Assembly (NCBI RefSeq): GCF_003725735.1
Contig: NZ_RJTM01000029.1
Span: forward strand, 124,001-188,000
Source of the DNA: Sinomicrobium pectinilyticum
GTDB taxonomy: Bacteria > Bacteroidota > Bacteroidia > Flavobacteriales > Flavobacteriaceae
DNA length: 64,000 nucleotides
Direction: 5' to 3'
Shown: positions 1-64,000 of the stretch, in pieces
How positions within the stretch are numbered: position 1 is the first letter of the stretch
How the letters are laid out: each line of letters starts with the position of its first letter
Notes under the pieces: generated by a model
What the model saw: only the letters and a program-made list of their open reading frames with translations
What the model was told of the DNA's origin: nothing
Databases searched by the model: none
Position numbers and translations under genes: made by a program

Positions 1-7
1 GTATTTC

Positions 8-562
8 TTACAGGAATATGATAATCCCGAGCCTCAGTTCGTTCAGGTCCAGGCCGAAACCGTAGTTGTCCGAATCTTTACCTTCATTATCATAACCGAA
101 CCGGCCTATGATGGCGTCAAAGGCAATGCTGTCGTTGAGCCGGTAAGTGAGGCCGGGCCGCAGGTTAACACCCCACGCAAAATTGTCCGCACTACTGTCT
201 TTGGCCCACCCGAGTCTCACGTCTCCCTGTGCAAAGGGCATCAGTTTTGAAGCAGGAAACCAGTATTTCCTGGCGTAGGGAAGTACGCCGTAAAATTCTT
301 TTTTGGAACTTACCCCGTCAATTTTTACTTTGGATTGTTCGTATCCGGCACTGAGACCTACTACAAAATCATTTTCCAGGAAAATACCGATGGAAGGTAA
401 TATGGAAAAATCGGTGGTCTCGGTGCCCGAGTTGTTATCTTTGGAAAAACCAAAAGATCCCCCTACCATCCATTTTCCCTTAAGTAGCTCTTCGCCTTCC
501 TGTGCATGAAGGTTGGAAACGGCAATAAAGCCCATGGCCATTAACAATACGATCTTTTTCAT
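8..562 (-). CDS. outer-membrane beta-barrel protein (porin-like family)
   Basis: The protein has 184 residues and a Sec signal peptide (about residues 1-20, ending HAQ). The mature part alternates polar and hydrophobic residues with many Gly and aromatic residues (for example SFGFSKDN, VGLSAGYEQ, RPGLTYRLN), as expected for an 8-strand outer-membrane barrel. It ends in a hydrophobic C-terminal strand (LRLGIIIFL). Proteins of this size and pattern are annotated as outer membrane beta-barrel or porin-family proteins in Bacteroidota. Their ligand is usually unknown and nothing here identifies one. The stop codon lies only 7 bases inside the window edge, so downstream neighbours are not visible. 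Confidence 0.75.
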   Translation of the reverse strand: MKKIVLLMAMGFIAVSNLHAQEGEELLKGKWMVGGSFGFSKDNNSGTETTDFSILPSIGIFLENDFVVGLSAGYEQSKVKIDGVSSKKEFYGVLPYARKYWFPASKLMPFAQGDVRLGWAKDSSADNFAWGVNLRPGLTYRLNDSIAFDAIIGRFGYDNEGKDSDNYGFGLDLNELRLGIIIFL

Positions 563-674
563 TTTATCAGCATTTAGGTGTTAATCTGGCAAAAATAAGA
601 TATATCCCGAAGTTAGGTCATAACTTAGGCATTAAATAGTCTCAAAAGCCGGTGTTTTTCGAATTATTGTCGGG

Positions 675-977
675 TTATGATGAGGTGGAAAAGGTGTTTT
701 GATCTTCCCTGAGGTATTTTTTCTCGGCGTAAAAGGTACCGAAAGGTAGCAGCGCGGCGATAAAGAGCAGCGAGAACCGTTTCAGTCCCCAGTTCTTTTG
801 ATAACATACCAGTACGGCAAGAATCACATAAAGAATAAAAAGAAAACCGTGGATATACCCGATCATCATATTAGTGGCCGTATGTGCAAAAATATATTTT
901 AACGGCATGCCTACCAGAAACAGCAATAAATATGAAATACCTTCCAGAATGGCGGTTATCCTGAAGCTTTTTAACAT
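675..977 (-). CDS. DUF3817 family small membrane protein
   Basis: A 100-residue protein with about three membrane helices (residues ~10-30, 40-62 and 66-84). The N-terminal pattern ...RITAILEGISYLLLFLVGMPLKY followed by a GYIHGFLFILYV helix is typical of DUF3817 integral membrane proteins (YdzA-like). The C-terminus is charged and probably cytoplasmic. The molecular function of the family is not known. It lies on the same strand as lpdA, 68 bases downstream of its stop codon, and may be read through from it. Family assignment rests on recognised pattern and length. Confidence 0.75.
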   Translation of the reverse strand: MLKSFRITAILEGISYLLLFLVGMPLKYIFAHTATNMMIGYIHGFLFILYVILAVLVCYQKNWGLKRFSLLFIAALLPFGTFYAEKKYLREDQNTFSTSS

Positions 978-1045
978 GATATAGGATTTAAAAAAAGCTT
1001 CCGCTAAAATACCGCAGAAGCTTTTGTATGGTGTTAGGTTATCTC

Positions 1046-2437
1046 TTAGAGATGGATTACTTCGTCATAAGCATCTGCAACGGCTTCCATCACTGCTTCA
1101 CTCATTGTGGGGTGTGGGTGTACGGCTTTGAGTACTTCATGACCGGTAGTTTCCAGTTTCCGGGCTACAACGGCCTCTGCGATCATGTCGGTAACCCCGG
1201 CGCCGATCATATGGCAGCCCAGCCATTCGCCATACTTGGCATCGAAGATCACTTTTACAAAACCATCGGCATTGCCACTGGCTTTTGCCTTACCGGAAGC
1301 AGAGAAAGGGAATTTACCTACTTTGATATCATATCCTTTTTCCCTGGCCTGTTTTTCGGTCAGTCCTACGGAAGCTACTTCGGGTATGCAATATGTACAT
1401 CCGGGTATGTTGCCATAGTCCAGGGCTTCCACATGCATACCTGCAATTTTCTCTACGCAGAGAATACCTTCGGCAGAAGCTACGTGTGCCAAAGCCTGCC
1501 CCGGAGTTACATCGCCTATGGCATAGTATCCCGGTATATTGGTCTGGTAGTAATCGTTAACCACTATTTTGTCCCTGTCGGTAGCGATACCGACGTCCTC
1601 CAGGCCTATGTTTTCGATATTGGTTTTGATACCTACGGCAGAGAGCACAATGTCCGCTTCCAGTACTTCTTCGCCTTTTTTGGTTTTTACCGTGGCTTTG
1701 ACCCCTTTTCCGGAAGTGTCTACTTTAGTAACTTCGGCAGAGGTCATTATTTTTACTCCTGCTTTTTTAAAGCTTCTTTCCAGTTGTTTGGAGACGTCCT
1801 CGTCCTCTACGGGAACGATATTCGGCAAATATTCCACTACGGTCACTTCCGTTCCCATGGTATTGTAGAAGTAAGCAAATTCGATCCCGATGGCCCCGGA
1901 ACCTACTACAATCAGTTTTTTAGGTTGTTCCGGCAGGTTCATGGCTTCGCGATAGCCTATCACTTTTTTCCCGTCCTGTGGCAGACTTGGTAATTCCCTG
2001 GAACGTGCGCCGGTAGCTATGATAATATGATCGGCCTGGTATTCGGTTTTTTTGTCATCACTTCCGGTTACTTCTACCTTTTTACCCGGTTTCACCTTCC
2101 CGTAACCGTTGATAACATCTATTTTGTTCTTTTTCATCAGGAACTGTACTCCTTTGCTCATGCCATCGGCAACACCCCTGCTTCTTTTTATTACGGCACC
2201 GAAATCCTTGTCATATTCCTTTACACTAAGTCCGTAGTCTCCGGCATGTTTCAGGTATTCGAATACCTGTGCGCTCTTGAGCAATGCCTTGGTAGGGATA
2301 CAACCCCAGTTCAGACAAACGCCCCCCAGGTTCTCTTTTTCTACAATAGCGGTTTTAAAGCCCAATTGTGAGGCTCTGATGGCAGTAACATATCCTCCGG
2401 GGCCACTGCCCACAACTATGACATCGTATTTACTCAT
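1046..2437 (-). CDS. lpdA: dihydrolipoyl dehydrogenase (E3)
   Basis: A flavoprotein of 463 residues that reoxidises dihydrolipoamide in the pyruvate, 2-oxoglutarate and branched-chain dehydrogenase complexes and in glycine cleavage, reducing NAD. Visible features: N-terminal FAD-binding GSGPGG (10-15); redox-active disulfide Cys41/Cys46 in GGVCLNWGCIPTK; NAD-binding VGSGAIGIEFA near the middle; second FAD motif YAIGDVTPGQALAHVASAEG; and the C-terminal His-Glu pair in HPHPTMSE (His442, Glu447). Length matches the family. No acyltransferase (E2) gene is adjacent, so which complex it serves cannot be read from context. A weak TACCTTCG promoter-like box lies about 35 bases upstream of the start. 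Confidence 0.95.
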   Translation of the reverse strand: MSKYDVIVVGSGPGGYVTAIRASQLGFKTAIVEKENLGGVCLNWGCIPTKALLKSAQVFEYLKHAGDYGLSVKEYDKDFGAVIKRSRGVADGMSKGVQFLMKKNKIDVINGYGKVKPGKKVEVTGSDDKKTEYQADHIIIATGARSRELPSLPQDGKKVIGYREAMNLPEQPKKLIVVGSGAIGIEFAYFYNTMGTEVTVVEYLPNIVPVEDEDVSKQLERSFKKAGVKIMTSAEVTKVDTSGKGVKATVKTKKGEEVLEADIVLSAVGIKTNIENIGLEDVGIATDRDKIVVNDYYQTNIPGYYAIGDVTPGQALAHVASAEGILCVEKIAGMHVEALDYGNIPGCTYCIPEVASVGLTEKQAREKGYDIKVGKFPFSASGKAKASGNADGFVKVIFDAKYGEWLGCHMIGAGVTDMIAEAVVARKLETTGHEVLKAVHPHPTMSEAVMEAVADAYDEVIHL

Positions 2438-2600
2438 TTTTATCGTTTTTTATGACCAAAAAATTCGGTTACGAAGGTACGCAATTAGTTTTAAAATTCG
2501 GGAACGGCATTTCCATATTATGACAGCTGTGACATTTTGGGTCAAAACGGTGATAAATGAGGCATGATGGTATGTGAGAGGGATGTGTGTCTCACCGGTA

Positions 2601-3722
2601 TCAGGGTTTTTCCGGAACTATTTTTACAATACCTTTGCCTTCTATGGCGGCATAGATATACCCGTCGGGTCCTTGTCTTACGTCGCGTACACGGCCTGTA
2701 CCGGGGAGCAGTTTTTCCCGGTAGGTCACTTCGTTGCCGTTCATTACAAGCCTTTCCAGGTACTGGAATGACAGAGAACCGGCAAGGAGATTTCCCTTCC
2801 AGTCCGGGTATATATCGGAAGTAACAAAAGCCATGCCGCTCGGGGCTATGGAAGGTACCCAATAATATACGGGCTGTTCCATACCTTCTTTTTCGGTTTC
2901 TTCGGAAATGACCGTACCGTCATAATCGATACCATAGGTAATGACCGGCCAGCCGTAATTGGCTCCCTTTTTAACGATATTTATTTCATCTCCGCCTTTC
3001 GGGCCGTGTTCATGCACCCATATCTCCCCGGTTTCCGGATGAACGACCATACCTTGCGGATTGCGGTGGCCGTAACTGTAAATGGCATGTTTGGCTTCGG
3101 GATTCCCGGTAAAGGGATTATCCCGCGGAATGCTGCCGTCTTCCTGAATGCGGTATACTTTTCCGCCATCGCGGGTAATATCCTGTGGATTAATATCACG
3201 ATCGCCACGTTCCCCTATGGAAAAATAAAGATAACCGTCCCGTCCAAAAACCATACGCGACCCGAAGTGGTGGGATTTGCGGGTATTGGGTGTGCCTTTA
3301 TAAAGAAGCTGTTTGTCGCTCAGGGCATTACCCTGGATTCTAGCTCGTATAATAGCAGTATGGGCCCCGCTTTCTTCGCCTTCGGGGGAAGCGTAGGACA
3401 AGTATATCCAGCCGTTGTTTTCATAATCCGGGTGAAGCAGTATGTCCATTAGTCCGCCCTGTCCGCGGGCGTATACTTCAGGTACATTGCTTATAGTGGT
3501 TTTTTCTCCGTCTCTGAAGCGGATCAGCTCTCCCGATCGTTCGGTAATAAGCATGCTGCCATCGGGAAGAAATGCCATGCCCCAGGGAACGCTGAGATCG
3601 TCTACAATAGTTTCTACGGTATAATCTACACTTTCGGGTTCGTGTATTGTAGTGTCTTTCTGTTGTGCACAGGCAACTAAGGAGACAATAAACAGCAAAG
3701 GAATTATATGTATTTTTCTCAT
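2601..3722 (-). CDS. PQQ-dependent aldose sugar dehydrogenase-like lipoprotein
   Basis: A 373-residue protein with a lipoprotein signal (lipobox SLVAC, Cys18). The mature part is a six-bladed propeller of the glucose/sorbosone dehydrogenase (YliI/Asd) type. Characteristic stretches: VPWGMAFLPDGSMLITER, HPDYENNGWIYLSYA, SHHFGSRMVFGRDGYLY, GERGDRDINPQD and YSYGHRNPQGMVVHPETG. The family oxidises aldoses with PQQ and Ca2+ in the periplasm. No PQQ biosynthesis gene is in the window, so cofactor supply is unknown. A second, more distant member of the same superfamily lies at 18534-19820. Residues of the conserved His/Arg active-site region appear present. Confidence 0.88.
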   Translation of the reverse strand: MRKIHIIPLLFIVSLVACAQQKDTTIHEPESVDYTVETIVDDLSVPWGMAFLPDGSMLITERSGELIRFRDGEKTTISNVPEVYARGQGGLMDILLHPDYENNGWIYLSYASPEGEESGAHTAIIRARIQGNALSDKQLLYKGTPNTRKSHHFGSRMVFGRDGYLYFSIGERGDRDINPQDITRDGGKVYRIQEDGSIPRDNPFTGNPEAKHAIYSYGHRNPQGMVVHPETGEIWVHEHGPKGGDEINIVKKGANYGWPVITYGIDYDGTVISEETEKEGMEQPVYYWVPSIAPSGMAFVTSDIYPDWKGNLLAGSLSFQYLERLVMNGNEVTYREKLLPGTGRVRDVRQGPDGYIYAAIEGKGIVKIVPEKP

Positions 3723-3847
3723 CAGGTCCTTATGAAAATCAGGGTTAATTATTGATTACGGTATGTGTCGTATTTTGCTTTACCTGAACAATTTACAAAG
3801 TTTTAGGTGTAAAAAACACAATCGGAATTTTTTTAACAAAAAAATCC

Positions 3848-3855
3848 TATATTTG
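3848..3855 (+). promoter_or_regulatory. -7 box of the tRNA-Pro gene
   Basis: The sequence TATATTTG fits the Bacteroidota -7 consensus TAnnTTTG and lies 28 bases before the first base of tRNA-Pro. No clear -33 TTTG is seen at the expected spacing, so the call rests on the -7 box and position. Confidence 0.5.
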
Positions 3856-3883
3856 CAGCCTTCATACACTTTTAGTTGTATTT

Positions 3884-3957
3884 CGGGGTGTAGCGCAGCC
3901 CGGTAGCGCGCGTCGTTCGGGACGACGAGGTCGTAGGTTCGAATCCTGTCACCCCGA
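3884..3957 (+). tRNA. tRNA-Pro (anticodon CGG)
   Basis: A full cloverleaf can be drawn. The acceptor stem CGGGGTG pairs with CACCCCG, with discriminator A. The D arm is GCGC/GCGC. The anticodon stem CGTCG/CGACG encloses loop TTCGGGA with anticodon CGG at 3918-3920, which reads the Pro codon CCG. The T arm is GTAGG-TTCGAAT-CCTGT. CCA is not encoded. The gene is preceded by a -7 promoter box and followed by a hairpin with a U-rich tail, so it is probably a monocistronic transcript. Confidence 0.96.
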
Positions 3958-3968
3958 CTTTTCAGTAT

Positions 3969-4014
3969 AAAAAGCACTGTTAATCGTATGATTTTCCAGT
4001 GTTTTTCATTTTTT
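3969..4014 (+). terminator. probable intrinsic terminator after tRNA-Pro
   Basis: Inverted arms AAAGCACTG and CAGTGTTTTT (one mismatch) enclose a 17-base loop and are followed by CATTTTTT. It starts 12 bases after the tRNA 3' end. Confidence 0.6.
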
Positions 4015-4400
4015 ATGATCTGAACTGAAATCATCTGAAATCTATGACTGTTTTTCCGGGCATTAAACGTGAGGCCCGCGTTAAATGCTGTTTTGGCCCT
4101 GCCACGGACAGGTATACTTTATTATGGCTCCGTTGTTGTGGCTAATCATTCCATTTCCGGCGTTTTGGATTTATTGCAGTTACTGTGGCTTTTATAAACT
4201 TTTTTTGCGACGAGTACCCGAATACTTCTAAATATATTATCAGTCATTAATAAAAAGTGCATTTTATTAAAAATCAATTTGTATATTATTCCGTAAATCC
4301 AAAGCAATGTATAAGAACCGAAGGATAGCATTTAAAACAGTTTCTTAAACATTTATTAATAACAGCCTCCCGTAAATTTTATACTATTGCCTTTGCTACT
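4015..4400. other. intergenic stretch before the sigma-factor gene
   Basis: AT-rich sequence between the tRNA terminator and the FecI-type sigma gene. No convincing gene was found: the longest reading frame (minus strand, 61 codons) has no recognisable protein pattern. It presumably holds the promoter of the sigma/anti-sigma pair, but no clean TTTG...TAnnTTTG match is seen close to the start at 4401. Confidence 0.4.
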
Positions 4401-4958
4401 ATGGAAGTTACAGATAACAAGCTTTTTGACCTTATCCGGGAAAACAACGAACTCGCTTTTCACGAGATCTACAACAGGTATTGGCAGAAACTCCTTGCAA
4501 TCTCCTTTTCTATTTTACAGGACCGGGAGGCTGCAAAGGATGTAGTGCAGGATGTTTTTATCCGCATATGGATAAAACGCGGGGAACTTGATATCGAAAA
4601 TGTCAATGCCTATCTGCACCAGGCGGTAAAGCTCAAGTGTTTCGAATATCTTCGCAAAAACAAGATCAATCAGAAACTGCTGGACCGGGTTAATCATATC
4701 CTCCATGCCAATGATGTCGAAGAGGCAATGAACCTGAAAGAGACCCAGAGCATCCTTCAGAAAAGTATCCAGTCTATCCCGGCCAAAAGCCTGGCCATAT
4801 TCCGCATGAGCCGGGACGATTCCATGTCGAACCGGGAGATAGCGGAAAAAATGCAGATATCCAGAAAAGCGGTGGAATATCACATCACTGTTTCCCTGAA
4901 GCACCTTCGCAAACTTATCACGGAATCTACGGTTCTCTTTTTATTTTATTTTTTATAA
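4401..4958 (+). CDS. RNA polymerase sigma factor, ECF, FecI-like (Bacteroidota SusC-linked family)
   Basis: A 185-residue extracytoplasmic-function sigma factor. Region 2 shows AFHEIYNRYW and DREAAKDVVQDVFIRIW (about residues 19-58). Region 4 shows the helix-turn-helix SNREIAEKMQISRKAVEYH with the following SLKHLRKL (about 137-172). The C-terminus ends in a short hydrophobic tail. In Bacteroidota such sigma factors are paired with a FecR anti-sigma protein and a TonB-linked outer-membrane transporter that carries an N-terminal signalling domain. All three occur here in order, so it likely drives transcription of the SusC locus downstream. Its own promoter specificity cannot be read from the sequence. 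Confidence 0.92.
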   Translation: MEVTDNKLFDLIRENNELAFHEIYNRYWQKLLAISFSILQDREAAKDVVQDVFIRIWIKRGELDIENVNAYLHQAVKLKCFEYLRKNKINQKLLDRVNHILHANDVEEAMNLKETQSILQKSIQSIPAKSLAIFRMSRDDSMSNREIAEKMQISRKAVEYHITVSLKHLRKLITESTVLFLFYFL

Positions 4959-5017
4959 TTTTTTAGGGTCATTGCTTTTTTGTGCATCTATAAGGGTAGA
5001 AGATCACTTATAGACAG

Positions 5018-6001
5018 ATGGACGAAAAAGAACTACAACGGCTTTTCCGCAAATATGTGGACGGAAAATGCTCGGAAGACGAGAAAAAACTGCTGGACGG
5101 GCTTTTTGACAGTTATACCGAAGAGCATGACCACTCCGAATACCTCGATATACAAGGTTCCCGTATAAAAAAGGAAATGTTTTCCAATATCCGGAAGGGT
5201 ATTCGCAAACACAAAAACAACAGCAAAAAGAACATCTCCGGGCGCTGGATGGCCATCGCTGCCTCTTTTCTTATCCTGATCGGGTTGGGAGCCACCGTAT
5301 GGCACTACCAGGATGTGCCTATCGGGGACAAAAGCATTTATGAAACGGTAACCACTCCTCAGGGACAGCGCTACAACCTGACCCTGGAAGACGGGACCCG
5401 GGTGAAATTAAATGCGGGAAGTACGCTGAGGTTTCCCGACAAATTTCGCGGTGACTCCCGGAAAGTGGAACTTACGGGAGAAGCATTTTTTGAAGTGACC
5501 TCTAATCCGGAAAAGCCGTTTATCATTCACTCCGGGGGACTTAATACCACAGTCCTGGGCACTTCCTTTAATATACAGGCTTACCCCGAAAATGAAACGG
5601 TAAAGGTTACCGTGGCCACGGGAAAAGTAAAAGTAACTCCGGAAAAAGACAGCCCCGGAGAAGCCACAATATTTCTCACTCCCGATCAACAGGCTGTTTT
5701 TGACAAACAAGCCCATACCATACACACGCGAAAAGTAAATACGGCACATTTCCTGGAATGGACTGACGGTGTCATACGTTTTGACGATACTTCACTTAGT
5801 GAAGCCATTGCCATACTGGAGCGCTGGTACGGAGTGAAGATCCTCCGGGAAGGCAACCTGCAACAATGCCATATCACCGCAAAATTCGAGAAAGCGGAAC
5901 TTCCCGTAATACTGGAAAGCATCACTTTTGCCAAGGAAGGACTGCAATACGAGTTTGTCTCGGAGAAGACTATTATCCTGAAAGGATCCTGTAATAACTA
6001 A
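5018..6001 (+). CDS. FecR-family anti-sigma factor
   Basis: A 327-residue single-pass membrane protein. Residues 1-75 are cytoplasmic and charged and would bind the sigma factor. Residues ~76-96 form the membrane helix (WMAIAASFLILIGLGATVW). The periplasmic part contains the FecR domain (about 110-205: TPQGQRYNLTLEDGTRVKLN, LTGEAFFEV, VLGTSFNI) and a C-terminal DUF4974 domain (GVIRFDDTSLSEAIAILERWYGV onward), which has a secretin/STN-like fold. It starts 59 bases after the sigma stop. By known mechanism it relays substrate occupancy of the STN-bearing SusC to the sigma factor; the specific inducer is unknown. Confidence 0.93.
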   Translation: MDEKELQRLFRKYVDGKCSEDEKKLLDGLFDSYTEEHDHSEYLDIQGSRIKKEMFSNIRKGIRKHKNNSKKNISGRWMAIAASFLILIGLGATVWHYQDVPIGDKSIYETVTTPQGQRYNLTLEDGTRVKLNAGSTLRFPDKFRGDSRKVELTGEAFFEVTSNPEKPFIIHSGGLNTTVLGTSFNIQAYPENETVKVTVATGKVKVTPEKDSPGEATIFLTPDQQAVFDKQAHTIHTRKVNTAHFLEWTDGVIRFDDTSLSEAIAILERWYGVKILREGNLQQCHITAKFEKAELPVILESITFAKEGLQYEFVSEKTIILKGSCNN

Positions 6002-6135
6002 TCATTAAAACACCGGCCTATGATATAAATCCTCAGAAAACAAAAGGCAGCCCGTAACACTTTGGCGAGCAGAACGGGCCGCCGGAAGCTTAACAGTATT
6101 GTATAAACAACAACCATTAAACATTATGTAAAAGT

Positions 6136-9100
6136 ATGAATTCATTAACTGGCAAACAATTACTAAGAGTGACATTCCATGTATTTTGCTATCTGCTCAT
6201 CTTTACGCTGCTCAACCCTATCCTCGCTGCAGAGATCAAGGGGCAGAATCTCGGAGACGTTAACGTGAACCTTTCTGTCAGGAAAGCATCGGTTACGGAT
6301 ATCCTGAAAGATGTGGAAGCACAGACCGAGTTCCGTTTTGTCTATGACAGAAAGGTGAATACTATCGAGAAGAGGTTCGATATCGACAGGGAAAAAATAT
6401 CCCTGCTAGAAATCCTTGACCTTATTACAAAAAACACAGGGCTGGCCTACAGGCGTATAGACCAATACATCTCGATCGGGATGACCGGCACCGCCGCCGG
6501 GGGGAATACCCCCGCATTTCAGACCGTAACAGGTACGGTCACCGACGAAAACGGGCAGCCACTCCCGGGTGCTACCGTTGTCGAAAAGGGGACTTCCAGG
6601 GGGACTTCAGCCGATTTTGACGGCAACTTTACCATAACCCCGTCTTCCCCGGATGCCATTCTGCAAATATCCTATATGGGATATGCCACCCGCGAGGAAC
6701 CGCTGAATGGCCGTACCTCACTGACCATCAGCCTGCAACCGGACAACGAACTGCTGGATGAAGTAGTAGTCATCGGCTACGGGCAACAGGAACGAAGAGA
6801 AGTTACCAGTGCCATATCATCCTTTAAGCCCACCGAGGAAAATGCCCGCCCCGTACTCGGGCCCGACCAGGTGATGCAGGGAAGAATGCCCGGTGTTTAT
6901 ATTTCGGCAGGAGCAGGGACTCCCGGCAGTGACGTGAGGGTGAGCATACGGGGTATAGGTTCCCTGAGCGGACAGAACGAGCCCCTCTATGTTATTGATG
7001 GTATTCCCCTGGTAAAACACAACGCCGCCATGTATGACATGGGGGAGAGCATGAACCCCCTGGCCGAACTCAATCCCAATGACATCGAGTCCATAGAAGT
7101 GCTGAAGGATGCGGCTTCTGCCGCCATCTATGGTTCCCGGGCCACTAACGGGGTGGTGATTATTACTACGAAATCGGGAAAGGCAGGACAGTCTAAACTC
7201 GATATCAGCATGCGTTCCGGCATGCAATACCTGCCCAACCTGGACAAACTGAAAATGGCCGGTTCTGACCTTTACCTGGAAGTACTGAACGAAGCCGTTA
7301 ACAATTACAATAAGCAGTACGGCTACGTTCCGGGCGACAGCGGGTTCGTACGCTATTACGAAAACCCGTATCCCGGCCTTCCGGATACCGATTGGCTCGA
7401 CCTGGTGCTGCGGCATGCTTTTGTAAATGATGTAAACCTGTCTTTCTCCGGTGGTACCGAAAGGACCAAACTCTATCTTTCCGGAGGATATTTAGACCAG
7501 GAAGGCGTTGTAAAGACCAACAAATTCCGGAAATATACCGCCAAGGTAAACGTAACCCACAAACCGCTGGACTGGCTGGAAGTAGGCACCAATTCCAGCA
7601 TGAGCTTCACCCGGAACAACCGGATACCCAACGGGGAATTCGGTTCGGCCATCATGCTGCGAAGCGTCGGGCAAAGACCGTTTGACCGCCCTTATAAACC
7701 CAACGGTGATTACTATGTGGGCGGTACAGAAGAACTCCGGTATCACAATAACCTGCAAATACTCAACGAACAGGATGCACAACTCGACAACTACCGCTAC
7801 CTGGGGAACTTTTATGCAGATTTTAAATTCAGCCCGTCCTTCAGCCTGAAAAGTTCCTTCGGGGCCGACATCATCCACACGGAAGATTTCCTCTATTATA
7901 CGGAAACGCACCCCTATGGTGCGGGAGAAGGGAGGATATTGGACAGGAGAAGGACCATCAGGAACCTGTTGGCAGAGAACACGCTCCATTTCAACAAAAC
8001 CTTCGGGAACCTGAAGATCAATGCCCTTGCCGGACATTCTTTTCAGAAGGTTACCACCAGTACGTCATACATAGACGGGCGGGGATTTCCTTCGCCTTCT
8101 TTTGATGTGATCTCCGTGGCAAGTGAAATTGCCGATGCTTCCACAGGTTTTGGCGAAAGTGCCCTGGAATCGTATTACAGCCGGGTCAACCTGTCATGGG
8201 CAGACAAATACCTCCTTTCCATGTCTATCCGGACTGACGGTTCTTCCAAATTTTCGTCTGAAAAACGTTACGGCGCTTTTCCTTCCGTATCGGCAGGCTG
8301 GAATATTTCTGAAGAATCCTTCTGGACCTCGGACCGGACAGACCTGAAATTAAGAGCGAGCTTCGGGGCCACGGGGAACCAGGACGGTATAGGCAGCTAT
8401 GCCTACCAGGCACTCATGAGCGGTGGGGCCAATTACTCCAACAACAGTGGTATTGCCATTTCCACCTACGGAAACCCTGACCTCACCTGGGAGACCGCCG
8501 AACAATTTAATGTCGGTACGGATCTTTCCTTCTTCCGGGGAAAACTCAACTTTACGGCCGATTATTTTATTAAAAACACCAAAAACCTGCTCTACAGCAT
8601 GCCTATTCATGCCACCAGCGGTTTTTCCAGTATTACGAGCAATATCGGCTCCATGCGGAACAACGGCCTGGAACTCTCGTTCAATATCAACCATTCCCTG
8701 GGCCCCGTAACGTGGACGAGCGATTTTAACATCTCCTTTATCAGGAACAGACTTACCTCCCTCCTGGGGGACGAAGCCCTTCTTATCGGTGCCAACAGGA
8801 CCTTGCAGGTAGGGGAAGAAGTAGGAAGTTTCTATATGTATAAAATGCTCGGCATTTTCCAATCGGACGACGAGGTCCCCGAACAGCAATACGAACAGGG
8901 GGTCCGTGCGGGTGATGTACACTACGAGGACGTCAACGGCGATGGTATCATTAATGTGGATGACCGCCAGATCATCGGATCTTCCAACCCGGATTATTTC
9001 GGGGGATGGTCTAACATGTTCCGCTACAAAGGGTTCGATCTGAACGTCTTCTTTACCTATTCCTATGGCAATGACATTTATGCTACCTGGAGAAAGACTA

Positions 9101-9489
9101 CGGACAGGATAGGTTATGGCGATCAGGGATTCCGAGAAGAAGTTGCCCTGAAACGATGGACCGGTCCGGGAACCAGTAACGAAGTGCCACGGGCCATACA
9201 TGGTAACAATCATAATCTCGACAACTCCAGCCGTTTTCTGGAAGATGGCTCTTTCATCCGTTTGAGGTCGTTGACGCTGGGTTATTCCCTGCCCAAACCC
9301 CTGCTGGAAAAACTGGGGATGTCCAGATTAAGGCTTTATCTCCAGGGCGATAACCTTCATCTCTGGACCAATTACTCCGGAATAGACCCCGAGGTATCCA
9401 AGAACTTCGACGCGAGATTCATGTCTGACGATAACATGAACCTGCCGCAGCCCAGGACCATCAGCCTCGGTATCAATGCTACTTTTTAA
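6136..9489 (+). CDS. SusC/RagA-type TonB-linked outer-membrane transporter with STN signalling domain
   Basis: A 1117-residue TonB-dependent transporter. In order: signal peptide ending around residue 32; STN (secretin/TonB short N-terminal) domain at ~45-115; carboxypeptidase-regulatory-like beta-sandwich at ~130-202 (GTVTDENGQPLPGATV, SADFDGNFTI); the SusC-specific DEVVVIGYG segment at 208-216; plug domain with GSRATNGVVIITTKSGK; then the 22-strand barrel ending NLPQPRTISLGINATF. The STN domain marks it as a transducing transporter, consistent with the sigma/FecR pair directly upstream. Its partner SusD follows after a long gap of 220 bases. The cargo is not known; the locus carries a phosphodiester glycosidase-like protein rather than a glycoside hydrolase. 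Confidence 0.96.
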   Translation: MNSLTGKQLLRVTFHVFCYLLIFTLLNPILAAEIKGQNLGDVNVNLSVRKASVTDILKDVEAQTEFRFVYDRKVNTIEKRFDIDREKISLLEILDLITKNTGLAYRRIDQYISIGMTGTAAGGNTPAFQTVTGTVTDENGQPLPGATVVEKGTSRGTSADFDGNFTITPSSPDAILQISYMGYATREEPLNGRTSLTISLQPDNELLDEVVVIGYGQQERREVTSAISSFKPTEENARPVLGPDQVMQGRMPGVYISAGAGTPGSDVRVSIRGIGSLSGQNEPLYVIDGIPLVKHNAAMYDMGESMNPLAELNPNDIESIEVLKDAASAAIYGSRATNGVVIITTKSGKAGQSKLDISMRSGMQYLPNLDKLKMAGSDLYLEVLNEAVNNYNKQYGYVPGDSGFVRYYENPYPGLPDTDWLDLVLRHAFVNDVNLSFSGGTERTKLYLSGGYLDQEGVVKTNKFRKYTAKVNVTHKPLDWLEVGTNSSMSFTRNNRIPNGEFGSAIMLRSVGQRPFDRPYKPNGDYYVGGTEELRYHNNLQILNEQDAQLDNYRYLGNFYADFKFSPSFSLKSSFGADIIHTEDFLYYTETHPYGAGEGRILDRRRTIRNLLAENTLHFNKTFGNLKINALAGHSFQKVTTSTSYIDGRGFPSPSFDVISVASEIADASTGFGESALESYYSRVNLSWADKYLLSMSIRTDGSSKFSSEKRYGAFPSVSAGWNISEESFWTSDRTDLKLRASFGATGNQDGIGSYAYQALMSGGANYSNNSGIAISTYGNPDLTWETAEQFNVGTDLSFFRGKLNFTADYFIKNTKNLLYSMPIHATSGFSSITSNIGSMRNNGLELSFNINHSLGPVTWTSDFNISFIRNRLTSLLGDEALLIGANRTLQVGEEVGSFYMYKMLGIFQSDDEVPEQQYEQGVRAGDVHYEDVNGDGIINVDDRQIIGSSNPDYFGGWSNMFRYKGFDLNVFFTYSYGNDIYATWRKTTDRIGYGDQGFREEVALKRWTGPGTSNEVPRAIHGNNHNLDNSSRFLEDGSFIRLRSLTLGYSLPKPLLEKLGMSRLRLYLQGDNLHLWTNYSGIDPEVSKNFDARFMSDDNMNLPQPRTISLGINATF

Positions 9490-9709
9490 CACTAAACCAA
9501 AATGATCATGAAATGCCCGTCAGTCAATGGTAAAGAGTCGATAATACCCGTGCAGCTATTATTTTATTATTGGAACTCGTGAAACCTGACGTAGTGGTTC
9601 AGCATGGCTCATCTTCGATCTCCATTTGACCTGCTGGAAACAACTGCGGAGCATATCAATGAACATTGCCGGGAAATAAACAATAAGTGAATTAAATAAA
9701 AAAGAACAG

Positions 9710-11008
9710 ATGAAATCACTTGCAAAGATATTCCTTATAACAACGGTCCTTCTTTCCGCTTCGTGCAATAACGAGCTCGACCTGTATCCCAGGTCTGCCG
9801 TTTCCTCGGACACGGAATTGACGGAAAAGGACGTGGAAACCTTTTTAATAGGTGTATATAATTCCGTGCAAAACAACCCCCGCCGGGAATCCTATATCCT
9901 CGGTGACCTTCTCGGGGGCGATCTTAACAGTGGCGGGTCTACCAACGGTGGAGGGACCAATGCTTTTATCAGCAATATCCTCCGGCCCGAACATTCCGTG
10001 GTAAACAATACCTGGTCGGGCTATTTTGCAGCACTCTACCAGGTAAATACCCTTCTCAAGAGCCTTGAGGCCCTGCCTGCAAACGAACGCCTCGAAGAAG
10101 TAAAGGGTACCGCCCACTATTTCCGGGGGTATCTGTATTACAACCTGGTGACCAGGTACGGAGGCGTTCCCATACTCCGGGAAAACACTTTGGAAAAACT
10201 ACCCAGGAATTCCGAAGAAGAAGTATGGCGGTTTATCGAAGAAGAACTGGAAACGGCGATATCCCGGGCCCCCTCATTCGGACAGGGGATCGGGGGAGAT
10301 TTTTATTTTGTTTCTTCAGAAGCGGCCATTGCCCTCATGGCCAGGGTCAAACTGGCGCAGGGAAAAAGAGAAGAGGCTGCAGCACTGGCAGAACAACTGA
10401 TCAGTTCTCCGGTCTTCCAACTGGATGATTTTAACAAGATATTCCGTAAACAGGGCAATACGGAGGTGATTTTTGCTTTTGAGAACCTGACGGAAGAATC
10501 CGGTATTACCCTTTCTACCTTGTTCTACACTTACGCCCACCCCCAGAGCGGGTCATATGTCTACAAACCCAATCCCCAGGCTATGGACATGTTTGAAAGC
10601 GGGGATCTGAGAGCCGGTATTTCAGTGGATACTTATGAGGGGCTGAATGTGGTGAACAAATATCCCAGCGGACAAACGGGAACAGATCCGGTGATCATCA
10701 GCAGGCTGGGCGAACTTTATCTCATCAGTGCGGAAGCGCAGGGATTGCAGGGCATAAACAGGCTGAACGAACTCCGGGAAGCCCGTGGCCTCGGCCCGGT
10801 AAGTGCTTCTTCGGAAGGTGAATACCTCGACCTTATCCTCGAAGAACGCAGAAGGGAACTGTTTGCGGAAGGCTTTCGCTGGTATGATCTCGTCCGCACC
10901 GGTAAAGCACAGTCCGTTATCGGCATCATGGACAGGGAAATCCTGCTGCCCCTTCCGGAAACAGAGCTGCTGCTCAATGAAAACCTTACCCAAAATCCCA
11001 GTTATTAA
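9710..11008 (+). CDS. SusD/RagB-type substrate-binding lipoprotein
   Basis: A 432-residue surface lipoprotein (lipobox SASC, Cys19) that forms the lid of the SusC transporter. Family marks: NELDLYPRSAVSSDTELT at the N-terminus, TPR-like helical repeats (TAHYFRGYLYYNLVTRYGG) and the C-terminal EERRRELFAEGFRWYDLVRTG motif. At 432 residues it is shorter than the common 480-600 of the family, mostly in the middle region that shapes the binding site. That suggests a small or unusual ligand, but this is inference. It is followed after 25 bases by the phosphodiester glycosidase-like gene, consistent with one operon. Confidence 0.95.
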   Translation: MKSLAKIFLITTVLLSASCNNELDLYPRSAVSSDTELTEKDVETFLIGVYNSVQNNPRRESYILGDLLGGDLNSGGSTNGGGTNAFISNILRPEHSVVNNTWSGYFAALYQVNTLLKSLEALPANERLEEVKGTAHYFRGYLYYNLVTRYGGVPILRENTLEKLPRNSEEEVWRFIEEELETAISRAPSFGQGIGGDFYFVSSEAAIALMARVKLAQGKREEAAALAEQLISSPVFQLDDFNKIFRKQGNTEVIFAFENLTEESGITLSTLFYTYAHPQSGSYVYKPNPQAMDMFESGDLRAGISVDTYEGLNVVNKYPSGQTGTDPVIISRLGELYLISAEAQGLQGINRLNELREARGLGPVSASSEGEYLDLILEERRRELFAEGFRWYDLVRTGKAQSVIGIMDREILLPLPETELLLNENLTQNPSY

Positions 11009-11033
11009 TCCAGAAACATAAAAAATATACATT

Positions 11034-11954
11034 ATGAATACTTATATCAAACATTATATCTCCTTATTCCTGTGCGTTTTCCTGATGCTGTCTACGGCCA
11101 GCTGCCAGAACGATGACGATACCTCTGTAATTGTTGCCAGAGAATATGCCCCGCTGACCCAAACCCTTTTAGAAAATACCGAACTGGTAAGTAAGGTCTT
11201 TAAGGATACTACTTTTGTTGTGGCCCCCGGTGTGGAAGAAACCGATATCCATTACCTGTCCATGAAAGGGCTTACCATGCGTATTTTTATACTGAAGGCC
11301 GATATGGCACGACAGGATGTATCCCTTGAGCCCCTTACACCTTACGGTAGTACGGGTTATGCCATGCAAACCGTGCCCGACATGCTGAAATGGTTTGATG
11401 TTCCCGGGCAAAAAGCCGTTGCGGCCATCAATGCCGATTTCTTTAACATGACTACGGGCGAACCCCGCGGCATTGTCCATATTGAGGGGGAAGCCGTCCG
11501 TACAACACCATTGGCGGGCAGGTCTTTTTTCGGAACTACTAAGAACGGTGAGATCATCATCGCCCATACCGACGACTATCCGGAAATGCAGGACCGGCTG
11601 CAGGATGCCCTGGGCGGAGGTGACCTGCTGATCAAAAATCATATCCGGACAGCCATCACCAACGAGGATGTGCACCCCCGGACCGCAGTAGGCCTCACGG
11701 CTGATAATGTGTTGTATTTCATCGCTATTGACGGAAGGCAGTTCGACTATTCCAACGGCATGACCTTAGCTGAAATTACCGACGTTTTTGAGGCACTCGG
11801 GGCCAAAGATGCTGCCAATCTCGACGGGGGCGGCTCTACCACTTTCGTAACCCTGCATTCACTTGCGGACGTATATCATATACGCAACAGGCCTTCTGAC
11901 GGCGAACCAAGGCCCGTAGGAAACGGATGGGCTATTACCGTATCCGAACAGTAA
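11034..11954 (+). CDS. phosphodiester glycosidase (NAGPA-domain) family lipoprotein
   Basis: A 306-residue lipoprotein (lipobox STASC, Cys24). The mature part is a NAGPA domain, named after the mammalian enzyme that removes GlcNAc from GlcNAc-1-phospho-mannose ('uncovering enzyme'). Visible family marks are AAINADFFNMTTGEPRG, HPRTAVGLTADN and the highly typical AANLDGGGSTTFV near the C-terminus. Related bacterial proteins cleave sugar-1-phosphodiesters or occur in cell-wall and biofilm modules. The gene is in the SusCD operon, 25 bases after susD and 27 bases before the NHL gene. A role in trimming a phosphodiester-linked sugar before or after capture is inference from domain and context. Confidence 0.85.
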   Translation: MNTYIKHYISLFLCVFLMLSTASCQNDDDTSVIVAREYAPLTQTLLENTELVSKVFKDTTFVVAPGVEETDIHYLSMKGLTMRIFILKADMARQDVSLEPLTPYGSTGYAMQTVPDMLKWFDVPGQKAVAAINADFFNMTTGEPRGIVHIEGEAVRTTPLAGRSFFGTTKNGEIIIAHTDDYPEMQDRLQDALGGGDLLIKNHIRTAITNEDVHPRTAVGLTADNVLYFIAIDGRQFDYSNGMTLAEITDVFEALGAKDAANLDGGGSTTFVTLHSLADVYHIRNRPSDGEPRPVGNGWAITVSEQ

Positions 11955-11981
11955 TCCGTTAAACCGAGAAAAACAAAAGGC

Positions 11982-13298
11982 ATGAAAAATATATATCTGT
12001 TATTCACCCTGGCGCTGACCGTTCTGTTCAGTGCCTGTAGTTCCGATGACGATACACCGGAAAGGGACCGCTCCCCGATGGTTATGTCCGTTTCTCCCGG
12101 ACAAGGTATGGCCAGTGACATCATTACGATCCACGGGCGTAATTTCAGCCCGGTAAGGGCACAAAACAAGGTTACCTTTAACGATGCCGAAGCCGTAGTG
12201 CTGGAAGCCTCGGAAACCAGACTGGAAGTCGTGGTACCCGAAGGCGAAGGGCAGGGCGAAATTAAAGTGATAGTAAAGGACCTGCCGGCTTCCGGTACCT
12301 TGCCGGCTTTCAGCTATATTGCCCCGCAGGAAGTCTATATGGTAACCACCCTTGCCGGAAGCCTGGAATACGGTCTGGCAGACGGGGAGGGGACCGCCGC
12401 CCGCTTTCGGAACCCGGAAGGTGTGGCCATGGCTCCGGACGGTACTATTGTGGTTACGGACAGGACGAACAACAGCATACGACGGCTCACTCCCGGGGGT
12501 ACGGTGACCACTATTACCGGAAACGGTACCAAGGGCCATACGGACGGACCGGCGGACCAGGCCCTGCTCAACTACCCGTGGCGTTCCTGCGTGGACAAGG
12601 AAGGGAATATCTACGTCGCCGACAGGGACAACCATGCCATCCGGAAAATCAGTACGGATGGTATGGTGAGTACAGTGGCGGGCACAGGAGTCAGGGGGGG
12701 TAAAGATGGCCCTGCTTCGGAAGCACAGTTCAACCAGCCCATTGATGTGGATATCGATGAGGAGGGTAATCTCTACGTAGCCGATAATATCAATCACCGT
12801 ATCCGCAAGATCACTCCGGACGGGATGGTAAGCACGGTTAGCGGGTCGGTATCCGGATTTAAAGACGGGAACGTATCTGATGCCCTTTTTGCCAATCCTT
12901 CCGGTATCAGCCTCGATACTGAAGGAAATATCTATGTGGCCGATCGTTTTAACCACCGGATACGAAAAATAACCACAAACGGTGAGGTGACCACCATAGC
13001 CGGAAAAGGAGATGTCGGTGCCGCAGACGGTGATGCCCTCAGCGCACAATTCAATAACCCTTATGGCCTTGATGTAGCGGAAAACGGGGCTATTGTGATA
13101 GCCGACCTGTCTAACCACAAGGTACGGCTCATCTCCGAAGGTAATGTGACTACGATAGCCGGGACTTCTTCCGGTTTTCTTAACGGAGCAGGCTTTACGG
13201 CAAGATTTTCCAATCCTACGGACGTCGCCATCTCAGGAGAGGTTATTTACGTCGCTGACCTGGGAAACCACTTGGTAAGAAAGATAACCAGGGAATAG
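11982..13298 (+). CDS. IPT/TIG domain plus NHL-repeat lipoprotein
   Basis: A 438-residue lipoprotein (lipobox FSAC, Cys19). An IPT/TIG immunoglobulin-like domain follows (about residues 30-105: SPGQGMASDIITIHGRNFSP). Six NHL repeats come next (~115-436), each with a variant of NPxGVAxxxxGxIYVADxxNHxIRKI, forming a six-bladed propeller. Such proteins are often encoded beside SusCD pairs in Bacteroidota and are probably surface glycan- or protein-binding factors; catalytic activity is not evident. It lies 27 bases after the phosphodiester glycosidase gene and is followed by a hairpin with a U-rich tail, so it may be the last gene of the main transcript. Confidence 0.9.
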   Translation: MKNIYLLFTLALTVLFSACSSDDDTPERDRSPMVMSVSPGQGMASDIITIHGRNFSPVRAQNKVTFNDAEAVVLEASETRLEVVVPEGEGQGEIKVIVKDLPASGTLPAFSYIAPQEVYMVTTLAGSLEYGLADGEGTAARFRNPEGVAMAPDGTIVVTDRTNNSIRRLTPGGTVTTITGNGTKGHTDGPADQALLNYPWRSCVDKEGNIYVADRDNHAIRKISTDGMVSTVAGTGVRGGKDGPASEAQFNQPIDVDIDEEGNLYVADNINHRIRKITPDGMVSTVSGSVSGFKDGNVSDALFANPSGISLDTEGNIYVADRFNHRIRKITTNGEVTTIAGKGDVGAADGDALSAQFNNPYGLDVAENGAIVIADLSNHKVRLISEGNVTTIAGTSSGFLNGAGFTARFSNPTDVAISGEVIYVADLGNHLVRKITRE

Positions 13299-13303
13299 CC
13301 CCT

Positions 13304-13343
13304 GCAGGAAACCGGAGTATCCGGCTCCGGTTCCCTGTTTTTA
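13304..13343 (+). terminator. hairpin with U-tract after the TIG-NHL gene
   Basis: Arms GGAAACCGGAG and CTCCGGTTCC (one bulged base) are followed by CTGTTTTTA. It sits between the NHL gene and the SGNH-hydrolase gene and could end the SusCD transcript or attenuate read-through into the hydrolase. Confidence 0.6.
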
Positions 13344-13378
13344 TACCTCTTTGCTTTCTTCCGGAAAAAGTTAACCTG

Positions 13379-14482
13379 ATGGACTTCCTTATGAAAAACA
13401 CCAGAATTATCTTCGGCATTGCCGTATTCCTATGTATGATGCCATCTGTAACCGGCCAGGAAAAACAAGCCAGGTACACCAACGGAAGTGAACTTACCGT
13501 TCTGGGTATTTCAGGAGCGGGAGATCCTGTTTCTTTTCACAGGGTAGATTCCGCCAATCTCAACGGTCTTCCTTCAACCGTAAAAAAACTGGCCAAAAAC
13601 CCTGCGGGCGCTGCTATCCTGTTCAGGACAGATTCGCGGTTCATCAAGGTGAAATGGAGACTCGAAAACTATAAGATATGGTGGAACATGAGCCCTTTGA
13701 CGGTTAACGGAACAGACCTTTACGGGTGGAACGGTAAATCCTGGCAATATGTAGCATCCGCAAGGCCTTCGGATGCTGAAAATGAAACCGTGGTCATTCG
13801 CAATATGGACGGGAAAATGCGACATTATATGATGTACCTCCCGCTGTATTCCACCCTGAAATCTATTGCCGTAGGTATTGAAAACGGAGCTACCATTCAA
13901 AAAGCCGATCCGGAATTCCTTCCGGAGCACAGGATCGCCATTTATGGTTCCAGCATTACGCAGGGAGCCTCGGCATCAAGGCCGGGAATGGCATATCCGT
14001 CTGTAATCGGCAGGGCATTGAATGCGGAAGTTTATAATTTCGGTTTCAGCGGATCGGGAAAAATGGAACCAGGTGCGGCCGATTTCCTCAAAAAATCGGA
14101 TGCGGATGTCTATATTCTGGATTGTGTTCCGAATCCATCGCCGGAAGAGATCAGAAGCAGGACGGTACCTTTTGTAAAAAGACTGCGTAAAGCACAGCCG
14201 GATACCCCCCTGGTCATGGTGGAAAGTGTATTCCGCGAGCACGGACACTGGGACCTGGAAACGGGAAAACGCGTAAGAGCACAGAACCGCGCTTTTCATG
14301 ATGCCTATAAACAACTCATAAACAGCGGAGAGAAAAACCTCTATTACATTCGGGGAGATGAACTGACCGGGAGTGACCATGAAGCTACGAGTGACGGCAC
14401 CCATCTTTCGGATATAGGCCACCATCGTATGGCACAACACCTTATCCCGGTCATCAAAAAATTACTGAGAACGGGGAAGTGA
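13379..14482 (+). CDS. SGNH/GDSL-family hydrolase, secreted
   Basis: The protein has 367 residues; an alternative start at 13391 gives a cleaner signal peptide (MKNTRIIFGIAVFLCMMPSVTGQ). An N-terminal beta-rich domain (~35-180) precedes the SGNH hydrolase domain. Block I is GSSITQG with the catalytic Ser about residue 192, block II is FSGSGKM, and block V is SDGTHLS with Asp339 and His342. Two-domain SGNH hydrolases of this layout in Bacteroidota include carbohydrate and peptidoglycan esterases. It lies 80 bases beyond the NHL gene, after a possible terminator. It could remove acyl groups from the ligand imported by SusCD, but the link is only positional. Confidence 0.85.
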   Translation: MDFLMKNTRIIFGIAVFLCMMPSVTGQEKQARYTNGSELTVLGISGAGDPVSFHRVDSANLNGLPSTVKKLAKNPAGAAILFRTDSRFIKVKWRLENYKIWWNMSPLTVNGTDLYGWNGKSWQYVASARPSDAENETVVIRNMDGKMRHYMMYLPLYSTLKSIAVGIENGATIQKADPEFLPEHRIAIYGSSITQGASASRPGMAYPSVIGRALNAEVYNFGFSGSGKMEPGAADFLKKSDADVYILDCVPNPSPEEIRSRTVPFVKRLRKAQPDTPLVMVESVFREHGHWDLETGKRVRAQNRAFHDAYKQLINSGEKNLYYIRGDELTGSDHEATSDGTHLSDIGHHRMAQHLIPVIKKLLRTGK

Positions 14483-14609
14483 TAGTCAGGGGTGATCCGG
14501 AAGTTGCTTTCATGAATGTTATTACCGGTAACGAAGCTTTTATACAAGAATTTTCAGCTCAGCTCCGGGTTGCGACGGAATTATTTTCTTTGTCCGCTCG
14601 ATGTCCTTG

Positions 14610-15917
14610 TTATATTCCCCAGGGGTAGGTTTCGGGCATTTGTAAGCTATCGGGTTCGATAAGTAAGGGGTGGAGGGCTTCCGTCTTGTCAAGATGAATA
14701 AACGCCTCGTAGCGTTCCGGAATGATACTCGGCACATAATTTCCGTATTCGTAATCCGGATCATATACCACACCAATGGCGCGGTGACCGACTGGTGATA
14801 CCAGGTGCTTAAGATCCCTTGAAAAAAGGAGTTTATCATGGGCCCCTGCCCCGTGTAACAGGTGTTCCCAGCTGCCTTGCCTTGCCCTGGGCATGCGCAT
14901 TCTTTTCATGGGGGCTCCCCAGTTACGGCCCGCCATTACATTTCCTTCATAAGAGCCGAAACCTATCCGGTATACCCCTTCTTTATGATGTTCTTCCTTT
15001 AGTAACTGGCCTATGTTGATAAGTCCTGTTTGCTTCATATCCGTTGCCCTGGCATCACCAATATGCGTATTGTGTTCCCAGATGATTATTTTAGCATCCG
15101 GGCCATGAAATTTCATCAACCTGTTTACGGTGTCAAACATGTGACGGTCACGGATGTTCCATGTGAATTCGCCTCCCTTGAGCATGGTTTGGTAATACTT
15201 TTCTGCGTTCACGGCTACAAGGGCGTTTTGTTCTGCACTGAAAGCCCCTTCGGGGTCCTTGTCAAACCAGGGCATACGGTTCCTGATATTAACCAGAAGA
15301 TCTTCGACTTCCTTTTCACAGGAAGAAGGAATGCCATAACTCCTCTCGGCATAAGAAAATCCTTCTTTTACGTTAAAAGGTTCGAAACAGTCCATTGCTT
15401 CCTGTACGACTTGAAGTGCCCCGGGATCTTTTTCCTCCAGGTATGCAAAAATCGCATCCATTGATTCCCATAGGCTGTAAACGTCCAGGCCATAAAATCC
15501 TATCTTGCCGGAAGACCGTCCGGAGTTGTACTCGCGCAGCCATTCTGCCAGTGCCACAATTTCCCAGTTTGCCCACATCCAGGTAGGCCAGCGGTTAAAT
15601 GCTTTGAGTATATCTTTGGCGCTTTCGCCTGAATTTTCATAGCCTTTGATATAACGGTTCAGGCGATAGCAATCAGGCCAATCGCCTTCAACGGCGATCA
15701 TCGAAAAATTTTTTTCCCTGATCAGCCGCTTACTGATATGCATTCGCCAGGTATAATATTCGTGTGTACCATGACTTGCCTCGCCCAATAAAACGAATCT
15801 TGCCTCGCCGATTTCGCTTAAGAGCACATCGAGATCGGTATCTGTCTCCAGCGGATGGGAGACCTCTTTTATCAGTTGTTCAATATCGGTATGTATATGT
15901 TTTGTAACCTGATCCAT
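14610..15917 (-). CDS. erythromycin esterase family protein
   Basis: The ATG at 15917 (MDQVTKHIHTD, 435 residues) is preferred over an upstream one at 15965 because it has the purine-rich ACAGGAAA in front and avoids overlap with the upstream gene. Family marks: LGEASHGTHEYYTWR near the N-terminus, IAVEGDWPDCYRLNRYI, IIIWEHNTHIGDA and GVVYDPDYEYGNYVP. These hold the His/Glu pairs that in EreA/EreB-type enzymes coordinate catalysis. Chromosomal members next to a phosphoribosyltransferase are common, and most do not act on macrolides; their substrate is unknown. The gene follows the phosphoribosyltransferase directly (25 bases). Confidence 0.88.
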   Translation of the reverse strand: MDQVTKHIHTDIEQLIKEVSHPLETDTDLDVLLSEIGEARFVLLGEASHGTHEYYTWRMHISKRLIREKNFSMIAVEGDWPDCYRLNRYIKGYENSGESAKDILKAFNRWPTWMWANWEIVALAEWLREYNSGRSSGKIGFYGLDVYSLWESMDAIFAYLEEKDPGALQVVQEAMDCFEPFNVKEGFSYAERSYGIPSSCEKEVEDLLVNIRNRMPWFDKDPEGAFSAEQNALVAVNAEKYYQTMLKGGEFTWNIRDRHMFDTVNRLMKFHGPDAKIIIWEHNTHIGDARATDMKQTGLINIGQLLKEEHHKEGVYRIGFGSYEGNVMAGRNWGAPMKRMRMPRARQGSWEHLLHGAGAHDKLLFSRDLKHLVSPVGHRAIGVVYDPDYEYGNYVPSIIPERYEAFIHLDKTEALHPLLIEPDSLQMPETYPWGI

Positions 15918-15942
15918 TTTCCTGTTTTTTGAGTAGATATTC

Positions 15943-16563
15943 CTAAAAACGGTTAGTATTCGCAAGCAATAGCTTTACTTCTTCATCGCTTACCTGGGTA
16001 AAATCGGTATAATGCAGACCTACGCCGAGAAAAGACGCGGGGGTAAACAGACAGATAAAATCATCTGCCTGTTGCCTGATTTTTTCAGCAGTTTCACGAG
16101 GAGCAACGGGGAGGGCTACTACAATTTTTTTTGGTTTTTTCCTCCTGAGCATTTTAATGGCGGATATAATGGTATTACCGGTGGCCGCACCATCGTCAAC
16201 AATAATCACGGTCTTGTTTTCTACGGAAGAGGGGGGATGGCCACCTGTGAAAGTCTTGTATCGCTCCCTTAATGATTGACGGATACTTTTTACCTGGCTG
16301 TCAATATAAGATTGTGGCATGTAATGTTCATCGATAATATGATCTTCCGGGGTCACAGCCCCTATGGCAAATTCGGGATGAGCGGGATGACCGATTTTTT
16401 TTGCCATAAGCAGATCAAGTGGCAGATTGTAAGTTTTGGCAATTGGACTGGCAACGGGAACTCCGCCACGGGGAATAGCCATGACCACGCTCTCTTCTTT
16501 CCCGTATTTCTTCAGAAGCGGGACCAGTTTGTGCGCTGCATCATTCCTGTTTTTAAAAACCAT
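15943..16563 (-). CDS. phosphoribosyltransferase-family protein
   Basis: A 206-residue type I phosphoribosyltransferase. The PRPP-binding loop VIIVDDGAATGNT is at ~119-131. The N-terminal AIPRGGVPVASPIA and LLMAKKIGHPAHPEFAIGAV segments match a subfamily often found next to or fused with hydrolases and erythromycin-esterase genes. The base or acceptor it uses is not known; classical purine or pyrimidine salvage specificity motifs are not recognised. It lies immediately upstream of the erythromycin-esterase gene on the same strand, with a 25-base gap, and is probably co-transcribed. Confidence 0.88.
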   Translation of the reverse strand: MVFKNRNDAAHKLVPLLKKYGKEESVVMAIPRGGVPVASPIAKTYNLPLDLLMAKKIGHPAHPEFAIGAVTPEDHIIDEHYMPQSYIDSQVKSIRQSLRERYKTFTGGHPPSSVENKTVIIVDDGAATGNTIISAIKMLRRKKPKKIVVALPVAPRETAEKIRQQADDFICLFTPASFLGVGLHYTDFTQVSDEEVKLLLANTNRF

Positions 16564-16665
16564 AATATTTTTAATTTGCCGGGGAATCAGTTTTTTGAAG
16601 GGACAGCCGGAAGGTCTTTTAAGCCGGATCTTTTACCGGCCGGATATATGTATTCCACGTAGGGG

Positions 16666-17097
16666 CTAACCTTTGTTTTTCGGATTATATGAAATTCTTT
16701 TTTCTATTTTCCCCGTTTTCCGCTGTATGGTCAATGTACCGTTAACTTCCTTAGTTTCGCGGCGTGCCTGTTTAACTGCTTCCTGCTTGGTATGAAAAAC
16801 CTTTTCCACTTTTTCCCTTCCTTCCACTTTAATGGCCCATTCTTTTTCATAAGGGATCACATAGCGATCCTGGCCATGTACTTTAACATCGGTACGCTTT
16901 GATTTTTCGGGATTATCTGTTTTTTTACCATGTTCGGCTGCCCAGTCTTTGGCTCTGCTGATGGCAGTAGCTATTGCGATTCCTTCCTCCATCTTACGGT
17001 CTTCAAGTAGTGCATTGGCTATTTCAATAGCTTTATTACGCACCGCAGCCGGGAGATTCTTCATCGAATTCGGATAATCTGTTTTTGTCCAGGGCAT
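16666..17097 (-). CDS. DUF2188 domain protein with ChaB-like N-terminus
   Basis: A 143-residue soluble, basic protein. The N-terminal half (MPWTKTDYPNSMKNLPAAVR...AISRAKDWA) resembles the short helical ChaB-type proteins that begin in the same way. The C-terminal half (WAIKVEGREKVEKVFHTKQEAVKQARR, then TIQRKTGKI) is a typical DUF2188 domain, a small beta-alpha-beta module of unknown function. It lies in a cluster with hsp20, phosphoribosyltransferase and erythromycin-esterase genes, all on the minus strand. The start gives the canonical N-terminus of the family. A stress-related role is only inferred from neighbours. Confidence 0.78.
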   Translation of the reverse strand: MPWTKTDYPNSMKNLPAAVRNKAIEIANALLEDRKMEEGIAIATAISRAKDWAAEHGKKTDNPEKSKRTDVKVHGQDRYVIPYEKEWAIKVEGREKVEKVFHTKQEAVKQARRETKEVNGTLTIQRKTGKIEKRISYNPKNKG

Positions 17098-17271
17098 AAC
17101 TCTCCGTTTTTGTATTTCTTCTGTTCTTTCCGGTCTTTAACCCGGGCGTCCGGGAAGATATGAAAGCCCATATCATCAAAGACCAGGGTATTTACGGTGA
17201 GGTTTTTCCGGAAGAATGGTTGGCAACTGCTTTATTTCTACAGGCAATTTCTTGGCTGTAAAAACTTTACA

Positions 17272-17301
17272 AGCCGGGAAAAACAGGTGTTAATCCCGGC
17301 T
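17272..17301 (-). terminator. hairpin downstream of hsp20
   Basis: On the minus strand AGCCGGGA pairs with TCCCGGCT around a loop, followed by TTGTAAAGTTTTT. It lies 8 bases past the hsp20 stop. A second possible hairpin (17253-17275) shares its GGCT bases and would be mutually exclusive with it. Confidence 0.5.
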
Positions 17302-17308
17302 GTTATGA

Positions 17309-17771
17309 TCAGGTCACCGAAATCTCCTTTTTCGGTTTGGATACGGTTACTTCCTTTTTAGGAATGACTATCTCCAGCATGCCATTATCGTATTTTGCAC
17401 TGATGTCGTTTTCCTCCACATTATCCGGTAAGGTAAAACTGCGGGAAAAACTGCTGTACAAAAACTCCCTGCGGGTATAATTTCTTTCTTCCTTCCTTCT
17501 CTTTTTCTTCTTCCTTTTCACTGCTTATTGTAAGAATACCATTTTCGATATCCACTTTAAAATCTTCCTTGTTCATGCCGGGCACGGACAGGTCGAGTTT
17601 AAATTCCTTGTCGGTTTCACTGATATTTACAGGTGGCCCTCCCATATCCGTACTAAAGAGATCATCGTCCGGATCGAACAAGGGGGGAGTGAAGAGCCGG
17701 TTGGCAAAAAAGTCGTTCAGGGAAGGAAATAACCCGCTGTTTCCATTTCTTCTTTTCGTCAATTGTGTCAT
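17309..17771 (-). pseudogene. Hsp20/alpha-crystallin small heat-shock protein, frameshifted
   Basis: Two overlapping minus-strand reading frames together encode one small heat-shock protein. The first (start ATG 17771) carries the N-terminus and the start of the alpha-crystallin domain (PPVNISETDKEFKLDLSVPG, DFKVDIENGILTISSEKEE). The second carries the rest (NYTRREFLYSSFSRSFTLPD, YDNGMLEIVIPKKE). The shift is in a purine run at about 17480-17515 (GAAGAAGAAAAAGAGAAGG-like). Removing one A there restores an uninterrupted protein of about 153 residues with family-typical order. As it stands the first frame runs off into KLYPQGVFVQQFF and stops. It is either a true inactivating mutation, a phase-variable tract or a sequencing error; reads are needed to decide. 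Confidence 0.85.
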
Positions 17772-18020
17772 AGTTGTCAAATTTTAAGGTTACTTCTGAA
17801 ATCAAAAAATGTTTCCGGAGACCGAAAAATTGAACTCATTCTGCACCAGAGTAGGAAAGCACCAAAGAAAATGATTTCAGGTCTTTTAGTCTCCGGGCTT
17901 TATCTCAATACTATTCCATCTACTTATTATGGACAATAACGTCTATCAAATTTAAGATTTGTAATGCACAATCTCAACTTATAACAGTTAATTAGCAAAA
18001 GAATAACTTTTTTTATTAAA

Positions 18021-18179
18021 ATGTTAATTTCTAAATATTTGCACGCTGTAAAAGCCATTCCGAATGCCTCTGAAATTCCACAGTTACGTGCTCCAAAAAA
18101 GCCTTATCGGGAGAATACCCGGATCACTAACCCGGTTGATGATAATCCCGACCGGGTAGACATTGTCCGCTGTGTCTGA
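18021..18179 (+). CDS. small open reading frame of unknown function (52 codons)
   Basis: An ATG-initiated frame of 52 codons with an ordinary amino-acid mix (SKYLHAVKAIPNASEIPQLR and NPVDDNPDRVD). It ends in TGA that overlaps the ATG of the next broken frame (ATGA-type overlap at 18179). It matches no family I recognise. It may be a real small protein, or the first piece of the decayed region that follows. There is no strong ribosome-binding site; the upstream 240 bases are AT-rich and otherwise empty. Confidence 0.25.
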   Translation: MLISKYLHAVKAIPNASEIPQLRAPKKPYRENTRITNPVDDNPDRVDIVRCV

Positions 18180-18530
18180 TGGCAAAGATATTTTGCTGGT
18201 TCATCGTTGACCGATTCGTTCATACATGGTTGTACCGAAACGCGCTGATCCTGGCAGGAAATAGTGCTTGCAGCCGTGGCGATCCTTTATTTTGACCATT
18301 TCCCAAAAATGGCGTTTATACCAATACCATCCATTACCCGTATGAAGGTAGTCGGGTGACAGCCATCTGAGTAACGTCGCTTACCTTACTGAATGATTTC
18401 ATATCGTCCGCATGAAGGAGTTTCACATAGTAAGAAAACCGGCCTGAAATCACATTCCCTACATTCCGCTCTGTTCGGCAATGCTATTCTGCTCAACATC
18501 TGGCTTTGGTATCGCCCGTCGGGATACTGA
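18179..18530 (+). pseudogene. decayed membrane-protein gene, DUF2231-like
   Basis: Short frames line up into one degraded membrane protein. Frame one (18179-18295) gives FCWFIVDRFVHTWLYRNALILAG. After a frameshift near 18258 the next frame gives EIVLAAVAILYFDHFPKMAF. Then, in that same frame and after three stop codons (18357, 18372 and 18390), the last piece (18393-18530) gives HSALFGNAILLNIWLWYR. The order of two membrane helices, a basic linker, and a final HxxxxNxxxLxxNLWLR-like helix is that of DUF2231 proteins. DUF2231 genes often neighbour sorbosone-dehydrogenase genes, and one lies immediately beside this remnant. Similarity is judged by eye. Confidence 0.35.
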
Positions 18531-18533
18531 AGA

Positions 18534-19820
18534 TTACTTGTTGGCGCTGACCCGCCATATAATACCGGCCTCATCGTCATTCACCAGGAGATCGCCTGCG
18601 GGAGTCACGGCAACACCAACCGGACGCCCATAAACTTCACTTTTGTTATCGTTGGCAATAAACCCGGTAAGAAAATCTTCCGGCGGTTGGGGTTTTCCGC
18701 CCTTAAAAGGGATAAAAACCACTTTATAGCCACTAAAGACAGATTTGTTCCAGGAACCGTGCTGGCCTACAAATGCGCCGTTTCTGTATTTTTGAGGAAA
18801 GGCCTCAGCATCATAAAAGGTGAATCCCAGGGAGGCAGTATGGTTGCCCAGGGGCACATCGGGGACGATGGCCTTTTCCATCAGCTCCAGGTGGGGATCA
18901 TCTTTCCAGCGCGGATCAGGGATTTGTCCGAAGTATGAATACGGCCATCCGTACCATCCTCCTTCCTTAACACTGGTGGCATAATCGGGTACCAGCCCGT
19001 CGCCCAGCTCATCCCGTTCGTTTACTGCGGTCCATAGTTCACCTGTCACCGGATTCCAGTCCATGCCCACGGGATTGCGTAGTCCCGAAGCGTAAACCCT
19101 TTTTTCACTTCCGTCAGGATTTACTTCAAAGATCAGTGCCCTGCCTTCTTCTTTTTCCATACCCTGCTCGCCGGCATTACTGGCCGAACCTACTGAGATA
19201 TATATCTTGCTTCCGTCGGGATTGCTGATGATATTGCGGGTCCAGTGGTTGTTGTAGCCGCTTGCAGAAAGCTCCATGATCTTTTCGCCCCCGGCTTCCA
19301 GTTTGGTAGCTCCTTTAGTGTAAGGGTAGCGGTAGAGCCCGTCCGTATTGGCTACATAAAAGTAATCGTTCAAAACCAGCATTCCCAAGGGCTGATTAAG
19401 GTTTTCCAGGAATACTTTGCGTAAATCAGGATTACCGTCCCCATTGGTATCGCGCAATAAGGTAATTCGGTCCGCACTGTTTTTAGTATCGGCTTCCGCT
19501 ACAAAATAATCGCCATTAGGTGCCACATAGGTCCAGCGCGGACTGTCCAGGTCAGTAGCAAAGCGGGAGACCGTAAAGCCTTCCGGTGCCCGGGGACCCT
19601 GGTTTTCTCCCCATTCCACCAATTTACTCTCTTTAGTTACTGATTTCGTAGCATATGGTGGCGGGAGCACAATATTGCCCACCGCAGTGGTAACGGTTAC
19701 CGAATCGCTCGCCCGGACAACTTCTTTCTTTTCCTCCTTGGAAAGCTTTTTCTCGTTTTTGCAACTGCCGAAAACAAAAAAGATCAGCAGTATGCTTATA
19801 GATATTACAGGTGTTTTCAT
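18534..19820 (-). CDS. sorbosone dehydrogenase-like (PQQ-type propeller) lipoprotein
   Basis: The start is placed at ATG 19820, where a lipoprotein signal begins (MKTPVISISILLIFFVFGSC, Cys20). An in-frame extension upstream would put charged residues before it. The protein has 428 residues. It is a six-bladed propeller of the glucose/sorbosone dehydrogenase superfamily: LDSPRWTYVAPNGDYFVAEA, GLRNPVGMDWNPVTGELW, DYATSVKEGGWYGWPYSY, AFVGQHGSWNKS and RPVGVAVTPAGDLLVNDDEAGIIWRV. It is predicted periplasmic. Substrate and PQQ use are unproven. It is convergent with the DUF2231-like remnant, 3 bases away. Confidence 0.87.
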   Translation of the reverse strand: MKTPVISISILLIFFVFGSCKNEKKLSKEEKKEVVRASDSVTVTTAVGNIVLPPPYATKSVTKESKLVEWGENQGPRAPEGFTVSRFATDLDSPRWTYVAPNGDYFVAEADTKNSADRITLLRDTNGDGNPDLRKVFLENLNQPLGMLVLNDYFYVANTDGLYRYPYTKGATKLEAGGEKIMELSASGYNNHWTRNIISNPDGSKIYISVGSASNAGEQGMEKEEGRALIFEVNPDGSEKRVYASGLRNPVGMDWNPVTGELWTAVNERDELGDGLVPDYATSVKEGGWYGWPYSYFGQIPDPRWKDDPHLELMEKAIVPDVPLGNHTASLGFTFYDAEAFPQKYRNGAFVGQHGSWNKSVFSGYKVVFIPFKGGKPQPPEDFLTGFIANDNKSEVYGRPVGVAVTPAGDLLVNDDEAGIIWRVSANK

Positions 19821-20218
19821 CGGTTTAATTTTTATGGTTTTTATGGGACAAACAGAACCTTTAGCCATTTAAAATGATTATCCCTTATAGGGTTAATTAT
19901 TCTTCTAAACATGTCAGTTTCAGGATCTGTTTAATTTTAATAATATAATGAATTTCTATGGTTTAAGTGTGCTTCAACATCCGGATTAATATATTTTTAA
20001 CGCTTATTTCTTTTTTGTAATTTCCATGATCTCCGGTTGGTTTTTATGTGTGGAAGGGAAAATAAAAACATCACTTTTCTGTGAATGTGAAATAAAGAAG
20101 GCAGTCGGATTATATGTTTTTTAAGATGTAATATGTCCTTATAAATAGATTTAAAAAAAATGTACATTGCACTTATAATTGTGTCGGCAGAAATTCTGGC
20201 ACCCACAGCAAGTTTTTA

Positions 20219-20830
20219 ATGACATCTGACTTCAATCCGTTATTTCAGAAAATAATTTCACTATTCGATTTGTCGGATGGTGAAAAAGAATTGCTTATGG
20301 CTGAGGCAACACTTTCGGCTGTGCCTAATGAAGCATTTTTAATAAAAGAAAACACTCCGGTCACCGGGCTGTATTTTTTACAAAAAGGGATGGTAAGAAG
20401 CTTCTACACCAAAGACCATAGGGAAATTAATACCGAATTTTTCTTCGAAAATAATTTTTTCACGGCATTGGCAGGTTTTCTAACAGGTGAAAAGACCAGG
20501 CTTAATTTTCAATGTCTGGAAGATTGTGAGGTGGTGACCATACCCAAAACAGCCATAGACCGGTTATTGAACCGGGATAATAAATGGTACAGGCTTACCC
20601 ATAAGATATTGGAAGAGGAATTTATTAAAAAATGCAGGAGAGAAAGTTCATTTTTACTACATAATGCTGCTGAACGTTATTTTTATTTCCTTTCCCGGTT
20701 TCCCAAAGCAGAAACCAGGATTCCTCTTTTTCATATTGCATCCTATCTGGGCCTGAGCCCGGAAACCTTAAGCCGCATCAGAACAAAAAGGATCGGACAA
20801 ATTGATATAGGTCAAGTGGATAAGATTTGA
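20219..20830 (+). CDS. Crp/Fnr-family transcriptional regulator
   Basis: A 203-residue regulator with an N-terminal cyclic-nucleotide-binding-type beta-barrel (about 20-120: GLYFLQKGMVRSFYTKDHRE, NTEFFFENNFF). Its C-terminal winged helix-turn-helix includes IASYLGLSPETLSRIRTK (about 174-191). No Cys cluster for an iron-sulfur centre is present, so it is not a classical FNR. Bacteroidota members of this length often lack real cAMP-binding residues. It is 31 bases upstream of the cyclase-family gene on the same strand, so the two may form one transcript, and the regulator may control it. Ligand unknown. Confidence 0.9.
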   Translation: MTSDFNPLFQKIISLFDLSDGEKELLMAEATLSAVPNEAFLIKENTPVTGLYFLQKGMVRSFYTKDHREINTEFFFENNFFTALAGFLTGEKTRLNFQCLEDCEVVTIPKTAIDRLLNRDNKWYRLTHKILEEEFIKKCRRESSFLLHNAAERYFYFLSRFPKAETRIPLFHIASYLGLSPETLSRIRTKRIGQIDIGQVDKI

Positions 20831-20861
20831 GGTTTATGATCTTTGCCGTAAAACAATTCAT

Positions 20862-21761
20862 ATGGATAAAAGAGTAAAATTCGATTTTGAAATATACTTC
20901 ACTAACGGGGGGAGTATAAAAGGCGAGGATTTCAGGCTCGATATTACGGGCAATGATATTTCGGACAGGGAACTTGCCGACTATATCGTAGAAGACCTGC
21001 GGTTGCTTATGGTGGGGCGTACCAAAATACTCAACAAGGAAATTTTCGCCGAACCTCATAAAAGAGTGCCTGTAAACACAAAAACGGAAGGGGACCTTCT
21101 TATTGATCTAAGCCATACCATCGAAGATGGGCTTATTACATATAAAGGTTTACCTGCCCCTGTTATTTGCGATTATCTAAGCAGGGAAGATTCCAGGTCG
21201 TATTATGAGGAAGGCACGGAATTTCAGATCGGTAAAATTGAAATGGTTACCAATACGGGCACTTATATCGATTGTCCCTTTCACCGCTTTGAAAACGGAA
21301 AAGACCTGGCCGAGACCGGCCTGGCCTGTTTTACGGATTTGGAGGCTACCGTCATTAAAGTTCCTTTCGAAAAAACTCTGGCAATAACAGAAGAGCACCT
21401 CAGAAATTACGAAATCAGGAACAGGGCCGTGCTTATCAATACCGGTTGGGACAGGTATTGGAAAACAGACCGGTATTTTGAAAACCACCCGTACCTGACA
21501 GAAGGAGCTGCACAATATCTGAAGGATTGCAGTGTAAAACTTGTGGGGATAGACGCTCATAACATAGACAATACAACAGGGAGAACCAGGCCCGTACATA
21601 CCATACTGTTAGGATCGGAAATATTGATCGTTGAACACCTTTGCAATTTACACTTACTGCCCCCGGATGGGTTTACCTTCAGTGCCGTTCCGCCAAAATT
21701 CAAAGGCGTTGGCACTTTTCCCGTCAGGGCCTTTGCTTCTGTCAGGAAAAACTTCCGTTAA
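20862..21761 (+). CDS. cyclase-family (kynurenine formamidase-like) protein with N-terminal extension
   Basis: The protein has 299 residues. Residues ~1-72 form an extra alpha/beta domain (FDFEIYFTNGGSIKGEDFRL, DYIVEDLRLLMVGRTKILNKE). Residues ~78-297 are the cyclase fold (LLIDLSHTIEDGLITYKG, VLINTGWDRYW, VGIDAHNID, ILIVEHLCNL, GVGTFPVRAFA). The family's metal motif HxGTHxDxPxH appears as N131-T-G-T-Y135-I-D137-C-P-F-H141, so two of the usual His ligands are changed to Asn and Tyr. It could still bind metal differently or hydrolyse another amide or lactone. Substrate unknown. It follows the Crp/Fnr regulator by 31 bases. Confidence 0.85.
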   Translation: MDKRVKFDFEIYFTNGGSIKGEDFRLDITGNDISDRELADYIVEDLRLLMVGRTKILNKEIFAEPHKRVPVNTKTEGDLLIDLSHTIEDGLITYKGLPAPVICDYLSREDSRSYYEEGTEFQIGKIEMVTNTGTYIDCPFHRFENGKDLAETGLACFTDLEATVIKVPFEKTLAITEEHLRNYEIRNRAVLINTGWDRYWKTDRYFENHPYLTEGAAQYLKDCSVKLVGIDAHNIDNTTGRTRPVHTILLGSEILIVEHLCNLHLLPPDGFTFSAVPPKFKGVGTFPVRAFASVRKNFR

Positions 21762-21919
21762 CAAACCGTTCATAATGCCCCCGGTGGTTTCGGTATGACA
21801 ACCCGAAGGTTACCCTCAGATACCTCTTTTATGTGTAAAGTGGAATGGAGAAGGAGAAAATTCCGATGCATTGAGGGAGCTGAGCAATTTTCGGAGAAAA
21901 GCATATCGAAACCACCGTT

Positions 21920-22879
21920 TCAACTATTACTGTGTTCGATCTCTTTGTAGGCTTCAATAATATTTTTTACCAGCCTGTGGCGTATCACATCCTTGTCATC
22001 CAGGTAAACCATGCCTATACCGTTGATGTCTTTCAGGACAAGCAGGGCTTCTTTCAACCCGGAGATCACCCTTCTGGGCAGGTCTATTTGTCCCGGGTCG
22101 CCCGTAATCATAAACTTGGCATTTTTTCCCATCCGGGTGAGGAACATTTTCATCTGGGCATGGGTAGTATTCTGGGCTTCATCGAGAATAACAAAGGCGT
22201 TGTCCAGTGTACGGCCACGCATAAAGGCCATAGGGGCAATTTGTATGATACCGGTTTCGATGTAGTTCTGTAATTTTTCCGCGGGGATCATGTCGCGCAG
22301 GGCATCGTAGAGCGGTTGCATATACGGATCGAGTTTCTCCTTGAGGTCTCCCGGTAAGAACCCGAGATTTTCCCCGGCCTCTACGGCGGGCCTGGTGAGG
22401 ATGATACGCTTTACCTGTTTTTCTTTCAATGCTTTTACTGCCAGGGCCACCCCCGTATAGGTTTTCCCGGTACCGGCCGGGCCTATGGCAAAGACCATAT
22501 CGTTATTTTTCATCATGTCCACCAGGCGCTGCTGGTTTACGGTCTGGGCCTTGATAAGCCTGCCGTTTACCCCGTGAAGCAACACCTGTGCATTTTCAAG
22601 CATGGGCGATTCATAAGCTTCTTTATCGTCGCTGGTAAGGATGCGTTCTATGGTGTTCTCGTCCAGTTTGTTGTACTTTCCGAAATACATGACCAGCATG
22701 TCCAGGCGTTTGTCAAATTCTTCCAGTAGTTCTTCGTCGCCATAAGCTTTTATTTTGTTGCCACGAGCCACGATCTTTAATTTAGGGAAATATTTTTTGA
22801 GCAGTTCGATGTTGATGTTTTGCTCGCCGAAGAATTCTCTCGGGCTGATCTCGGTAAGTTCTACTACTATTTCGTTCAA
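21920..22879 (-). CDS. phoH: PhoH family ATPase
   Basis: A 319-residue cytoplasmic P-loop protein. The N-terminal KH-like region is ~1-95. Walker A GPAGTGKT is at 133-140 and Walker B FVILDEAQNT near 230. Sensor motif GDPGQIDLP follows. The family links to RNA metabolism and phosphate starvation in other bacteria; its exact reaction is unsettled. Translation appears to start at a TTG codon (22879), which gives the canonical MNEIVVELTEIS N-terminus; no ATG lies just upstream in frame. An imperfect -7 box (TATCTTTA, minus strand) is found about 110 bases upstream. Confidence 0.93.
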   Translation of the reverse strand: MNEIVVELTEISPREFFGEQNINIELLKKYFPKLKIVARGNKIKAYGDEELLEEFDKRLDMLVMYFGKYNKLDENTIERILTSDDKEAYESPMLENAQVLLHGVNGRLIKAQTVNQQRLVDMMKNNDMVFAIGPAGTGKTYTGVALAVKALKEKQVKRIILTRPAVEAGENLGFLPGDLKEKLDPYMQPLYDALRDMIPAEKLQNYIETGIIQIAPMAFMRGRTLDNAFVILDEAQNTTHAQMKMFLTRMGKNAKFMITGDPGQIDLPRRVISGLKEALLVLKDINGIGMVYLDDKDVIRHRLVKNIIEAYKEIEHSNS

Positions 22880-23140
22880 AAGCTATTGAATTTGATTAAT
22901 CTTTATATTCACTTTCCGGGAGAAGGGCCGGGTCGCCGCAGCGCGAACCATATCGGGGTTTCCACTTCTCAAAACGATGACTATTCTTCTCTAAAGATAC
23001 TACAAAAAAGTGTGCTTTGCTATAGGGTTTATCCCCTACTTTTTTAGTACGTTTGTGCTTCATATACCCCTTAAAGAGATAAAAGCGTAACAAGATTATT
23101 TTCTTGCTAATTTACACAAAAAAAGCGTCGGTACTATTTT

Positions 23141-23971
23141 ATGGCTATAATAAGTTTAACTACGGATTTCGGGGAGAAAGACCACTTTGCAGGGGCCATC
23201 AAAGGAGCTATTTACAGTGAAACAGAAGACGTGAAAATTGTGGATATATCGCATTCCGTGAGTCCGTTTAATGTACAGGAAGCAGCATATATCCTGAAAA
23301 ATGCCTATAAAAATTTCCCGAAAGGAAGTATTCATGTTTACGGTGTGGATTCCGAACGCCATCCGGAGAACCGGCATATAGCCGTTTTGCTGGATGACCA
23401 TTATTTTGTAGGGGCCGATAACGGCGTAGTGTCGCTTGTGGCAGGGGAAAGGATACCCGAGAAGATCGTGGAGATAAATATTTATAACGATCTGGATACC
23501 ATTTTCCCCTCTATGGACGTTTTTGTTAAGGTTGCATGCCATATTGCAAGGGGTGGTACCCTGGAAGTGGTAGGGAAGCCTATAGCCGAACTGAAGTCCC
23601 TGAAAACATTTATCCCGATCGTTAATACGGAGCAGGACCTGGTGACCGGACATGTGATTTATGTGGACAACTACGGAAATGTGGTGACGAATATTTCCAG
23701 GCAGTTGTTCGAAAATATCAGGAAGGGGAGGGACTTTGAGCTGTATGCCCGCAATTACCGGTTCGAAAAAATATATAATAAATACAGTGACATTGTCAAT
23801 TTTGCCGTGGAAAAGCCCAAACGTGACGACGACGGCCGGCGGCTGGCGGTCTTTAATTCGGCCGGTTATGTGGAACTCGCCATTTACCGCAGTAACCTCG
23901 AAACGGTAGGAGGGGCATCCAGCCTTCTCGGACTGAGTTACCGGGATGTGGTGACGATACGGTTTTTATAA
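23141..23971 (+). CDS. SAM hydroxide adenosyltransferase / SAM hydrolase (DUF62)
   Basis: A 276-residue protein of the DUF62 family, relatives of the fluorinases that use water or hydroxide to convert S-adenosylmethionine to adenosine and methionine. Visible family marks: ISLTTDFGEKDHFAGAIKG at the N-terminus, VDISHSVSPFNVQEAAYIL, the FVGADNGVVSLV loop, and the C-terminal-domain segment YVDNYGNVVTNI. Length fits. The window also holds a SAM riboswitch, but it is 30 kb away and no functional link can be shown. The divergent promoter region with phoH lies between 22880 and 23140; gldF follows 40 bases downstream. Confidence 0.92.
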   Translation: MAIISLTTDFGEKDHFAGAIKGAIYSETEDVKIVDISHSVSPFNVQEAAYILKNAYKNFPKGSIHVYGVDSERHPENRHIAVLLDDHYFVGADNGVVSLVAGERIPEKIVEINIYNDLDTIFPSMDVFVKVACHIARGGTLEVVGKPIAELKSLKTFIPIVNTEQDLVTGHVIYVDNYGNVVTNISRQLFENIRKGRDFELYARNYRFEKIYNKYSDIVNFAVEKPKRDDDGRRLAVFNSAGYVELAIYRSNLETVGGASSLLGLSYRDVVTIRFL

Positions 23972-24011
23972 TGCGGAACACATGGTTCCGGGATGGAATT
24001 GAATCTTAAAT

Positions 24012-24731
24012 ATGTTCGCAATATTTAAAAAAGAAATAACCTCATTTTTTGCTTCTCCCGTAGGATACCTGGTCCTTGCCATATTCCTGGTGCTGAACGG
24101 ATTGTTCCTGTGGGTGTTTGGTGGGGAATACAATATACCGGACTCCGGTTTTGCGGATCTCACCGCATTTTTTAAGCTCGCGCCCTGGATATTGTTGTTC
24201 CTTATCCCCGCAGTGACCATGAAAAGTTTTTCCGATGAAAAAAAACTGGGCACGCTGGAACTTTTGTTTACCCGTCCCTTGAATACCTGGCAGATCGTCC
24301 TGGGTAAATATGCCGGGGCATTTATCCTTGTGGTCATAGCCCTGATTCCCACCCTGCTGTATGTACTTACGGTATGGAAACTGGGAAACCCGGAAGGTAA
24401 TCTCGATACGGGCAGCACATTAGGTTCTTATTTCGGGCTGCTTTTCCTGGTACTGTCTTATACCGCTATCGGCATTTTTGCCTCGACCCTGTCCGAAAAT
24501 CAGATCGTAGCTTTCCTGGTGTCCGTATTTGTGTGTTTCCTCTTTTATTACGGTTTTGAGGGGCTCTATGTGTTAGGGCTGGGAGAAAGCATTTCAGCCC
24601 TGGGGATGAAGGCGCATTTCGACAGTATCGGCAGGGGCGTTCTGGATACACGCGATATCATTTATTTCCTGTCCGTCGCTTTCTTTTTTCTGTTTGTCAC
24701 CGTAGTCAGGCTGAAAGGCAGTCGCGATTGA
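24012..24731 (+). CDS. gldF: gliding motility-associated ABC transporter permease GldF
   Basis: A 239-residue ABC-2-type permease with six predicted membrane helices. The N-terminus MFAIFKKEITSFFASPVGYL and the SFSDEKKLGTLELLFTRPLN motif between helices 2 and 3 are typical of GldF/NosY-type permeases. GldF works with GldG and the ATPase GldA; in Flavobacterium johnsoniae the set is needed for gliding. GldA is not encoded here, as is usual. The gene is separated from gldG by 133 bases containing a repeat-like hairpin, which is a wider gap than I would expect for partner genes. Confidence 0.95.
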   Translation: MFAIFKKEITSFFASPVGYLVLAIFLVLNGLFLWVFGGEYNIPDSGFADLTAFFKLAPWILLFLIPAVTMKSFSDEKKLGTLELLFTRPLNTWQIVLGKYAGAFILVVIALIPTLLYVLTVWKLGNPEGNLDTGSTLGSYFGLLFLVLSYTAIGIFASTLSENQIVAFLVSVFVCFLFYYGFEGLYVLGLGESISALGMKAHFDSIGRGVLDTRDIIYFLSVAFFFLFVTVVRLKGSRD

Positions 24732-24801
24732 TGATAAAGATAAATGAAATAATATACCAACGGATAAATGAATAAAAAATAACAATATCAAAAAAATACC
24801 A

Positions 24802-24847
24802 ATCTCTTCCCGAGGGAGGAGATGCCGCAGGCAGAGGGGGTGTAACC
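24802..24847 (+). repeat. intergenic hairpin repeat between gldF and gldG
   Basis: ATCTCTTCC pairs with GGAGGAGAT (one mismatch) around CGAG, followed by a GC-rich tail (GCCGCAGGCAGAGGGGG). The surrounding sequence is AT-rich, so the block looks inserted. Similar 'GGAGGAGATGCCGCAGGC' strings recur in intergenic regions of Bacteroidota in my memory, but copy number in this genome cannot be seen from the window. Confidence 0.5.
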
Positions 24848-24864
24848 TGCCAGCATAGACTCAC

Positions 24865-26547
24865 ATGAACAAGAAAAACATTTTACATATTACCGGGATT
24901 CTGCTGCTGCTCATTGCAGTGCATTACCTTTCAGCAATATTCTACGACAGGTTCGACCTTACGCACGACAAGCGTTATACACTTTCCGAAGCTTCGTTAA
25001 AACCCCTGGAACGGGCGGAAGCACCAATTTTTATTGATGTTTTCCTAGGAGGGGACCTTCCGCCTCAATTCCGTAAACTGCGGGATGAGACCAGGCAGAT
25101 CCTCGAAGAATTTGCTGCCGGAAACAGAAATATACAGTTCAACTTCGTCAATCCGCTGGAGGATGAAGAAAACTCCGGTGCCATTATACGCGAATTACAG
25201 TCCATAGGCCTTACTCCACTGAACTTTTCCGAGGAAAAAGGAGGGAAGGTTTCCAGGGAAATTCTCTTTCCGTGGGCGCTGGCCAATTATGGTAATCGGA
25301 GTGTCCGGGTACCCCTCCTCAAAAACAAGCTCGGGGCCACGGATGAAGAGCGGGTCAGGAACTCGGTACAGCAACTGGAATATGTATTTGCAGATGCTTT
25401 TGCCAAACTGACCATCAAAAATAAGCAAAACATAGCTGTACTGAAAGGTAACGGTGAGTTGGACGATATTTATATGGCCGATTTCCTGACCACCCTCCGC
25501 GACTATTACAACCTCGCCCCCTTTACGCTCGATTCGGTCGCTGTTTCCCCGAAAAAGACGCTCCGGGAACTGAGAAAGTACGATATGATACTGGTAGCCA
25601 AGCCTACCGAACCCTTTTCGGACGAAGAAAAATCGGTGCTGGACCAGTATGTGATGCACGGCGGAAAATCGCTTTGGCTGATAGACCAGGTCCATGCGGA
25701 AATGGACAGCCTTTATAACGAATCCGGGAAGACTTATGCGCTTCCCCAGGACCTGAACCTGGGCGATATGTTCTTTTCCTATGGGGTACGGATAAACCCG
25801 GTATTGATCAATGATCTGTATTTTACCCAGATCGTCATGGCAACGGGAGAAGGCAGCGCATCCCGCTATGACCCTTATCCGTGGTATTATGCACCGATGG
25901 TGATCTCAGAAGACAATCATCCGGTAAACAATAATATTGAAGCAGTCCGTTTCGATTTTGCCAATGCTATGGATACCTTAAAAAATAATATCCGGAAAAC
26001 AATATTGCTTAGCAGTTCGCCCCTCTCCAAAACCGTGGCAATACCGGCGGAAATTGATCTGGACATCATTACCAGGGAACCGGACAAGGCAAGTTATAAC
26101 AACGGTAACCTACCACTGGCCGTGCTGCTGGAAGGCAAATTCAATTCCGTATATAAGAACAGGATAAAACCCCTCGACCTGGAAGACAACCGGGAAGAAG
26201 GAGAGGAAACCAAAATGATCGTTGTTTCGGATGGGGACCTTATCAAGAATCAGCTCAACAACGGCCGCCCCCTGGAGCTCGGATATGACAAATGGACGAA
26301 TAATTTTTACGGGAACAAGGAATTCCTGAAGAACTGTATTAACTTCCTGCTGGATGAGAACGGACTGATCTACATCCGAAGTAAGGAAGTGACCATCCCG
26401 TTCCTCGACAAAGAAAAAGTTGCGGCGGAAGATACATTCTGGAAAGCCGTAAACCTCGGAGTGCCACTTGTGTTGCTTGCCGGGTTCGGTATCGTGTTTG
26501 CGTATATGCGAAAGCGGAGATATGCCTGGGTAAGGCCCCCGGCATAA
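24865..26547 (+). CDS. gldG: gliding motility-associated ABC transporter substrate-binding protein GldG
   Basis: A 560-residue protein with an N-terminal membrane helix (HITGILLLLIAVHYLSAIFY), a large extracytoplasmic part, and a C-terminal helix (LGVPLVLLAGFGIVFAYM) followed by a basic tail. The order RFDLTHDKRYTLSEASL after helix 1, the IAVLKGNGELDDIYMADFL core and the late LEGKFNSVYKNRI segment match GldG, the auxiliary component of the GldA-GldF-GldG transporter. It ends 195 bases before the convergent pssA gene. Assignment is firm from length, architecture and neighbour gldF. Confidence 0.95.
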   Translation: MNKKNILHITGILLLLIAVHYLSAIFYDRFDLTHDKRYTLSEASLKPLERAEAPIFIDVFLGGDLPPQFRKLRDETRQILEEFAAGNRNIQFNFVNPLEDEENSGAIIRELQSIGLTPLNFSEEKGGKVSREILFPWALANYGNRSVRVPLLKNKLGATDEERVRNSVQQLEYVFADAFAKLTIKNKQNIAVLKGNGELDDIYMADFLTTLRDYYNLAPFTLDSVAVSPKKTLRELRKYDMILVAKPTEPFSDEEKSVLDQYVMHGGKSLWLIDQVHAEMDSLYNESGKTYALPQDLNLGDMFFSYGVRINPVLINDLYFTQIVMATGEGSASRYDPYPWYYAPMVISEDNHPVNNNIEAVRFDFANAMDTLKNNIRKTILLSSSPLSKTVAIPAEIDLDIITREPDKASYNNGNLPLAVLLEGKFNSVYKNRIKPLDLEDNREEGEETKMIVVSDGDLIKNQLNNGRPLELGYDKWTNNFYGNKEFLKNCINFLLDENGLIYIRSKEVTIPFLDKEKVAAEDTFWKAVNLGVPLVLLAGFGIVFAYMRKRRYAWVRPPA

Positions 26548-26742
26548 CCGATTGGCCACTGAAATAACACAACATATACCTCTTAGTATTTCCAATAGAC
26601 ATGAGGATCGCCTGGGTTTCTGACAAAGTATAGTTGGGATTATCAGGTACCTGGTTACCGGTGTTGCCCGAATAACTTAACAACCGAAGAGCAATTTCCC
26701 CGCCTGCCGGAGGAGCAGGATGACTGCGGGCAATAAATACCG

Positions 26743-27483
26743 TTAATGCGATATGGATCTGCTGTTGGTGAGCAGGGATACTATAACGTATAACAGTATG
26801 ATCACCGGGATTGCGGCAAACCGCATAATGGCCAGTAACAGGACACAAAGAACCAGAAAAATATATTTCACGGCATTTTCCCTGAATCCCCGGCTTTTGA
26901 ATTTTAATGCGAACAGTTTTACCCGTGCGTTTAGCATGTAGCAACTCACGAAGGTAATGAATACAAGCACCCAGGTATTACGGATGACGGAAACGGTGAT
27001 GTCATTTGCCTGGTAGGCCAGGATAAGGGGGAGCGAAAGAATGAACAGGGTATTGGCGGGTGTGGGGAGTCCTGTAAATGAGGTCTGCTGATCGTCATCG
27101 ATATTGAATTTGGCAAGCCTGTAGGCAGATGCCAGAGGGATGAGCAAACCCAGGAAAGGAATAAATCCCGTAGGGGCGGAGAGGTCTATACTTATTCCCT
27201 GTCCCCACGAACCCGGATCCAGGCTCAGTTGCAGGAGATGATACATAACAATGCCCGGTACCACACCACTGGTAACCATATCCGCAAGAGAATCCAGCTG
27301 CAGGCCCATGTCGCTCTGTACTTGTAATTTTCTTGCTGCAAAGCCGTCAAAAAAGTCGAAAAAGATACCGAGAAATACAAAAAGGGCGGCGATTTCCGTA
27401 CGTCCGGTCACAGCGAGGATCACCGCTATGGTGCCACAAAGCAGGTTGAGTAAGGTGAGTATGTTTGGAATATGTTTCTTCAT
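26743..27483 (-). CDS. pssA: CDP-alcohol phosphatidyltransferase, probable phosphatidylserine synthase
   Basis: A 246-residue inner-membrane protein with about eight helices. The CDP-alcohol phosphotransferase signature D-G-x2-A-R-x8-G-x3-D-x3-D is complete as DFFDGFAARKLQVQSDMG followed by LQLDSLAD. The N-terminal KKHIPNILTLLNLLCGTIAV is the usual pssA start. It transfers phosphatidate from CDP-diacylglycerol to serine, the first step to phosphatidylethanolamine. No psd (decarboxylase) is adjacent. It is divergent from lnt across a 260-base region with internal repeats. A different alcohol acceptor cannot be fully excluded, but subtype II PssA fits best. Confidence 0.88.
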   Translation of the reverse strand: MKKHIPNILTLLNLLCGTIAVILAVTGRTEIAALFVFLGIFFDFFDGFAARKLQVQSDMGLQLDSLADMVTSGVVPGIVMYHLLQLSLDPGSWGQGISIDLSAPTGFIPFLGLLIPLASAYRLAKFNIDDDQQTSFTGLPTPANTLFILSLPLILAYQANDITVSVIRNTWVLVFITFVSCYMLNARVKLFALKFKSRGFRENAVKYIFLVLCVLLLAIMRFAAIPVIILLYVIVSLLTNSRSISH

Positions 27484-27527
27484 CGGATAGAAAGTTTCGG
27501 TAAAAATACAAGTTTAACTGTACTTTA

Positions 27528-27671
27528 GTATAAGGATTGGTATGATTTAATACAAGTTTGGTGATATGCACTCTACATTCGGTATAGGGATTCGTATGAT
27601 CTGATACAAATTAAGTTGAACCTGGTATAGATTAGTATAAAAGTAATTAGCATTATTTAATACGGGTTTCG
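27528..27671. repeat. imperfect direct repeats between pssA and lnt
   Basis: Two copies of a ~32-base unit, GTATAAGGATTGGTATGAT... at 27528-27560 and GTATAGGGATTCGTATGAT... at 27582-27615, are followed by a more diverged third copy (27625-27671). Each of the first two contains the small palindrome GTAT-N6-ATAC and an ATACAAGTTT/ATACAAATTA-type end. They lie in the shared upstream region of the two divergent envelope-lipid genes. Confidence 0.6.
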
Positions 27672-27741
27672 TTAAACTTTGGTAACTTGGCCGTTTGTAG
27701 ACGATAGCAAAAGGTTCGTACCGGACCGGAAATACAGTAAG

Positions 27742-29334
27742 ATGACAAAAAACAATTTTCTCCTGGCCTTGTCTTCAGGCCTGTTACTGGCCGCCGGGTG
27801 GCCTGTAAACGGTATCCCCGTAATGCTGTTCGTAGCCTTTGTACCGTTACTGCTGGCAGAAAGGAACATCCGTACTTCCGAAGTCCGGAAAAAAGGGCTT
27901 AAGGTTTTCGGCCATGCCTATCTGGCTTTTGTAGTGTGGAATGCCATAACTACCTGGTGGATATGGTATTCGACAGCTTTTGGGATGACTTTTGCCATTC
28001 TGGTCAATTCCCTGCTGATGACCGTGGTGTTCTGGATATTCCACCTCGTAGCACGGAAACTGCCGCCAAAGATACACCTGGTGTTTCTTCCGGCGATATG
28101 GATGGCTTTTGAGAAGTTTCATCTCAACTGGGATTTCTCCTGGCCATGGCTCAATCTCGGTAACGGTTTTTCCGAATATCCCACCTGGATACAGTGGTAT
28201 GAGTATACCGGGACTTTCGGAGGTAGCCTGTGGATATGGATCGTAAACATAGGTGTGTTCAAAACGGCAGTACATTTCATGCAGACAGGAGAGCGGAGCA
28301 TCCTGAGACGGGGTATTGCAAAAAACGTACTGATAATTGCTGTTCCGGTAATCATTTCCCTCTTTATTTACGGGAACTACGAGATAGCGGATAAAAAGGC
28401 GGATATCGTGGTTTTACAACCCAACGTAGATCCTTACAGCGAGAAATACGGTATAAAAAACGAAGTAGTAGCCAGGAACCTGACAGAACTGGCAAAAGAT
28501 TTTGTCGATACAAAGACCGATTACCTCATAGCCCCGGAAACGACACTTTCGGAAGGGGTGGACATAGACAGGTTTAAACGGTCCAGAGGAAAGGCCATAT
28601 TGCAGCAGATGTCCGTACAGTACCCCGGCCTGCACATCATCACCGGGGCGGATTTTTACCGTGGTTACGGCCAGATCGAAAAACCGACACCAACGGCGAA
28701 CAGGCTCGGGAGGGACGGATGGTTTGATGCTTATAACGCAGCTGTACAAATCGATAATACGGACAGTCTTCAATTTTATATCAAATCGAAACTGGTAGTG
28801 GGCGTGGAGAATTTTCCTTTTAAAAATGTTCTGGAGCCGCTTTTGGGGAATATAATGATCGACCTGGGCGGTACCGTAGCTTCCCGGGGGGTGCAGAAAG
28901 AACGATCTGTATTTACTTCGGAAAACGGGACAGCAGCCCCTATTATCTGTTATGAATCTATTTATGGCGAATTCGTTACGGCTTATGTGGATAAAGGTGC
29001 AGATTTCCTCGCCATCATCACCAACGATGGCTGGTGGAGCAATTCGCAGGGACATAAACAGCATCTCAGTTATGCGCGGTTACGCGCTATAGAAACCCGG
29101 AGGAGTGTTGCCCGCAGTGCCAACACGGGAATTTCCGCTTTTATAAACCCCCGGGGAGAAGTACTGCAAACCCTGCCTTATGAAACGAAAGGAGCCCTCC
29201 GTGGAGAAGTGGCCCTTAACGATAAACTTACTTTTTACGTAAAATATGGCGATTATATAGCCCGGATAGCTGTCATGATATCCGTTCTGCTCATACTGTA
29301 TGCCCTTGGTAAGAAGAAATCAACAGGAATTTGA
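27742..29334 (+). CDS. lnt: apolipoprotein N-acyltransferase
   Basis: The start is set at ATG 27742 (MTKNNFLLALSSGLLLAAGW), preceded by CAGTAAG; an upstream TTG in frame would add 21 polar residues. The 530-residue protein has about six N-terminal membrane helices, a nitrilase domain and a last helix. The nitrilase triad is visible: Glu266 in YLIAPETT, Lys348 in FYIKSKLVVG and Cys403 in APIICYES, matching E267/K335/C387 of E. coli Lnt. It N-acylates the lipid-modified Cys of lipoproteins at the periplasmic face. The window encodes many lipoproteins, in line with need for this step. Confidence 0.94.
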   Translation: MTKNNFLLALSSGLLLAAGWPVNGIPVMLFVAFVPLLLAERNIRTSEVRKKGLKVFGHAYLAFVVWNAITTWWIWYSTAFGMTFAILVNSLLMTVVFWIFHLVARKLPPKIHLVFLPAIWMAFEKFHLNWDFSWPWLNLGNGFSEYPTWIQWYEYTGTFGGSLWIWIVNIGVFKTAVHFMQTGERSILRRGIAKNVLIIAVPVIISLFIYGNYEIADKKADIVVLQPNVDPYSEKYGIKNEVVARNLTELAKDFVDTKTDYLIAPETTLSEGVDIDRFKRSRGKAILQQMSVQYPGLHIITGADFYRGYGQIEKPTPTANRLGRDGWFDAYNAAVQIDNTDSLQFYIKSKLVVGVENFPFKNVLEPLLGNIMIDLGGTVASRGVQKERSVFTSENGTAAPIICYESIYGEFVTAYVDKGADFLAIITNDGWWSNSQGHKQHLSYARLRAIETRRSVARSANTGISAFINPRGEVLQTLPYETKGALRGEVALNDKLTFYVKYGDYIARIAVMISVLLILYALGKKKSTGI

Positions 29335-29400
29335 GATATGACTTGCGATTTCGGATTTACCGGAAAAACATGCTCGTAAACCGGAAATCAGGAGGTTTCC

Positions 29401-30129
29401 TCAGTTTTTTCTGACACTTCCGGATACCGATTTTCCCGCGGAAACAGATGCGGGATTGCCGGAGTAGCGGATATCCCCGCCACTGCTGGCGCTTGCTACG
29501 AGGTTTTTGGTCACATACAGGGACACATTTCCGCCGCTGCTCGCTTTGGCGTCACATTTTGCCACTTCCAGCTCGCCGGCTTTTAAAGAGCTTCCGCTGC
29601 TTGCCCTGGCATGCATGGAATTGGCCCGGCCTTTAATGCGGATATCCGAACCGCTGCTCGTATCGCAGGAGACATAATCGGCTTCCGTCTCCAGGCGAAT
29701 AGCACTTCCGCTGGAAGATGTCAGTTCCAGTTTATCTGCTTTGAGCAGGTCTTCCACAAAGATATTGGCCCCGCTGGATGAAGCAATGGCGCTGACTTCC
29801 GGGGCACTTACATAGATTTTTTTGGATTTGGACCTACCGATGTTCTTATCCGTATATATATGCAGATCGTTACCCCGTACCTCGGTGCGGATAATGTCGA
29901 GCAGGTTTTCATCTGCTTCTACGGTGATGGAATGGGTCGGGTTCTGCCGGATATGGACCTCCAGGCCGTTACTTGCCTTTACAGCGGTGAATCCTCCGGA
30001 AACGGAGGCCGTTCTTTTTTCGGTTTGTACATTGCCGTTTCCGGATACTCCTACAATACTTCCGAACTGGCAGGAGGACAGAAAAAAGGAGAGAGCTGCT
30101 GCGATTAAGAATTTGACGATTGTGGTCAT
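29401..30129 (-). CDS. head-GIN domain (DUF2807) lipoprotein
   Basis: A 242-residue protein with a lipoprotein signal (lipobox LSSC, Cys20). The mature part is a right-handed beta-helix-like DUF2807 'head GIN' domain: GNVQTEKRTASVSGGFTAVKAS, then repeated turns with Ser/Gly clusters (SSSGANI, SSSGSAI, TSSGSDI, ASSGSSL, ASSGGNV, ASSGGDI). Each turn is about 20 residues. These proteins frequently sit next to PspC and PadR genes in Bacteroidota, as here (135 bases after the PspC gene). Function is unknown; an envelope-sensing or adhesive role is proposed for the family but unproven. Confidence 0.88.
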   Translation of the reverse strand: MTTIVKFLIAAALSFFLSSCQFGSIVGVSGNGNVQTEKRTASVSGGFTAVKASNGLEVHIRQNPTHSITVEADENLLDIIRTEVRGNDLHIYTDKNIGRSKSKKIYVSAPEVSAIASSSGANIFVEDLLKADKLELTSSSGSAIRLETEADYVSCDTSSGSDIRIKGRANSMHARASSGSSLKAGELEVAKCDAKASSGGNVSLYVTKNLVASASSGGDIRYSGNPASVSAGKSVSGSVRKN

Positions 30130-30264
30130 AACGTTTCGTTTTTTGGTTGATAGATAAATGATTTGATGGATGTCTTCTGTTATTATTTCTGTTACAAAAC
30201 TGTAATATTCTTCATTGTCTTTATAAAATTTATGGCCGAGTTGTATTTTTTGGTTGATGAACTG

Positions 30265-32031
30265 TTATACTACGGTATCTTTTTTGTTTCCGGCCTTGAT
30301 TCGTATTCCTCCTTTGTCTATTTTCATTTCGAAATTATCTCCGTTTTCATCTTTGATATCTATATCGATACCGTTGGAATCTATCCGGATCCTTTCGTCC
30401 TTATCGGGAGTCGTTTTTTCTTCGTCCAGTATTTCCTGCTCCTCACAATCCAGGCAGTGAAGCTCTTCTTTTCCCATTTTCCAGTAATGTCCCGGCAGGT
30501 CATAGCTGGAATATCCCATATTATTGGCATTTCTGTATCCCAGCTTTCTGCGAAGGGAAGGGGCCGGGTAAATAACCGTACCTTCGGGTATGGATAAAGT
30601 GACTTCCACTTCCTGTTCCCTGTACTTGTTTGCGTAATTGGTGAGCAGATAATCCGGGAAATACAGCGTATTGTTTTTCAGGGAAAAGTCATATTCTATT
30701 TCTGCTGCCTTTTCCCTGGCTTTCTCATAGCTGCTGCTTTCCGCACTCTTGTGTATTTTTACCCGTCCGAGGGAATCTTCCGAGGCGGTGAAATTGATCT
30801 TAATATCCTCCAGGTAGAGCTTTTTGTTACCGTTGTTCACGACAATATCAAAACGCTCGTTGTAATACCTGTCATCCCACGACCCGTAACTTTCCGCTTC
30901 TATCCGAAGGGTGTCGGAAATGGGATAGGAAAGTTGCCTGGTTTCCGTAGAGCTTGCGGTAAATGCCTTTTCCGTTGCCTGTTTGATCCCCATTACCGTA
31001 AGGCCGATCACTGAAATAAGCCAGAGAGCAAGCAGAACATATTTGGCTGTACTTCCTATGGATTTCAGGTTATTGACCAGTATTTTCAGCCCGAGAAGGA
31101 ACAAGAAGAAGAAGGGTATGCCCACGGCAAAGAAAGTAAACAGCGATACCACCCAAACCGGAACTCCACTGGTGTTCAGCACTTCGATGTAGTGGGTCCA
31201 GGGACCTTCTATGAAACCTACGGAGCCCACGGTAAACAGCCCGATGAACAATCCTATGATAGTGGTTGCGGCACATATGATAAGGATAATGCCTATGAAC
31301 TTGGCAAACACATTGACCAGTACAGTCATTACATCCCCCAGGAAGTCAAAGAAAGTCCTGGAGCTGGACTTTACCTTATTGCCCATTTTCTTATAATCCA
31401 CATTCTTTACTTTCTCGGAAACTTCATCAAAGCCTTCCCGTACCTTTTTCTCTATGTTGCTGATGTTCACCGGCTCACCTTTCATGGCCAGTTTCTGAGA
31501 GGTCGTGGAAGCCTCGGGAACGAGTATCCAAAGGAGGATATAGATGAGGATACCGGAACCTACTCCCGCTACTACCAGAAATATCCATAGGAGACGTATC
31601 CATAAAGCATCCACCCCGAGATAATGCCCCAGTCCGGATGAGACCCCGCCGATGTATTTGTCATCCGGGTCACGGAAAAGTTTTTTGCTTGTCCTTTTCT
31701 GGTTTTGAGAGGTTGAGGAAGAGGATGAAGAAGGTTCCTGGTTCGGCTGATCTTCAAAGATCTCATCGTCCACGAGATAATCTTCCGGTTGTCCCATGAT
31801 GGTAATAACTTCTTCAACCTCGGCCATACCTACGACCTGTCTTTCGTTCTGTATTTTTTCCGAAAAGAGTTCTGCTATACGTGCCTCGATATCGGCAATG
31901 ATCTCGTCACGGCCCTGCGAGTCGGTAAAGGAACGCTTTATGGCATCCAGGTAGTCCCGGAGTTTTATATAGGCATCCTCGTCGATATGGAAGAAAAGTC
32001 CGCCCAGGTTTATATTTGTCGTCTTATTCAT
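30265..32031 (-). CDS. PspC-domain envelope protein with C-terminal sensor-like region
   Basis: The protein has 588 residues. Residues ~1-110 form a cytoplasmic region beginning NLGGLFFHIDEDAYIKLRDYL. The PspC domain at ~118-175 includes KLFRDPDDKYIGGVSSGLG, HYLGVDALWIRLLWI and a membrane helix. Three or four more membrane helices follow (~235-345). An extracytoplasmic C-terminal half (~360-588) ends in a charged DKDERIRIDSNGIDIDIKD tail. PspC proteins sense membrane stress. The start overlaps the upstream padR stop by 8 bases, indicating translational coupling. This long form is the usual Bacteroidota architecture. Confidence 0.9.
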   Translation of the reverse strand: MNKTTNINLGGLFFHIDEDAYIKLRDYLDAIKRSFTDSQGRDEIIADIEARIAELFSEKIQNERQVVGMAEVEEVITIMGQPEDYLVDDEIFEDQPNQEPSSSSSSTSQNQKRTSKKLFRDPDDKYIGGVSSGLGHYLGVDALWIRLLWIFLVVAGVGSGILIYILLWILVPEASTTSQKLAMKGEPVNISNIEKKVREGFDEVSEKVKNVDYKKMGNKVKSSSRTFFDFLGDVMTVLVNVFAKFIGIILIICAATTIIGLFIGLFTVGSVGFIEGPWTHYIEVLNTSGVPVWVVSLFTFFAVGIPFFFLFLLGLKILVNNLKSIGSTAKYVLLALWLISVIGLTVMGIKQATEKAFTASSTETRQLSYPISDTLRIEAESYGSWDDRYYNERFDIVVNNGNKKLYLEDIKINFTASEDSLGRVKIHKSAESSSYEKAREKAAEIEYDFSLKNNTLYFPDYLLTNYANKYREQEVEVTLSIPEGTVIYPAPSLRRKLGYRNANNMGYSSYDLPGHYWKMGKEELHCLDCEEQEILDEEKTTPDKDERIRIDSNGIDIDIKDENGDNFEMKIDKGGIRIKAGNKKDTVV

Positions 32032-32368
32032 TGTCTGAGGTTTTTTGGCTTGTTACAATGGTTACTGCGTTATGTAATTCTTCCCAGGTGGAAGAGAGTT
32101 CGTTTAAAAATAATTTTCCCTTGTCGGTCAGGGCATAGTATTTACGCGGTGGTCCGGAAGTGGATTCCTCCCAGCGGTAATTCAGTAACCCTGCATTTTT
32201 AAGTCTTGTGAGCAGGGGATATATTGTTCCCTCTACCACAAGCATCTTTGCGTTTTTGAGAGTTTCCAGTATTTCAGAGGCATACTTGTCCTGGTCCCTT
32301 AGGATAGACAGGATACAGTATTCCAGAACTCCCTTCCGCATCTGCGCTTTTGTGTTTTCGATATTCAT
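32024..32368 (-). CDS. PadR-family transcriptional regulator
   Basis: A 114-residue winged-helix repressor. Visible marks are KGVLEYCILSILRDQDKYASEIL, then MLVVEGTIYPLLTRLKNAGLL and YRWEESTSGPPRKYYALTDKG, the PadR signature including the beta-wing. It overlaps the PspC gene by 8 bases and follows the DUF4870 gene, so it probably regulates this envelope operon. The inducer is unknown. A short tandem GATGATGTAT duplication (32404-32426) lies just upstream, between it and the DUF4870 gene. Confidence 0.93.
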   Translation of the reverse strand: MNIENTKAQMRKGVLEYCILSILRDQDKYASEILETLKNAKMLVVEGTIYPLLTRLKNAGLLNYRWEESTSGPPRKYYALTDKGKLFLNELSSTWEELHNAVTIVTSQKTSDNE

Positions 32369-32431
32369 GAGTTCATAAGTGCTTTAATTAACTGTTCGTT
32401 TTTTGATGATGTATGATGATGTATGATGGAC

Positions 32432-32902
32432 TTATTTAATGAAATTTATGGTTAACGGATACCGGTATGCTATACCCTCGTGTGCCCGCATGGCGGCAAC
32501 GATAGTACAGATCACGTTAAAGAGGAAAAGACACAGGCACAGTATGCCATACACCCCCCAGAGTACAAAATGCTCACTGTGGTTAAAAATATTACGGAAA
32601 CCGGTGTCTATGTTAATAGTATCGAAATCTGTAAGGGAATGGAAACCGATAAAATCCCATGTGGTGAAAAATGCCAGGGGTAAGACTGCGATTCCCAGTA
32701 CAATGCTGTAAAGCAATATGCTCACCTGAAAATTAATGGCCTGTTTGCCGTGGTGCTCTACAAAAGGGGATGCTTTTTTATTGGACATCCACAATACAAG
32801 CGGCAGCAAAAAATTTCCGAATGGTACAATGTACTTGGAGAAAGTAGAAGCGTGTATAATAGCTGCTACATTTTTATGATTTTGAGTGATAGTCGATTCC
32901 AT
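32432..32902 (-). CDS. DUF4870 family membrane protein
   Basis: A 156-residue protein with three to four membrane helices. The typical DUF4870 order is present: FSKYIVPFGNFLLPLVLWMS, then the amphipathic FVEHHGKQAINFQVSILLY, then WGVYGILCLCLFLFNVICTI near the C-terminus with AAMRAHEGIAYRYPLTI. Function is unknown. It is the first gene of the minus-strand set DUF4870-padR-pspC-GIN and has a strong Bacteroidota promoter directly upstream. Confidence 0.88.
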   Translation of the reverse strand: MESTITQNHKNVAAIIHASTFSKYIVPFGNFLLPLVLWMSNKKASPFVEHHGKQAINFQVSILLYSIVLGIAVLPLAFFTTWDFIGFHSLTDFDTINIDTGFRNIFNHSEHFVLWGVYGILCLCLFLFNVICTIVAAMRAHEGIAYRYPLTINFIK

Positions 32903-32921
32903 AACCTATTATTTTCTTATG

Positions 32922-32954
32922 CAAATATATATCTAAAAAAAGGTATTATGCAAA
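32922..32954 (-). promoter_or_regulatory. promoter of the DUF4870-padR-pspC-GIN operon
   Basis: On the minus strand TTTG (32954-32951), a 21-base spacer and TATATTTG (32929-32922) match the Bacteroidota consensus TTTG-N19-21-TAnnTTTG. The start codon of the DUF4870 gene is 20 bases downstream of the -7 box. Confidence 0.75.
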
Positions 32955-33163
32955 ACATAGTACTATAAATTAACATTATATTAACATTTGTAATGATAGA
33001 ATAACTTATTAATTATATGGTTGTTGCGCGTTTTTCCCGCGTTTTTCCGATGGGAATAGGTTTTGTGAGCGGGGAGCCGGTCCGGTTATGACGGGTAGTT
33101 TAATTGTTGCGGGAATATACCCGTAACGATATTTTCAATATCTTGTAACATAAAAAGGAATAT

Positions 33164-33616
33164 ATGAAAGCCAGCCCTAAAAAGTTGAATGTTTTTACCA
33201 TGTTCAGGTTACCCTCGGCCTGGTGGTGCGGAGTTCGTGTGAGGTATATAGATGAAAAGGATTGTATAGTAACCGTCCGTCACCGCTGGATCAATCAAAA
33301 CCCTTTTAATTCCATGTTCTGGGCTGTTCAGGGTATGGCGGCGGAACTGTCTACCGGGGCAATGGTAATAACCAAAATACAGGCAACCGGCAAGAAAATA
33401 TCCATGCTGGTGGCTAATAACAATGCTAATTTCTCCAAAAAGGCTACGGGCAGGATTACCTTTACCTGTAACGACGGGGAGCGTATTGAAGAAGCCTTGC
33501 GGAAAACCCTTGAAACAGGAGAAGGGCAGACCTTCTGGATGCAGTCTGTAGGTACGGATGAGAAAGGGGACGTGGTTTCCACGTTTAATTTTGAATGGAC
33601 GGTGAGGGCGAAGTAG
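33164..33616 (+). CDS. DUF4442 hotdog-fold protein (thioesterase-like)
   Basis: A 150-residue protein with the hotdog pattern of DUF4442: FRLPSAWWCGVRVRYIDEKD, RHRWINQNPFNSMFWAVQGM and AAELSTGAMV. The Asn-Pro-x-x-S-M-x-x-A segment marks the helix where thioesterase relatives hold their active site. Relatives hydrolyse acyl-CoA thioesters, but this subgroup has not been assigned a substrate as far as I know. It stands alone on the plus strand and is followed by a block of palindromic repeats. Confidence 0.82.
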   Translation: MKASPKKLNVFTMFRLPSAWWCGVRVRYIDEKDCIVTVRHRWINQNPFNSMFWAVQGMAAELSTGAMVITKIQATGKKISMLVANNNANFSKKATGRITFTCNDGERIEEALRKTLETGEGQTFWMQSVGTDEKGDVVSTFNFEWTVRAK

Positions 33617-33714
33617 TTCTGGAAGGACCGTCGGATTATGGAGTCCGGACGTTGACAAATGCTGTCGGATTTACGATGATATGTTTTCCCCGAAATTTAA
33701 CAATTTCCAGATGA

Positions 33715-33756
33715 GGTTGCTCAGTGTTTTCCGAAGGAAAATGTAACGAAGCAACC
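33715..33756 (+). repeat. palindromic intergenic repeat, copy A
   Basis: Outer arms GGTTGCT/AGCAACC and inner arms TTTTCC/GGAAAA around a GAA loop form a hairpin. Conserved single-stranded bits are CAGTG on the left and TGTAACGA on the right. The same layout occurs at 33869-33913 and, inverted, at 33759-33795. Confidence 0.75.
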
Positions 33757-33758
33757 TG

Positions 33759-33795
33759 GGTTTCGATACAGCGGCCTTCAGGCCGCTGCTCAACC
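33759..33795 (-). repeat. palindromic intergenic repeat, copy B (inverted)
   Basis: Read on the minus strand it is GGTTGAGC, inner stem AGCGGCC/GGCCGCT around TGAA, then GTATCGAAACC. It shows the layout of copies A and C with a different inner stem, so the stem is kept while its bases change. Confidence 0.7.
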
Positions 33796-33868
33796 ACCTC
33801 TATACGGGCCGGATAATATGAAAAGGATTTAAAAAAGTCTATAGACAACGATACATAACCATAACTGA

Positions 33869-33913
33869 GGTTGCTGAGTGCCCAAGCGAAGCGGAGGGTG
33901 TACCGAAGCAACC
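33869..33913 (+). repeat. palindromic intergenic repeat, copy C
   Basis: Outer arms GGTTGCT/AGCAACC match copy A exactly. The inner stem is CCC-AAGC-GAA-GCGGA-GGG instead of TTTTCC-GAA-GGAAAA. The flanks GAGTG and TGTACCGA correspond to CAGTG and TGTAACGA of copy A. Confidence 0.75.
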
Positions 33914-33921
33914 GGGCATAA

Positions 33922-34242
33922 TCAATCCCTGCTGCTGTCAAAAGAACGCTTTCCGCCAAGTATCTCAAAGAAAAGTTTAAAATCGGAGATCAGGCTCCAG
34001 AGGGGATATTTGAATGTAGCCGGTTTGTTTTTTTCGAAAAAAGCATGCCCGATCCACGCAAATCCGTAACCTACGACCGGAACGAGCAGCCATTCCCAGC
34101 CCCCGCCGGTAGCAATAAAAACAACAACCAGGACAAATACGAGGAAAGTACCGGTAAAATGGAGAATACGACTGGTTTTATTCCGGTGTTCCGTAAGGTA
34201 GAACCTGTAAAATTCCGGGAATGATTTTATTCTTTCTTCCAT
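33922..34242 (-). CDS. Mpo1-like / DUF962 membrane protein
   Basis: A 106-residue protein with two to three membrane helices. The family motif is seen in FPEFYRFYLTEHRNKTSRIL followed by HFTGT at the N-terminus and GYGFAWIGHAFFEKNKPATF in the second half. His residues in these two motifs are shared with yeast Mpo1, an iron-dependent dioxygenase of 2-hydroxy fatty acids, but bacterial members are uncharacterised. The C-terminal PLWSLISDFKLFFEIL is also typical. The palindromic repeats end 9 bases beyond its stop. Confidence 0.87.
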   Translation of the reverse strand: MEERIKSFPEFYRFYLTEHRNKTSRILHFTGTFLVFVLVVVFIATGGGWEWLLVPVVGYGFAWIGHAFFEKNKPATFKYPLWSLISDFKLFFEILGGKRSFDSSRD

Positions 34243-34300
34243 GGGAAAAACAGCTTGAAAGTGCTCTAAAAGATACGAAAAAACGATAAATGGTATATAA

Positions 34301-35452
34301 TCAGTCAGTTATTTTTCTCGGGATGTTTTTGGAAAGCCTTGCCAGGAGTTCATAATTGAGCTGGTCACTATATTCGCTGAAGGATGCTACAGACATAGTG
34401 TCCTTCCCCTGAGTACCGATCATCATTACTTCATCTCCCTTTTTGAGGGTGGGAATTTCGGAGACATCAACGATCATCATGTTCATGCCTACGGTGCCGA
34501 TGACCACACATCTCCTGCCATGTATCAGCACCCGTCCCTGGTTGCTGAGAGAACGGCTGTAGCCATGGGAATACCCGACGGGCACGACGGCGATTTTCAT
34601 TTTCTGCCGGGCCATGAACGAAGTACCATAACCTATGAAATCCCCGGTTTTTACCTTTTTGATACTCATAACCTCACTTTTCCAGGTGATGACCCTGCAA
34701 AGCGGGTCGGTTTTGGTCTTTCGCTTGTTCAGGAAACTGACAAATGTTTCAGGGCTGGGCCACAGCCCGTATTGCATAATACCTATACGCACCATATCCA
34801 TACGTGTTTCCGGATAGACCATAGCCGCGGCAGAGCATGCCGTATGGCATATTTCAGGGTCAAGTCCTTCCCCGCTGAACAGGCTGCGTACCTTTTTATA
34901 AACCCTTATCTGTTCTGTAACCCGGTAATGATTGGCTACACTTTCCGCTCCTGCGTAATGTGTGCATAACCCTTTGAATTCCAGATGATCCTTTTCTGTT
35001 TGTAATAGCCGTATTACCCCCGGGATTTCCCGAATACCGAAACCCGTACGGTTCATGCCGGTTTCAACCTCGATATGTATTCCTGCTTTTTTATGTAATC
35101 TTTTCGCCGCCTTAATGGCTTTTTGAAGCCGGTCCTTCTCAAAGACAAAAAAGGAGACCCCGTTGGCAATGGCCCAGGATATGGCATCGTCTTCCATAAA
35201 TCCCATGATCATTACCTCCGTATTTTTTTTCGTGACCTCCTTTACCTTTCTGGCCTCGTCGGAATCGAAAACGGAAAAGTGATCTATACCGCAACGTGAT
35301 GCCATATGAACGAATTCTTGTATGCCATGACCATAAGCATTGCCTTTGACCACAGAAGATATCCTGACGTCCCGGCCTAAAGTCCTTTTCAGGAAATGCA
35401 GGTTCTTTTTCAGTGCGGAAAGACTTAATTCTATGGTGGAATTAGTGTGCAT
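34301..35452 (-). CDS. alr: alanine racemase
   Basis: A 383-residue PLP enzyme that interconverts L- and D-alanine for peptidoglycan. The PLP Lys is Lys36 in SSVVKGNAYGHG. Other marks: VETGMNRTGFGI, LCTHYAGAES, MVRIGIMQYGLWPS, and the C-terminal-domain active-site Tyr in DFIGYGTSF, followed by PVGYSHGYSRSLSN and GTVGMNMMIVDVS. It begins 1 base after the stop codon of the M20 peptidase gene on the same strand, so the two are co-transcribed. ddl, the next enzyme of the D-alanine branch, is encoded at 41240-42217 in this window. Confidence 0.95.
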   Translation of the reverse strand: MHTNSTIELSLSALKKNLHFLKRTLGRDVRISSVVKGNAYGHGIQEFVHMASRCGIDHFSVFDSDEARKVKEVTKKNTEVMIMGFMEDDAISWAIANGVSFFVFEKDRLQKAIKAAKRLHKKAGIHIEVETGMNRTGFGIREIPGVIRLLQTEKDHLEFKGLCTHYAGAESVANHYRVTEQIRVYKKVRSLFSGEGLDPEICHTACSAAAMVYPETRMDMVRIGIMQYGLWPSPETFVSFLNKRKTKTDPLCRVITWKSEVMSIKKVKTGDFIGYGTSFMARQKMKIAVVPVGYSHGYSRSLSNQGRVLIHGRRCVVIGTVGMNMMIVDVSEIPTLKKGDEVMMIGTQGKDTMSVASFSEYSDQLNYELLARLSKNIPRKITD

Positions 35453-35453
35453 A

Positions 35454-36611
35454 TTATCTGTCGGATATTATTTTTTGGATTATGTGGTAAAACATCTGCA
35501 CCCCTGTGGAAATTATCCCGTCCGGAAAATCATAATCCGGATTGTGCAGGGCAGGGGTATTTTCTCCTGCTCCCAATCCGAACAGTGCCCCCGGATATTT
35601 CTGGGTAAACAGTCCGAAGTCTTCACCCCAGCCGAAAGGCGTGTCTTTTTCATACAGGTCAAATCCCTGTTGTCCGGCGACCTCACGTATATATTGGATT
35701 GCTTTCGGGTGGTTTTCATTTGCAGGAAACCCCTGGGTCCAGGAAATGTAGGGTTTCAGGCCATATCGCTGTGCTGTCTCCCTCGCGATCTTTTCGGCAG
35801 TTCCGGCTGTGGTCTTCATCCTGTTATTGTCTTTACAGCGGATGGTAAAATGGACCTCGCCCTCCCCGGCGGAGATACCATAAGCTTTTTCACCCATCCG
35901 GAGGTATATGGGGGCCACCTGACAGAAATCATCGGAAGCTATATCCGGCTGCACCAGGGCCTGGAATTGCCGGATGATATCCGCAATGGCAGAAGCCGGA
36001 TTAATACCTTTTTCCGGTTCGCCCGCATGGGCGGTCTTTCCTTTCAGCATGATGATAATACTGTGGACCGCCGGAGTAAATGTCCCTTCTTTAATAACGA
36101 TCTGCCCCTCGGGGAACGAAGGGAGGTTGTGCAGGGCAAAGACATAATCCGGATCCATATCTCCGAACCTGTTATCGGCAAGAACACACTTTGCCCCGTT
36201 ACCATCTTCTTCCGACGGCTGGAACAGCAGTATAACCCGCCCTTTTTCCGGGCGATAACGGTGCAATAGTACTGCCAGCCCGGCAACTATGGCCATATGA
36301 CCATCATGGCCGCATTTATGGGATATGCCCGGAGTTCCTGAGCGATGGAGAAATGTGTTGACCTCGGGAATGGGCAAAGCATCCAGTTCACACCGTATGA
36401 GCACGGTCTTCCCTCTTTCCGTTCCTTTGTAAATGGCCGCAATCCCAGTTCCGCCAAGATGCGTCACAACCTGGTCCGGGGTATGCTTCCGGAGGAAGGA
36501 CAGTATGGTCTTTGCCGTTTCATGTTCTTTTCCCGATACTTCCGGGTGGCGGTGCAGGTATTTCCGGAGTCGGGTAAGTCTTTCCGTGTCGATATGGATG
36601 TCGGTCGTCAT
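35454..36611 (-). CDS. M20-family metallo-amidohydrolase (M20D, N-acyl amino acid hydrolase-like)
   Basis: A 385-residue cytoplasmic enzyme without signal peptide. Metal and catalytic motifs: RCELDALPIPE, SHKCGHDGHMAI (Cys and His ligands), LLFQPSEEDGNGA (catalytic Glu and ligand), FALHNLPSFPEG and a C-terminal LFGLGAG. The dimerisation domain occupies about 185-295. M20D members hydrolyse N-acetyl- or N-acyl-amino acids, hippurate or indole-acetyl amides; the substrate here is not determined. Its position directly before alr (1-base gap) hints at a link to amino-acid or peptidoglycan turnover, which is inference. Confidence 0.9.
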   Translation of the reverse strand: MTTDIHIDTERLTRLRKYLHRHPEVSGKEHETAKTILSFLRKHTPDQVVTHLGGTGIAAIYKGTERGKTVLIRCELDALPIPEVNTFLHRSGTPGISHKCGHDGHMAIVAGLAVLLHRYRPEKGRVILLFQPSEEDGNGAKCVLADNRFGDMDPDYVFALHNLPSFPEGQIVIKEGTFTPAVHSIIIMLKGKTAHAGEPEKGINPASAIADIIRQFQALVQPDIASDDFCQVAPIYLRMGEKAYGISAGEGEVHFTIRCKDNNRMKTTAGTAEKIARETAQRYGLKPYISWTQGFPANENHPKAIQYIREVAGQQGFDLYEKDTPFGWGEDFGLFTQKYPGALFGLGAGENTPALHNPDYDFPDGIISTGVQMFYHIIQKIISDR

Positions 36612-36757
36612 AAAGGATGTTTTTTCAGGGGGAAACCCGGAATCTGACGGAATGCGGTCTTACTAAAATAATAAATTAAAGAAGAACGGAACAACGATCG
36701 GGCAGAAAAGTCCGTTCCCGGTATTTCCCGCCATTTCGGGAAGGTCTTTTCAGATTT

Positions 36758-36790
36758 TTTGCGTATTTTATTGGCAAACAAATACTTTTG
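36758..36790 (+). promoter_or_regulatory. promoter abutting the mscS-like start codon
   Basis: TTTG (36758-36761), a 21-base spacer and TACTTTTG (36783-36790) match the consensus. The ATG at 36793 is only two bases downstream, so the transcript would start at or after the annotated ATG. Confidence 0.55.
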
Positions 36791-36792
36791 CT

Positions 36793-37755
36793 ATGAAAAT
36801 ATCCCTGAAAAATCTCAAAAAATTCCTGTTACCCATCCTGATTTTTGTTGTGTCCCTCACCATTTCCATGTTAAAAACTACGTTTTACGGGATTAACGCG
36901 GAATTGGGACGGATAATGGAAAAGGCGGGAGCGATCCTGCTTATTGCCAGTTTTGCCTGGGCAGCCATAGTAGCTACGCATATGGCTAAAAGAATATTTC
37001 TGCGGCATACGGATATTACTGTTGCGGACAACCTGCATTCGCGGAAACTCTATACCCAGTACACCATTATCGAAAGGATTATCGTATTTATTATTATTCT
37101 TGTGGCTATAGCCTTTGTATTGATGTCATTTGAGAATATCCGCAGGATAGGGATCAGCATTTTTGCATCGGCCGGGATAGCAGGCATCATACTCGGGCTT
37201 GCGGCGCAGAAAGTCTTCGGCTCCATGCTTGCCGGTCTGCAGATAGCCTTTACCCAGCCTATCCGGATGGATGACGTGGTTATCGTTGAAGGCGAATGGG
37301 GCCGTATAGAAGAAATTACCCTTACCTATGTGGTCATAAAAATATGGGACCTGCGCAGACTTGTGGTACCCTCCACTTATTTTATAGAGCATCCGTTCCA
37401 GAACTGGACGCGTACAAGTGCCGAACTGCTGGGGACGGTCTTTATCTATACCGATTATTCCGTGGATTTTGACAGGGTCAGGGAAGAGCTTACACGGCTT
37501 CTGGAAAGTTCTCAACTCTGGGACGGTAAAGTAAATGTACTGCAGGTGACCGATGCCAAAGAAAACAGGGTAGAGGTACGCGCCCTGATGAGCACGCGGA
37601 ACTCTTCGGACGGATGGGACCTGCGGGTATATGTCCGCGAACATCTGCTGCTCTTTCTGCAAAGAGAATTTCCCGATAGCCTTCCCAAAACCAGGGTGTA
37701 TGTGGAAAATAATAGACCCGAAAGCAGGAATTCGGGTTCCGCCTTAAATTCCTGA
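36793..37755 (+). CDS. mechanosensitive ion channel (MscS) family protein
   Basis: A 320-residue membrane protein with an N-terminal helix (~11-30), further helices at ~43-65 and ~92-112, and the pore helix at ~117-142 with GISIFASAGIAGIILGLAAQKV. The beta domain follows (QPIRMDDVVIVEGEWGRIEEI, then VPSTYFIEHPFQNWT) and a C-terminal alpha/beta domain to ~310. This is the small MscS layout; such channels relieve osmotic downshock. A promoter lies so close to the ATG that either the mRNA is leaderless or translation starts later, for example at Met26. Confidence 0.92.
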   Translation: MKISLKNLKKFLLPILIFVVSLTISMLKTTFYGINAELGRIMEKAGAILLIASFAWAAIVATHMAKRIFLRHTDITVADNLHSRKLYTQYTIIERIIVFIIILVAIAFVLMSFENIRRIGISIFASAGIAGIILGLAAQKVFGSMLAGLQIAFTQPIRMDDVVIVEGEWGRIEEITLTYVVIKIWDLRRLVVPSTYFIEHPFQNWTRTSAELLGTVFIYTDYSVDFDRVREELTRLLESSQLWDGKVNVLQVTDAKENRVEVRALMSTRNSSDGWDLRVYVREHLLLFLQREFPDSLPKTRVYVENNRPESRNSGSALNS

Positions 37756-37834
37756 CACCACTTAAAAAATACTTGTCAATTTTTCGGTTGCAGGCTCATG
37801 CCGTATTTTGTCCCTTTGTTTCAAAATAAAAATC

Positions 37835-38623
37835 ATGAGCAGATACGAAAAATTTTTAGAATTACATGATCAGCCCGTACCTTTATTTCTCGGTAATGTC
37901 TGGGACGTGAAAAGTGCCGTTATCATGGAACAGCAGGGATTTAGGGCTCTTGGAACATCAAGTGCCGCAATTTCCCACATGCTGGGATATGAAGACGGGG
38001 AAAACCTGTCTTTTGACGAATTGCTGTTTGTGGTAAAGCGGATCGCCGCTAAAACCGGGCTGCCCTTGTCCGTGGATATCGAAGGAGGGTACGGAAGAGA
38101 GATATCCCGGGTTATAGAGAACCTGGAAAAACTCTTCGAACTGGGAGTTGTAGGGATAAATATAGAGGACTCACGTATGGAAGAGGAGAGAGTATTGCTT
38201 CCTGCCGGGGATTTCAGCGAATATCTCCGGGAAATAAAAAAATATCTGGAACGGAAAGATATGAATATGTTCATCAATGCGAGGACGGACACTTTTCTCC
38301 TCGGGACTCCCTCTCCCCGGGAGGAAACGGTAAGGAGAGCAAAACTATACGGGGAGGCGGGGGCAGACGGGGTGTTTGTCCCCTGTATCGTTGAGGAAGA
38401 AGATATACGGTGTGTTGTATCTACTACGGCGCTCCCGGTGAATGTTATGTGTGTGCCGGGCCTGCCTCCTTTTGACCTGCTGCGCGGGTTGGGGGTCAGG
38501 CGGATCAGTATGGGGAATTTTATGCATGCCCGGTTAATGGATATATTGAAACATCAGGCGGACAAAATACGGACAGAGGGTTCGTTTAAAAACATATTCG
38601 AAAATGCTGGTAACGGAGAATGA
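37835..38623 (+). CDS. isocitrate lyase / PEP mutase superfamily protein
   Basis: The start is set at ATG 37835 (MSRYEKFLELHDQP); a TTG upstream in frame is less likely. The 262-residue protein is a (beta/alpha)8 enzyme. Family marks are FLGNVWDVKSAVIMEQQG, ALGTSSAAISHMLG, PLSVDIEGGYG (metal-binding Asp/Glu), VGINIEDS, INARTDTF and MCVPGLPPFDLLRGLGVRRIS. The loop Cys typical of isocitrate lyases is absent, which points to the PEP mutase/oxaloacetate hydrolase-like side. It overlaps the following ada gene by 20 bases. The real reaction is unknown. Confidence 0.87.
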   Translation: MSRYEKFLELHDQPVPLFLGNVWDVKSAVIMEQQGFRALGTSSAAISHMLGYEDGENLSFDELLFVVKRIAAKTGLPLSVDIEGGYGREISRVIENLEKLFELGVVGINIEDSRMEEERVLLPAGDFSEYLREIKKYLERKDMNMFINARTDTFLLGTPSPREETVRRAKLYGEAGADGVFVPCIVEEEDIRCVVSTTALPVNVMCVPGLPPFDLLRGLGVRRISMGNFMHARLMDILKHQADKIRTEGSFKNIFENAGNGE

Positions 38624-39656
38624 TAAAATAGAACGGTTTTATAAAGCCCTTATCGAAAGGGACAGCCGTTATCTCGGAATTTTTTACGTATGTGTAAAGA
38701 CCACGAAAATATTTTGTATTGCTACCTGTCGTGCGAGGAAGCCCAAACAGGAAAATATATTCTTCTGCACTACTGCCGGAGATGCCCTGTTGCACGGCTA
38801 CCGCCCGTGTAAAGTATGTTGTCCTATGGAGAATGTAGATGAACCTCCGGAAAATGTAAAAGAACTGATGCAGATGACCGCAGCAGATCCCGAAAAGAAA
38901 ATTTCGGATGATGACATTCGCCAAATGGGATACACCCCCGAAAAAATCCGCAGGTGGTTTAAAAAACATCACGGGATTACTTTTCAGGCATACCAGCGGA
39001 TGATCCGGATAAACACGGCATTTGTTCAATTGAAAAACGGTAACCGCGTCACAGATTCCGCCTTTGATTCCGGGTACGGATCTTTAAGCGGTTTTGGTTC
39101 GGCCTTTAAAAATATTTTCGGGGTTCCCCCGGAAGACGCTTCCGGAAGAAATGTTATCTATATACACAGGTTTACCACCCCGCTGGGGCCTATGTTTGCC
39201 TGTGCTACGGAAACGGGCCTTTGTCTTCTTGAATTTACGGACCGCAGAATGCTGGAGTATGAGTTCAGGGACTTGTCCCGCCGGCTCGGGGCAGTCATTA
39301 TTTCCGGAAGTAATGCCCATCTCGAATCTACGGAACAGCAGGTAGGAGAATATTTCAGAGGAGAGCGAAAAGCATTTGACATTCCCCTGTTAACTCCCGG
39401 AACGGATTTTCAGCAGAAGGTATGGCAAAAGCTTATTGAAGTACCTTATGGCACGACCAGTACTTACGGACAGCAGGCCATGGCCATGGGACGGCCCACT
39501 GCGGTCCGGGCCGTTGCAAGGGCAAACGGCTATAACCGTATATCCATTATTATTCCCTGTCACCGGATTATCGGGGCGGACGGACAGTTAACCGGTTACG
39601 GAGGAGGTATTCCCCGGAAACAATGGCTGCTGGAACATGAAAAACAAAACAAATAA
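38604..39656 (+). CDS. ada: Ada-type bifunctional DNA methylphosphotriester/O6-methylguanine methyltransferase and regulator
   Basis: The protein has 350 residues in three parts. The N-terminal zinc domain has Cys38, Cys42, Cys69 and Cys72 (FCIATC, RPCKVC), at the same numbering as E. coli Ada; Cys38 accepts methyl groups from phosphotriesters. An AraC-type DNA-binding region follows (~110-170, VTDSAFDSGYGSLSGFGSAFK). The C-terminal methyltransferase has the active-site PCHR (Cys319). It repairs methylated DNA and, when methylated, activates the adaptive response. The start overlaps the preceding PEP mutase-like gene by 20 bases. No alkB or alkA gene is nearby. Confidence 0.94.
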   Translation: MLVTENDKIERFYKALIERDSRYLGIFYVCVKTTKIFCIATCRARKPKQENIFFCTTAGDALLHGYRPCKVCCPMENVDEPPENVKELMQMTAADPEKKISDDDIRQMGYTPEKIRRWFKKHHGITFQAYQRMIRINTAFVQLKNGNRVTDSAFDSGYGSLSGFGSAFKNIFGVPPEDASGRNVIYIHRFTTPLGPMFACATETGLCLLEFTDRRMLEYEFRDLSRRLGAVIISGSNAHLESTEQQVGEYFRGERKAFDIPLLTPGTDFQQKVWQKLIEVPYGTTSTYGQQAMAMGRPTAVRAVARANGYNRISIIIPCHRIIGADGQLTGYGGGIPRKQWLLEHEKQNK

Positions 39657-39725
39657 ATAGCAGGAGTTGTAACAATTTTATTTTTCTTTATACTTATAAT
39701 TGTATCAATCTTAGAAATAAAACCA

Positions 39726-40526
39726 ATGACAGCACACGAAATTGATTACCACATTTACGGCGAGGAAATGCAATATGTGGAAATAGAGCTGGACCCGCAG
39801 GAGGCCATTGTAGCCGAAGCAGGCAGTTTTATGATGATGGATAACGGTATAAGTATGGATACCATCTTCGGAGATGGCTCCAATCAGGAGAAGGGTGTAT
39901 TGGGGAAATTGTTTTCTGCCGGGAAACGCCTGTTAACCGGGGAGAGTCTTTTCATGACTGTTTTCCTGAATGCGGAAACCGGAAAGAAAAAGGTGAGCTT
40001 CGCTTCTCCGTACCCTGGGAAGATAGTTCCGATAGACCTTACCAACTACGGCGGTAAATTTGTGTGCCAGAAAGATGCTTTTCTCTGCGCAGCAAAAGGG
40101 GTAAGTGTGGGAATTGAATTTTCCAAGCGCCTGGGAAGAGGTTTCTTTGGTGGTGAAGGTTTCATTATGCAGAAGCTGGAAGGGGATGGTATGGCCTTTG
40201 TCCATGCCGGTGGAACTATGGCGAGAAAGGAACTGACCCCGGGAGAGGTGTTAAAAGTAGATACGGGCTGTATCGTGGGCTTTACCAAAGATGTGGATTA
40301 CAATATAGAATTCGTAGGAGGAATAAAGAACACCGTCTTCGGGGGTGAAGGACTTTTCTTTGCTACATTGCGTGGTCCCGGAGTGGTATATGTACAGTCG
40401 CTTCCGTTCAGCAGGCTTGCCAGCAGGGTATGGGCCGCAGCACCACAGGGAGGTGGAAAGGATAAGGGGGAAGGAAGTGTGCTGGGTGGCCTCGGAGATA
40501 TTCTCAGTGGGGATAACCGGTTTTAA
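39726..40526 (+). CDS. AIM24 / TIGR00266 family protein
   Basis: A 266-residue protein of the AIM24 family, a beta-rich fold related to the tryptophan RNA-binding attenuation proteins. Marks: VEIELDPQEAIVAEAGSFMM at the N-terminus, FLNAETGKKKVSFASPYPGK, RGFFGGEGFIMQKLEGDG, and the late GGEGLFFATLRGPGVVYVQS. The C-terminal tail is Gly-rich and flexible (GGGKDKGEGSVLGG). The function of bacterial members is unknown. It is monocistronic by appearance; the region after it holds a large inverted repeat. Confidence 0.92.
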   Translation: MTAHEIDYHIYGEEMQYVEIELDPQEAIVAEAGSFMMMDNGISMDTIFGDGSNQEKGVLGKLFSAGKRLLTGESLFMTVFLNAETGKKKVSFASPYPGKIVPIDLTNYGGKFVCQKDAFLCAAKGVSVGIEFSKRLGRGFFGGEGFIMQKLEGDGMAFVHAGGTMARKELTPGEVLKVDTGCIVGFTKDVDYNIEFVGGIKNTVFGGEGLFFATLRGPGVVYVQSLPFSRLASRVWAAAPQGGGKDKGEGSVLGGLGDILSGDNRF

Positions 40527-40531
40527 AAATG

Positions 40532-40717
40532 TGATAATTAGCCAATGAGGTAATGCGATAATTCAGTAATTTGAATTTAAGGATGTTGCCTGAATAACTC
40601 CATAGCTCAATAACCAGAGGGTAATTTTATTGTTTGTCAAAACCTATGGATGTCAAGGCGATAGTAGTTTAGTTATTAACAAGTCAATAACTTCATTATC
40701 CCATTGGCTAATTATCA
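40532..40717. repeat. inverted-repeat-bounded intergenic element
   Basis: The left arm (40532-40555, TGATAATTAGCCAATGAGG...) and the right arm (40694-40717) are inverted copies matching at 22 of 24 positions. They bound about 186 bases of AT-rich non-coding sequence between the convergent AIM24 and coaD genes. There is no open reading frame inside and no obvious target-site duplication. Confidence 0.65.
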
Positions 40718-40736
40718 AATCGGCACATTGACCCGT

Positions 40737-41195
40737 TTATTCCTTTACCCTTACAGTGTCCGGTACCAGTCCGGTATAATCTCCGCCATTGCGGATAACA
40801 TCCCGAACAATCGAAGAACTGATATAGGATTTCCCGGAAGAAGTGAGCAAAAATACAGTTTCTATTTCCGATAATTTCCGGTTGGTGTGTGCAATGGCCT
40901 TCTCAAATTCGAAGTCTGCCGGGTTGCGCAGCCCTCTCAGGATAAACTGGGCATTTATTTTTTTACAGAAATCCACGGTAAGCCCTTCATAGGTCATGAC
41001 CTTGATTTTCGGGACATCCCGGAAAGCTTCTTCAATGAACTGTTTCCTCTCTTCAACAGAGAACATGTACTTTTTTTCGGCATTGATACCTATGGCAATG
41101 ACCAGTTCGTCAAACAAGGTGAGTCCCCTGGTAATAATATCGTAATGTCCTAAGGTAATGGGATCAAAAGATCCCGGAAAAATAGCTCGCTTCAT
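40737..41195 (-). CDS. coaD: phosphopantetheine adenylyltransferase
   Basis: A 152-residue nucleotidyltransferase that makes dephospho-CoA from 4'-phosphopantetheine and ATP. Marks: AIFPGSFDPITLGHYDII with the TxGH motif at residues 14-17, FILRGLRNPADFEFE, and the ISSSIVRDVIRNGGD motif (ISSTxVR type). Length equals that of typical CoaD. It lies 44 bases downstream of ddl on the same strand, probably in one operon. Nothing is unusual. Confidence 0.96.
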   Translation of the reverse strand: MKRAIFPGSFDPITLGHYDIITRGLTLFDELVIAIGINAEKKYMFSVEERKQFIEEAFRDVPKIKVMTYEGLTVDFCKKINAQFILRGLRNPADFEFEKAIAHTNRKLSEIETVFLLTSSGKSYISSSIVRDVIRNGGDYTGLVPDTVRVKE

Positions 41196-41239
41196 GATTT
41201 CTGGATCGGAGTTGTTGTCTTTTCTTCTTTTAAATATAA

Positions 41240-42217
41240 CTATTTTTTCAGAGCCTCTTCCACCGCGTTGTTAAAAAGTTCTTTAAGGGATATACCTGCA
41301 ACACCTGCCTGCTGCGGCAAAATACTTTCCGTAGTAAGTCCGGGGATGGTATTTATTTCCAACAGGTGCGGAATATCGTTTACTATAATGTATTCACTTC
41401 GGCTGAAGCCTTTTAATTTCAGGATATCGTAAACCTTTTTCGCTATTTCCGATACTTTTGCGGTCATTTCCGCGGATAATCGCGCCGGGGTTATTTCCTG
41501 GGACTGACCGAGATATTTGGCATTGTAGTCAAAAAAGTCGTTTTCCGAAACTATTTCCGTAACAGGCAGAACCATCGTCTCTCCCCGGTACTGAATGACG
41601 CCCACGGAAACTTCCGTCCCGTCGAGAAAAGATTCTATAATAATTTCGTCATCTTCCTTAAAGGAATATTCTATGGCCCGGGGGAGGTCCTCCTCCTTAT
41701 GTACTTTGGAAACCCCGAAGCTGGAGCCGGCCTTGTTGGCCTTGACAAAACACGGAAGACCTACTTTGGCTACAATATAACTGGTATTAATGATATCTCC
41801 CTTATTGATATAGAAAGAAGCAGCACACGGAATGCCATATGCTTTCAGTACGGAAAGACAATCCCTTTTGTTAAACGTAAGGGCAGCCTGGTAAAATCCG
41901 CAGGAAGTATGCGGAATGTTCAGGAGGTCCAGGTAGGCTTGTATGTAACCGTCCTCACCGGGTGACCCGTGTATGGCGATGAAAACAGCATCGAAATTTA
42001 TTTTTTCACCCTTCGGTGAAATGCTGAAATCGTGTTTGTCTACCGGGAATTCAGCTTCATTATCGTCTACATACACCCATTTGTCCGGGAAGATATGGAC
42101 CCGGAAAAGATTGTAAATTTCACGGTTCAGGTGCTGGTATACTACATTACCGCTTTTTAGGGAAATCTGGTATTCGCTGGAATACCCCCCCATCAGAATA
42201 GCAATATTTTTTTTCAT
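41240..42217 (-). CDS. ddl: D-alanine--D-alanine ligase
   Basis: A 325-residue ATP-grasp enzyme that forms D-Ala-D-Ala for peptidoglycan. Marks: N-terminal NIAILMGGYSSEYQISLKSG, IHGSPGEDGYIQAYLDLL, CFVKANKAGSSFGVSKV, the ATP-grasp EVSVGVIQY strand and the C-terminal HLLEINTIPGLT that carries the Mg-binding Glu and Asn. It is divergent from the PASTA-protein gene. Together with alr (34301-35452) it gives the window two of the D-alanine branch steps. A -7-like TACTTTTG is placed 36 bases upstream. Confidence 0.96.
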   Translation of the reverse strand: MKKNIAILMGGYSSEYQISLKSGNVVYQHLNREIYNLFRVHIFPDKWVYVDDNEAEFPVDKHDFSISPKGEKINFDAVFIAIHGSPGEDGYIQAYLDLLNIPHTSCGFYQAALTFNKRDCLSVLKAYGIPCAASFYINKGDIINTSYIVAKVGLPCFVKANKAGSSFGVSKVHKEEDLPRAIEYSFKEDDEIIIESFLDGTEVSVGVIQYRGETMVLPVTEIVSENDFFDYNAKYLGQSQEITPARLSAEMTAKVSEIAKKVYDILKLKGFSRSEYIIVNDIPHLLEINTIPGLTTESILPQQAGVAGISLKELFNNAVEEALKK

Positions 42218-42252
42218 CGGCTACACGAAAGAGTTCCGTAAATTCGTTTAAT

Positions 42253-42260
42253 CAAAAGTA
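42253..42260 (-). promoter_or_regulatory. -7 box upstream of ddl
   Basis: TACTTTTG on the minus strand matches TAnnTTTG and ends 35 bases before the ddl start codon. The -33 element is weak (a T-run), so the call rests mainly on the -7 box. Confidence 0.5.
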
Positions 42261-42410
42261 TCATTAATAAATCAAAAGATAAAAAAACTTTTAGGATTAA
42301 ATTTGATGCCGGTAAGCGATGGCAGGTGCGTGGAACTCCCTTGGTAGTGGCGATCGGAGAGAATGACGCCCGAAGGCGGTTTCCCCTCCCGAAATAAGTA
42401 AACAGTTTCA

Positions 42411-42418
42411 TATCTTTG
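42411..42418 (+). promoter_or_regulatory. -7 box upstream of the PASTA-protein gene
   Basis: TATCTTTG matches TAnnTTTG, 17 bases before the ATG at 42436. No clear -33 TTTG is seen. Confidence 0.5.
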
Positions 42419-42435
42419 TCAACTAAATAAAGAAC

Positions 42436-43065
42436 ATGAGTATTTTTAGATTCCTGGGGAGTAAAACTTTTCTGACCCAGATAATAATAGCAGTGGTGGT
42501 ATCGGTAGCATTGGTTCTTCTCGCATTGCAATGGCTGAAGATCACAACAAATCACGGTGAGTTTGTCACCGTACCCGACCTTTCCAAGAAAACCCTGAAC
42601 GAGGTTAAGGAGACCCTCGAGAATGCGGACCTCCGTTTTGAAGTGCTGGATTCAGCCAATTTTAACCCGGGGTACCCCCGATATTCCGTTATAGAGCAGG
42701 AACCCGTAGGGGGGAGTACCGTAAAACAGAACAGAAAAATATATCTCACTATAAATCCTTCCGGATACCGGGAGGTAAGTGTACCGAATATCATACAGGT
42801 CACCAGGCGGAATGCCGAATCCATGCTCCGCGCCGTAGGATTGGAAGTCGGAAGGGTGGAATACATAGACGAGATAGGTAAAGACATGGTTTACTATATC
42901 CAATACCAGGGGAAAAAGATCGCCCCGGGAGACCAGTTTCCGAAAACCACCAAAATAGACCTCGTATGCGGGAACGGGGGGGAAGAAGAGCGGAAAAAAG
43001 AAGAAGCGGCAAAAGAGGAGGCGGAAACGGAAGATACAAATAACGAAGGTGATGGCGGAGCATAA
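42436..43065 (+). CDS. PASTA-domain membrane protein
   Basis: A 209-residue protein with one N-terminal membrane helix (~15-35, IIIAVVVSVALVLLALQWL) and two to three extracytoplasmic PASTA repeats: VTVPDLSKKTLNEVKETLE at ~48, VSVPNIIQVTRRNAESMLR at ~115, and a weaker third from ~150. The C-terminal tail is very acidic and lysine-rich (about residues 185-209). There is no kinase domain, unlike PASTA kinases of Gram-positive bacteria. PASTA modules bind peptidoglycan fragments or beta-lactams. The end overlaps the start of rluD by about 14 bases; ddl is divergent upstream. Confidence 0.9.
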   Translation: MSIFRFLGSKTFLTQIIIAVVVSVALVLLALQWLKITTNHGEFVTVPDLSKKTLNEVKETLENADLRFEVLDSANFNPGYPRYSVIEQEPVGGSTVKQNRKIYLTINPSGYREVSVPNIIQVTRRNAESMLRAVGLEVGRVEYIDEIGKDMVYYIQYQGKKIAPGDQFPKTTKIDLVCGNGGEEERKKEEAAKEEAETEDTNNEGDGGA

Positions 43066-44080
43066 CGATATTGAAGAACAGGACGACGAATTATACGAAC
43101 ACTACAGTTTTAAGGCAGGAAAAGGGCAGGAACCGCTGCGGGTAGATAAATTTCTGATGAATTTCATAGAAAATGCAACCCGGAATAAAATACAGCAGGC
43201 GGCCAGGAACGGTAATATATGGGTTAACGGAACAGCCGTTAAATCCAATTACCGCGTAAAGGCCGAGGATGAGGTAAAAGTATTGTTCGAACACCCGCCA
43301 TACGAATACCTGCTTACCCCTGAAAATATTCCGCTGGATATTGTTTATGAAGATGATGAGCTGCTGGTGGTCAATAAACCGGCAGGTATGGTTGTGCATC
43401 CCGGTCACGGTAATTATAGCGGAACACTTATCAATGCCCTGGTGTATCACTTTGAACACCTTCCGAAAAACAGTAATGAACGTCCGGGACTGGTGCACCG
43501 CATAGATAAAGATACCAGTGGGCTATTGGTTATTGCCAAAACGGAACAGGCCATGACCCACCTGGCAAGGCAGTTTTTCGACAAGACCAGTGAAAGGGAG
43601 TATGTGGCCCTGGTATGGGGAAATATAGAGGAAGAAGAAGGTACGGTGGAAGGACATATAGGAAGGCATCCCAAAAACCGTTTGCAGATGGCTGTTTTCG
43701 AAGACGGGACGCACGGTAAAGAAGCCGTAACCCATTACAAGGTCCTGGAACGGCTCGGTTATGTAACCCTGGTATCCTGTAAACTGGAAACGGGGCGTAC
43801 ACATCAGATAAGGGTGCATATGAAGCACATAGGGCATACACTTTTCAATGATGAACGTTACGGGGGAGAAAAAATACTCAAAGGGACCACCTTTACCAAA
43901 TACAAACAGTTTGTGGATAATTGTTTTAAAACACTGCCTCGCCAGGCCTTACATGCCAAAACCCTGGGCTTCGAACACCCGGTTACCGGAAAGTTCATGA
44001 GTTTTGATTCTCCCCTGCCGGAAGATATGGTCGCATGTATAGAGAAATGGCGGAATTATGCCCGGCATATGGAATTGTGA
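43052..44080 (+). CDS. rluD: RluA-family 23S rRNA pseudouridine synthase (RluD-like)
   Basis: The ATG at 43052 is used; a GTG three bases upstream is also possible. The 342-residue protein has an N-terminal S4 RNA-binding domain (~28-82) and the RluA catalytic domain with VHRIDKDTSGLLVIAKT, whose Asp (about 152) is the catalytic nucleophile. CKLETGRTHQIRVHMKHIGH is further support. It converts uridines of 23S rRNA (helix 69 in RluD) to pseudouridine. It overlaps the PASTA gene, a pairing I have seen in Bacteroidota. The acidic stretch at the N-terminus (EEQDDELYEHYSF) is normal for the group. Confidence 0.92.
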   Translation: MAEHNDIEEQDDELYEHYSFKAGKGQEPLRVDKFLMNFIENATRNKIQQAARNGNIWVNGTAVKSNYRVKAEDEVKVLFEHPPYEYLLTPENIPLDIVYEDDELLVVNKPAGMVVHPGHGNYSGTLINALVYHFEHLPKNSNERPGLVHRIDKDTSGLLVIAKTEQAMTHLARQFFDKTSEREYVALVWGNIEEEEGTVEGHIGRHPKNRLQMAVFEDGTHGKEAVTHYKVLERLGYVTLVSCKLETGRTHQIRVHMKHIGHTLFNDERYGGEKILKGTTFTKYKQFVDNCFKTLPRQALHAKTLGFEHPVTGKFMSFDSPLPEDMVACIEKWRNYARHMEL

Positions 44081-44156
44081 TTTTTACGATTTTAATTTCA
44101 GATTTTATTGGTGTTTTTCCTACTTTTACAAGAACCCTAAACAATTAGCCACCCCC

Positions 44157-45782
44157 ATGAAAAAGACCCTCTTTTCTATAGCGGCACTTATGCTTGCTCT
44201 AAATTCGTGTAAAAAAAGACAACCCGTAGACATTGTAGTAACCAATGCCAATGTATACACCGTAAACGACCATTTTGACAAAGCAGGATCCTTTGCCATA
44301 AAAGACGGGAAATTTATTGATGTAGGAAATGTAGAGGACATAGGAAATAAATATTCCGCAAGGGAGATCATTGATGTAAACGGAAAAACCGTGGTTCCCG
44401 GGCTTATCGATGCTCATTGTCATTTTTACGGGCTGGGGCTTAACCGGCAGCATGTAGATCTCGAGGGAACTGCAAGTTTTGATGAAGTAGTGGAAAGAGT
44501 GGTCGTCTTTCAGAAAGAGAAACAACCGGAAGTTATATTCGGAAGAGGATGGGACCAGAACGATTGGGAGGTAAAGGAATTCCCGGAGAAAGACGTGCTG
44601 GATTCCCTGTTCCCCGATACACCCGTAGTATTGGAACGTATAGACGGACATGCCTATCTCGTAAACAGCAAAGTGCTGCAAATGGCCGGAATAAACGGGC
44701 AAACCATTGTGGACAACGGTGAAATCGTAATGAAGAACGAAGAACCGACCGGAGTATTGGTAGACGGGCCTATGGCCCTCGTAGATGCCGTACTTCCCCC
44801 GCCGGACAGGAAGACACAGGTACAGGCATTACTGGACGCGCAGAAAATATGTTTCGGGTACGGGCTAACTACGGTAAATGATGCCGGGCTCACCCGGGAA
44901 ACCATAGAACTTATAGACAGTCTGCAACGTATGAACGCTATGGACATGCGGGTATATGCCATGGTAAGCAACAGTAAAAAAGATGTTGTTTACTTTTTGT
45001 CAAGAGGAGTGAAAAAAACCGACAAACTCCACGTCCGGTCCGTAAAAGTATATGCGGACGGTGCACTGGGATCGAGAGGAGCAGCGTTGAAAGCCCCTTA
45101 TACGGACAAGCCGGGGCATTACGGGGCCATGGTAACACCCGTTGCGGATATCGAAGCACTGGCCTTAAAAATAGCAGCTTCCGACTTTCAGATGAATACC
45201 CATGCCATTGGAGATTCTGCCAATGTTGCCGTATTACGGGCATATGCCAAAGCGCTGGAAGGAAAAAAGGACAGGCGATGGAAAATAGAACACGCGCAGG
45301 TGATAAGCCCCGAAGATTTTGATTATTTTGAACAGGGTATCATACCTTCCGTACAACCCACACATGCTACCAGCGATATGTACTGGGCACAGGACAGGTT
45401 GGGGAAAGACCGTGTACAAGGGGCATATGCCTATAAAACGCTTCTGGATAAGGCCGGGGTTATTGCCCTGGGTACGGATTTTCCGGTAGAGCATGTTAAT
45501 CCGTTCTATACTTTTTACGCTGCTGTGGGAAGAAAGGACCTCGATGGGTATCCTAACGGGGGATTCCAGCCTGAAAACGCCCTGAGCAGGAAAGAGGCGC
45601 TGAAAGGTATGACCATATGGGCGGCGTATTCCAATTTTGAAGAAGAGGAGAAGGGAAGTATAGAAACCGGTAAACTGGCCGATTTTATTATACTGGACAA
45701 GGATATTATGCAGGTTCCCCTGGAAGAAATCCCCGCAACAAAGGTGGAGGGGACTTTCATAGGAGGGAAGAAGGTATATTAA
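44157..45782 (+). CDS. amidohydrolase family lipoprotein (YtcJ-like)
   Basis: The start is set at ATG 44157, which begins a lipoprotein signal (lipobox LNSC, Cys18). The protein has 541 residues. Amidohydrolase_3 marks: VPGLIDAHCHFYGLG (metal His-x-His), TTVNDAGLTRET, SVKVYADGALGSRGAAL, NTHAIGDSANVAVLRAYAKAL, WKIEHAQVISPEDF, VQPTHATSDMYW and ALGTDFPVEHVNPF (metal Asp). The C-terminal beta strands close the composite domain. It is likely periplasmic or membrane-anchored. YtcJ-type enzymes hydrolyse various amides and lactam-like compounds; the substrate is unknown. Confidence 0.9.
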   Translation: MKKTLFSIAALMLALNSCKKRQPVDIVVTNANVYTVNDHFDKAGSFAIKDGKFIDVGNVEDIGNKYSAREIIDVNGKTVVPGLIDAHCHFYGLGLNRQHVDLEGTASFDEVVERVVVFQKEKQPEVIFGRGWDQNDWEVKEFPEKDVLDSLFPDTPVVLERIDGHAYLVNSKVLQMAGINGQTIVDNGEIVMKNEEPTGVLVDGPMALVDAVLPPPDRKTQVQALLDAQKICFGYGLTTVNDAGLTRETIELIDSLQRMNAMDMRVYAMVSNSKKDVVYFLSRGVKKTDKLHVRSVKVYADGALGSRGAALKAPYTDKPGHYGAMVTPVADIEALALKIAASDFQMNTHAIGDSANVAVLRAYAKALEGKKDRRWKIEHAQVISPEDFDYFEQGIIPSVQPTHATSDMYWAQDRLGKDRVQGAYAYKTLLDKAGVIALGTDFPVEHVNPFYTFYAAVGRKDLDGYPNGGFQPENALSRKEALKGMTIWAAYSNFEEEEKGSIETGKLADFIILDKDIMQVPLEEIPATKVEGTFIGGKKVY

Positions 45783-45810
45783 ATTGTTCCGGACATGTCA
45801 TAAATCGGTT

Positions 45811-45818
45811 TATCTTTG
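45811..45818 (+). promoter_or_regulatory. -7 box upstream of the AraC-type regulator
   Basis: TATCTTTG matches TAnnTTTG and lies 17 bases before the ATG at 45836. A TTG lies 24 bases further upstream, slightly wider than the usual spacer. Confidence 0.5.
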
Positions 45819-45835
45819 TAAGAAGCTGTATTTAT

Positions 45836-46657
45836 ATGCATGACCTTCCGGATATAAGAAAGCACTTCAAACCCCTTCAGCCGACTGTGGGAGGGAACGA
45901 TTCGGGGGTGACTTATTCGGAACTGTTTCCGCATATGCACCTGGGCAATTATATTTATTGTTACTGGGAACTGAAGACTACCCGGAGGCTCACAACCCCT
46001 TTCCCTTATAAAGTAGTGGCGGATGCCTGTACGGATATATTTTTTGAGACCGGGAATCCGGAGGACATGTTCGTTATGGGTTTTTCCACCGAATATACCG
46101 AATTTCCGCTCGACCCCCAGTTCCGTTATATAGGTATCCGTTTTTTGCCCGCGGCTTTTCCGCTTTTATTTCGTATCGGTGGCAACGAACTTACAGGGCG
46201 CGTAGAAGCATTACACCATCTTTTGCCTCACGTATTCAATGGATTGATACCTCGTGTTTCCGGTAATATGACTTTCCCGGAATATGCAGGTACATTCGAT
46301 TGTTATTTCAGGGAAGTGGTAGGGCTGGCAAACCTGAATACGGACCATCGCTTTTTCAATGCCCTGGACATTATCATAAAAAAACAGGGCATATTGCAGG
46401 TACAGGAAGAACTGGATACCGGGGTCAGTCCGAGACAGTTGCGGCGCCTGTTCGATTTTTATATAGGGAGCACGCCCAAAACATTCAGCAAGGTAGTGCG
46501 TTTTCAGCATATTCTGCAGGCCAAACCCTCCACACAAAGCCTGAGGGAAAACAAAGTGTTTTTTGATGCGGGATACTACGATCAGTCCCATTTCATCAAA
46601 GAGTTCAAAAACATGTATGGCATGACACCTTCCCTGGCATGGAAAATCCGGACATAA
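45836..46657 (+). CDS. AraC-family transcriptional regulator
   Basis: A 273-residue regulator. The N-terminal ~150 residues (YIYCYWELKTTRRLTTPFPY, VADACTDIFFETGNP) are the ligand-binding-like domain common to one-domain-plus-HTH AraC proteins in Bacteroidota. The C-terminal DNA-binding region has the two helix-turn-helices, first in GVSPRQLRRLFDFYIGSTPKTFSK, written here only as its start GVSPRQLRRLFDFY, and then FFDAGYYDQSHFIKEFKNMY. It has its own -7 box and is followed by a bidirectional terminator. The regulated gene could be the amidohydrolase upstream; no binding-site evidence is seen. Confidence 0.9.
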   Translation: MHDLPDIRKHFKPLQPTVGGNDSGVTYSELFPHMHLGNYIYCYWELKTTRRLTTPFPYKVVADACTDIFFETGNPEDMFVMGFSTEYTEFPLDPQFRYIGIRFLPAAFPLLFRIGGNELTGRVEALHHLLPHVFNGLIPRVSGNMTFPEYAGTFDCYFREVVGLANLNTDHRFFNALDIIIKKQGILQVQEELDTGVSPRQLRRLFDFYIGSTPKTFSKVVRFQHILQAKPSTQSLRENKVFFDAGYYDQSHFIKEFKNMYGMTPSLAWKIRT

Positions 46658-46700
46658 AAAATCCGGAAATTTTTCAATTAAGGAAATTTTCCGGATTTTT
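46656..46700. terminator. bidirectional terminator between araC-type and DUF2911 genes
   Basis: AAAAAATCCGGAAA and TTTTCCGGATTTTT form a strong stem with A-run on one side and T-run on the other, so it can end both convergent transcripts. Confidence 0.75.
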
Positions 46701-46718
46701 CGGATATAATTAAAAAAA

Positions 46719-47261
46719 CTATCTTTCGCTGATCGGTACCTTAACCCGTGTAGTATCCCATCCCATATACATGTCGGCTCCGTTATCTCCGGGTTCGAAA
46801 GTAATGGAGAAAGCTTCCAGGGATTGACTGTCCTTCTCGACAGGGACCGTTGTCCTGGCTACATCGTTGGCTTCTTTATAATCGAAAGCGCCCCATACGT
46901 CCGTATCACTGTTCAGGATTACCACCCATTCTTTTACCCCGGGAATGGTGAACAGGGTATAAGTACCAGCTTCAACCTCCTTATCTCCGAACATTACGTC
47001 TTTGAAAAAGGTGATCTCTGTTGCCTCATTGGCCCCGGTACGCCACACTTTGTCAAAAGGTACGAGTGTCCCGAAAACCGGCCTGTCTTTTTTCTGGGGC
47101 CTTCCGTAAACCACCTTTGCGACAGGGGCTGCCTTGCGGTCTGTACGGTAATATGCGATATCGCACGGACTTTTATCCAGTCCGCTGAATTTCTGTGCAT
47201 TAGTTTCTGGGGCGAAGGTCAGTGCCACAACAAGTGCCAGTAAGCTGATATATCTCTTCAT
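46719..47261 (-). CDS. DUF2911 family secreted protein
   Basis: A 180-residue protein with a Sec signal peptide (about 1-22). DUF2911 marks are VVYGRPQKKDRPVFGTLVPF, WRTGANEATEITFFKDV, EVEAGTYTLFTIPG and VILNSDTDVWGAF. The fold is a beta-sandwich; function is unknown, although the family is widespread in Bacteroidota periplasms. It stands alone, with a shared terminator against the AraC-type gene. Confidence 0.9.
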   Translation of the reverse strand: MKRYISLLALVVALTFAPETNAQKFSGLDKSPCDIAYYRTDRKAAPVAKVVYGRPQKKDRPVFGTLVPFDKVWRTGANEATEITFFKDVMFGDKEVEAGTYTLFTIPGVKEWVVILNSDTDVWGAFDYKEANDVARTTVPVEKDSQSLEAFSITFEPGDNGADMYMGWDTTRVKVPISER

Positions 47262-47377
47262 AACAGGAAAATTGTATTTTTTGGATTGTTATGGTCTAAA
47301 TTAACAAATCTTTTTTAATCCCGCTCTGATGATCAGGAAACTTTGGGATATTTTTATAAGTTGTAGGAAAGCACCTC

Positions 47378-48547
47378 TTAAGATGATAATGCCTGGTCCA
47401 GGTCTGCAATAACATCCGCTACGTTTTCCAGTCCTACCGAAACTCTTACGAGCCCGTCCGTTATACTTACCTGCAAGCGATCTTCTTCACTGAGTTTGCT
47501 GTGTGTGGTGGATGCCGGGTGGGTTACTATGGTACGGGTATCTCCCAGGTTGGCGGATAGCGAGCACATTTTTATGGAATTCAGGAATTTACGGCCCGCT
47601 TCCACACCGCCTTTAACCTCAAAGGCCACAATGCTTCCACCGGCTTTCATCTGCTTTTTGGCTATTTCATATTGGGGATGGGACCTGAGAAAAGGATATT
47701 TCACCCAGTTTACCCGGGGATGATTTTCCAGGAATTCCGCTACCTTAAGTGCATTTTCACAATGCCTGTCCACACGTACGGCCAGGGTTTCGAGGCTTTT
47801 GGATAGTATCCAGGCGTTAAAAGGCGACAGGGATGGCCCCGTATTGCGGGAAAAGAGATAAATCTCCCGGATAAGATCTTTTTTACCCACGGTAATACCT
47901 CCCAGTACACGGCCCTGTCCGTCTATGAGTTTGGTAGCGGAATGAATAACCAGGTCCGCCCCGAATGCTATGGGGTTCTGGAGATACGGAGTAGCAAAGC
48001 AGTTGTCTATGACCAGGATAAGGTTGTGTTTTTTTGCTATTTCACCCAATAGTTCCAGGTCCAGGATGTCTACTGCCGGATTCGTCGGGGTCTCTGCGAA
48101 GAGTATTTTAGTATCCGGTTGTATGAGCGATTCTATCTTTTCCGTTTCGTCTACCCTGAAATAGGAAGTATTGATGTTCCACTTCGGTAAAAACTTGGTG
48201 AACAGGGTATGGGTGGACCCGAAGACCGACCGTGCAGCGACAATATGGTCACCGCTGTTCAGCAGGGCGGCAAAGGTAGAGAATACGGCCGCCATCCCGG
48301 TAGCGAAGGCATAACCGCTTTCCGCTCCTTCCATTTTACATATTTTATCTACGAATTCGGAGGTATTGGGATTGGTAAATCTGCTGTAAATGTTTCTTTC
48401 TTTTTCTTCTGCAAAAGAAGCCCTCATATCTTCCGCATCTTCAAAAACAAAACTGGAAGTAAGATATAACGGGCTGGTGTGTTCCAGGAATTCTGTTTTT
48501 TCTATACGGGTTCGTACGGCATCGGTTTCAAAGTGGGATTTGCTCAT
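47378..48547 (-). CDS. metZ: trans-sulfuration PLP enzyme, probable O-succinyl/O-acetylhomoserine sulfhydrylase
   Basis: The start is set at ATG 48547 (MSKSHFETDAVRTR), 389 residues. Cys/Met-metabolism PLP enzyme marks: TSPLYLTSSFVFEDAED, GMAAVFSTFAALLNSGD, VFGSTHTLFTKFLPKW, FAETPTNPAVDILDLE, VIDNCFATPYLQNP and the PLP Lys in HSATKLIDGQGRVLGG. The absence of features typical for cystathionine gamma-lyase and the partnership with metX suggest direct sulfhydrylation to homocysteine. It lies 40 bases downstream of the PLP decarboxylase in the SAM-riboswitch operon. Cystathionine synthase activity cannot be excluded by sequence. Confidence 0.88.
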   Translation of the reverse strand: MSKSHFETDAVRTRIEKTEFLEHTSPLYLTSSFVFEDAEDMRASFAEEKERNIYSRFTNPNTSEFVDKICKMEGAESGYAFATGMAAVFSTFAALLNSGDHIVAARSVFGSTHTLFTKFLPKWNINTSYFRVDETEKIESLIQPDTKILFAETPTNPAVDILDLELLGEIAKKHNLILVIDNCFATPYLQNPIAFGADLVIHSATKLIDGQGRVLGGITVGKKDLIREIYLFSRNTGPSLSPFNAWILSKSLETLAVRVDRHCENALKVAEFLENHPRVNWVKYPFLRSHPQYEIAKKQMKAGGSIVAFEVKGGVEAGRKFLNSIKMCSLSANLGDTRTIVTHPASTTHSKLSEEDRLQVSITDGLVRVSVGLENVADVIADLDQALSS

Positions 48548-48587
48548 TATCTCGTGTTTTATTTTTTTATCTGTTAGGAATGTGTTT

Positions 48588-49994
48588 TTATAAAATTTCT
48601 TCGGCAATACGGTCCATTTGTTCCGTAATTATGGTCACATCTTCTTTACTGGTCATCCAGTTTACAAAAGCTGCCCGGATACCTTTTTTACCCTGATATA
48701 CCGTTGGGGTCATAAAGACTTTTCCGCTGCGGTTGAGAGCAGTGAGGAAAGGCCGGACGTTCTCCTGGTTTTCTTCTCCGCTCAGCGTAAAACATACGGT
48801 GTTAAGCCGCACGGGGGCCAGCAGGTCAAATTTAGGGTTTTGTACTATAAAATCGCCCATCAGGAGTGTCATTTCAACGGAATTTTCCACGATATGCCTG
48901 TAACCTTTTTTACCGTAGGCCATTAATGTAAACCAGACGGGAAGAGCCCTGAGCCTCCTGGAATTTTCCGGCAGAAAATTGAGGTAGCTGAAATTCTCCA
49001 TGGGATCTCCGAGGTAAGGGGCATTGGAATTCTGAAAGGTCTCTGCCTGTAACAGGTTATGCTCCTTACGTACGAGGAAAAATGCATTTTCGTAAGGTAC
49101 GTTCAGCCATTTGTGACAGTCTATGGTAATACTGTCGGCGTCTTCCCAGCCTTTCAGCAGGTGTTCGTATTCAGGAGAACAGGCGGCAAAACCACCGAAA
49201 GCAGCGTCGATATGCCACCAGAAGTTATGCTTCTTCCGCAGTTTCCCGATCGCTTCGAAATTATCGAAATCGACGGTATTTACCGTTCCTGCACTGGATA
49301 TTAATATAAAAGGAGCGCCTTCCAGTTCCAGTATCCTCTTCTCCAGGTCATCCGGGTCTATGGCTTCCCTGTTTCCCCCGAGCGTGTCTACTTTCAGTAT
49401 ATTCCTGCTTCCCAGTCCCAGCATGGCCAGTGATTTTACGGAAGACGAATGGGGAGTGGCCGTTAGTACATGTACCTTGTCCCGGATGCCGTCCCTGGCA
49501 TAGTCTTTCCCCAGCTGTCTGCCATACCATTGCCTAGCTACGGCAAGGCAGGTGAAATTGGACATGGTGGCCCCCGTAACAAAACCACCGAAAAAGTCGG
49601 AGGGCAGGTCAAAGAGGGCCAGCAATAGTTTCACGGCCTCTTGCTCTATGACAGCCGAAATATCGCCTTCTCCTTTGACTGCCTGGGTGTTCTGGTCATA
49701 TATAGTTGCCAGCCAGTCCCCTGCTATGGATGCCGGTGTGGAACCGCCGGTAACAAACCCCAGATACCTGGGGCCGGAAGAGGCGACGATGAGAGGCTCT
49801 AACCGGCTGTTAAATTGTTCCAGAGCCTTTGCAGCGCCAAGTCCTTCTTCACTCAGTCCGGGGATATCATCAACTTCAAAAGTTGTGGATACCGGTCTGT
49901 TATGCAGGTCGCCCAGATAATTCCCGGCCTGTTCCTTTACCTGCTCCAGTAAGGAGTCCAGTTCGCCGAAGTCCGTATGTAAATGCTGGTACAT
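48588..49994 (-). CDS. PLP-dependent decarboxylase (group II) of unknown substrate
   Basis: A 468-residue enzyme of the group II decarboxylase/aspartate aminotransferase fold. Marks: GFVTGGSTPASIAGDWLA, FVTGATMSNFTCLAVAR, TATPHSSSVKSLAMLGLG, WWHIDAAFGGFAACS and the PLP Lys in SITIDCHKWLNVPYENAF. Relatives decarboxylate aspartate, glutamate, tyrosine, tryptophan or diaminobutyrate; no residue set fixes the choice here. The gene sits between the metX-thrA fusion (31 bases) and metZ (40 bases) and would share their SAM riboswitch. That is an unusual position, and a role in aspartate- or sulfur-amino-acid metabolism is inferred only from it. Confidence 0.88.
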   Translation of the reverse strand: MYQHLHTDFGELDSLLEQVKEQAGNYLGDLHNRPVSTTFEVDDIPGLSEEGLGAAKALEQFNSRLEPLIVASSGPRYLGFVTGGSTPASIAGDWLATIYDQNTQAVKGEGDISAVIEQEAVKLLLALFDLPSDFFGGFVTGATMSNFTCLAVARQWYGRQLGKDYARDGIRDKVHVLTATPHSSSVKSLAMLGLGSRNILKVDTLGGNREAIDPDDLEKRILELEGAPFILISSAGTVNTVDFDNFEAIGKLRKKHNFWWHIDAAFGGFAACSPEYEHLLKGWEDADSITIDCHKWLNVPYENAFFLVRKEHNLLQAETFQNSNAPYLGDPMENFSYLNFLPENSRRLRALPVWFTLMAYGKKGYRHIVENSVEMTLLMGDFIVQNPKFDLLAPVRLNTVCFTLSGEENQENVRPFLTALNRSGKVFMTPTVYQGKKGIRAAFVNWMTSKEDVTIITEQMDRIAEEIL

Positions 49995-50025
49995 GAGCTC
50001 AATGTATTATGTTATTGCTATTGTA

Positions 50026-53000
50026 TTATTCTCCACGGTCCGCCAGCCGTAATATATCTCCGAACACGCCCCGGGCCGTTACATTAGCTCCTGCACCGGC
50101 TCCCTGAATGACGAGTGGCCTTGTTCCATAAGACTCGGTGTATATTTCGAATATGGAATCGGAACCTTTGACCTGGCCGAGCGCACTTTGCTCGGGAACG
50201 GAAACGAGTTTCACCTCCAGGATGCCCTTGTCCTGCTGCAGGTCGCCCGAGAGTTCCCCGATATACCGCAGTACATGACCTGGTTCCTGCCTGGTCTTTA
50301 TCTCCGTGTACGTGTTGTCGAGTTCTTTCAGACGGGAGAGAAAATCCGCAGCTTTTCCTTCGCGAAAACCTGAAGTTTCGGGGATGAGGTTCTGTATCCT
50401 GATGTCTTCAAATTCGTTACGGAGATCCAGTTCCCTGGCAAGGATAAGGAGTTTTCTCCCCACATCGTTACCCGAGAGGTCTTCCCTGGGGTCCGGTTCG
50501 GTAAACCCTTTGTCTATGGCTTCCTGCAATACTTCACTGAAAGGCCTGTCTTCCACGGAAAAAGTATTGAAAAGGTAACTCAGTGACCCGGAGAATACGC
50601 CTTTGATCCCGGTAATGTTCTCCCCGGAAAGGTGTAGCAGTTTTATAGTGTCTATAAGAGGTAAGCCGGCGCCTACATTGGTTTCGTAAAGATATTGTTT
50701 CTGGTTTTTGTCAAGGGTTTTCCTTAATTCTTTATAGAAACCGTAGCTAAGCGTATTAGCGATCTTGTTGGACGAAACTATGTCAAAACCGTTGTTGATC
50801 AGTTCGATATAATTTTCCACGAAATCCGCACTGGCCGTATTATCTATAGCAATAAGGTTTTCCAGGTGATGTGTTTTGGCATAGGAAATAACCGCATCTG
50901 CCCCGGGGGATTGATCGCTGTTACCGATAGCTTCCCTCCAGTTGTCCCCGATACCATTTTTATCCAGGAGTACTTTCCTTGAGTTGCCCACGGCAAAAAT
51001 ATTCAGGCGTATATTCTTGCGCTTTTCAATACTGCCGGCCGATGATAGTATTTGTTCGATAAGTGTTCCTCCTACCAGTCCGTGACCGAATATGGCGATA
51101 TTGATCTTTTTGGAAATACCGAATATTTCCCCGTGTATAACATTAAGTGCTTTGTGCAGTGCAGATTTTTTTACGACCAGGCTGACGTTCTTTCCGGTGA
51201 CGGTATTGTTGAACAGCAGGGGAACGACCTGGTTTCTTATCAACGCGTTATAGGGCTTGTGAAACGTACTGAGGTCCTGCCCGACAATGGAAATAACCGA
51301 TACGTCATCTACTGCGGATATCTTGTTAACGTCTTTGGAGTAAAAGTCTTTTTCAAACTCCTTTTCCAGCTCCACGATGGCTCTTGTAGCGTTTTCCGCA
51401 TCTACTACAAGTCCGATTCCCCTTTCCGAAGACCCTTGTGAAATAATACTCACACTGATATTGCTGTCACCGAGTGCCCGGAAGATCCGTGCATCGACTC
51501 CCGCTTTTCCGAGCAGTCCCCGCCCTTCCAGGTTAAGTAAGGCCACATTTTCCAGTACGGACAGTGATTTGATACCTTCTTTATTGGGTTCGGAAGTAAT
51601 GAGGGTTCCTTTGTTATCGTTGTTAAAGGTATTGAGTATACGCAGCGGAATGTTCTTTTCTATCAACGGGATAATGGTTTTGGCATGCAGGATAGTAGCC
51701 CCGAAATTAGCCATTTCATTCGCTTCGTTATAAGATAGCTGTTCTATGCGCTGTGCATCGGGCACCAGCTCCGGATTGGCGGTGAATATACCGTCTACAT
51801 GTGTATAGCTTTGCAGTTCCTCCGCATCCAGGAAGTTGGCTATAAGAGAGGCCGTATAGTTACTGCCGTTCCTACCCAGGGTAGTGGTCTCGTTTTTGGT
51901 GTTGGAACCTATAAACCCTGTTACGATATTTACCGTGTTGTGATTGTGTTTTTCGAAATGCCCGAGGACATTCTCCTTGGAAAGTTTTTCCAGGGGCTGT
52001 GCATTTCCGAATTTCTCATCCGTTTTGATGAGTTTCCGCGTATCGGTAAATACGGCATTGATACCTTTGTATTTTAATACTTCCGTGATGAGTTTGGCTG
52101 AAATAACTTCTCCTTTTGAAAGTATCTGGTCTTTGATTTTGGAACTGTAATCTCCCAGCAGGTTTACTCCTTCAAACAATTTTTCGAGCTTGGTGAATTC
52201 ATCGGAAAAATCCACATAATCAAAACCGGCCTGCTGGTAGGTCCTAAACTCCTCTAACTGCTTTGTGAAATTTTCCCCTTTTGCGGCTTTCTCGAGTATC
52301 TCTTCCAGTTCGTTAGTCGCATTGCCCCTTGCGGAGACTACCACGGTTATCCTTTCTCCCTGTTCTATTTTATCTTCGATAATACGCAACGCATTGGTAA
52401 TACCTTCTCCGTTAGCCAGTGATTTACCACCAAACTTCAATACTTTCATCCTGTTGTTTTTTCCTTTTTGAAATATTCCTCCTATGAGTTTTTCCAGTTG
52501 TTCGAATTCTATTAAAAAAGCATCGTGCCCGTGTACGGAATGTATTTCGCCGTAAGTTACCCTGTCATGGGCCTGTGCCAGTTGCTTATGTGTTTCCCTG
52601 TTTTCTTCGGCGGTGAAGAAAAGGTCGGAATCCACTCCTATGATATGGATATTGGCATTTATGGATTCCAGTACGTTAAAATGCTCTTTGTGCCCCCTGG
52701 TCACATCTATGGTTTTCAGCAATTGGTTCATCAGCTTATATGCGGCAAGCTGAAAGCGCTCCTGCAATTTATTGCCGTGATGCAACAACCAGCTTTCTAC
52801 ATTGAAAACCTTGAGTTCCTGGTTGGTGGTCCGGTTGAAACGGGTTTTGAAAGATTCCGGTGTGCGGTAGCACAGCATGGCGTGCATACGCGCATCGTGG
52901 ACGGGCTGGCGGGAATTCACGAGGAATTGTTCCTGTACCTGGCAATTGGCAATAAGCCAGTCCGTTGATTTCCAGTCCGAAGCAATGGGAATGAGATGCT

Positions 53001-53430
53001 CGGTGATATCGGGATCGAGCACTGCCATTTCCCAGGCAATACCGCCGCCCATTGAGCCCCCTATGAGCGCAAAAAGTTTTCCGACACCCAGTTTTTCCAG
53101 GCCGGTCAAAAATATCCTTGCCATGTCACGAGCTACAAAATCCTTGTAGTTGTCTATGACAAATCCGTCATAACCGTTCCCCGGCACGTTAAAGGCCAGG
53201 ATAGTGTAGATGGAAGTATCTATGCCCTTACCCTCCCCGATAAGGTCTTTCCACCAGCCCGTTTCTCCGGCAACATCCGAATTCCCGGTAAGGGCATGGT
53301 TGACCAGTATCACCGGAGCTTCTCCCAGCGTTTTTCCGAAAACCTGGTAAGATAGCGGGATACGTGGAATCTGCACACCGATCTCTGTGACAAAACCTGT
53401 AATTTCAAGCTGATTTAAATTGCTTTTCAA
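50026..53430 (-). CDS. trifunctional MetX - aspartate kinase - homoserine dehydrogenase fusion
   Basis: The protein has 1134 residues in three domains. Residues ~1-326 are a homoserine O-acetyltransferase-type alpha/beta hydrolase (catalytic Ser in LIGGSMGGGIAW, Asp in IIGVDSDLFF, His in SVHGHDAFLIEF). Residues 328-~765 form an aspartate kinase with VLKFGGKSLANGEG at the start, TTLGRNGSNYTASL, and ACT domains. Residues ~773-1134 are homoserine dehydrogenase (NIAIFGHGLVGGT). It thus supplies aspartyl phosphate, homoserine and an activated homoserine in one chain, missing only aspartate-semialdehyde dehydrogenase. A SAM riboswitch lies in its leader. Similar fusions are known in flavobacteria. 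Confidence 0.95.
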   Translation of the reverse strand: MKSNLNQLEITGFVTEIGVQIPRIPLSYQVFGKTLGEAPVILVNHALTGNSDVAGETGWWKDLIGEGKGIDTSIYTILAFNVPGNGYDGFVIDNYKDFVARDMARIFLTGLEKLGVGKLFALIGGSMGGGIAWEMAVLDPDITEHLIPIASDWKSTDWLIANCQVQEQFLVNSRQPVHDARMHAMLCYRTPESFKTRFNRTTNQELKVFNVESWLLHHGNKLQERFQLAAYKLMNQLLKTIDVTRGHKEHFNVLESINANIHIIGVDSDLFFTAEENRETHKQLAQAHDRVTYGEIHSVHGHDAFLIEFEQLEKLIGGIFQKGKNNRMKVLKFGGKSLANGEGITNALRIIEDKIEQGERITVVVSARGNATNELEEILEKAAKGENFTKQLEEFRTYQQAGFDYVDFSDEFTKLEKLFEGVNLLGDYSSKIKDQILSKGEVISAKLITEVLKYKGINAVFTDTRKLIKTDEKFGNAQPLEKLSKENVLGHFEKHNHNTVNIVTGFIGSNTKNETTTLGRNGSNYTASLIANFLDAEELQSYTHVDGIFTANPELVPDAQRIEQLSYNEANEMANFGATILHAKTIIPLIEKNIPLRILNTFNNDNKGTLITSEPNKEGIKSLSVLENVALLNLEGRGLLGKAGVDARIFRALGDSNISVSIISQGSSERGIGLVVDAENATRAIVELEKEFEKDFYSKDVNKISAVDDVSVISIVGQDLSTFHKPYNALIRNQVVPLLFNNTVTGKNVSLVVKKSALHKALNVIHGEIFGISKKINIAIFGHGLVGGTLIEQILSSAGSIEKRKNIRLNIFAVGNSRKVLLDKNGIGDNWREAIGNSDQSPGADAVISYAKTHHLENLIAIDNTASADFVENYIELINNGFDIVSSNKIANTLSYGFYKELRKTLDKNQKQYLYETNVGAGLPLIDTIKLLHLSGENITGIKGVFSGSLSYLFNTFSVEDRPFSEVLQEAIDKGFTEPDPREDLSGNDVGRKLLILARELDLRNEFEDIRIQNLIPETSGFREGKAADFLSRLKELDNTYTEIKTRQEPGHVLRYIGELSGDLQQDKGILEVKLVSVPEQSALGQVKGSDSIFEIYTESYGTRPLVIQGAGAGANVTARGVFGDILRLADRGE

Positions 53431-53521
53431 TGTAACCGTTTTTTGTTTGTATGCGATATGTTACCAGAAAAGCTATTACGGAAAGTAATTACCCTTTAGA
53501 CCGTGTCATGTGGTACACGGG

Positions 53522-53622
53522 GTTATCTTTCCCCGTATCCGGGGTAGAACGTAGCACCTTCTCCATGAGGGAGGGTTGCTAAGGCTTCACCGGGTCTATT
53601 CCCTCAGCCTTTCTTGATAACA
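53522..53622 (-). promoter_or_regulatory. SAM-I (S-box) riboswitch of the met operon
   Basis: On the minus strand the S-box core is seen in order. P1 is GTTATC/GATAAC at the ends (53622-53617 and 53527-53522). GTTATCAAGAAAGGCTGAGG begins the aptamer, P2 is AGGCT/AGCCT, and its kink-turn/pseudoknot region contains GACCCGGTGAAGCC. Then come the GCAACC strand, P3 (TCC...GGA), GGTGCTA and P4 CCCCG-GATA-CGGGG. A further hairpin CCGTGT/ACACGG (53501-53520) follows without a U-run, so control is more likely at translation or via an unclear terminator. The start codon of the fusion gene is 92 bases downstream. High SAM should lower expression. Confidence 0.9.
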
Positions 53623-53684
53623 TCTTAATTATTTTTCTGAACTTGTGTTTCCTCCCGTTATAAAAGAACGGGCGGAACAAGGCG

Positions 53685-53715
53685 CAAAGTAATGGAATAA
53701 TAATGAAACAGGCAA
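53685..53715 (-). promoter_or_regulatory. possible promoter of the SAM-riboswitch operon
   Basis: On the minus strand TTG (53715-53713), a 21-base spacer and TACTTTG (53691-53685) are close to the consensus but the -7 box lacks one T. It lies about 60 bases upstream of the aptamer. Confidence 0.4.
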
Positions 53716-53757
53716 TACTTTTGTATCAATTTTTGTATTTCGGAAAAAGAGACCGGA

Positions 53758-54732
53758 TCAAATGGTGCCGAGTATTTTGTCCATGATCCATGCCGTATGT
53801 ACTGCCGTTGAGCCGGTGGAAGGATGTATGGCTTGCCCTTCCAGGTGGTCCTTAATGTTTTTCACATGATACGCCTGTATGTTTTCCGGGTTGTCGATAA
53901 AGAGTTCCTGTATACCCTTATTATTACTCAGGATAACGGGAGCTTCGTCAAAGACCGAAAATGTGATTTTCCCTTTACTGCCCAGTATTTCCACCTTATC
54001 CTCGCGGGTATGACAGCCGAAATTCCAGCTTCCGGAGCCGGTAATGCCGTTGTTGTGCAACCAGCAGGCAGTTATGGCATCCTTTGCCGCATAAAGCCCC
54101 TGTTGATTGAGGCTTATACCATATACATCCCTGATCTCCCCGAGGAGGAAGGTAAAAAGGTCCAGGCCGTGGCTTGCCAGGTCATCAAAATAACCTCCGG
54201 AGGCTATGTGTACATCGGTACGCCAGTTGTATGCGCCGGAAAGGTCCTGGTCGTTCGGTGGTTTGCTGAGATGCCAGCTTATATGTCTTATATTGCCCGC
54301 CTCACCATTGTCCAGCCACGTTTTTATCCGGAGGAAACGGGGCAGGGAGCGTCGGTAATAGGCTACGAACAAGGGGACACCCGCTTCTTCAAAAGCCTCC
54401 TGAACAGCCAGGCAGTCCCGGTAGGAAGGGGCAAGGGGTTTTTCTATACAGCAGGGCTTGCCTGCTGCAGCTACCCGGAGCCCGTAATACTTATGTGTAT
54501 CGGGAGGTGTAGCGATGTAAACGGCATCAATTTCACTATCGTTGATAAGATCGTCCGCATCGGTGTAATACTTCTTTACCCGGTGCCTTTGGGCATAATC
54601 GCGAACCTTGTCTTCATTGCGCCGCATTACGGCCGCCAGTTCAAATCCATTGGTCTTCTGATAAGCAGGACCGCTCTTTTTTTCGGTGACATTGCCGCAT
54701 CCAATAATGCCCCAGCGAATGAATTTATGCAT
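53758..54732 (-). CDS. Gfo/Idh/MocA family oxidoreductase
   Basis: A 324-residue NAD(P)-dependent oxidoreductase. The N-terminal Rossmann domain has RWGIIGCGNVTEKKSGPAY and DAVYIATPPDTHKYYGL, followed by the signature Lys in CIEKPLAPSY. The C-terminal alpha/beta domain contains SGAYNWRTDVHIASGGYFDD and LASHGLDLFTFLLGE, with the Asp and His of the active site. Substrates are sugars or inositols; which one is unknown. It is transcribed on the same strand ahead of the met operon but is separated by its riboswitch and promoter, so it is likely independent. Confidence 0.9.
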   Translation of the reverse strand: MHKFIRWGIIGCGNVTEKKSGPAYQKTNGFELAAVMRRNEDKVRDYAQRHRVKKYYTDADDLINDSEIDAVYIATPPDTHKYYGLRVAAAGKPCCIEKPLAPSYRDCLAVQEAFEEAGVPLFVAYYRRSLPRFLRIKTWLDNGEAGNIRHISWHLSKPPNDQDLSGAYNWRTDVHIASGGYFDDLASHGLDLFTFLLGEIRDVYGISLNQQGLYAAKDAITACWLHNNGITGSGSWNFGCHTREDKVEILGSKGKITFSVFDEAPVILSNNKGIQELFIDNPENIQAYHVKNIKDHLEGQAIHPSTGSTAVHTAWIMDKILGTI

Positions 54733-54805
54733 TATATCTTCTTATTTTACTGTAAATTTTAGCCGCTGCTTTGCGCATCGCAGGATCAGTTTTCTCACCG
54801 TGCCT

Positions 54806-55069
54806 TTAGCTCTCATCCTTCTGTCCTGTTTTTTTCTTATCCCCTTTTTCTTCAGCAGGCCCTCTCATATGTATGATCAGTCCGTTGAGGAAATTTCGTA
54901 AGAACTGGTCGCCGCATTCCATATATTTCGGATGGTCCTCTCTGCGGAAGAGGGCGCCCAGTTCGGATTTGGATACATTGAAGTCCACCAGTTTCATAAT
55001 GTCAACAATGTCGTCGTTGGTTAGCTTCAGAGCTACCCGTAATTTTTTTAAAATGTCGTTATTGGTCAT
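54806..55069 (-). CDS. DUF1456 family protein (YehS-like)
   Basis: An 87-residue soluble protein holding one DUF1456 unit: NNDILKKLRVALKLTNDDIV, DFNVSKSELGALFRREDHPKY and CGDQFLRNFLNGLI. YehS of E. coli carries two such units; single-unit forms with a Lys-rich tail (GDKKKTGQK) are seen in Bacteroidota. Function unknown. It lies 27 bases downstream of the SulP-fusion gene's... opposite neighbour order: the SulP gene stops at 55097 after it on the map but is read on the same strand upstream, so co-transcription is possible. Confidence 0.85.
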   Translation of the reverse strand: MTNNDILKKLRVALKLTNDDIVDIMKLVDFNVSKSELGALFRREDHPKYMECGDQFLRNFLNGLIIHMRGPAEEKGDKKKTGQKDES

Positions 55070-55096
55070 GAGTTGTTGTTAAATATTTTAAAAGTA

Positions 55097-57355
55097 TTAT
55101 TTTCCTGATGAGACTTCTATGGTGAACAGTTCGGAAAACGTTACCGAAGCCGTTTTGCGATCAAAGAAAGCCGAAGCGATCCCCAGGTTTCCGGCTTCCA
55201 CCTGTTCCCTGATAAAAGGGTTATCACGCATTATTTTTTCCTTGGAAAATTCGAGATTAAACCGGGTAATGAGATTCGCGATATCTTCAGGATCTTTGTT
55301 TTTGAGATCTTCTTCACTGAATTTTTTTGAGACCAACGCATCCTCGATCAGTGGTTTTAAATAGGATTCCTTTCCTGCCTGATGGGCTTCGATAGCTTCT
55401 TTGACAAAGGAGTTTCCGGAATTTCCCATCAGGAGGATGAGTTTTGCACCCTGGTTACGGCAAGCTATTTCTATACTGCGGATAATAGGGACGCTCACCG
55501 CGTTTCCGGCTGACCTGATAGGTATCAGGTCGCCAATACCGGTATTGAGGAGCATGTTTAAAGGTTCTCTGAGGTCAATACAGTTTACCACTACGGCAAG
55601 CGGGCAAGTACTGAGGAAGTCGGTAAGTTCTTTGTTTCTCAGCCTTCGGGAGATGAGGTTGCCTTTAACATAACTTTTATTACCTTCTTTTAAATAAGTC
55701 AGAATTTCCCCGGGGGATGATTTTAATACGGCTTTTTCAAGGTTTTTACCCTCGAAATCGATTCCCTCACCTTTGTCATAACTTTCCTTCAGGCCTATTA
55801 TATTTACATCGATCTGGTGTTCCATGGCAAAAGTACTTTCGAAATCCCGGAGAATTTCTACTACATCCTGGTCTATATAGCTGGAAAAAGTAGCATCAAT
55901 AATCACCTTACTATTGTCGGGAACACTCCAAAGTGCATTTTTAATAGAAGCACGGTTAAGGAAGGAAACCTCGTTGGAAAGCTCGAGTTTAATAGCTTCG
56001 CCCTGTCTGAACCTGGTGTTTTCAATAAAGAACGGATTGTAATAATTGTTCCGTAAAAGAAAAAACACACTCAGCGCCGAGCCGATCAATACACCGATGA
56101 GCACATCTGTAAGCAAAATGGCAATAACGGTGGTGACAAACGGAAGGAACTGGCTCCAGCCCTTGGCATACATTTTCCGGAACAGGGAGACAGATGCCAG
56201 TTTATATCCTACTACTAATAATATGGCAGATAGGGAAGCCAGGGGAATGAGGTTGATAACGGAACTTATAAAAAGTACACTCAACAGCAAGAGGAGGCCA
56301 TGGAGTATGGTAACGAGTTTGGTCTGTCCCCCCGCTTCTATATTTACCGTACTACGCACGATAACCGAGGTAATGGCAATTCCGCCGATAAGGCCCGACA
56401 GGGTGTTGCCAATGCCCTGGGCTATAAGTTCCCTGTTCGGAGGTGTTTTTCGTTTGTGCGGATCTATATTATCCGTAGCTTCTATGTTCAGTAAAGTAGA
56501 CAGGGAGGCAATAATGGCAACGGTTGTGGCCGTAGTCCATATCTTGACATTGCCTATGGCACTGAGATCCGGGGTTGTAATAAGGGAGGAAAGATCGTCA
56601 ACTTTGGGAATACTTACGAGATGAATGCTGTCGAGGTATAACCCGGGAACAAGATATTTAAAAATAAAGTTCAGGACCACACCGAGGATAACCACGATCA
56701 GGGCGGGGGGAATCAGTTTGAAATTCTTTAGCGGTGTCTTTGCCCAGAAAAGCAATATAAAAAGAGAGACCAGGGTGAGAATAATGGAACCGGGGGTGAA
56801 GGACCTGAAAAAAAGGGTAACGATTTTCCAGGCATTGTTCAGGTAATCCTCCGAAAAACTTGAAAAACGGTCGTGGTCGAGTTCCATGCCTACGGCATAT
56901 TTAAGCTGCGAAAGGATAAGGATGATACCAATGGCGGCCAGCAGTCCTTTGATAATGCTGGTAGGGATATAATCGGCGATAAGACCGGCTTTCAGGATGC
57001 CGAAAAGTACTTGAAACAGACCTGCAATAACCAGCGCGGTCAGAAAAATATCAAACCCGCCCAGGTCCTGAATAGCAAGGAATACCACAGCCGAAACACT
57101 GGCGGCCGGTCCGCTGACACTGGTTCCGGATTTGCTTACGAGACCGATGACCAACCCGCCTATAACCCCGGAGATCAATCCCGAAATAAGAGGCGCCCCA
57201 CTGGCCAGCGCTATTCCCAGGCAAAGGGGAAGCGCCACGAGAAACAAGACAATACCGGCAGGAATATCTTTGTTCAGGCTGGAAAATAACGGGTTATGGA
57301 ATTCCTCCCGCCCTGGTCTGTTTACAAATTCTTTTAAATTAGGTAGTTTCCTCAA
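55097..57355 (-). CDS. SulP anion transporter - STAS - carbonic anhydrase-like fusion
   Basis: The protein has 752 residues. The SulP membrane domain (~15-430) includes DIPAGIVLFLVALPLCLGIA and GLISGVIGGLVIGLVSKSGT. A STAS domain (~455-530: LELSNEVSFLNRASIKNAL) follows. The C-terminal domain is beta-carbonic-anhydrase-like (~555-745). There the Cys592-x-Asp594-x-Arg596 motif (NCIDLREP) and RSAGNAVS are kept, but the His-x2-Cys zinc ligands appear as Asn645-Ser-Gly-Asn648 (MGNSGNS). SulP-CA fusions usually move bicarbonate or sulfate. Here catalysis by the last domain is doubtful; it may be regulatory. It is upstream of DUF1456 on the same strand with a 27-base gap. Confidence 0.9.
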   Translation of the reverse strand: MRKLPNLKEFVNRPGREEFHNPLFSSLNKDIPAGIVLFLVALPLCLGIALASGAPLISGLISGVIGGLVIGLVSKSGTSVSGPAASVSAVVFLAIQDLGGFDIFLTALVIAGLFQVLFGILKAGLIADYIPTSIIKGLLAAIGIILILSQLKYAVGMELDHDRFSSFSEDYLNNAWKIVTLFFRSFTPGSIILTLVSLFILLFWAKTPLKNFKLIPPALIVVILGVVLNFIFKYLVPGLYLDSIHLVSIPKVDDLSSLITTPDLSAIGNVKIWTTATTVAIIASLSTLLNIEATDNIDPHKRKTPPNRELIAQGIGNTLSGLIGGIAITSVIVRSTVNIEAGGQTKLVTILHGLLLLLSVLFISSVINLIPLASLSAILLVVGYKLASVSLFRKMYAKGWSQFLPFVTTVIAILLTDVLIGVLIGSALSVFFLLRNNYYNPFFIENTRFRQGEAIKLELSNEVSFLNRASIKNALWSVPDNSKVIIDATFSSYIDQDVVEILRDFESTFAMEHQIDVNIIGLKESYDKGEGIDFEGKNLEKAVLKSSPGEILTYLKEGNKSYVKGNLISRRLRNKELTDFLSTCPLAVVVNCIDLREPLNMLLNTGIGDLIPIRSAGNAVSVPIIRSIEIACRNQGAKLILLMGNSGNSFVKEAIEAHQAGKESYLKPLIEDALVSKKFSEEDLKNKDPEDIANLITRFNLEFSKEKIMRDNPFIREQVEAGNLGIASAFFDRKTASVTFSELFTIEVSSGK

Positions 57356-57612
57356 GTTAGTTTCTTTTCAGGTATAACGGGAAAATTTTTTGTCAATATA
57401 TCGTTTTTTTTGCGAATAATACATGCTACCTGTAAAGGAACTATATCTTTATTTTTAATTTTTACCGGGTTTGACCGCCATTGAAATTCGGTGAAAGTAT
57501 AATACTAAAACCCGGTAAATTTCAATTTGCTATAAATGAGTTGTTTAGCTTGTGTATTATTTGAAAATATTGTAAATTAACTTTTTCAATCACTTACCAA
57601 ATACTTTAAAAA

Positions 57613-58227
57613 ATGAAAACAAGAATTCTTACCCCGGTTTGTGCTGTTTTAATGGTTCTGGGAATCCAAAACCTTATCGTAGCACAGGAAAAGGAAGCAG
57701 CCTCTGTTTCCGATGATCCGCAGGCCGCCATGATGGAGGCCTGGAGTGCCTATCGTACTCCCGGCAACATGCACAAAATGCTCGCCATGGACGAAGGTGT
57801 ATGGAACGCCGACATTACCCATTGGGCGGATCCTTCCGCACCACCTCAAACAGCCGGGGGGACGGAGGTCTGTGAAATGGTTATGGGAGGACGCTACCTG
57901 AAAACATCCTTTGAAGGAGAATTTATGGGTGAATCCTTTAATGGCTTGGGTTTTACGGGATATGACAACGCAAAAAAAGAATTTTTCGCTACCTGGATGG
58001 ACGATATGGGCACCGGGATAATGATCATGCGGGGGGCTGTACCGGAAGATGGGAGTAATACTCTGGAAATGAAAGGTTCTATGGTGGACCCTATGACGGG
58101 GAATGATTTAAAGGTCAGGGAAGTGATCTCCCGGATCGATGAAAATACCCGTATGATGGAGATGTTCATGGAGCATGACGGGGCGGAGATGAAGACGATG
58201 GAAATAAAATACAGCCGGAAAAAATAG
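57613..58227 (+). CDS. DUF1579 family secreted protein
   Basis: A 204-residue protein with a Sec signal peptide (about 1-25, ending IVAQ). The mature part begins ...AMMEAWSAYRTPGNMHKMLA and shows DUF1579 marks: DEGVWNADITHWADPSAPPQ, GGRYLKTSFEGEFMGESFNG and GFTGYDNAKKEFFATWMDDM. It is a lipocalin-like beta barrel of unknown function. The next gene starts at the base after its stop codon, so the two are co-transcribed. Methionines are numerous (EMFMEHDGAEMKTMEI), but the reason is not clear. Confidence 0.88.
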   Translation: MKTRILTPVCAVLMVLGIQNLIVAQEKEAASVSDDPQAAMMEAWSAYRTPGNMHKMLAMDEGVWNADITHWADPSAPPQTAGGTEVCEMVMGGRYLKTSFEGEFMGESFNGLGFTGYDNAKKEFFATWMDDMGTGIMIMRGAVPEDGSNTLEMKGSMVDPMTGNDLKVREVISRIDENTRMMEMFMEHDGAEMKTMEIKYSRKK

Positions 58228-58710
58228 ATGTTGTTTCCGGATATTGTACTCGTTCTGGCCGGACTGGCCTCCGCATTGATGGCCGGACTTTTTTACGCCT
58301 TCAGCATTGCGGTAAACCGTGGCCTGGAGCGGTTGGGCGACAAGGAGTTTGTTGTGGCCATGCAGTCCATAAATTCCGCAATACTGAACCCGCTGTTTTT
58401 CCTGGCTTTTTTCGGTGCGCCGCTCTTATTGCTGCTGGCTACCGTTCTCCACGGTGAAGAAGGAGGTAAACAATTTGTTTTCCTGCTCACCGCTACCGCA
58501 CTGTATCTTATAGGGGTGTTTGGTGTTACGGTAGTAAAGAATGTTCCCATGAACGACAAACTGGCAAAACTCATCCCGGAAACAGCTTCGGAAGAAGAAA
58601 TTTCCGGGGCGAGGAGTGCTTTTGAAAAGCCCTGGCTGCGCTGGAACCATGTCCGTACCGTGGCTTCATGTGTAACCGTGATACTGGTTTTGATCACGGC
58701 TTTTTTCTGA
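58228..58710 (+). CDS. DUF1772 (anthrone oxygenase-like) membrane protein
   Basis: A 160-residue membrane protein with four helices (~5-27, 52-76, 83-103 and 140-159). DUF1772 marks are GLASALMAGLFYAFSIAVNR near the N-terminus, the NPLFFLAFFGAPLLLLLAT helix, VVKNVPMNDKL and the final WNHVRTVASCVTVILVL. Relatives include fungal anthrone oxygenases, but bacterial function is unknown. It starts directly after the DUF1579 stop. It is convergent with hemL at a distance of only 6 bases. Confidence 0.87.
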   Translation: MLFPDIVLVLAGLASALMAGLFYAFSIAVNRGLERLGDKEFVVAMQSINSAILNPLFFLAFFGAPLLLLLATVLHGEEGGKQFVFLLTATALYLIGVFGVTVVKNVPMNDKLAKLIPETASEEEISGARSAFEKPWLRWNHVRTVASCVTVILVLITAFF

Positions 58711-58716
58711 TTGTTT

Positions 58717-60003
58717 TTAAAGAGACATCGCGATCTTGTCCACAGCATTTATGGTAAAATCGAGGTCTTCATAGCTCAGGGCATCGTTGAGGAACCAACT
58801 TTCGAACGCGCTCGGTGGGAGGTGAATGCCTTCGTTCAGCATGCCGTGGAAGAACTTTTTAAAGCTGTCGTTGTTCCCGGTTGCCGAACTGGTGAAATCT
58901 TTTACTTCCTTGTCTGTAAAGTGTATGGATATCATAGAGCCCATCCGGTTGATGCGGTGGGTTATTCCATGTTTGGTCAGTACCCTGGCAATACCTTTGT
59001 GAAGGTACTCCGTTTTTTCTTCCAGGCTTTTGAATATCTCCGGGCTGTTGTTGAGTTCCGAGAGCATGGCCAGTCCTGCACTCATGGCAAGCGGATTACC
59101 GCTAAGGGTACCGGCCTGGTATACCGGGCCGAGCGGGGCCAGGTGGTTCATAATTTCATTTCGGGAGGCAAAAGCCCCTACGGGAAGCCCGCCACCTATA
59201 ACCTTACCGAAGGTAACTATATCGGCCTTTATATCAAAGACCTCCTGTGCCCCGCCACGGGCGAGACGGAAACCGGTCATTACTTCGTCAAAAATAAGCA
59301 GGGCGCCGTATTGGTCACAGAGGGACCTTAATCCTTGAAGAAAGCCTTCCGCGGGGAGGATGCATCCCATGTTTCCGGCAACCGGTTCTATGATGATGGC
59401 GGCAATTTCATTTTTATTGGCCTCAAACAGGGCCTTTACGGATTCCAGATCGTTGTACGTGGCCAATAAAGTGTCTTTGGCCGTTCCTTGTGTAACCCCC
59501 GGGCTATTGGGAGAACCGAACGTGACCGCACCACTTCCGGCCTGGATAAGGAAAGCGTCGGAGTGGCCGTGGTAACAACCGGAAAATTTGATGATCTTTT
59601 CCCTGTCCGTATATCCCCGGGCCAGCCGCACTGCACTCATGCAGGCTTCTGTGCCGCTGTTTACGAAACGTATCTTATCGATATTCGGGACCATAGAAAC
59701 CGCAAGCCGGGCAATTTCTGTTTCTGTTTCGGTAGGCATTCCGAAGGAAGTGCCTTTTTCCGCTTTTTCGGTGACCGCCCTGATCACAGGTTCATGTGCA
59801 TGCCCGAGGATCATAGGCCCCCAGGATGCGATATAGTCGATCAGCCGGTTACCATCCGCATCGTACAGGTAGGCACCCTTGGCCCGTTCGATGAAAACGG
59901 GGGTCCCTCCGACGGATTTAAAGGCTCTTACGGGCGAATTAACGCCCCCCGGTATATATTTTTCGGCTTCTGCAAATAATGCGCTGCTTCTTTGATATAT
60001 CAT
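58717..60003 (-). CDS. hemL: glutamate-1-semialdehyde 2,1-aminomutase
   Basis: A 428-residue class III PLP aminotransferase that makes 5-aminolevulinate for tetrapyrrole synthesis. Marks: [20 protein letters not shown] at the N-terminus, [50 protein letters not shown], the PLP Lys in [16 protein letters not shown], and [16 protein letters not shown]. Length matches. It lies 55 bases downstream of the glucosaminidase-LysM gene, with a perfect 18-base palindrome between them. It converges closely with the DUF1772 gene. Confidence 0.96.
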
Positions 60004-60028
60004 ATTTTGTAATTTTTTTTTTGGATGA

Positions 60029-60046
60029 GCCGCACGGCCGTGCGGC
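60029..60046. repeat. perfect 18-base GC-rich palindrome between hemL and the GH73 gene
   Basis: GCCGCACGGCCGTGCGGC is its own reverse complement. On the minus strand it is followed by TCATCC and a run of A, not U, so it is not a standard intrinsic terminator for the GH73 gene. It could be an RNA hairpin stabilising an end, or a protein site ahead of hemL. Confidence 0.7.
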
Positions 60047-60058
60047 TTTACTGAAATA

Positions 60059-60871
60059 CTATCGTATTTTTAGTTCCTGTCCTACGGCAATATTGTTGTT
60101 TCTCAACCGGTTTGCTCTTTTAAGGGCCTCTACGGTAGTATTGTATCTTTTGGAAATAGAGTACAACGTATCGCCGCGACGAACAATATGCCTTGTGTCG
60201 TTATCCGAAACGACTCGTTCCCTTCTTCCCGAACTGCCAAGCACCTGCTCGTCATAGATATACAGCCGGTATTTATCTATAAGGCCAATGAGTTTTTGCG
60301 GATAACGGGGATCGGTGGCATACCCCGCTTTTCTCAGTCCTTTGGCCCATCCGTGATAGTCGTCTTTACGAAGGTCGAACAGGGAGGCGTACCTGCTCCT
60401 GCTGGTGAGGAAAAGAGAGTGGTCCCTGTATGAGGTCATGGGGTGATCGTACTTCCGGAAGCATTCCCCTTTTTCATCATCATCGTGATATTCCATGCCG
60501 CCGGACCAGCCGGTGTGGCATTTAATACCGAAGTGATTGTTGGTTTTCAGTGTCAGTTCTCCCATGCCCGATCCGCTTTCCAGTATACCCTGCGCCAGGG
60601 TAATACTCGCCGGGATACCGAATTCCCGCATTTCGTCCTGTGCAATGGAGGCGAATATTTCGATATATTCTTCGGTAGAACTTACTTTCATCCGGGTAAA
60701 GCCGGTGTTTTTGGTGTCATTCTCTTTTTTCACCGGTTCCGTCGGGGTTTTGGGTTCTACCCTTACCGTTTTGGTTTTGTCAGTATTTCGTTTCCTGGCC
60801 GCTTTTTTCTTGGAACCGCAGGAAGAGGCCACCAGCCCCAAAATGATAAGTGCAAATAATATTTTTCGCAT
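60059..60871 (-). CDS. glucosaminidase (GH73) - LysM lipoprotein, peptidoglycan hydrolase
   Basis: A 270-residue lipoprotein (lipobox VASSC, Cys18) with a Lys/Arg-rich linker. A GH73 glucosaminidase domain (~70-210) has [20 protein letters not shown] (catalytic Glu), [33 protein letters not shown] and [22 protein letters not shown]-terminal LysM domain follows (~226-269, [20 protein letters not shown]). It should cleave GlcNAc linkages in peptidoglycan at the cell envelope. Flavobacterial enzymes of this layout are annotated as mannosyl-glycoprotein endo-beta-N-acetylglucosaminidases. Confidence 0.92.
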
Positions 60872-60931
60872 GCTTTTGTTGGTTAACTTATTGTCCTTTT
60901 AACACCAGGTGCAGGGTTATAGTATTGCCCC

Positions 60932-61825
60932 CTATCGTATGAGAGGCAGTTTCTTGTTTTTCAGCATCGTATTCATTCCCGGAATTCCCTGTAAACCACC
61001 GGTATGAATAGCCAGCACTTTTGAACCGCTCTTAAAATAACCGTTGTTTATGAGTTTTAGTATGCCGTACAGCATTTTGCCCGTATAAACCGGATCCAGC
61101 GGAACCCCTGTTTTTTGCCTGAAATCATTTATAAACCGGATGAGGTCCTCATTTACCCGGGCATATCCGCCGAAATGGAATTCATTTTGTAAACGCCAGT
61201 TATCTTTCTGCGCAAATTTACGAATATCATCGGTTAAAAAATCACCTTTCAGGGCAGGGAATCCCAAGATTTCCTGATTTTCTCCGGAACTGTTTATCAA
61301 TCCGGCTATGGTACCACCCGTACCGACGGCACAACAAATATAATCGAAGCCGGTATCCCCGGTTTCCAGTATTTCTTCACAACCCTTTACGGCAAGCCGG
61401 TTAGTGCCTCCTTCGGGAAGCAGGTAAAAAGGCTCGTATTCTTCCCACAGTTTTTCCTGAAATTCCGGGGTATCCTTCCTGCGAAAATCAGACCGGGAGA
61501 TAAATTTCAGCTTCATGCCTTCTTTTCGGGCAAAGCTGAGCGTAGGGTTTTCATCTGCTTTTTCCCGGAGTTCTTCCCCCCTGATCACGCCAATGGTCGC
61601 AAACCCGTACGCCCTGCCTGCGGCTGCTGTCGCTGCAATATGGTTGGAATAGGCCCCGCCGAAGGTAAGAAGGGTATGGTGATTTTTCTCCTTAGCTTCC
61701 AGCAGGTTGTATTTGAGCTTTCGGAATTTATTTCCCGAAATCAACGGATGTAAAAGGTCTTCGCGTTTGATTTCCAGCCTTATATTCTTTTGCCTGAGGA
61801 TATCCAATATTATTTCCTGGTTCAA
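60932..61825 (-). CDS. ACC deaminase / D-cysteine desulfhydrase-family PLP enzyme
   Basis: The start is set at TTG 61825 (NQEIILDILRQKNIRLEIKR, 297 residues). The longer frame from ATG 61903 runs through a terminator and lies upstream of a good promoter, so it is unlikely. Fold-type II PLP enzyme marks: REDLLHPLISGNKFRKLKYN with the PLP Lys, TFGGAYSNHIAATAAAGRAY, the SRSDFRRKDTPEF segment, and CCAVGTGGTIAGLI (phosphate loop). Relatives deaminate 1-aminocyclopropane-1-carboxylate or break down D-cysteine; which one applies cannot be told. It is monocistronic by its own promoter. Confidence 0.88.
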   Translation of the reverse strand: MNQEIILDILRQKNIRLEIKREDLLHPLISGNKFRKLKYNLLEAKEKNHHTLLTFGGAYSNHIAATAAAGRAYGFATIGVIRGEELREKADENPTLSFARKEGMKLKFISRSDFRRKDTPEFQEKLWEEYEPFYLLPEGGTNRLAVKGCEEILETGDTGFDYICCAVGTGGTIAGLINSSGENQEILGFPALKGDFLTDDIRKFAQKDNWRLQNEFHFGGYARVNEDLIRFINDFRQKTGVPLDPVYTGKMLYGILKLINNGYFKSGSKVLAIHTGGLQGIPGMNTMLKNKKLPLIR

Positions 61826-61844
61826 AATGTGTCTGTTAGCAGTA

Positions 61845-61875
61845 CAAAGGTAGGGAAGAAGCAGCAGGAAGCAAA
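61845..61875 (-). promoter_or_regulatory. promoter of the ACC deaminase-like gene
   Basis: On the minus strand TTTG (61875-61872), a 19-base spacer and TACCTTTG (61852-61845) match the Bacteroidota consensus exactly. The TTG start codon is 20 bases downstream of the -7 box. Confidence 0.8.
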
Positions 61876-61881
61876 AAAGAC

Positions 61882-61926
61882 AAAAGCCCCGTGTATGGGG
61901 CAATTTTTTGTACTCCCGGGGCTTTT
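61882..61926 (-). terminator. intrinsic terminator of the 160-residue lipoprotein gene
   Basis: AAAAGCCCC and GGGGCTTTT form the stem. On the minus strand it is followed by GTCTTTTTT. An inner alternative stem GCCCC/GGGGC with a T-run on the plus strand makes it possibly bidirectional. Confidence 0.75.
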
Positions 61927-61940
61927 CCGGATGATAATAC

Positions 61941-62423
61941 TCATATTTTATTCATCTTACCGAAAGACTCGACGGAATTCCGGTGCAGGGAGTCTGCCCT
62001 GCGCATCATGTCCCGGAATAATTTGTGCCGTTGATCCATACTTTGACGGAACAGGCTGTCATTACTGAAAGGATGAAAGAATGTGGAATCGGAGGGAAAG
62101 GCACTGAAAAAGTCTTCTCCGAACATATCCGGTATACCGGCGCCGAAGTTCTGCCGGAAGCGGTTCATCAGGCTGTCCATAGTTTCGGGCGATAATTCTT
62201 TTCCGTCCGGGGAGAACGACCAGGTATAGGTAGAATCCATACGGATAATATTGCCGTTTTCGTCTACTTCCTTGTCCACTGTCCAGCTTTCCTGAGGTTT
62301 CGGGGCAGTGTTTTTAGCCTGTTCCTTGTCATTCGGGTCCGGATTATTGTTTTTGGAAGTTTCTTGTCCGCTACAGGAAACCATTGCGAACAGAACTGTG
62401 CATAGGAAAATAAATGGTCTCAT
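61941..62423 (-). CDS. lipoprotein of unknown function
   Basis: The start is placed at ATG 62423, which opens a lipoprotein signal (MRPFIFLCTVLFAMVSC, Cys17). The protein has 160 residues. After the Cys there is a low-complexity Asn/Asp/Lys-rich spacer (~20-45). Next comes a short TYTWSFSPDGKELSPETMDS stretch, and a C-terminal half rich in Phe, Ser and Arg with predicted helices (FRDMMRRADSLHRNSVESFG). I do not recognise a family. It is followed by a terminator and preceded by the small HExxH gene on the same strand (62-base gap). Confidence 0.7.
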   Translation of the reverse strand: MRPFIFLCTVLFAMVSCSGQETSKNNNPDPNDKEQAKNTAPKPQESWTVDKEVDENGNIIRMDSTYTWSFSPDGKELSPETMDSLMNRFRQNFGAGIPDMFGEDFFSAFPSDSTFFHPFSNDSLFRQSMDQRHKLFRDMMRRADSLHRNSVESFGKMNKI

Positions 62424-62485
62424 TTTTTTAGGTTTTTTTGCTGAAAAATACTGCAAAAAAAATGCCATCCGAATGTTAATGACCG

Positions 62486-62812
62486 TTAAAAAATGTAGCG
62501 GATAAATTGCCATGGTATCCTGGTTTTCAGGTAATCATCGTTGGTTTCGTTGGCATAGGCTTCTCTTTCGAAACTGATATTCTTGTATGCGATGTAAGCA
62601 CTGCGGTATTTTATCAGGCCAATGAGCCATTCTATGCCGTATACCAGGTAGAAAGGAAAAATCAGGAGTTCCAGCTGCTGCCGCAAATGAATTCTTTCGT
62701 GGTTGAGCAGTACCGGGTCATTTTTCAGTTCCGGGGTTTTGAGAAATATCACCGGCCAGAGTGTCAAACCGACATAGCGCTTGGGAAACAGGTATTTGGA
62801 AATTAAAATCAT
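62486..62812 (-). CDS. small membrane protein with HExxH motif (putative minimal metallopeptidase)
   Basis: A 108-residue protein, conserved in my memory as a hypothetical protein of Bacteroidota. It carries HERIH (His38-Glu39-x-x-His42) within LLNHERIHLRQQLELL, a hydrophobic segment (~48-66, LLIFPFYLVYGIEWLIGLI), and a downstream ISFEREAYANE whose Glu82 or Glu84 could be the third zinc ligand. This order resembles gluzincin or M56/BlaR1-like membrane proteases cut down to the core. Enzyme activity is not shown. It is upstream of the lipoprotein gene on the same strand and divergent from DUF5522. Confidence 0.7.
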   Translation of the reverse strand: MILISKYLFPKRYVGLTLWPVIFLKTPELKNDPVLLNHERIHLRQQLELLIFPFYLVYGIEWLIGLIKYRSAYIAYKNISFEREAYANETNDDYLKTRIPWQFIRYIF

Positions 62813-62819
62813 ATGTCGC

Positions 62820-62850
62820 TTTCAGGAATGAAATCAAAAAATTATCTTTG
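62820..62850 (+). promoter_or_regulatory. promoter of the DUF5522 gene, with palindrome
   Basis: TTTC (62820-62823), a 19-base spacer and TATCTTTG (62843-62850) are one base from the consensus. The -7 box lies in the perfect palindrome TTATCTTTGTAAAGATAA... wait-free reading: arms TTATCTTT/AAAGATAA around two bases, about 62842-62859. Confidence 0.6.
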
Positions 62851-62914
62851 TAAAGATAACAAGATATGTACCAAAATAGTGTTCCTCTAACAAATAATTA
62901 GCAGGGTCAGGATA

Positions 62915-63103
62915 TTGGTCTTGTCGATTTTTCAGGATTTGATTAAAAAAATTATCCCCATAGAAGAAGGAGATTATTACCTGTCGCCGGAAGGTTATAA
63001 AGTGTTTACGGAGCAGTATCACCGCAAAAGAGGTTATTGCTGTGAAAGCGGGTGCAGGCATTGCCCTTACGGATATGACAGGAAAACCAACAGAAAACGC
63101 TGA
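62915..63103 (+). CDS. DUF5522 small Cys-rich protein
   Basis: A protein of 62 residues or fewer. No ATG is available in frame, and translation probably starts at TTG 62915 or TTG 62921. The core EEGDYYLSPEGYKVFTEQYH, then KRGYCCESGCRHCPYGYDRK, is the DUF5522 signature. Its four Cys and one His (CC-x3-C-x2-C pattern, with His before the last Cys) suggest a small metal site. The family is conserved in Bacteroidota and some proteobacteria with unknown function. It has its own promoter and a probable terminator at 63191-63217. Confidence 0.82.
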   Translation: MVLSIFQDLIKKIIPIEEGDYYLSPEGYKVFTEQYHRKRGYCCESGCRHCPYGYDRKTNRKR

Positions 63104-63190
63104 TGGACAGAGGCAATATGCAATATAAAATAAAAATTGCCTATACGCATCACAGGGTGGATATACGGTATCCCTAGCCTTTTGTCTGCC

Positions 63191-63217
63191 GCTCCGTGAT
63201 CTTTGCGGAGCCTTTTT
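63191..63217 (+). terminator. intrinsic terminator upstream of hutU
   Basis: GCTCCG and CGGAGC pair around a nine-base loop, followed by CTTTTTG. It lies 87 bases after the DUF5522 stop and 113 bases before hutU. Confidence 0.7.
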
Positions 63218-63329
63218 GTTATTCCGAGTAATAATCTTATTATCTTAATTCCGAATATTTTACATTTAATGCGGTCTAGATAAGGTACGCTCTGTCATAC
63301 CCGGTTATACCGCTAAATCTTATTATTCT

Positions 63330-64000
63330 ATGACATTTCAAGAACAGATATCAGAAGGAATTCCACTGGAATTACCTGCCGCTCAACCATACGATACCGA
63401 CGTTAACCACGCCCCGAAACGAAAAGACATACTTACCTCCAAGGAGAAAAAACTGGCATTGCGGAATGCCCTGCGCTATTTCGACAAAAAACATCACGCT
63501 GTTTTATTGCCGGAATTTGCGGAAGAGCTGGAAAAATACGGGAGGATTTACATGTACCGTTTTCGTCCGGCTTATCGCATGTATGCCCGCCCGATGAACG
63601 AATATCCGGCCAGATCCCGTCAGGCTGCAGCCATTATGCTGATGATACAGAACAATCTGGACCCGGCGGTGGCCCAGCATCCTCACGAACTTATTACCTA
63701 TGGCGGAAACGGTGCTGTTTTTCAGAACTGGGCACAATACCGGCTGGTGATGAAATACCTGTCCGAAATGACAGAAGAGCAGACCCTGGTTATGTATTCC
63801 GGTCACCCGCTGGGCCTGTTCCCGTCGCATAAAGAAGCCCCGAGGGTGGTGGTCACCAACGGCATGATGATACCTAATTATTCCGCCCCGGATGACTGGG
63901 AACGGTTCAATGCGCTGGGGGTAACCCAGTACGGACAGATGACTGCGGGAAGTTATATGTATATAGGTCCCCAGGGCATTGTGCACGGAACAACCATTAC
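63330..64000 (+). CDS. hutU: urocanate hydratase, 5' part (runs off the window)
   Basis: The first 223 codons are present from ATG 63330 and the frame is open to the window end. The sequence begins MTFQEQISEGIPLELPAA and continues with KKLALRNALRYFDKKHH, YMYRFRPAYRMYARP, TYGGNGAVFQNWAQYRLVM, YSGHPLGLFPSHKEAPRVVV and TNGMMIPNYSA, which match the NAD-dependent urocanase fold. The motif MTAGSYMYIGPQGIVHGTT is at the cut. The spacing points to the long (~660-residue) form of urocanase. It catalyses the second step of histidine degradation. Other hut genes would lie beyond the window. Confidence 0.94.
   Translation, partial: MTFQEQISEGIPLELPAAQPYDTDVNHAPKRKDILTSKEKKLALRNALRYFDKKHHAVLLPEFAEELEKYGRIYMYRFRPAYRMYARPMNEYPARSRQAAAIMLMIQNNLDPAVAQHPHELITYGGNGAVFQNWAQYRLVMKYLSEMTEEQTLVMYSGHPLGLFPSHKEAPRVVVTNGMMIPNYSAPDDWERFNALGVTQYGQMTAGSYMYIGPQGIVHGTTI

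Follow-up and report, generated by a model that had tools for sequence, protein, structure and literature searches.

The group II PLP-dependent decarboxylase (DEC) that lies within a SAM-I methionine operon of Sinomicrobium pectinilyticum is predicted, with a probability that we put at about 50%, to decarboxylate a small polar amino acid and to be made along with methionine enzymes at low SAM. DEC lies beside methionine genes in several bacterial groups and in differing gene orders, which suggests that methionine metabolism has a partner not recognised before. The window, by which we mean the whole stretch of 64,000 nucleotides that was analysed, carries the following features.

53520 to 53623, minus strand: SAM-I riboswitch aptamer (S box leader); RF00162, 82 bits, E 8.7e-18, full model 1-108
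50026 to 53430, minus strand: MetX-aspartokinase-homoserine dehydrogenase fusion; open reading frame of 1134 aa with a TTG start
49995 to 50025, minus strand: gap of 31 bases between the fusion and DEC; sequence, no terminator-like site in the scan
48588 to 49994, minus strand: group II PLP-dependent decarboxylase (DEC), 468 aa; PF00282, 152.4 bits
48548 to 48587, minus strand: gap of 40 bases between DEC and metZ; sequence, no terminator-like site in the scan
47378 to 48547, minus strand: metZ-like O-acyl-homoserine sulfhydrylase; ATG start; PF01053, 447.7 bits

An earlier note on this DNA had described the order of aptamer, fusion, DEC and metZ on the minus strand, gaps of 31 and 40 bases, and the absence of a terminator between the three genes. 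The order was borne out by the RF00162 match, the open reading frames and Pfam, and the sequence agrees with both gap lengths if metZ is taken from the ATG at 48547; its mechanical open reading frame is 47378-48607, beginning at a TTG that overlaps DEC. A terminator scan of the minus strand from 47250 to 53700 likewise upheld the third statement, its sole site lying inside metZ, and it found no terminator-like site 3' of the aptamer. The aptamer is full length and exceeds the RF00162 gathering score of 44.4 bits. By Pfam and NCBIfam the fusion contains AA_kinase, Homoserine_dh and ACT domains together with an alpha/beta-hydrolase N-terminus, which resembles MetX models with scores below their cut-offs, and its TTG start is conserved with its context in loci L090, L091 and L092. 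The metZ-like protein scores 518.5 bits against PRK08133 (O-succinylhomoserine sulfhydrylase), for which the cut-off is 522. We infer that a single transcript runs from the SAM-I leader through the fusion, DEC and metZ.

DEC belongs to the group II PLP decarboxylases, its PF00282 score standing against a gathering cut-off of 27 bits, and it looks like an intact enzyme. The PLP lysine K295 (in an HKW motif), H182, D263 and the catalytic-loop Y327 are invariant in all 27 aligned orthologue rows; the roles of such residues as Schiff-base lysine, PLP-stacking histidine, aspartate for the pyridine nitrogen and loop tyrosine follow the account of AtSerDC in the available part of PMC11407765. The same part of that paper describes a C-terminal zinc finger of three Cys and one His in plant serine decarboxylase, and a finger of this type is absent from DEC, whose 468-aa translation, read by eye, has no Cys past C401. 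Solved decarboxylases align over almost the full length of the AlphaFold2 model of DEC (pLDDT 87.6), and Pseudomonas DOPA decarboxylase 7xin superimposes on it in VIA-align with Z 44.9 and rmsd 2.8 over 447 residues at 22% identity. With the exception of one entry titled EctB, the Foldseek and VIA-align rows listed are group II decarboxylases and aldehyde-synthase relatives. None of the NCBIfam equivalog cut-offs is reached by DEC: the best match, to the PanP aspartate 1-decarboxylase model TIGR03799, gives 103.4 bits (cut-off 606.1), L-2,4-diaminobutyrate decarboxylase NF052646 gives 95.8 bits (cut-off 900), and glutamate decarboxylase TIGR01788 gives 43.1 bits (cut-off 380.4). Homology therefore assigns DEC no substrate. 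A defence system was also considered and set aside, DEC having no PADLOC match.

The earlier note had staked its reading on finding DEC at this position in close relatives; within the genus it occupies that position in three of the other five genomes and is absent from it in two. An orthologue is thus present in 4/6 genomes, always between the fusion and metZ. The fusion occurs in all six, and SAM-I was found at the corresponding place in the other five, or 6/6 with the window. Since the two genomes lacking DEC pass directly from the fusion to metZ and retain SAM-I, these gene orders make DEC an optional part of an operon that is itself stable. There is nothing unusual about the fusion in this family, 53 of 120 family-sample genomes having a match over nearly its whole length. 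In locus L091 an extra gene lies between DEC and metZ and carries the stretch HPFREGNGR, which we take to be a Fic-like motif. As a control, 14 paralogous decarboxylase loci from the same six genomes were inspected, a small set viewed over only about 1.5 kb per side, and none (0/14) was near the fusion, metZ, metH or metF. The recurrence in three of five relatives and this control together speak for a placement beyond chance.

Beyond the genus, DEC is found with other methionine genes, and its neighbours there seem other than random. In Pedobacter/Sphingobacteriaceae, metH/metF share a same-strand run with DEC in 15 of 18 loci (the exceptions being L006, L015 and L043), in 14 loci metF is the gene immediately 5' of DEC, 14-175 bases away, and SAM-I lies upstream of metH in all nine loci searched. 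Among the named Flavobacterium loci metF is in the run with DEC in 8/10, as it is in 15/18 genomes of genus g127, which is taken as Flavobacterium, with gaps of up to 400. These runs also hold a methyltransferase and in most cases a symporter, and other genes separate metF from DEC. SAM-I is upstream of metH in L097 and L123, and lies at fitting coordinates and on the fitting strand in seven further genomes whose contig identity was inferred; none was present within the fetched stretch of L114, and none was seen in L026, a locus that begins inside metH. In L025, L097, L114 and L123 the interval between metF and the methyltransferase gene contains a Flavo-1 RNA. The tie is thus looser in Flavobacterium, where the gaps are also longer, and because of this RNA after metF and the genes between metF and DEC, a shared transcript is less sure there. 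A further order, SAM-I, DEC, metY, metX, is represented by one genome (L108). The methionine settings comprise four gene orders with SAM-I ahead of each. The window genome has a second SAM-I site, which heads metH-metF without DEC, so which of the two SAM-I operons holds DEC depends on the lineage. That DEC is found with SAM-I in several lineages, among differing partner genes, makes it likely that high SAM represses it and that it is linked to methionine metabolism.

The methionine tie proposed by the earlier note finds support in this co-location, but the tie is not upheld as a specific one. At E 1e-60 an orthologue was found in only 7 of 299 family genomes, besides missing from two of the six genomes of the genus, and of the 12 genera for which regions were fetched, nine have DEC away from methionine operons. 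By genus, three of these 12 have a methionine setting, compared with none of the 14 paralogue loci of the control, and two have a trp/his setting. Among 89 distinct rows, whose counts reflect how heavily Pedobacter and Flavobacterium were sampled, 42 settings were methionine, three trp/his, two serine dehydratase and 42 other. Before this count we dropped repeat copies of loci (L001, L063-L070, L082-L087), identical proteins (such as L100 and L102) and cut or broken DEC frames of 380 aa or less (L052, L054, L057, L061, L123, L124); L131-L133, the outgroup, were added later, and L130 and L134 were left out. L041 and L127 have DEC within their trp operon, and the trp/his run of L107 has the order hisH, DEC, a weakly matched GNAT gene, hisA. 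PhzF-family genes are near DEC in L018, L027, L038, L040, L060 and L106, and in Deinococcus it adjoins an ornithine-cyclodeaminase-family gene and PhzF. No methionine genes accompany DEC in any of the 13 Chryseobacterium/Elizabethkingia loci. With trp and trp/his operons, serine dehydratase neighbours and solitary positions among its settings, DEC is not a methionine-only enzyme.

Such scattered settings bring up the possibility that DEC is a passenger, a mobile accessory gene that captured promoters by settling in conserved, well-expressed amino-acid operons without any tie to methionine. Its occurrence in trp and trp/his operons, beside serine dehydratase and alone would suit this explanation, as would its patchiness (10 of 171 genera of the phylum sample; by genome, 22/395 in the phylum sample and 34/395 in the order sample at E 1e-110), the relatives on replicons labelled plasmids and outside Bacteroidota, and, in our reading, the entry of a Fic-like gene into the same operon in L091. 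On the other hand, four methionine gene orders, each behind SAM-I, have been kept across many Pedobacter and Flavobacterium genomes, and we consider a mere passenger rather unlikely. The history of these placements was examined by counting changes between methionine and non-methionine settings, of which a quick tree of 92 rows gave five and a careful tree thinned to 44 rows, leaving out L108, L107, L050, the Snodgrassella rows and L053/L055, among others, gave three. The differing gene orders suggest repeated recruitment into methionine operons. Independent origins are not claimed, since AU tests do not reject one methionine-linked clade (p-AU 0.366 for a single clade of the 20 methionine rows and 0.381 for one of the 16 metH-metF rows).

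What DEC acts upon may be approached through its pocket, whose positions were mapped by aligning DEC to the R. gnavus tryptophan decarboxylase and the Pseudomonas DOPA decarboxylase. From the pocket positions of these relatives we assume that N102, Q104, N344 and S345 meet the substrate side chain, where DOPA decarboxylase presumably has I101, F103, L353 and G354. N102, N344 and S345 are identical in 92/92 orthologue rows, including the three outgroup rows (lineages of Deinococcus, Burkholderia and Pseudoalteromonas), whereas Q104 differs in all three outgroup rows and is retained in 87 of 89 in-group rows, the other two having a K and a gap. At N102 and N344 the three DEC paralogues encoded in the window genome have other residues. 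Because N102, N344 and S345 are polar and identical across all settings, a single polar substrate is suggested, one that would be the same in methionine, trp/his and orphan settings and would be polar rather than methionine, tryptophan or the end product of each operon.

A sulfur amino acid such as methionine, one of the substrates that the earlier note had offered, accordingly fits the four polar residues poorly. The fullest form of that idea would make DEC an L-methionine decarboxylase yielding 3-methylthiopropylamine and expressed alongside the pathway by which that substrate is made. The recurrent placement in methionine operons would favour it, and an L-methionine decarboxylase with a solved structure has reportedly been described by Okawa et al. 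in 2021; the enzyme of Streptomyces, which we take to be group II, resembles DEC in that and in a link to methionine. Yet methionine is a poor fit, since the pocket-equivalent residues are polar and nearly unchanged in trp, his and orphan settings. An OFF switch would, moreover, produce the enzyme when methionine is scarce, and no chain named methionine decarboxylase is among the PDB matches listed (the best 60 of 69). We regard methionine decarboxylation as improbable. A DMSP decarboxylation pathway, for which the available part of PMC11306096 names methylthiopropylamine as an intermediate, was considered separately and dropped, no tie to DEC being found in that material.

Aspartate was another substrate that the earlier note had offered. 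DEC could be a PanP-like aspartate 1-decarboxylase that draws on the aspartate supply of the MetX-thrA fusion to make beta-alanine, PanP being its best NCBIfam match and the pocket being polar. Against this, its 103.4 bits are far from the cut-off, so DEC is not a member of that family, and PanD was found in 24/24 genomes tested, 22 of them DEC carriers. DEC is thus not needed for beta-alanine, beta-alanine supply was dropped as a candidate need, and PanP-like activity seems very improbable. In our judgement serine, threonine or homoserine-like substrates would fit best, the exact substrate being a guess. Two kinds of neighbour, each from one genus, give weak hints at serine or threonine: a serine dehydratase just upstream of DEC in two of the three genomes of genus g2, and in L021 a symporter before DEC that is nearest SstT (106 bits, below the cut-off of 308).

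Returning to the small-polar-amino-acid decarboxylase that we favour, we propose that DEC is a working enzyme of an uncharacterised group II subfamily, transcribed from the SAM-I leader with the methionine genes. What the sequences show directly is the enzyme family, its catalytic residues, the riboswitch and the recurring place in operons. SAM-I leaders are OFF switches, and from this we infer the direction of regulation by SAM. At high SAM the leader would shut the transcript, and at low SAM the fusion, DEC and metZ would be made together; in Pedobacter, DEC would then be made with genes for homocysteine methylation instead of homocysteine synthesis. All carriers would share one substrate, a small polar L-amino acid, from which DEC would strip the carboxyl group to give a polar amine. 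We further propose that derepressed amino-acid biosynthesis goes with a demand for the enzyme or an excess of its substrate, and this would account for the placement of DEC in methionine and sometimes trp/his operons. The benefit may lie either in making the amine or in removing the amino acid.

A different possible role for DEC is damage control: it would destroy some toxic side product or polar amino-acid analogue by which the synthesis of methionine, tryptophan or histidine is blocked. This role is consistent with a pocket that is polar and almost unchanged in every setting, with the position of DEC within pathways that would be exposed to such analogues, and with the LysE-type exporter (L053, L055) and MFS transporter (Burkholderia) that adjoin it; but such transporters are beside DEC in few of the inspected loci, and we think the role quite improbable. 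A broader version, that DEC represents an unrecognised amine-forming or amino-acid-clearing branch in Bacteroidota which is tied to SAM limitation and possibly removes a harmful polar amino acid or analogue, is also unlikely. The harm would there be done to methionine, tryptophan and histidine synthesis when these pathways run at full rate, and one subfamily with a conserved polar pocket would have been placed repeatedly in derepressible amino-acid operons.

Amino-acid decarboxylases are best known for amino-acid degradation or for making signalling amines. If DEC is truly kept in SAM-I operons while the methionine genes around it change, methionine metabolism in these bacteria would have a missing side reaction; alternatively, there would be a general need for the amine that DEC makes, or for removal of the parent amino acid, during amino-acid limitation. 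No report of this operon member or of the DEC subfamily was recognised in the open-access literature searched. The available main text of PMC2258182 and PMC2211319 does not contain the word decarboxylase, and in the available part of PMC4239095 it refers only to SAM decarboxylase.

The operon described here resembles other SAM-I (S box) methionine operons in having a complete RF00162 aptamer ahead of met genes, and it differs from them in its amino-acid decarboxylase, a member reported for none of them in the open-access literature searched. The nearest named NCBIfam model, PanP (TIGR03799), has a 606.1-bit cut-off that DEC falls far below, and the DEC genomes tested already carry PanD. The other PF00282 decarboxylases, among them those acting on DOPA, tryptophan, glutamate and cysteine-sulfinate, have the same fold as DEC (Z 36-45 in the 50 rows listed) and share with it the PLP lysine, the stacking His, the Asp and the catalytic Tyr, their solved representatives being 14-26% identical to DEC in those rows.

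Directly behind the SAM-I aptamer of the window, the minus strand can form the structure CCGTGTACCACATGACACGG (53520-53501). No U run follows it, so there is no clear sign of a simple intrinsic terminator, and the switch could work through translation or in some other way. The fusion gene, encoding MetX, aspartokinase and homoserine dehydrogenase, starts at window position 53430 with a TTG codon, whose context, TTACATTGAAA, is common to three further genomes of the genus, and it is possible that this TTG is a weak start serving control. Pedobacter soli (genome G302, the source of locus L005) carries two SAM-I aptamers in tandem, spaced by 32 bases:

C7:22954-23059, SAM-I aptamer 1
C7:23092-23201, SAM-I aptamer 2

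One stop interrupts the frame of the group II PLP decarboxylase (DEC) in two genomes, G1005 of genus g127 (taken as Flavobacterium) and G967 of genus g237; a stop is likewise reported in the DEC of G868. These stops may reflect either decay or sequencing error. The single-stop frames are:

L123 7513-8922, DEC frame with one stop
L124 7551-8960, DEC frame with one stop

The operon at locus L091 (genome G301) holds an extra gene, an additional insertion between DEC and metZ:

L091 6876-7457, gene with the motif HPFREGNGR, which looks Fic-like

PDB entry 8zpi, from outside the window, is titled as an EctB transaminase, but its sequence aligns over its length with group II decarboxylases; the label may be wrong. 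The DEC at L045 627-2021 lies on a contig filed under a Thalassovita MAG and clusters in the tree with DECs of Fulvivirga, Reichenbachiella and Marinoscillum; the assignment is probably a binning error. Elsewhere in the window, a phosphoribosyltransferase-domain gene is overlapped by an erythromycin-esterase-family gene (14610-16563, minus strand).

In the Flavobacterium operon, the stretch separating metF from the methyltransferase gene contains a Flavo-1 RNA, which runs antisense to the operon genes at all four loci:

L097 8044-8119, Flavo-1 RNA
L123 6702-6779, Flavo-1 RNA
L114 11207-11282, Flavo-1 RNA
L025 3852-3929, Flavo-1 RNA
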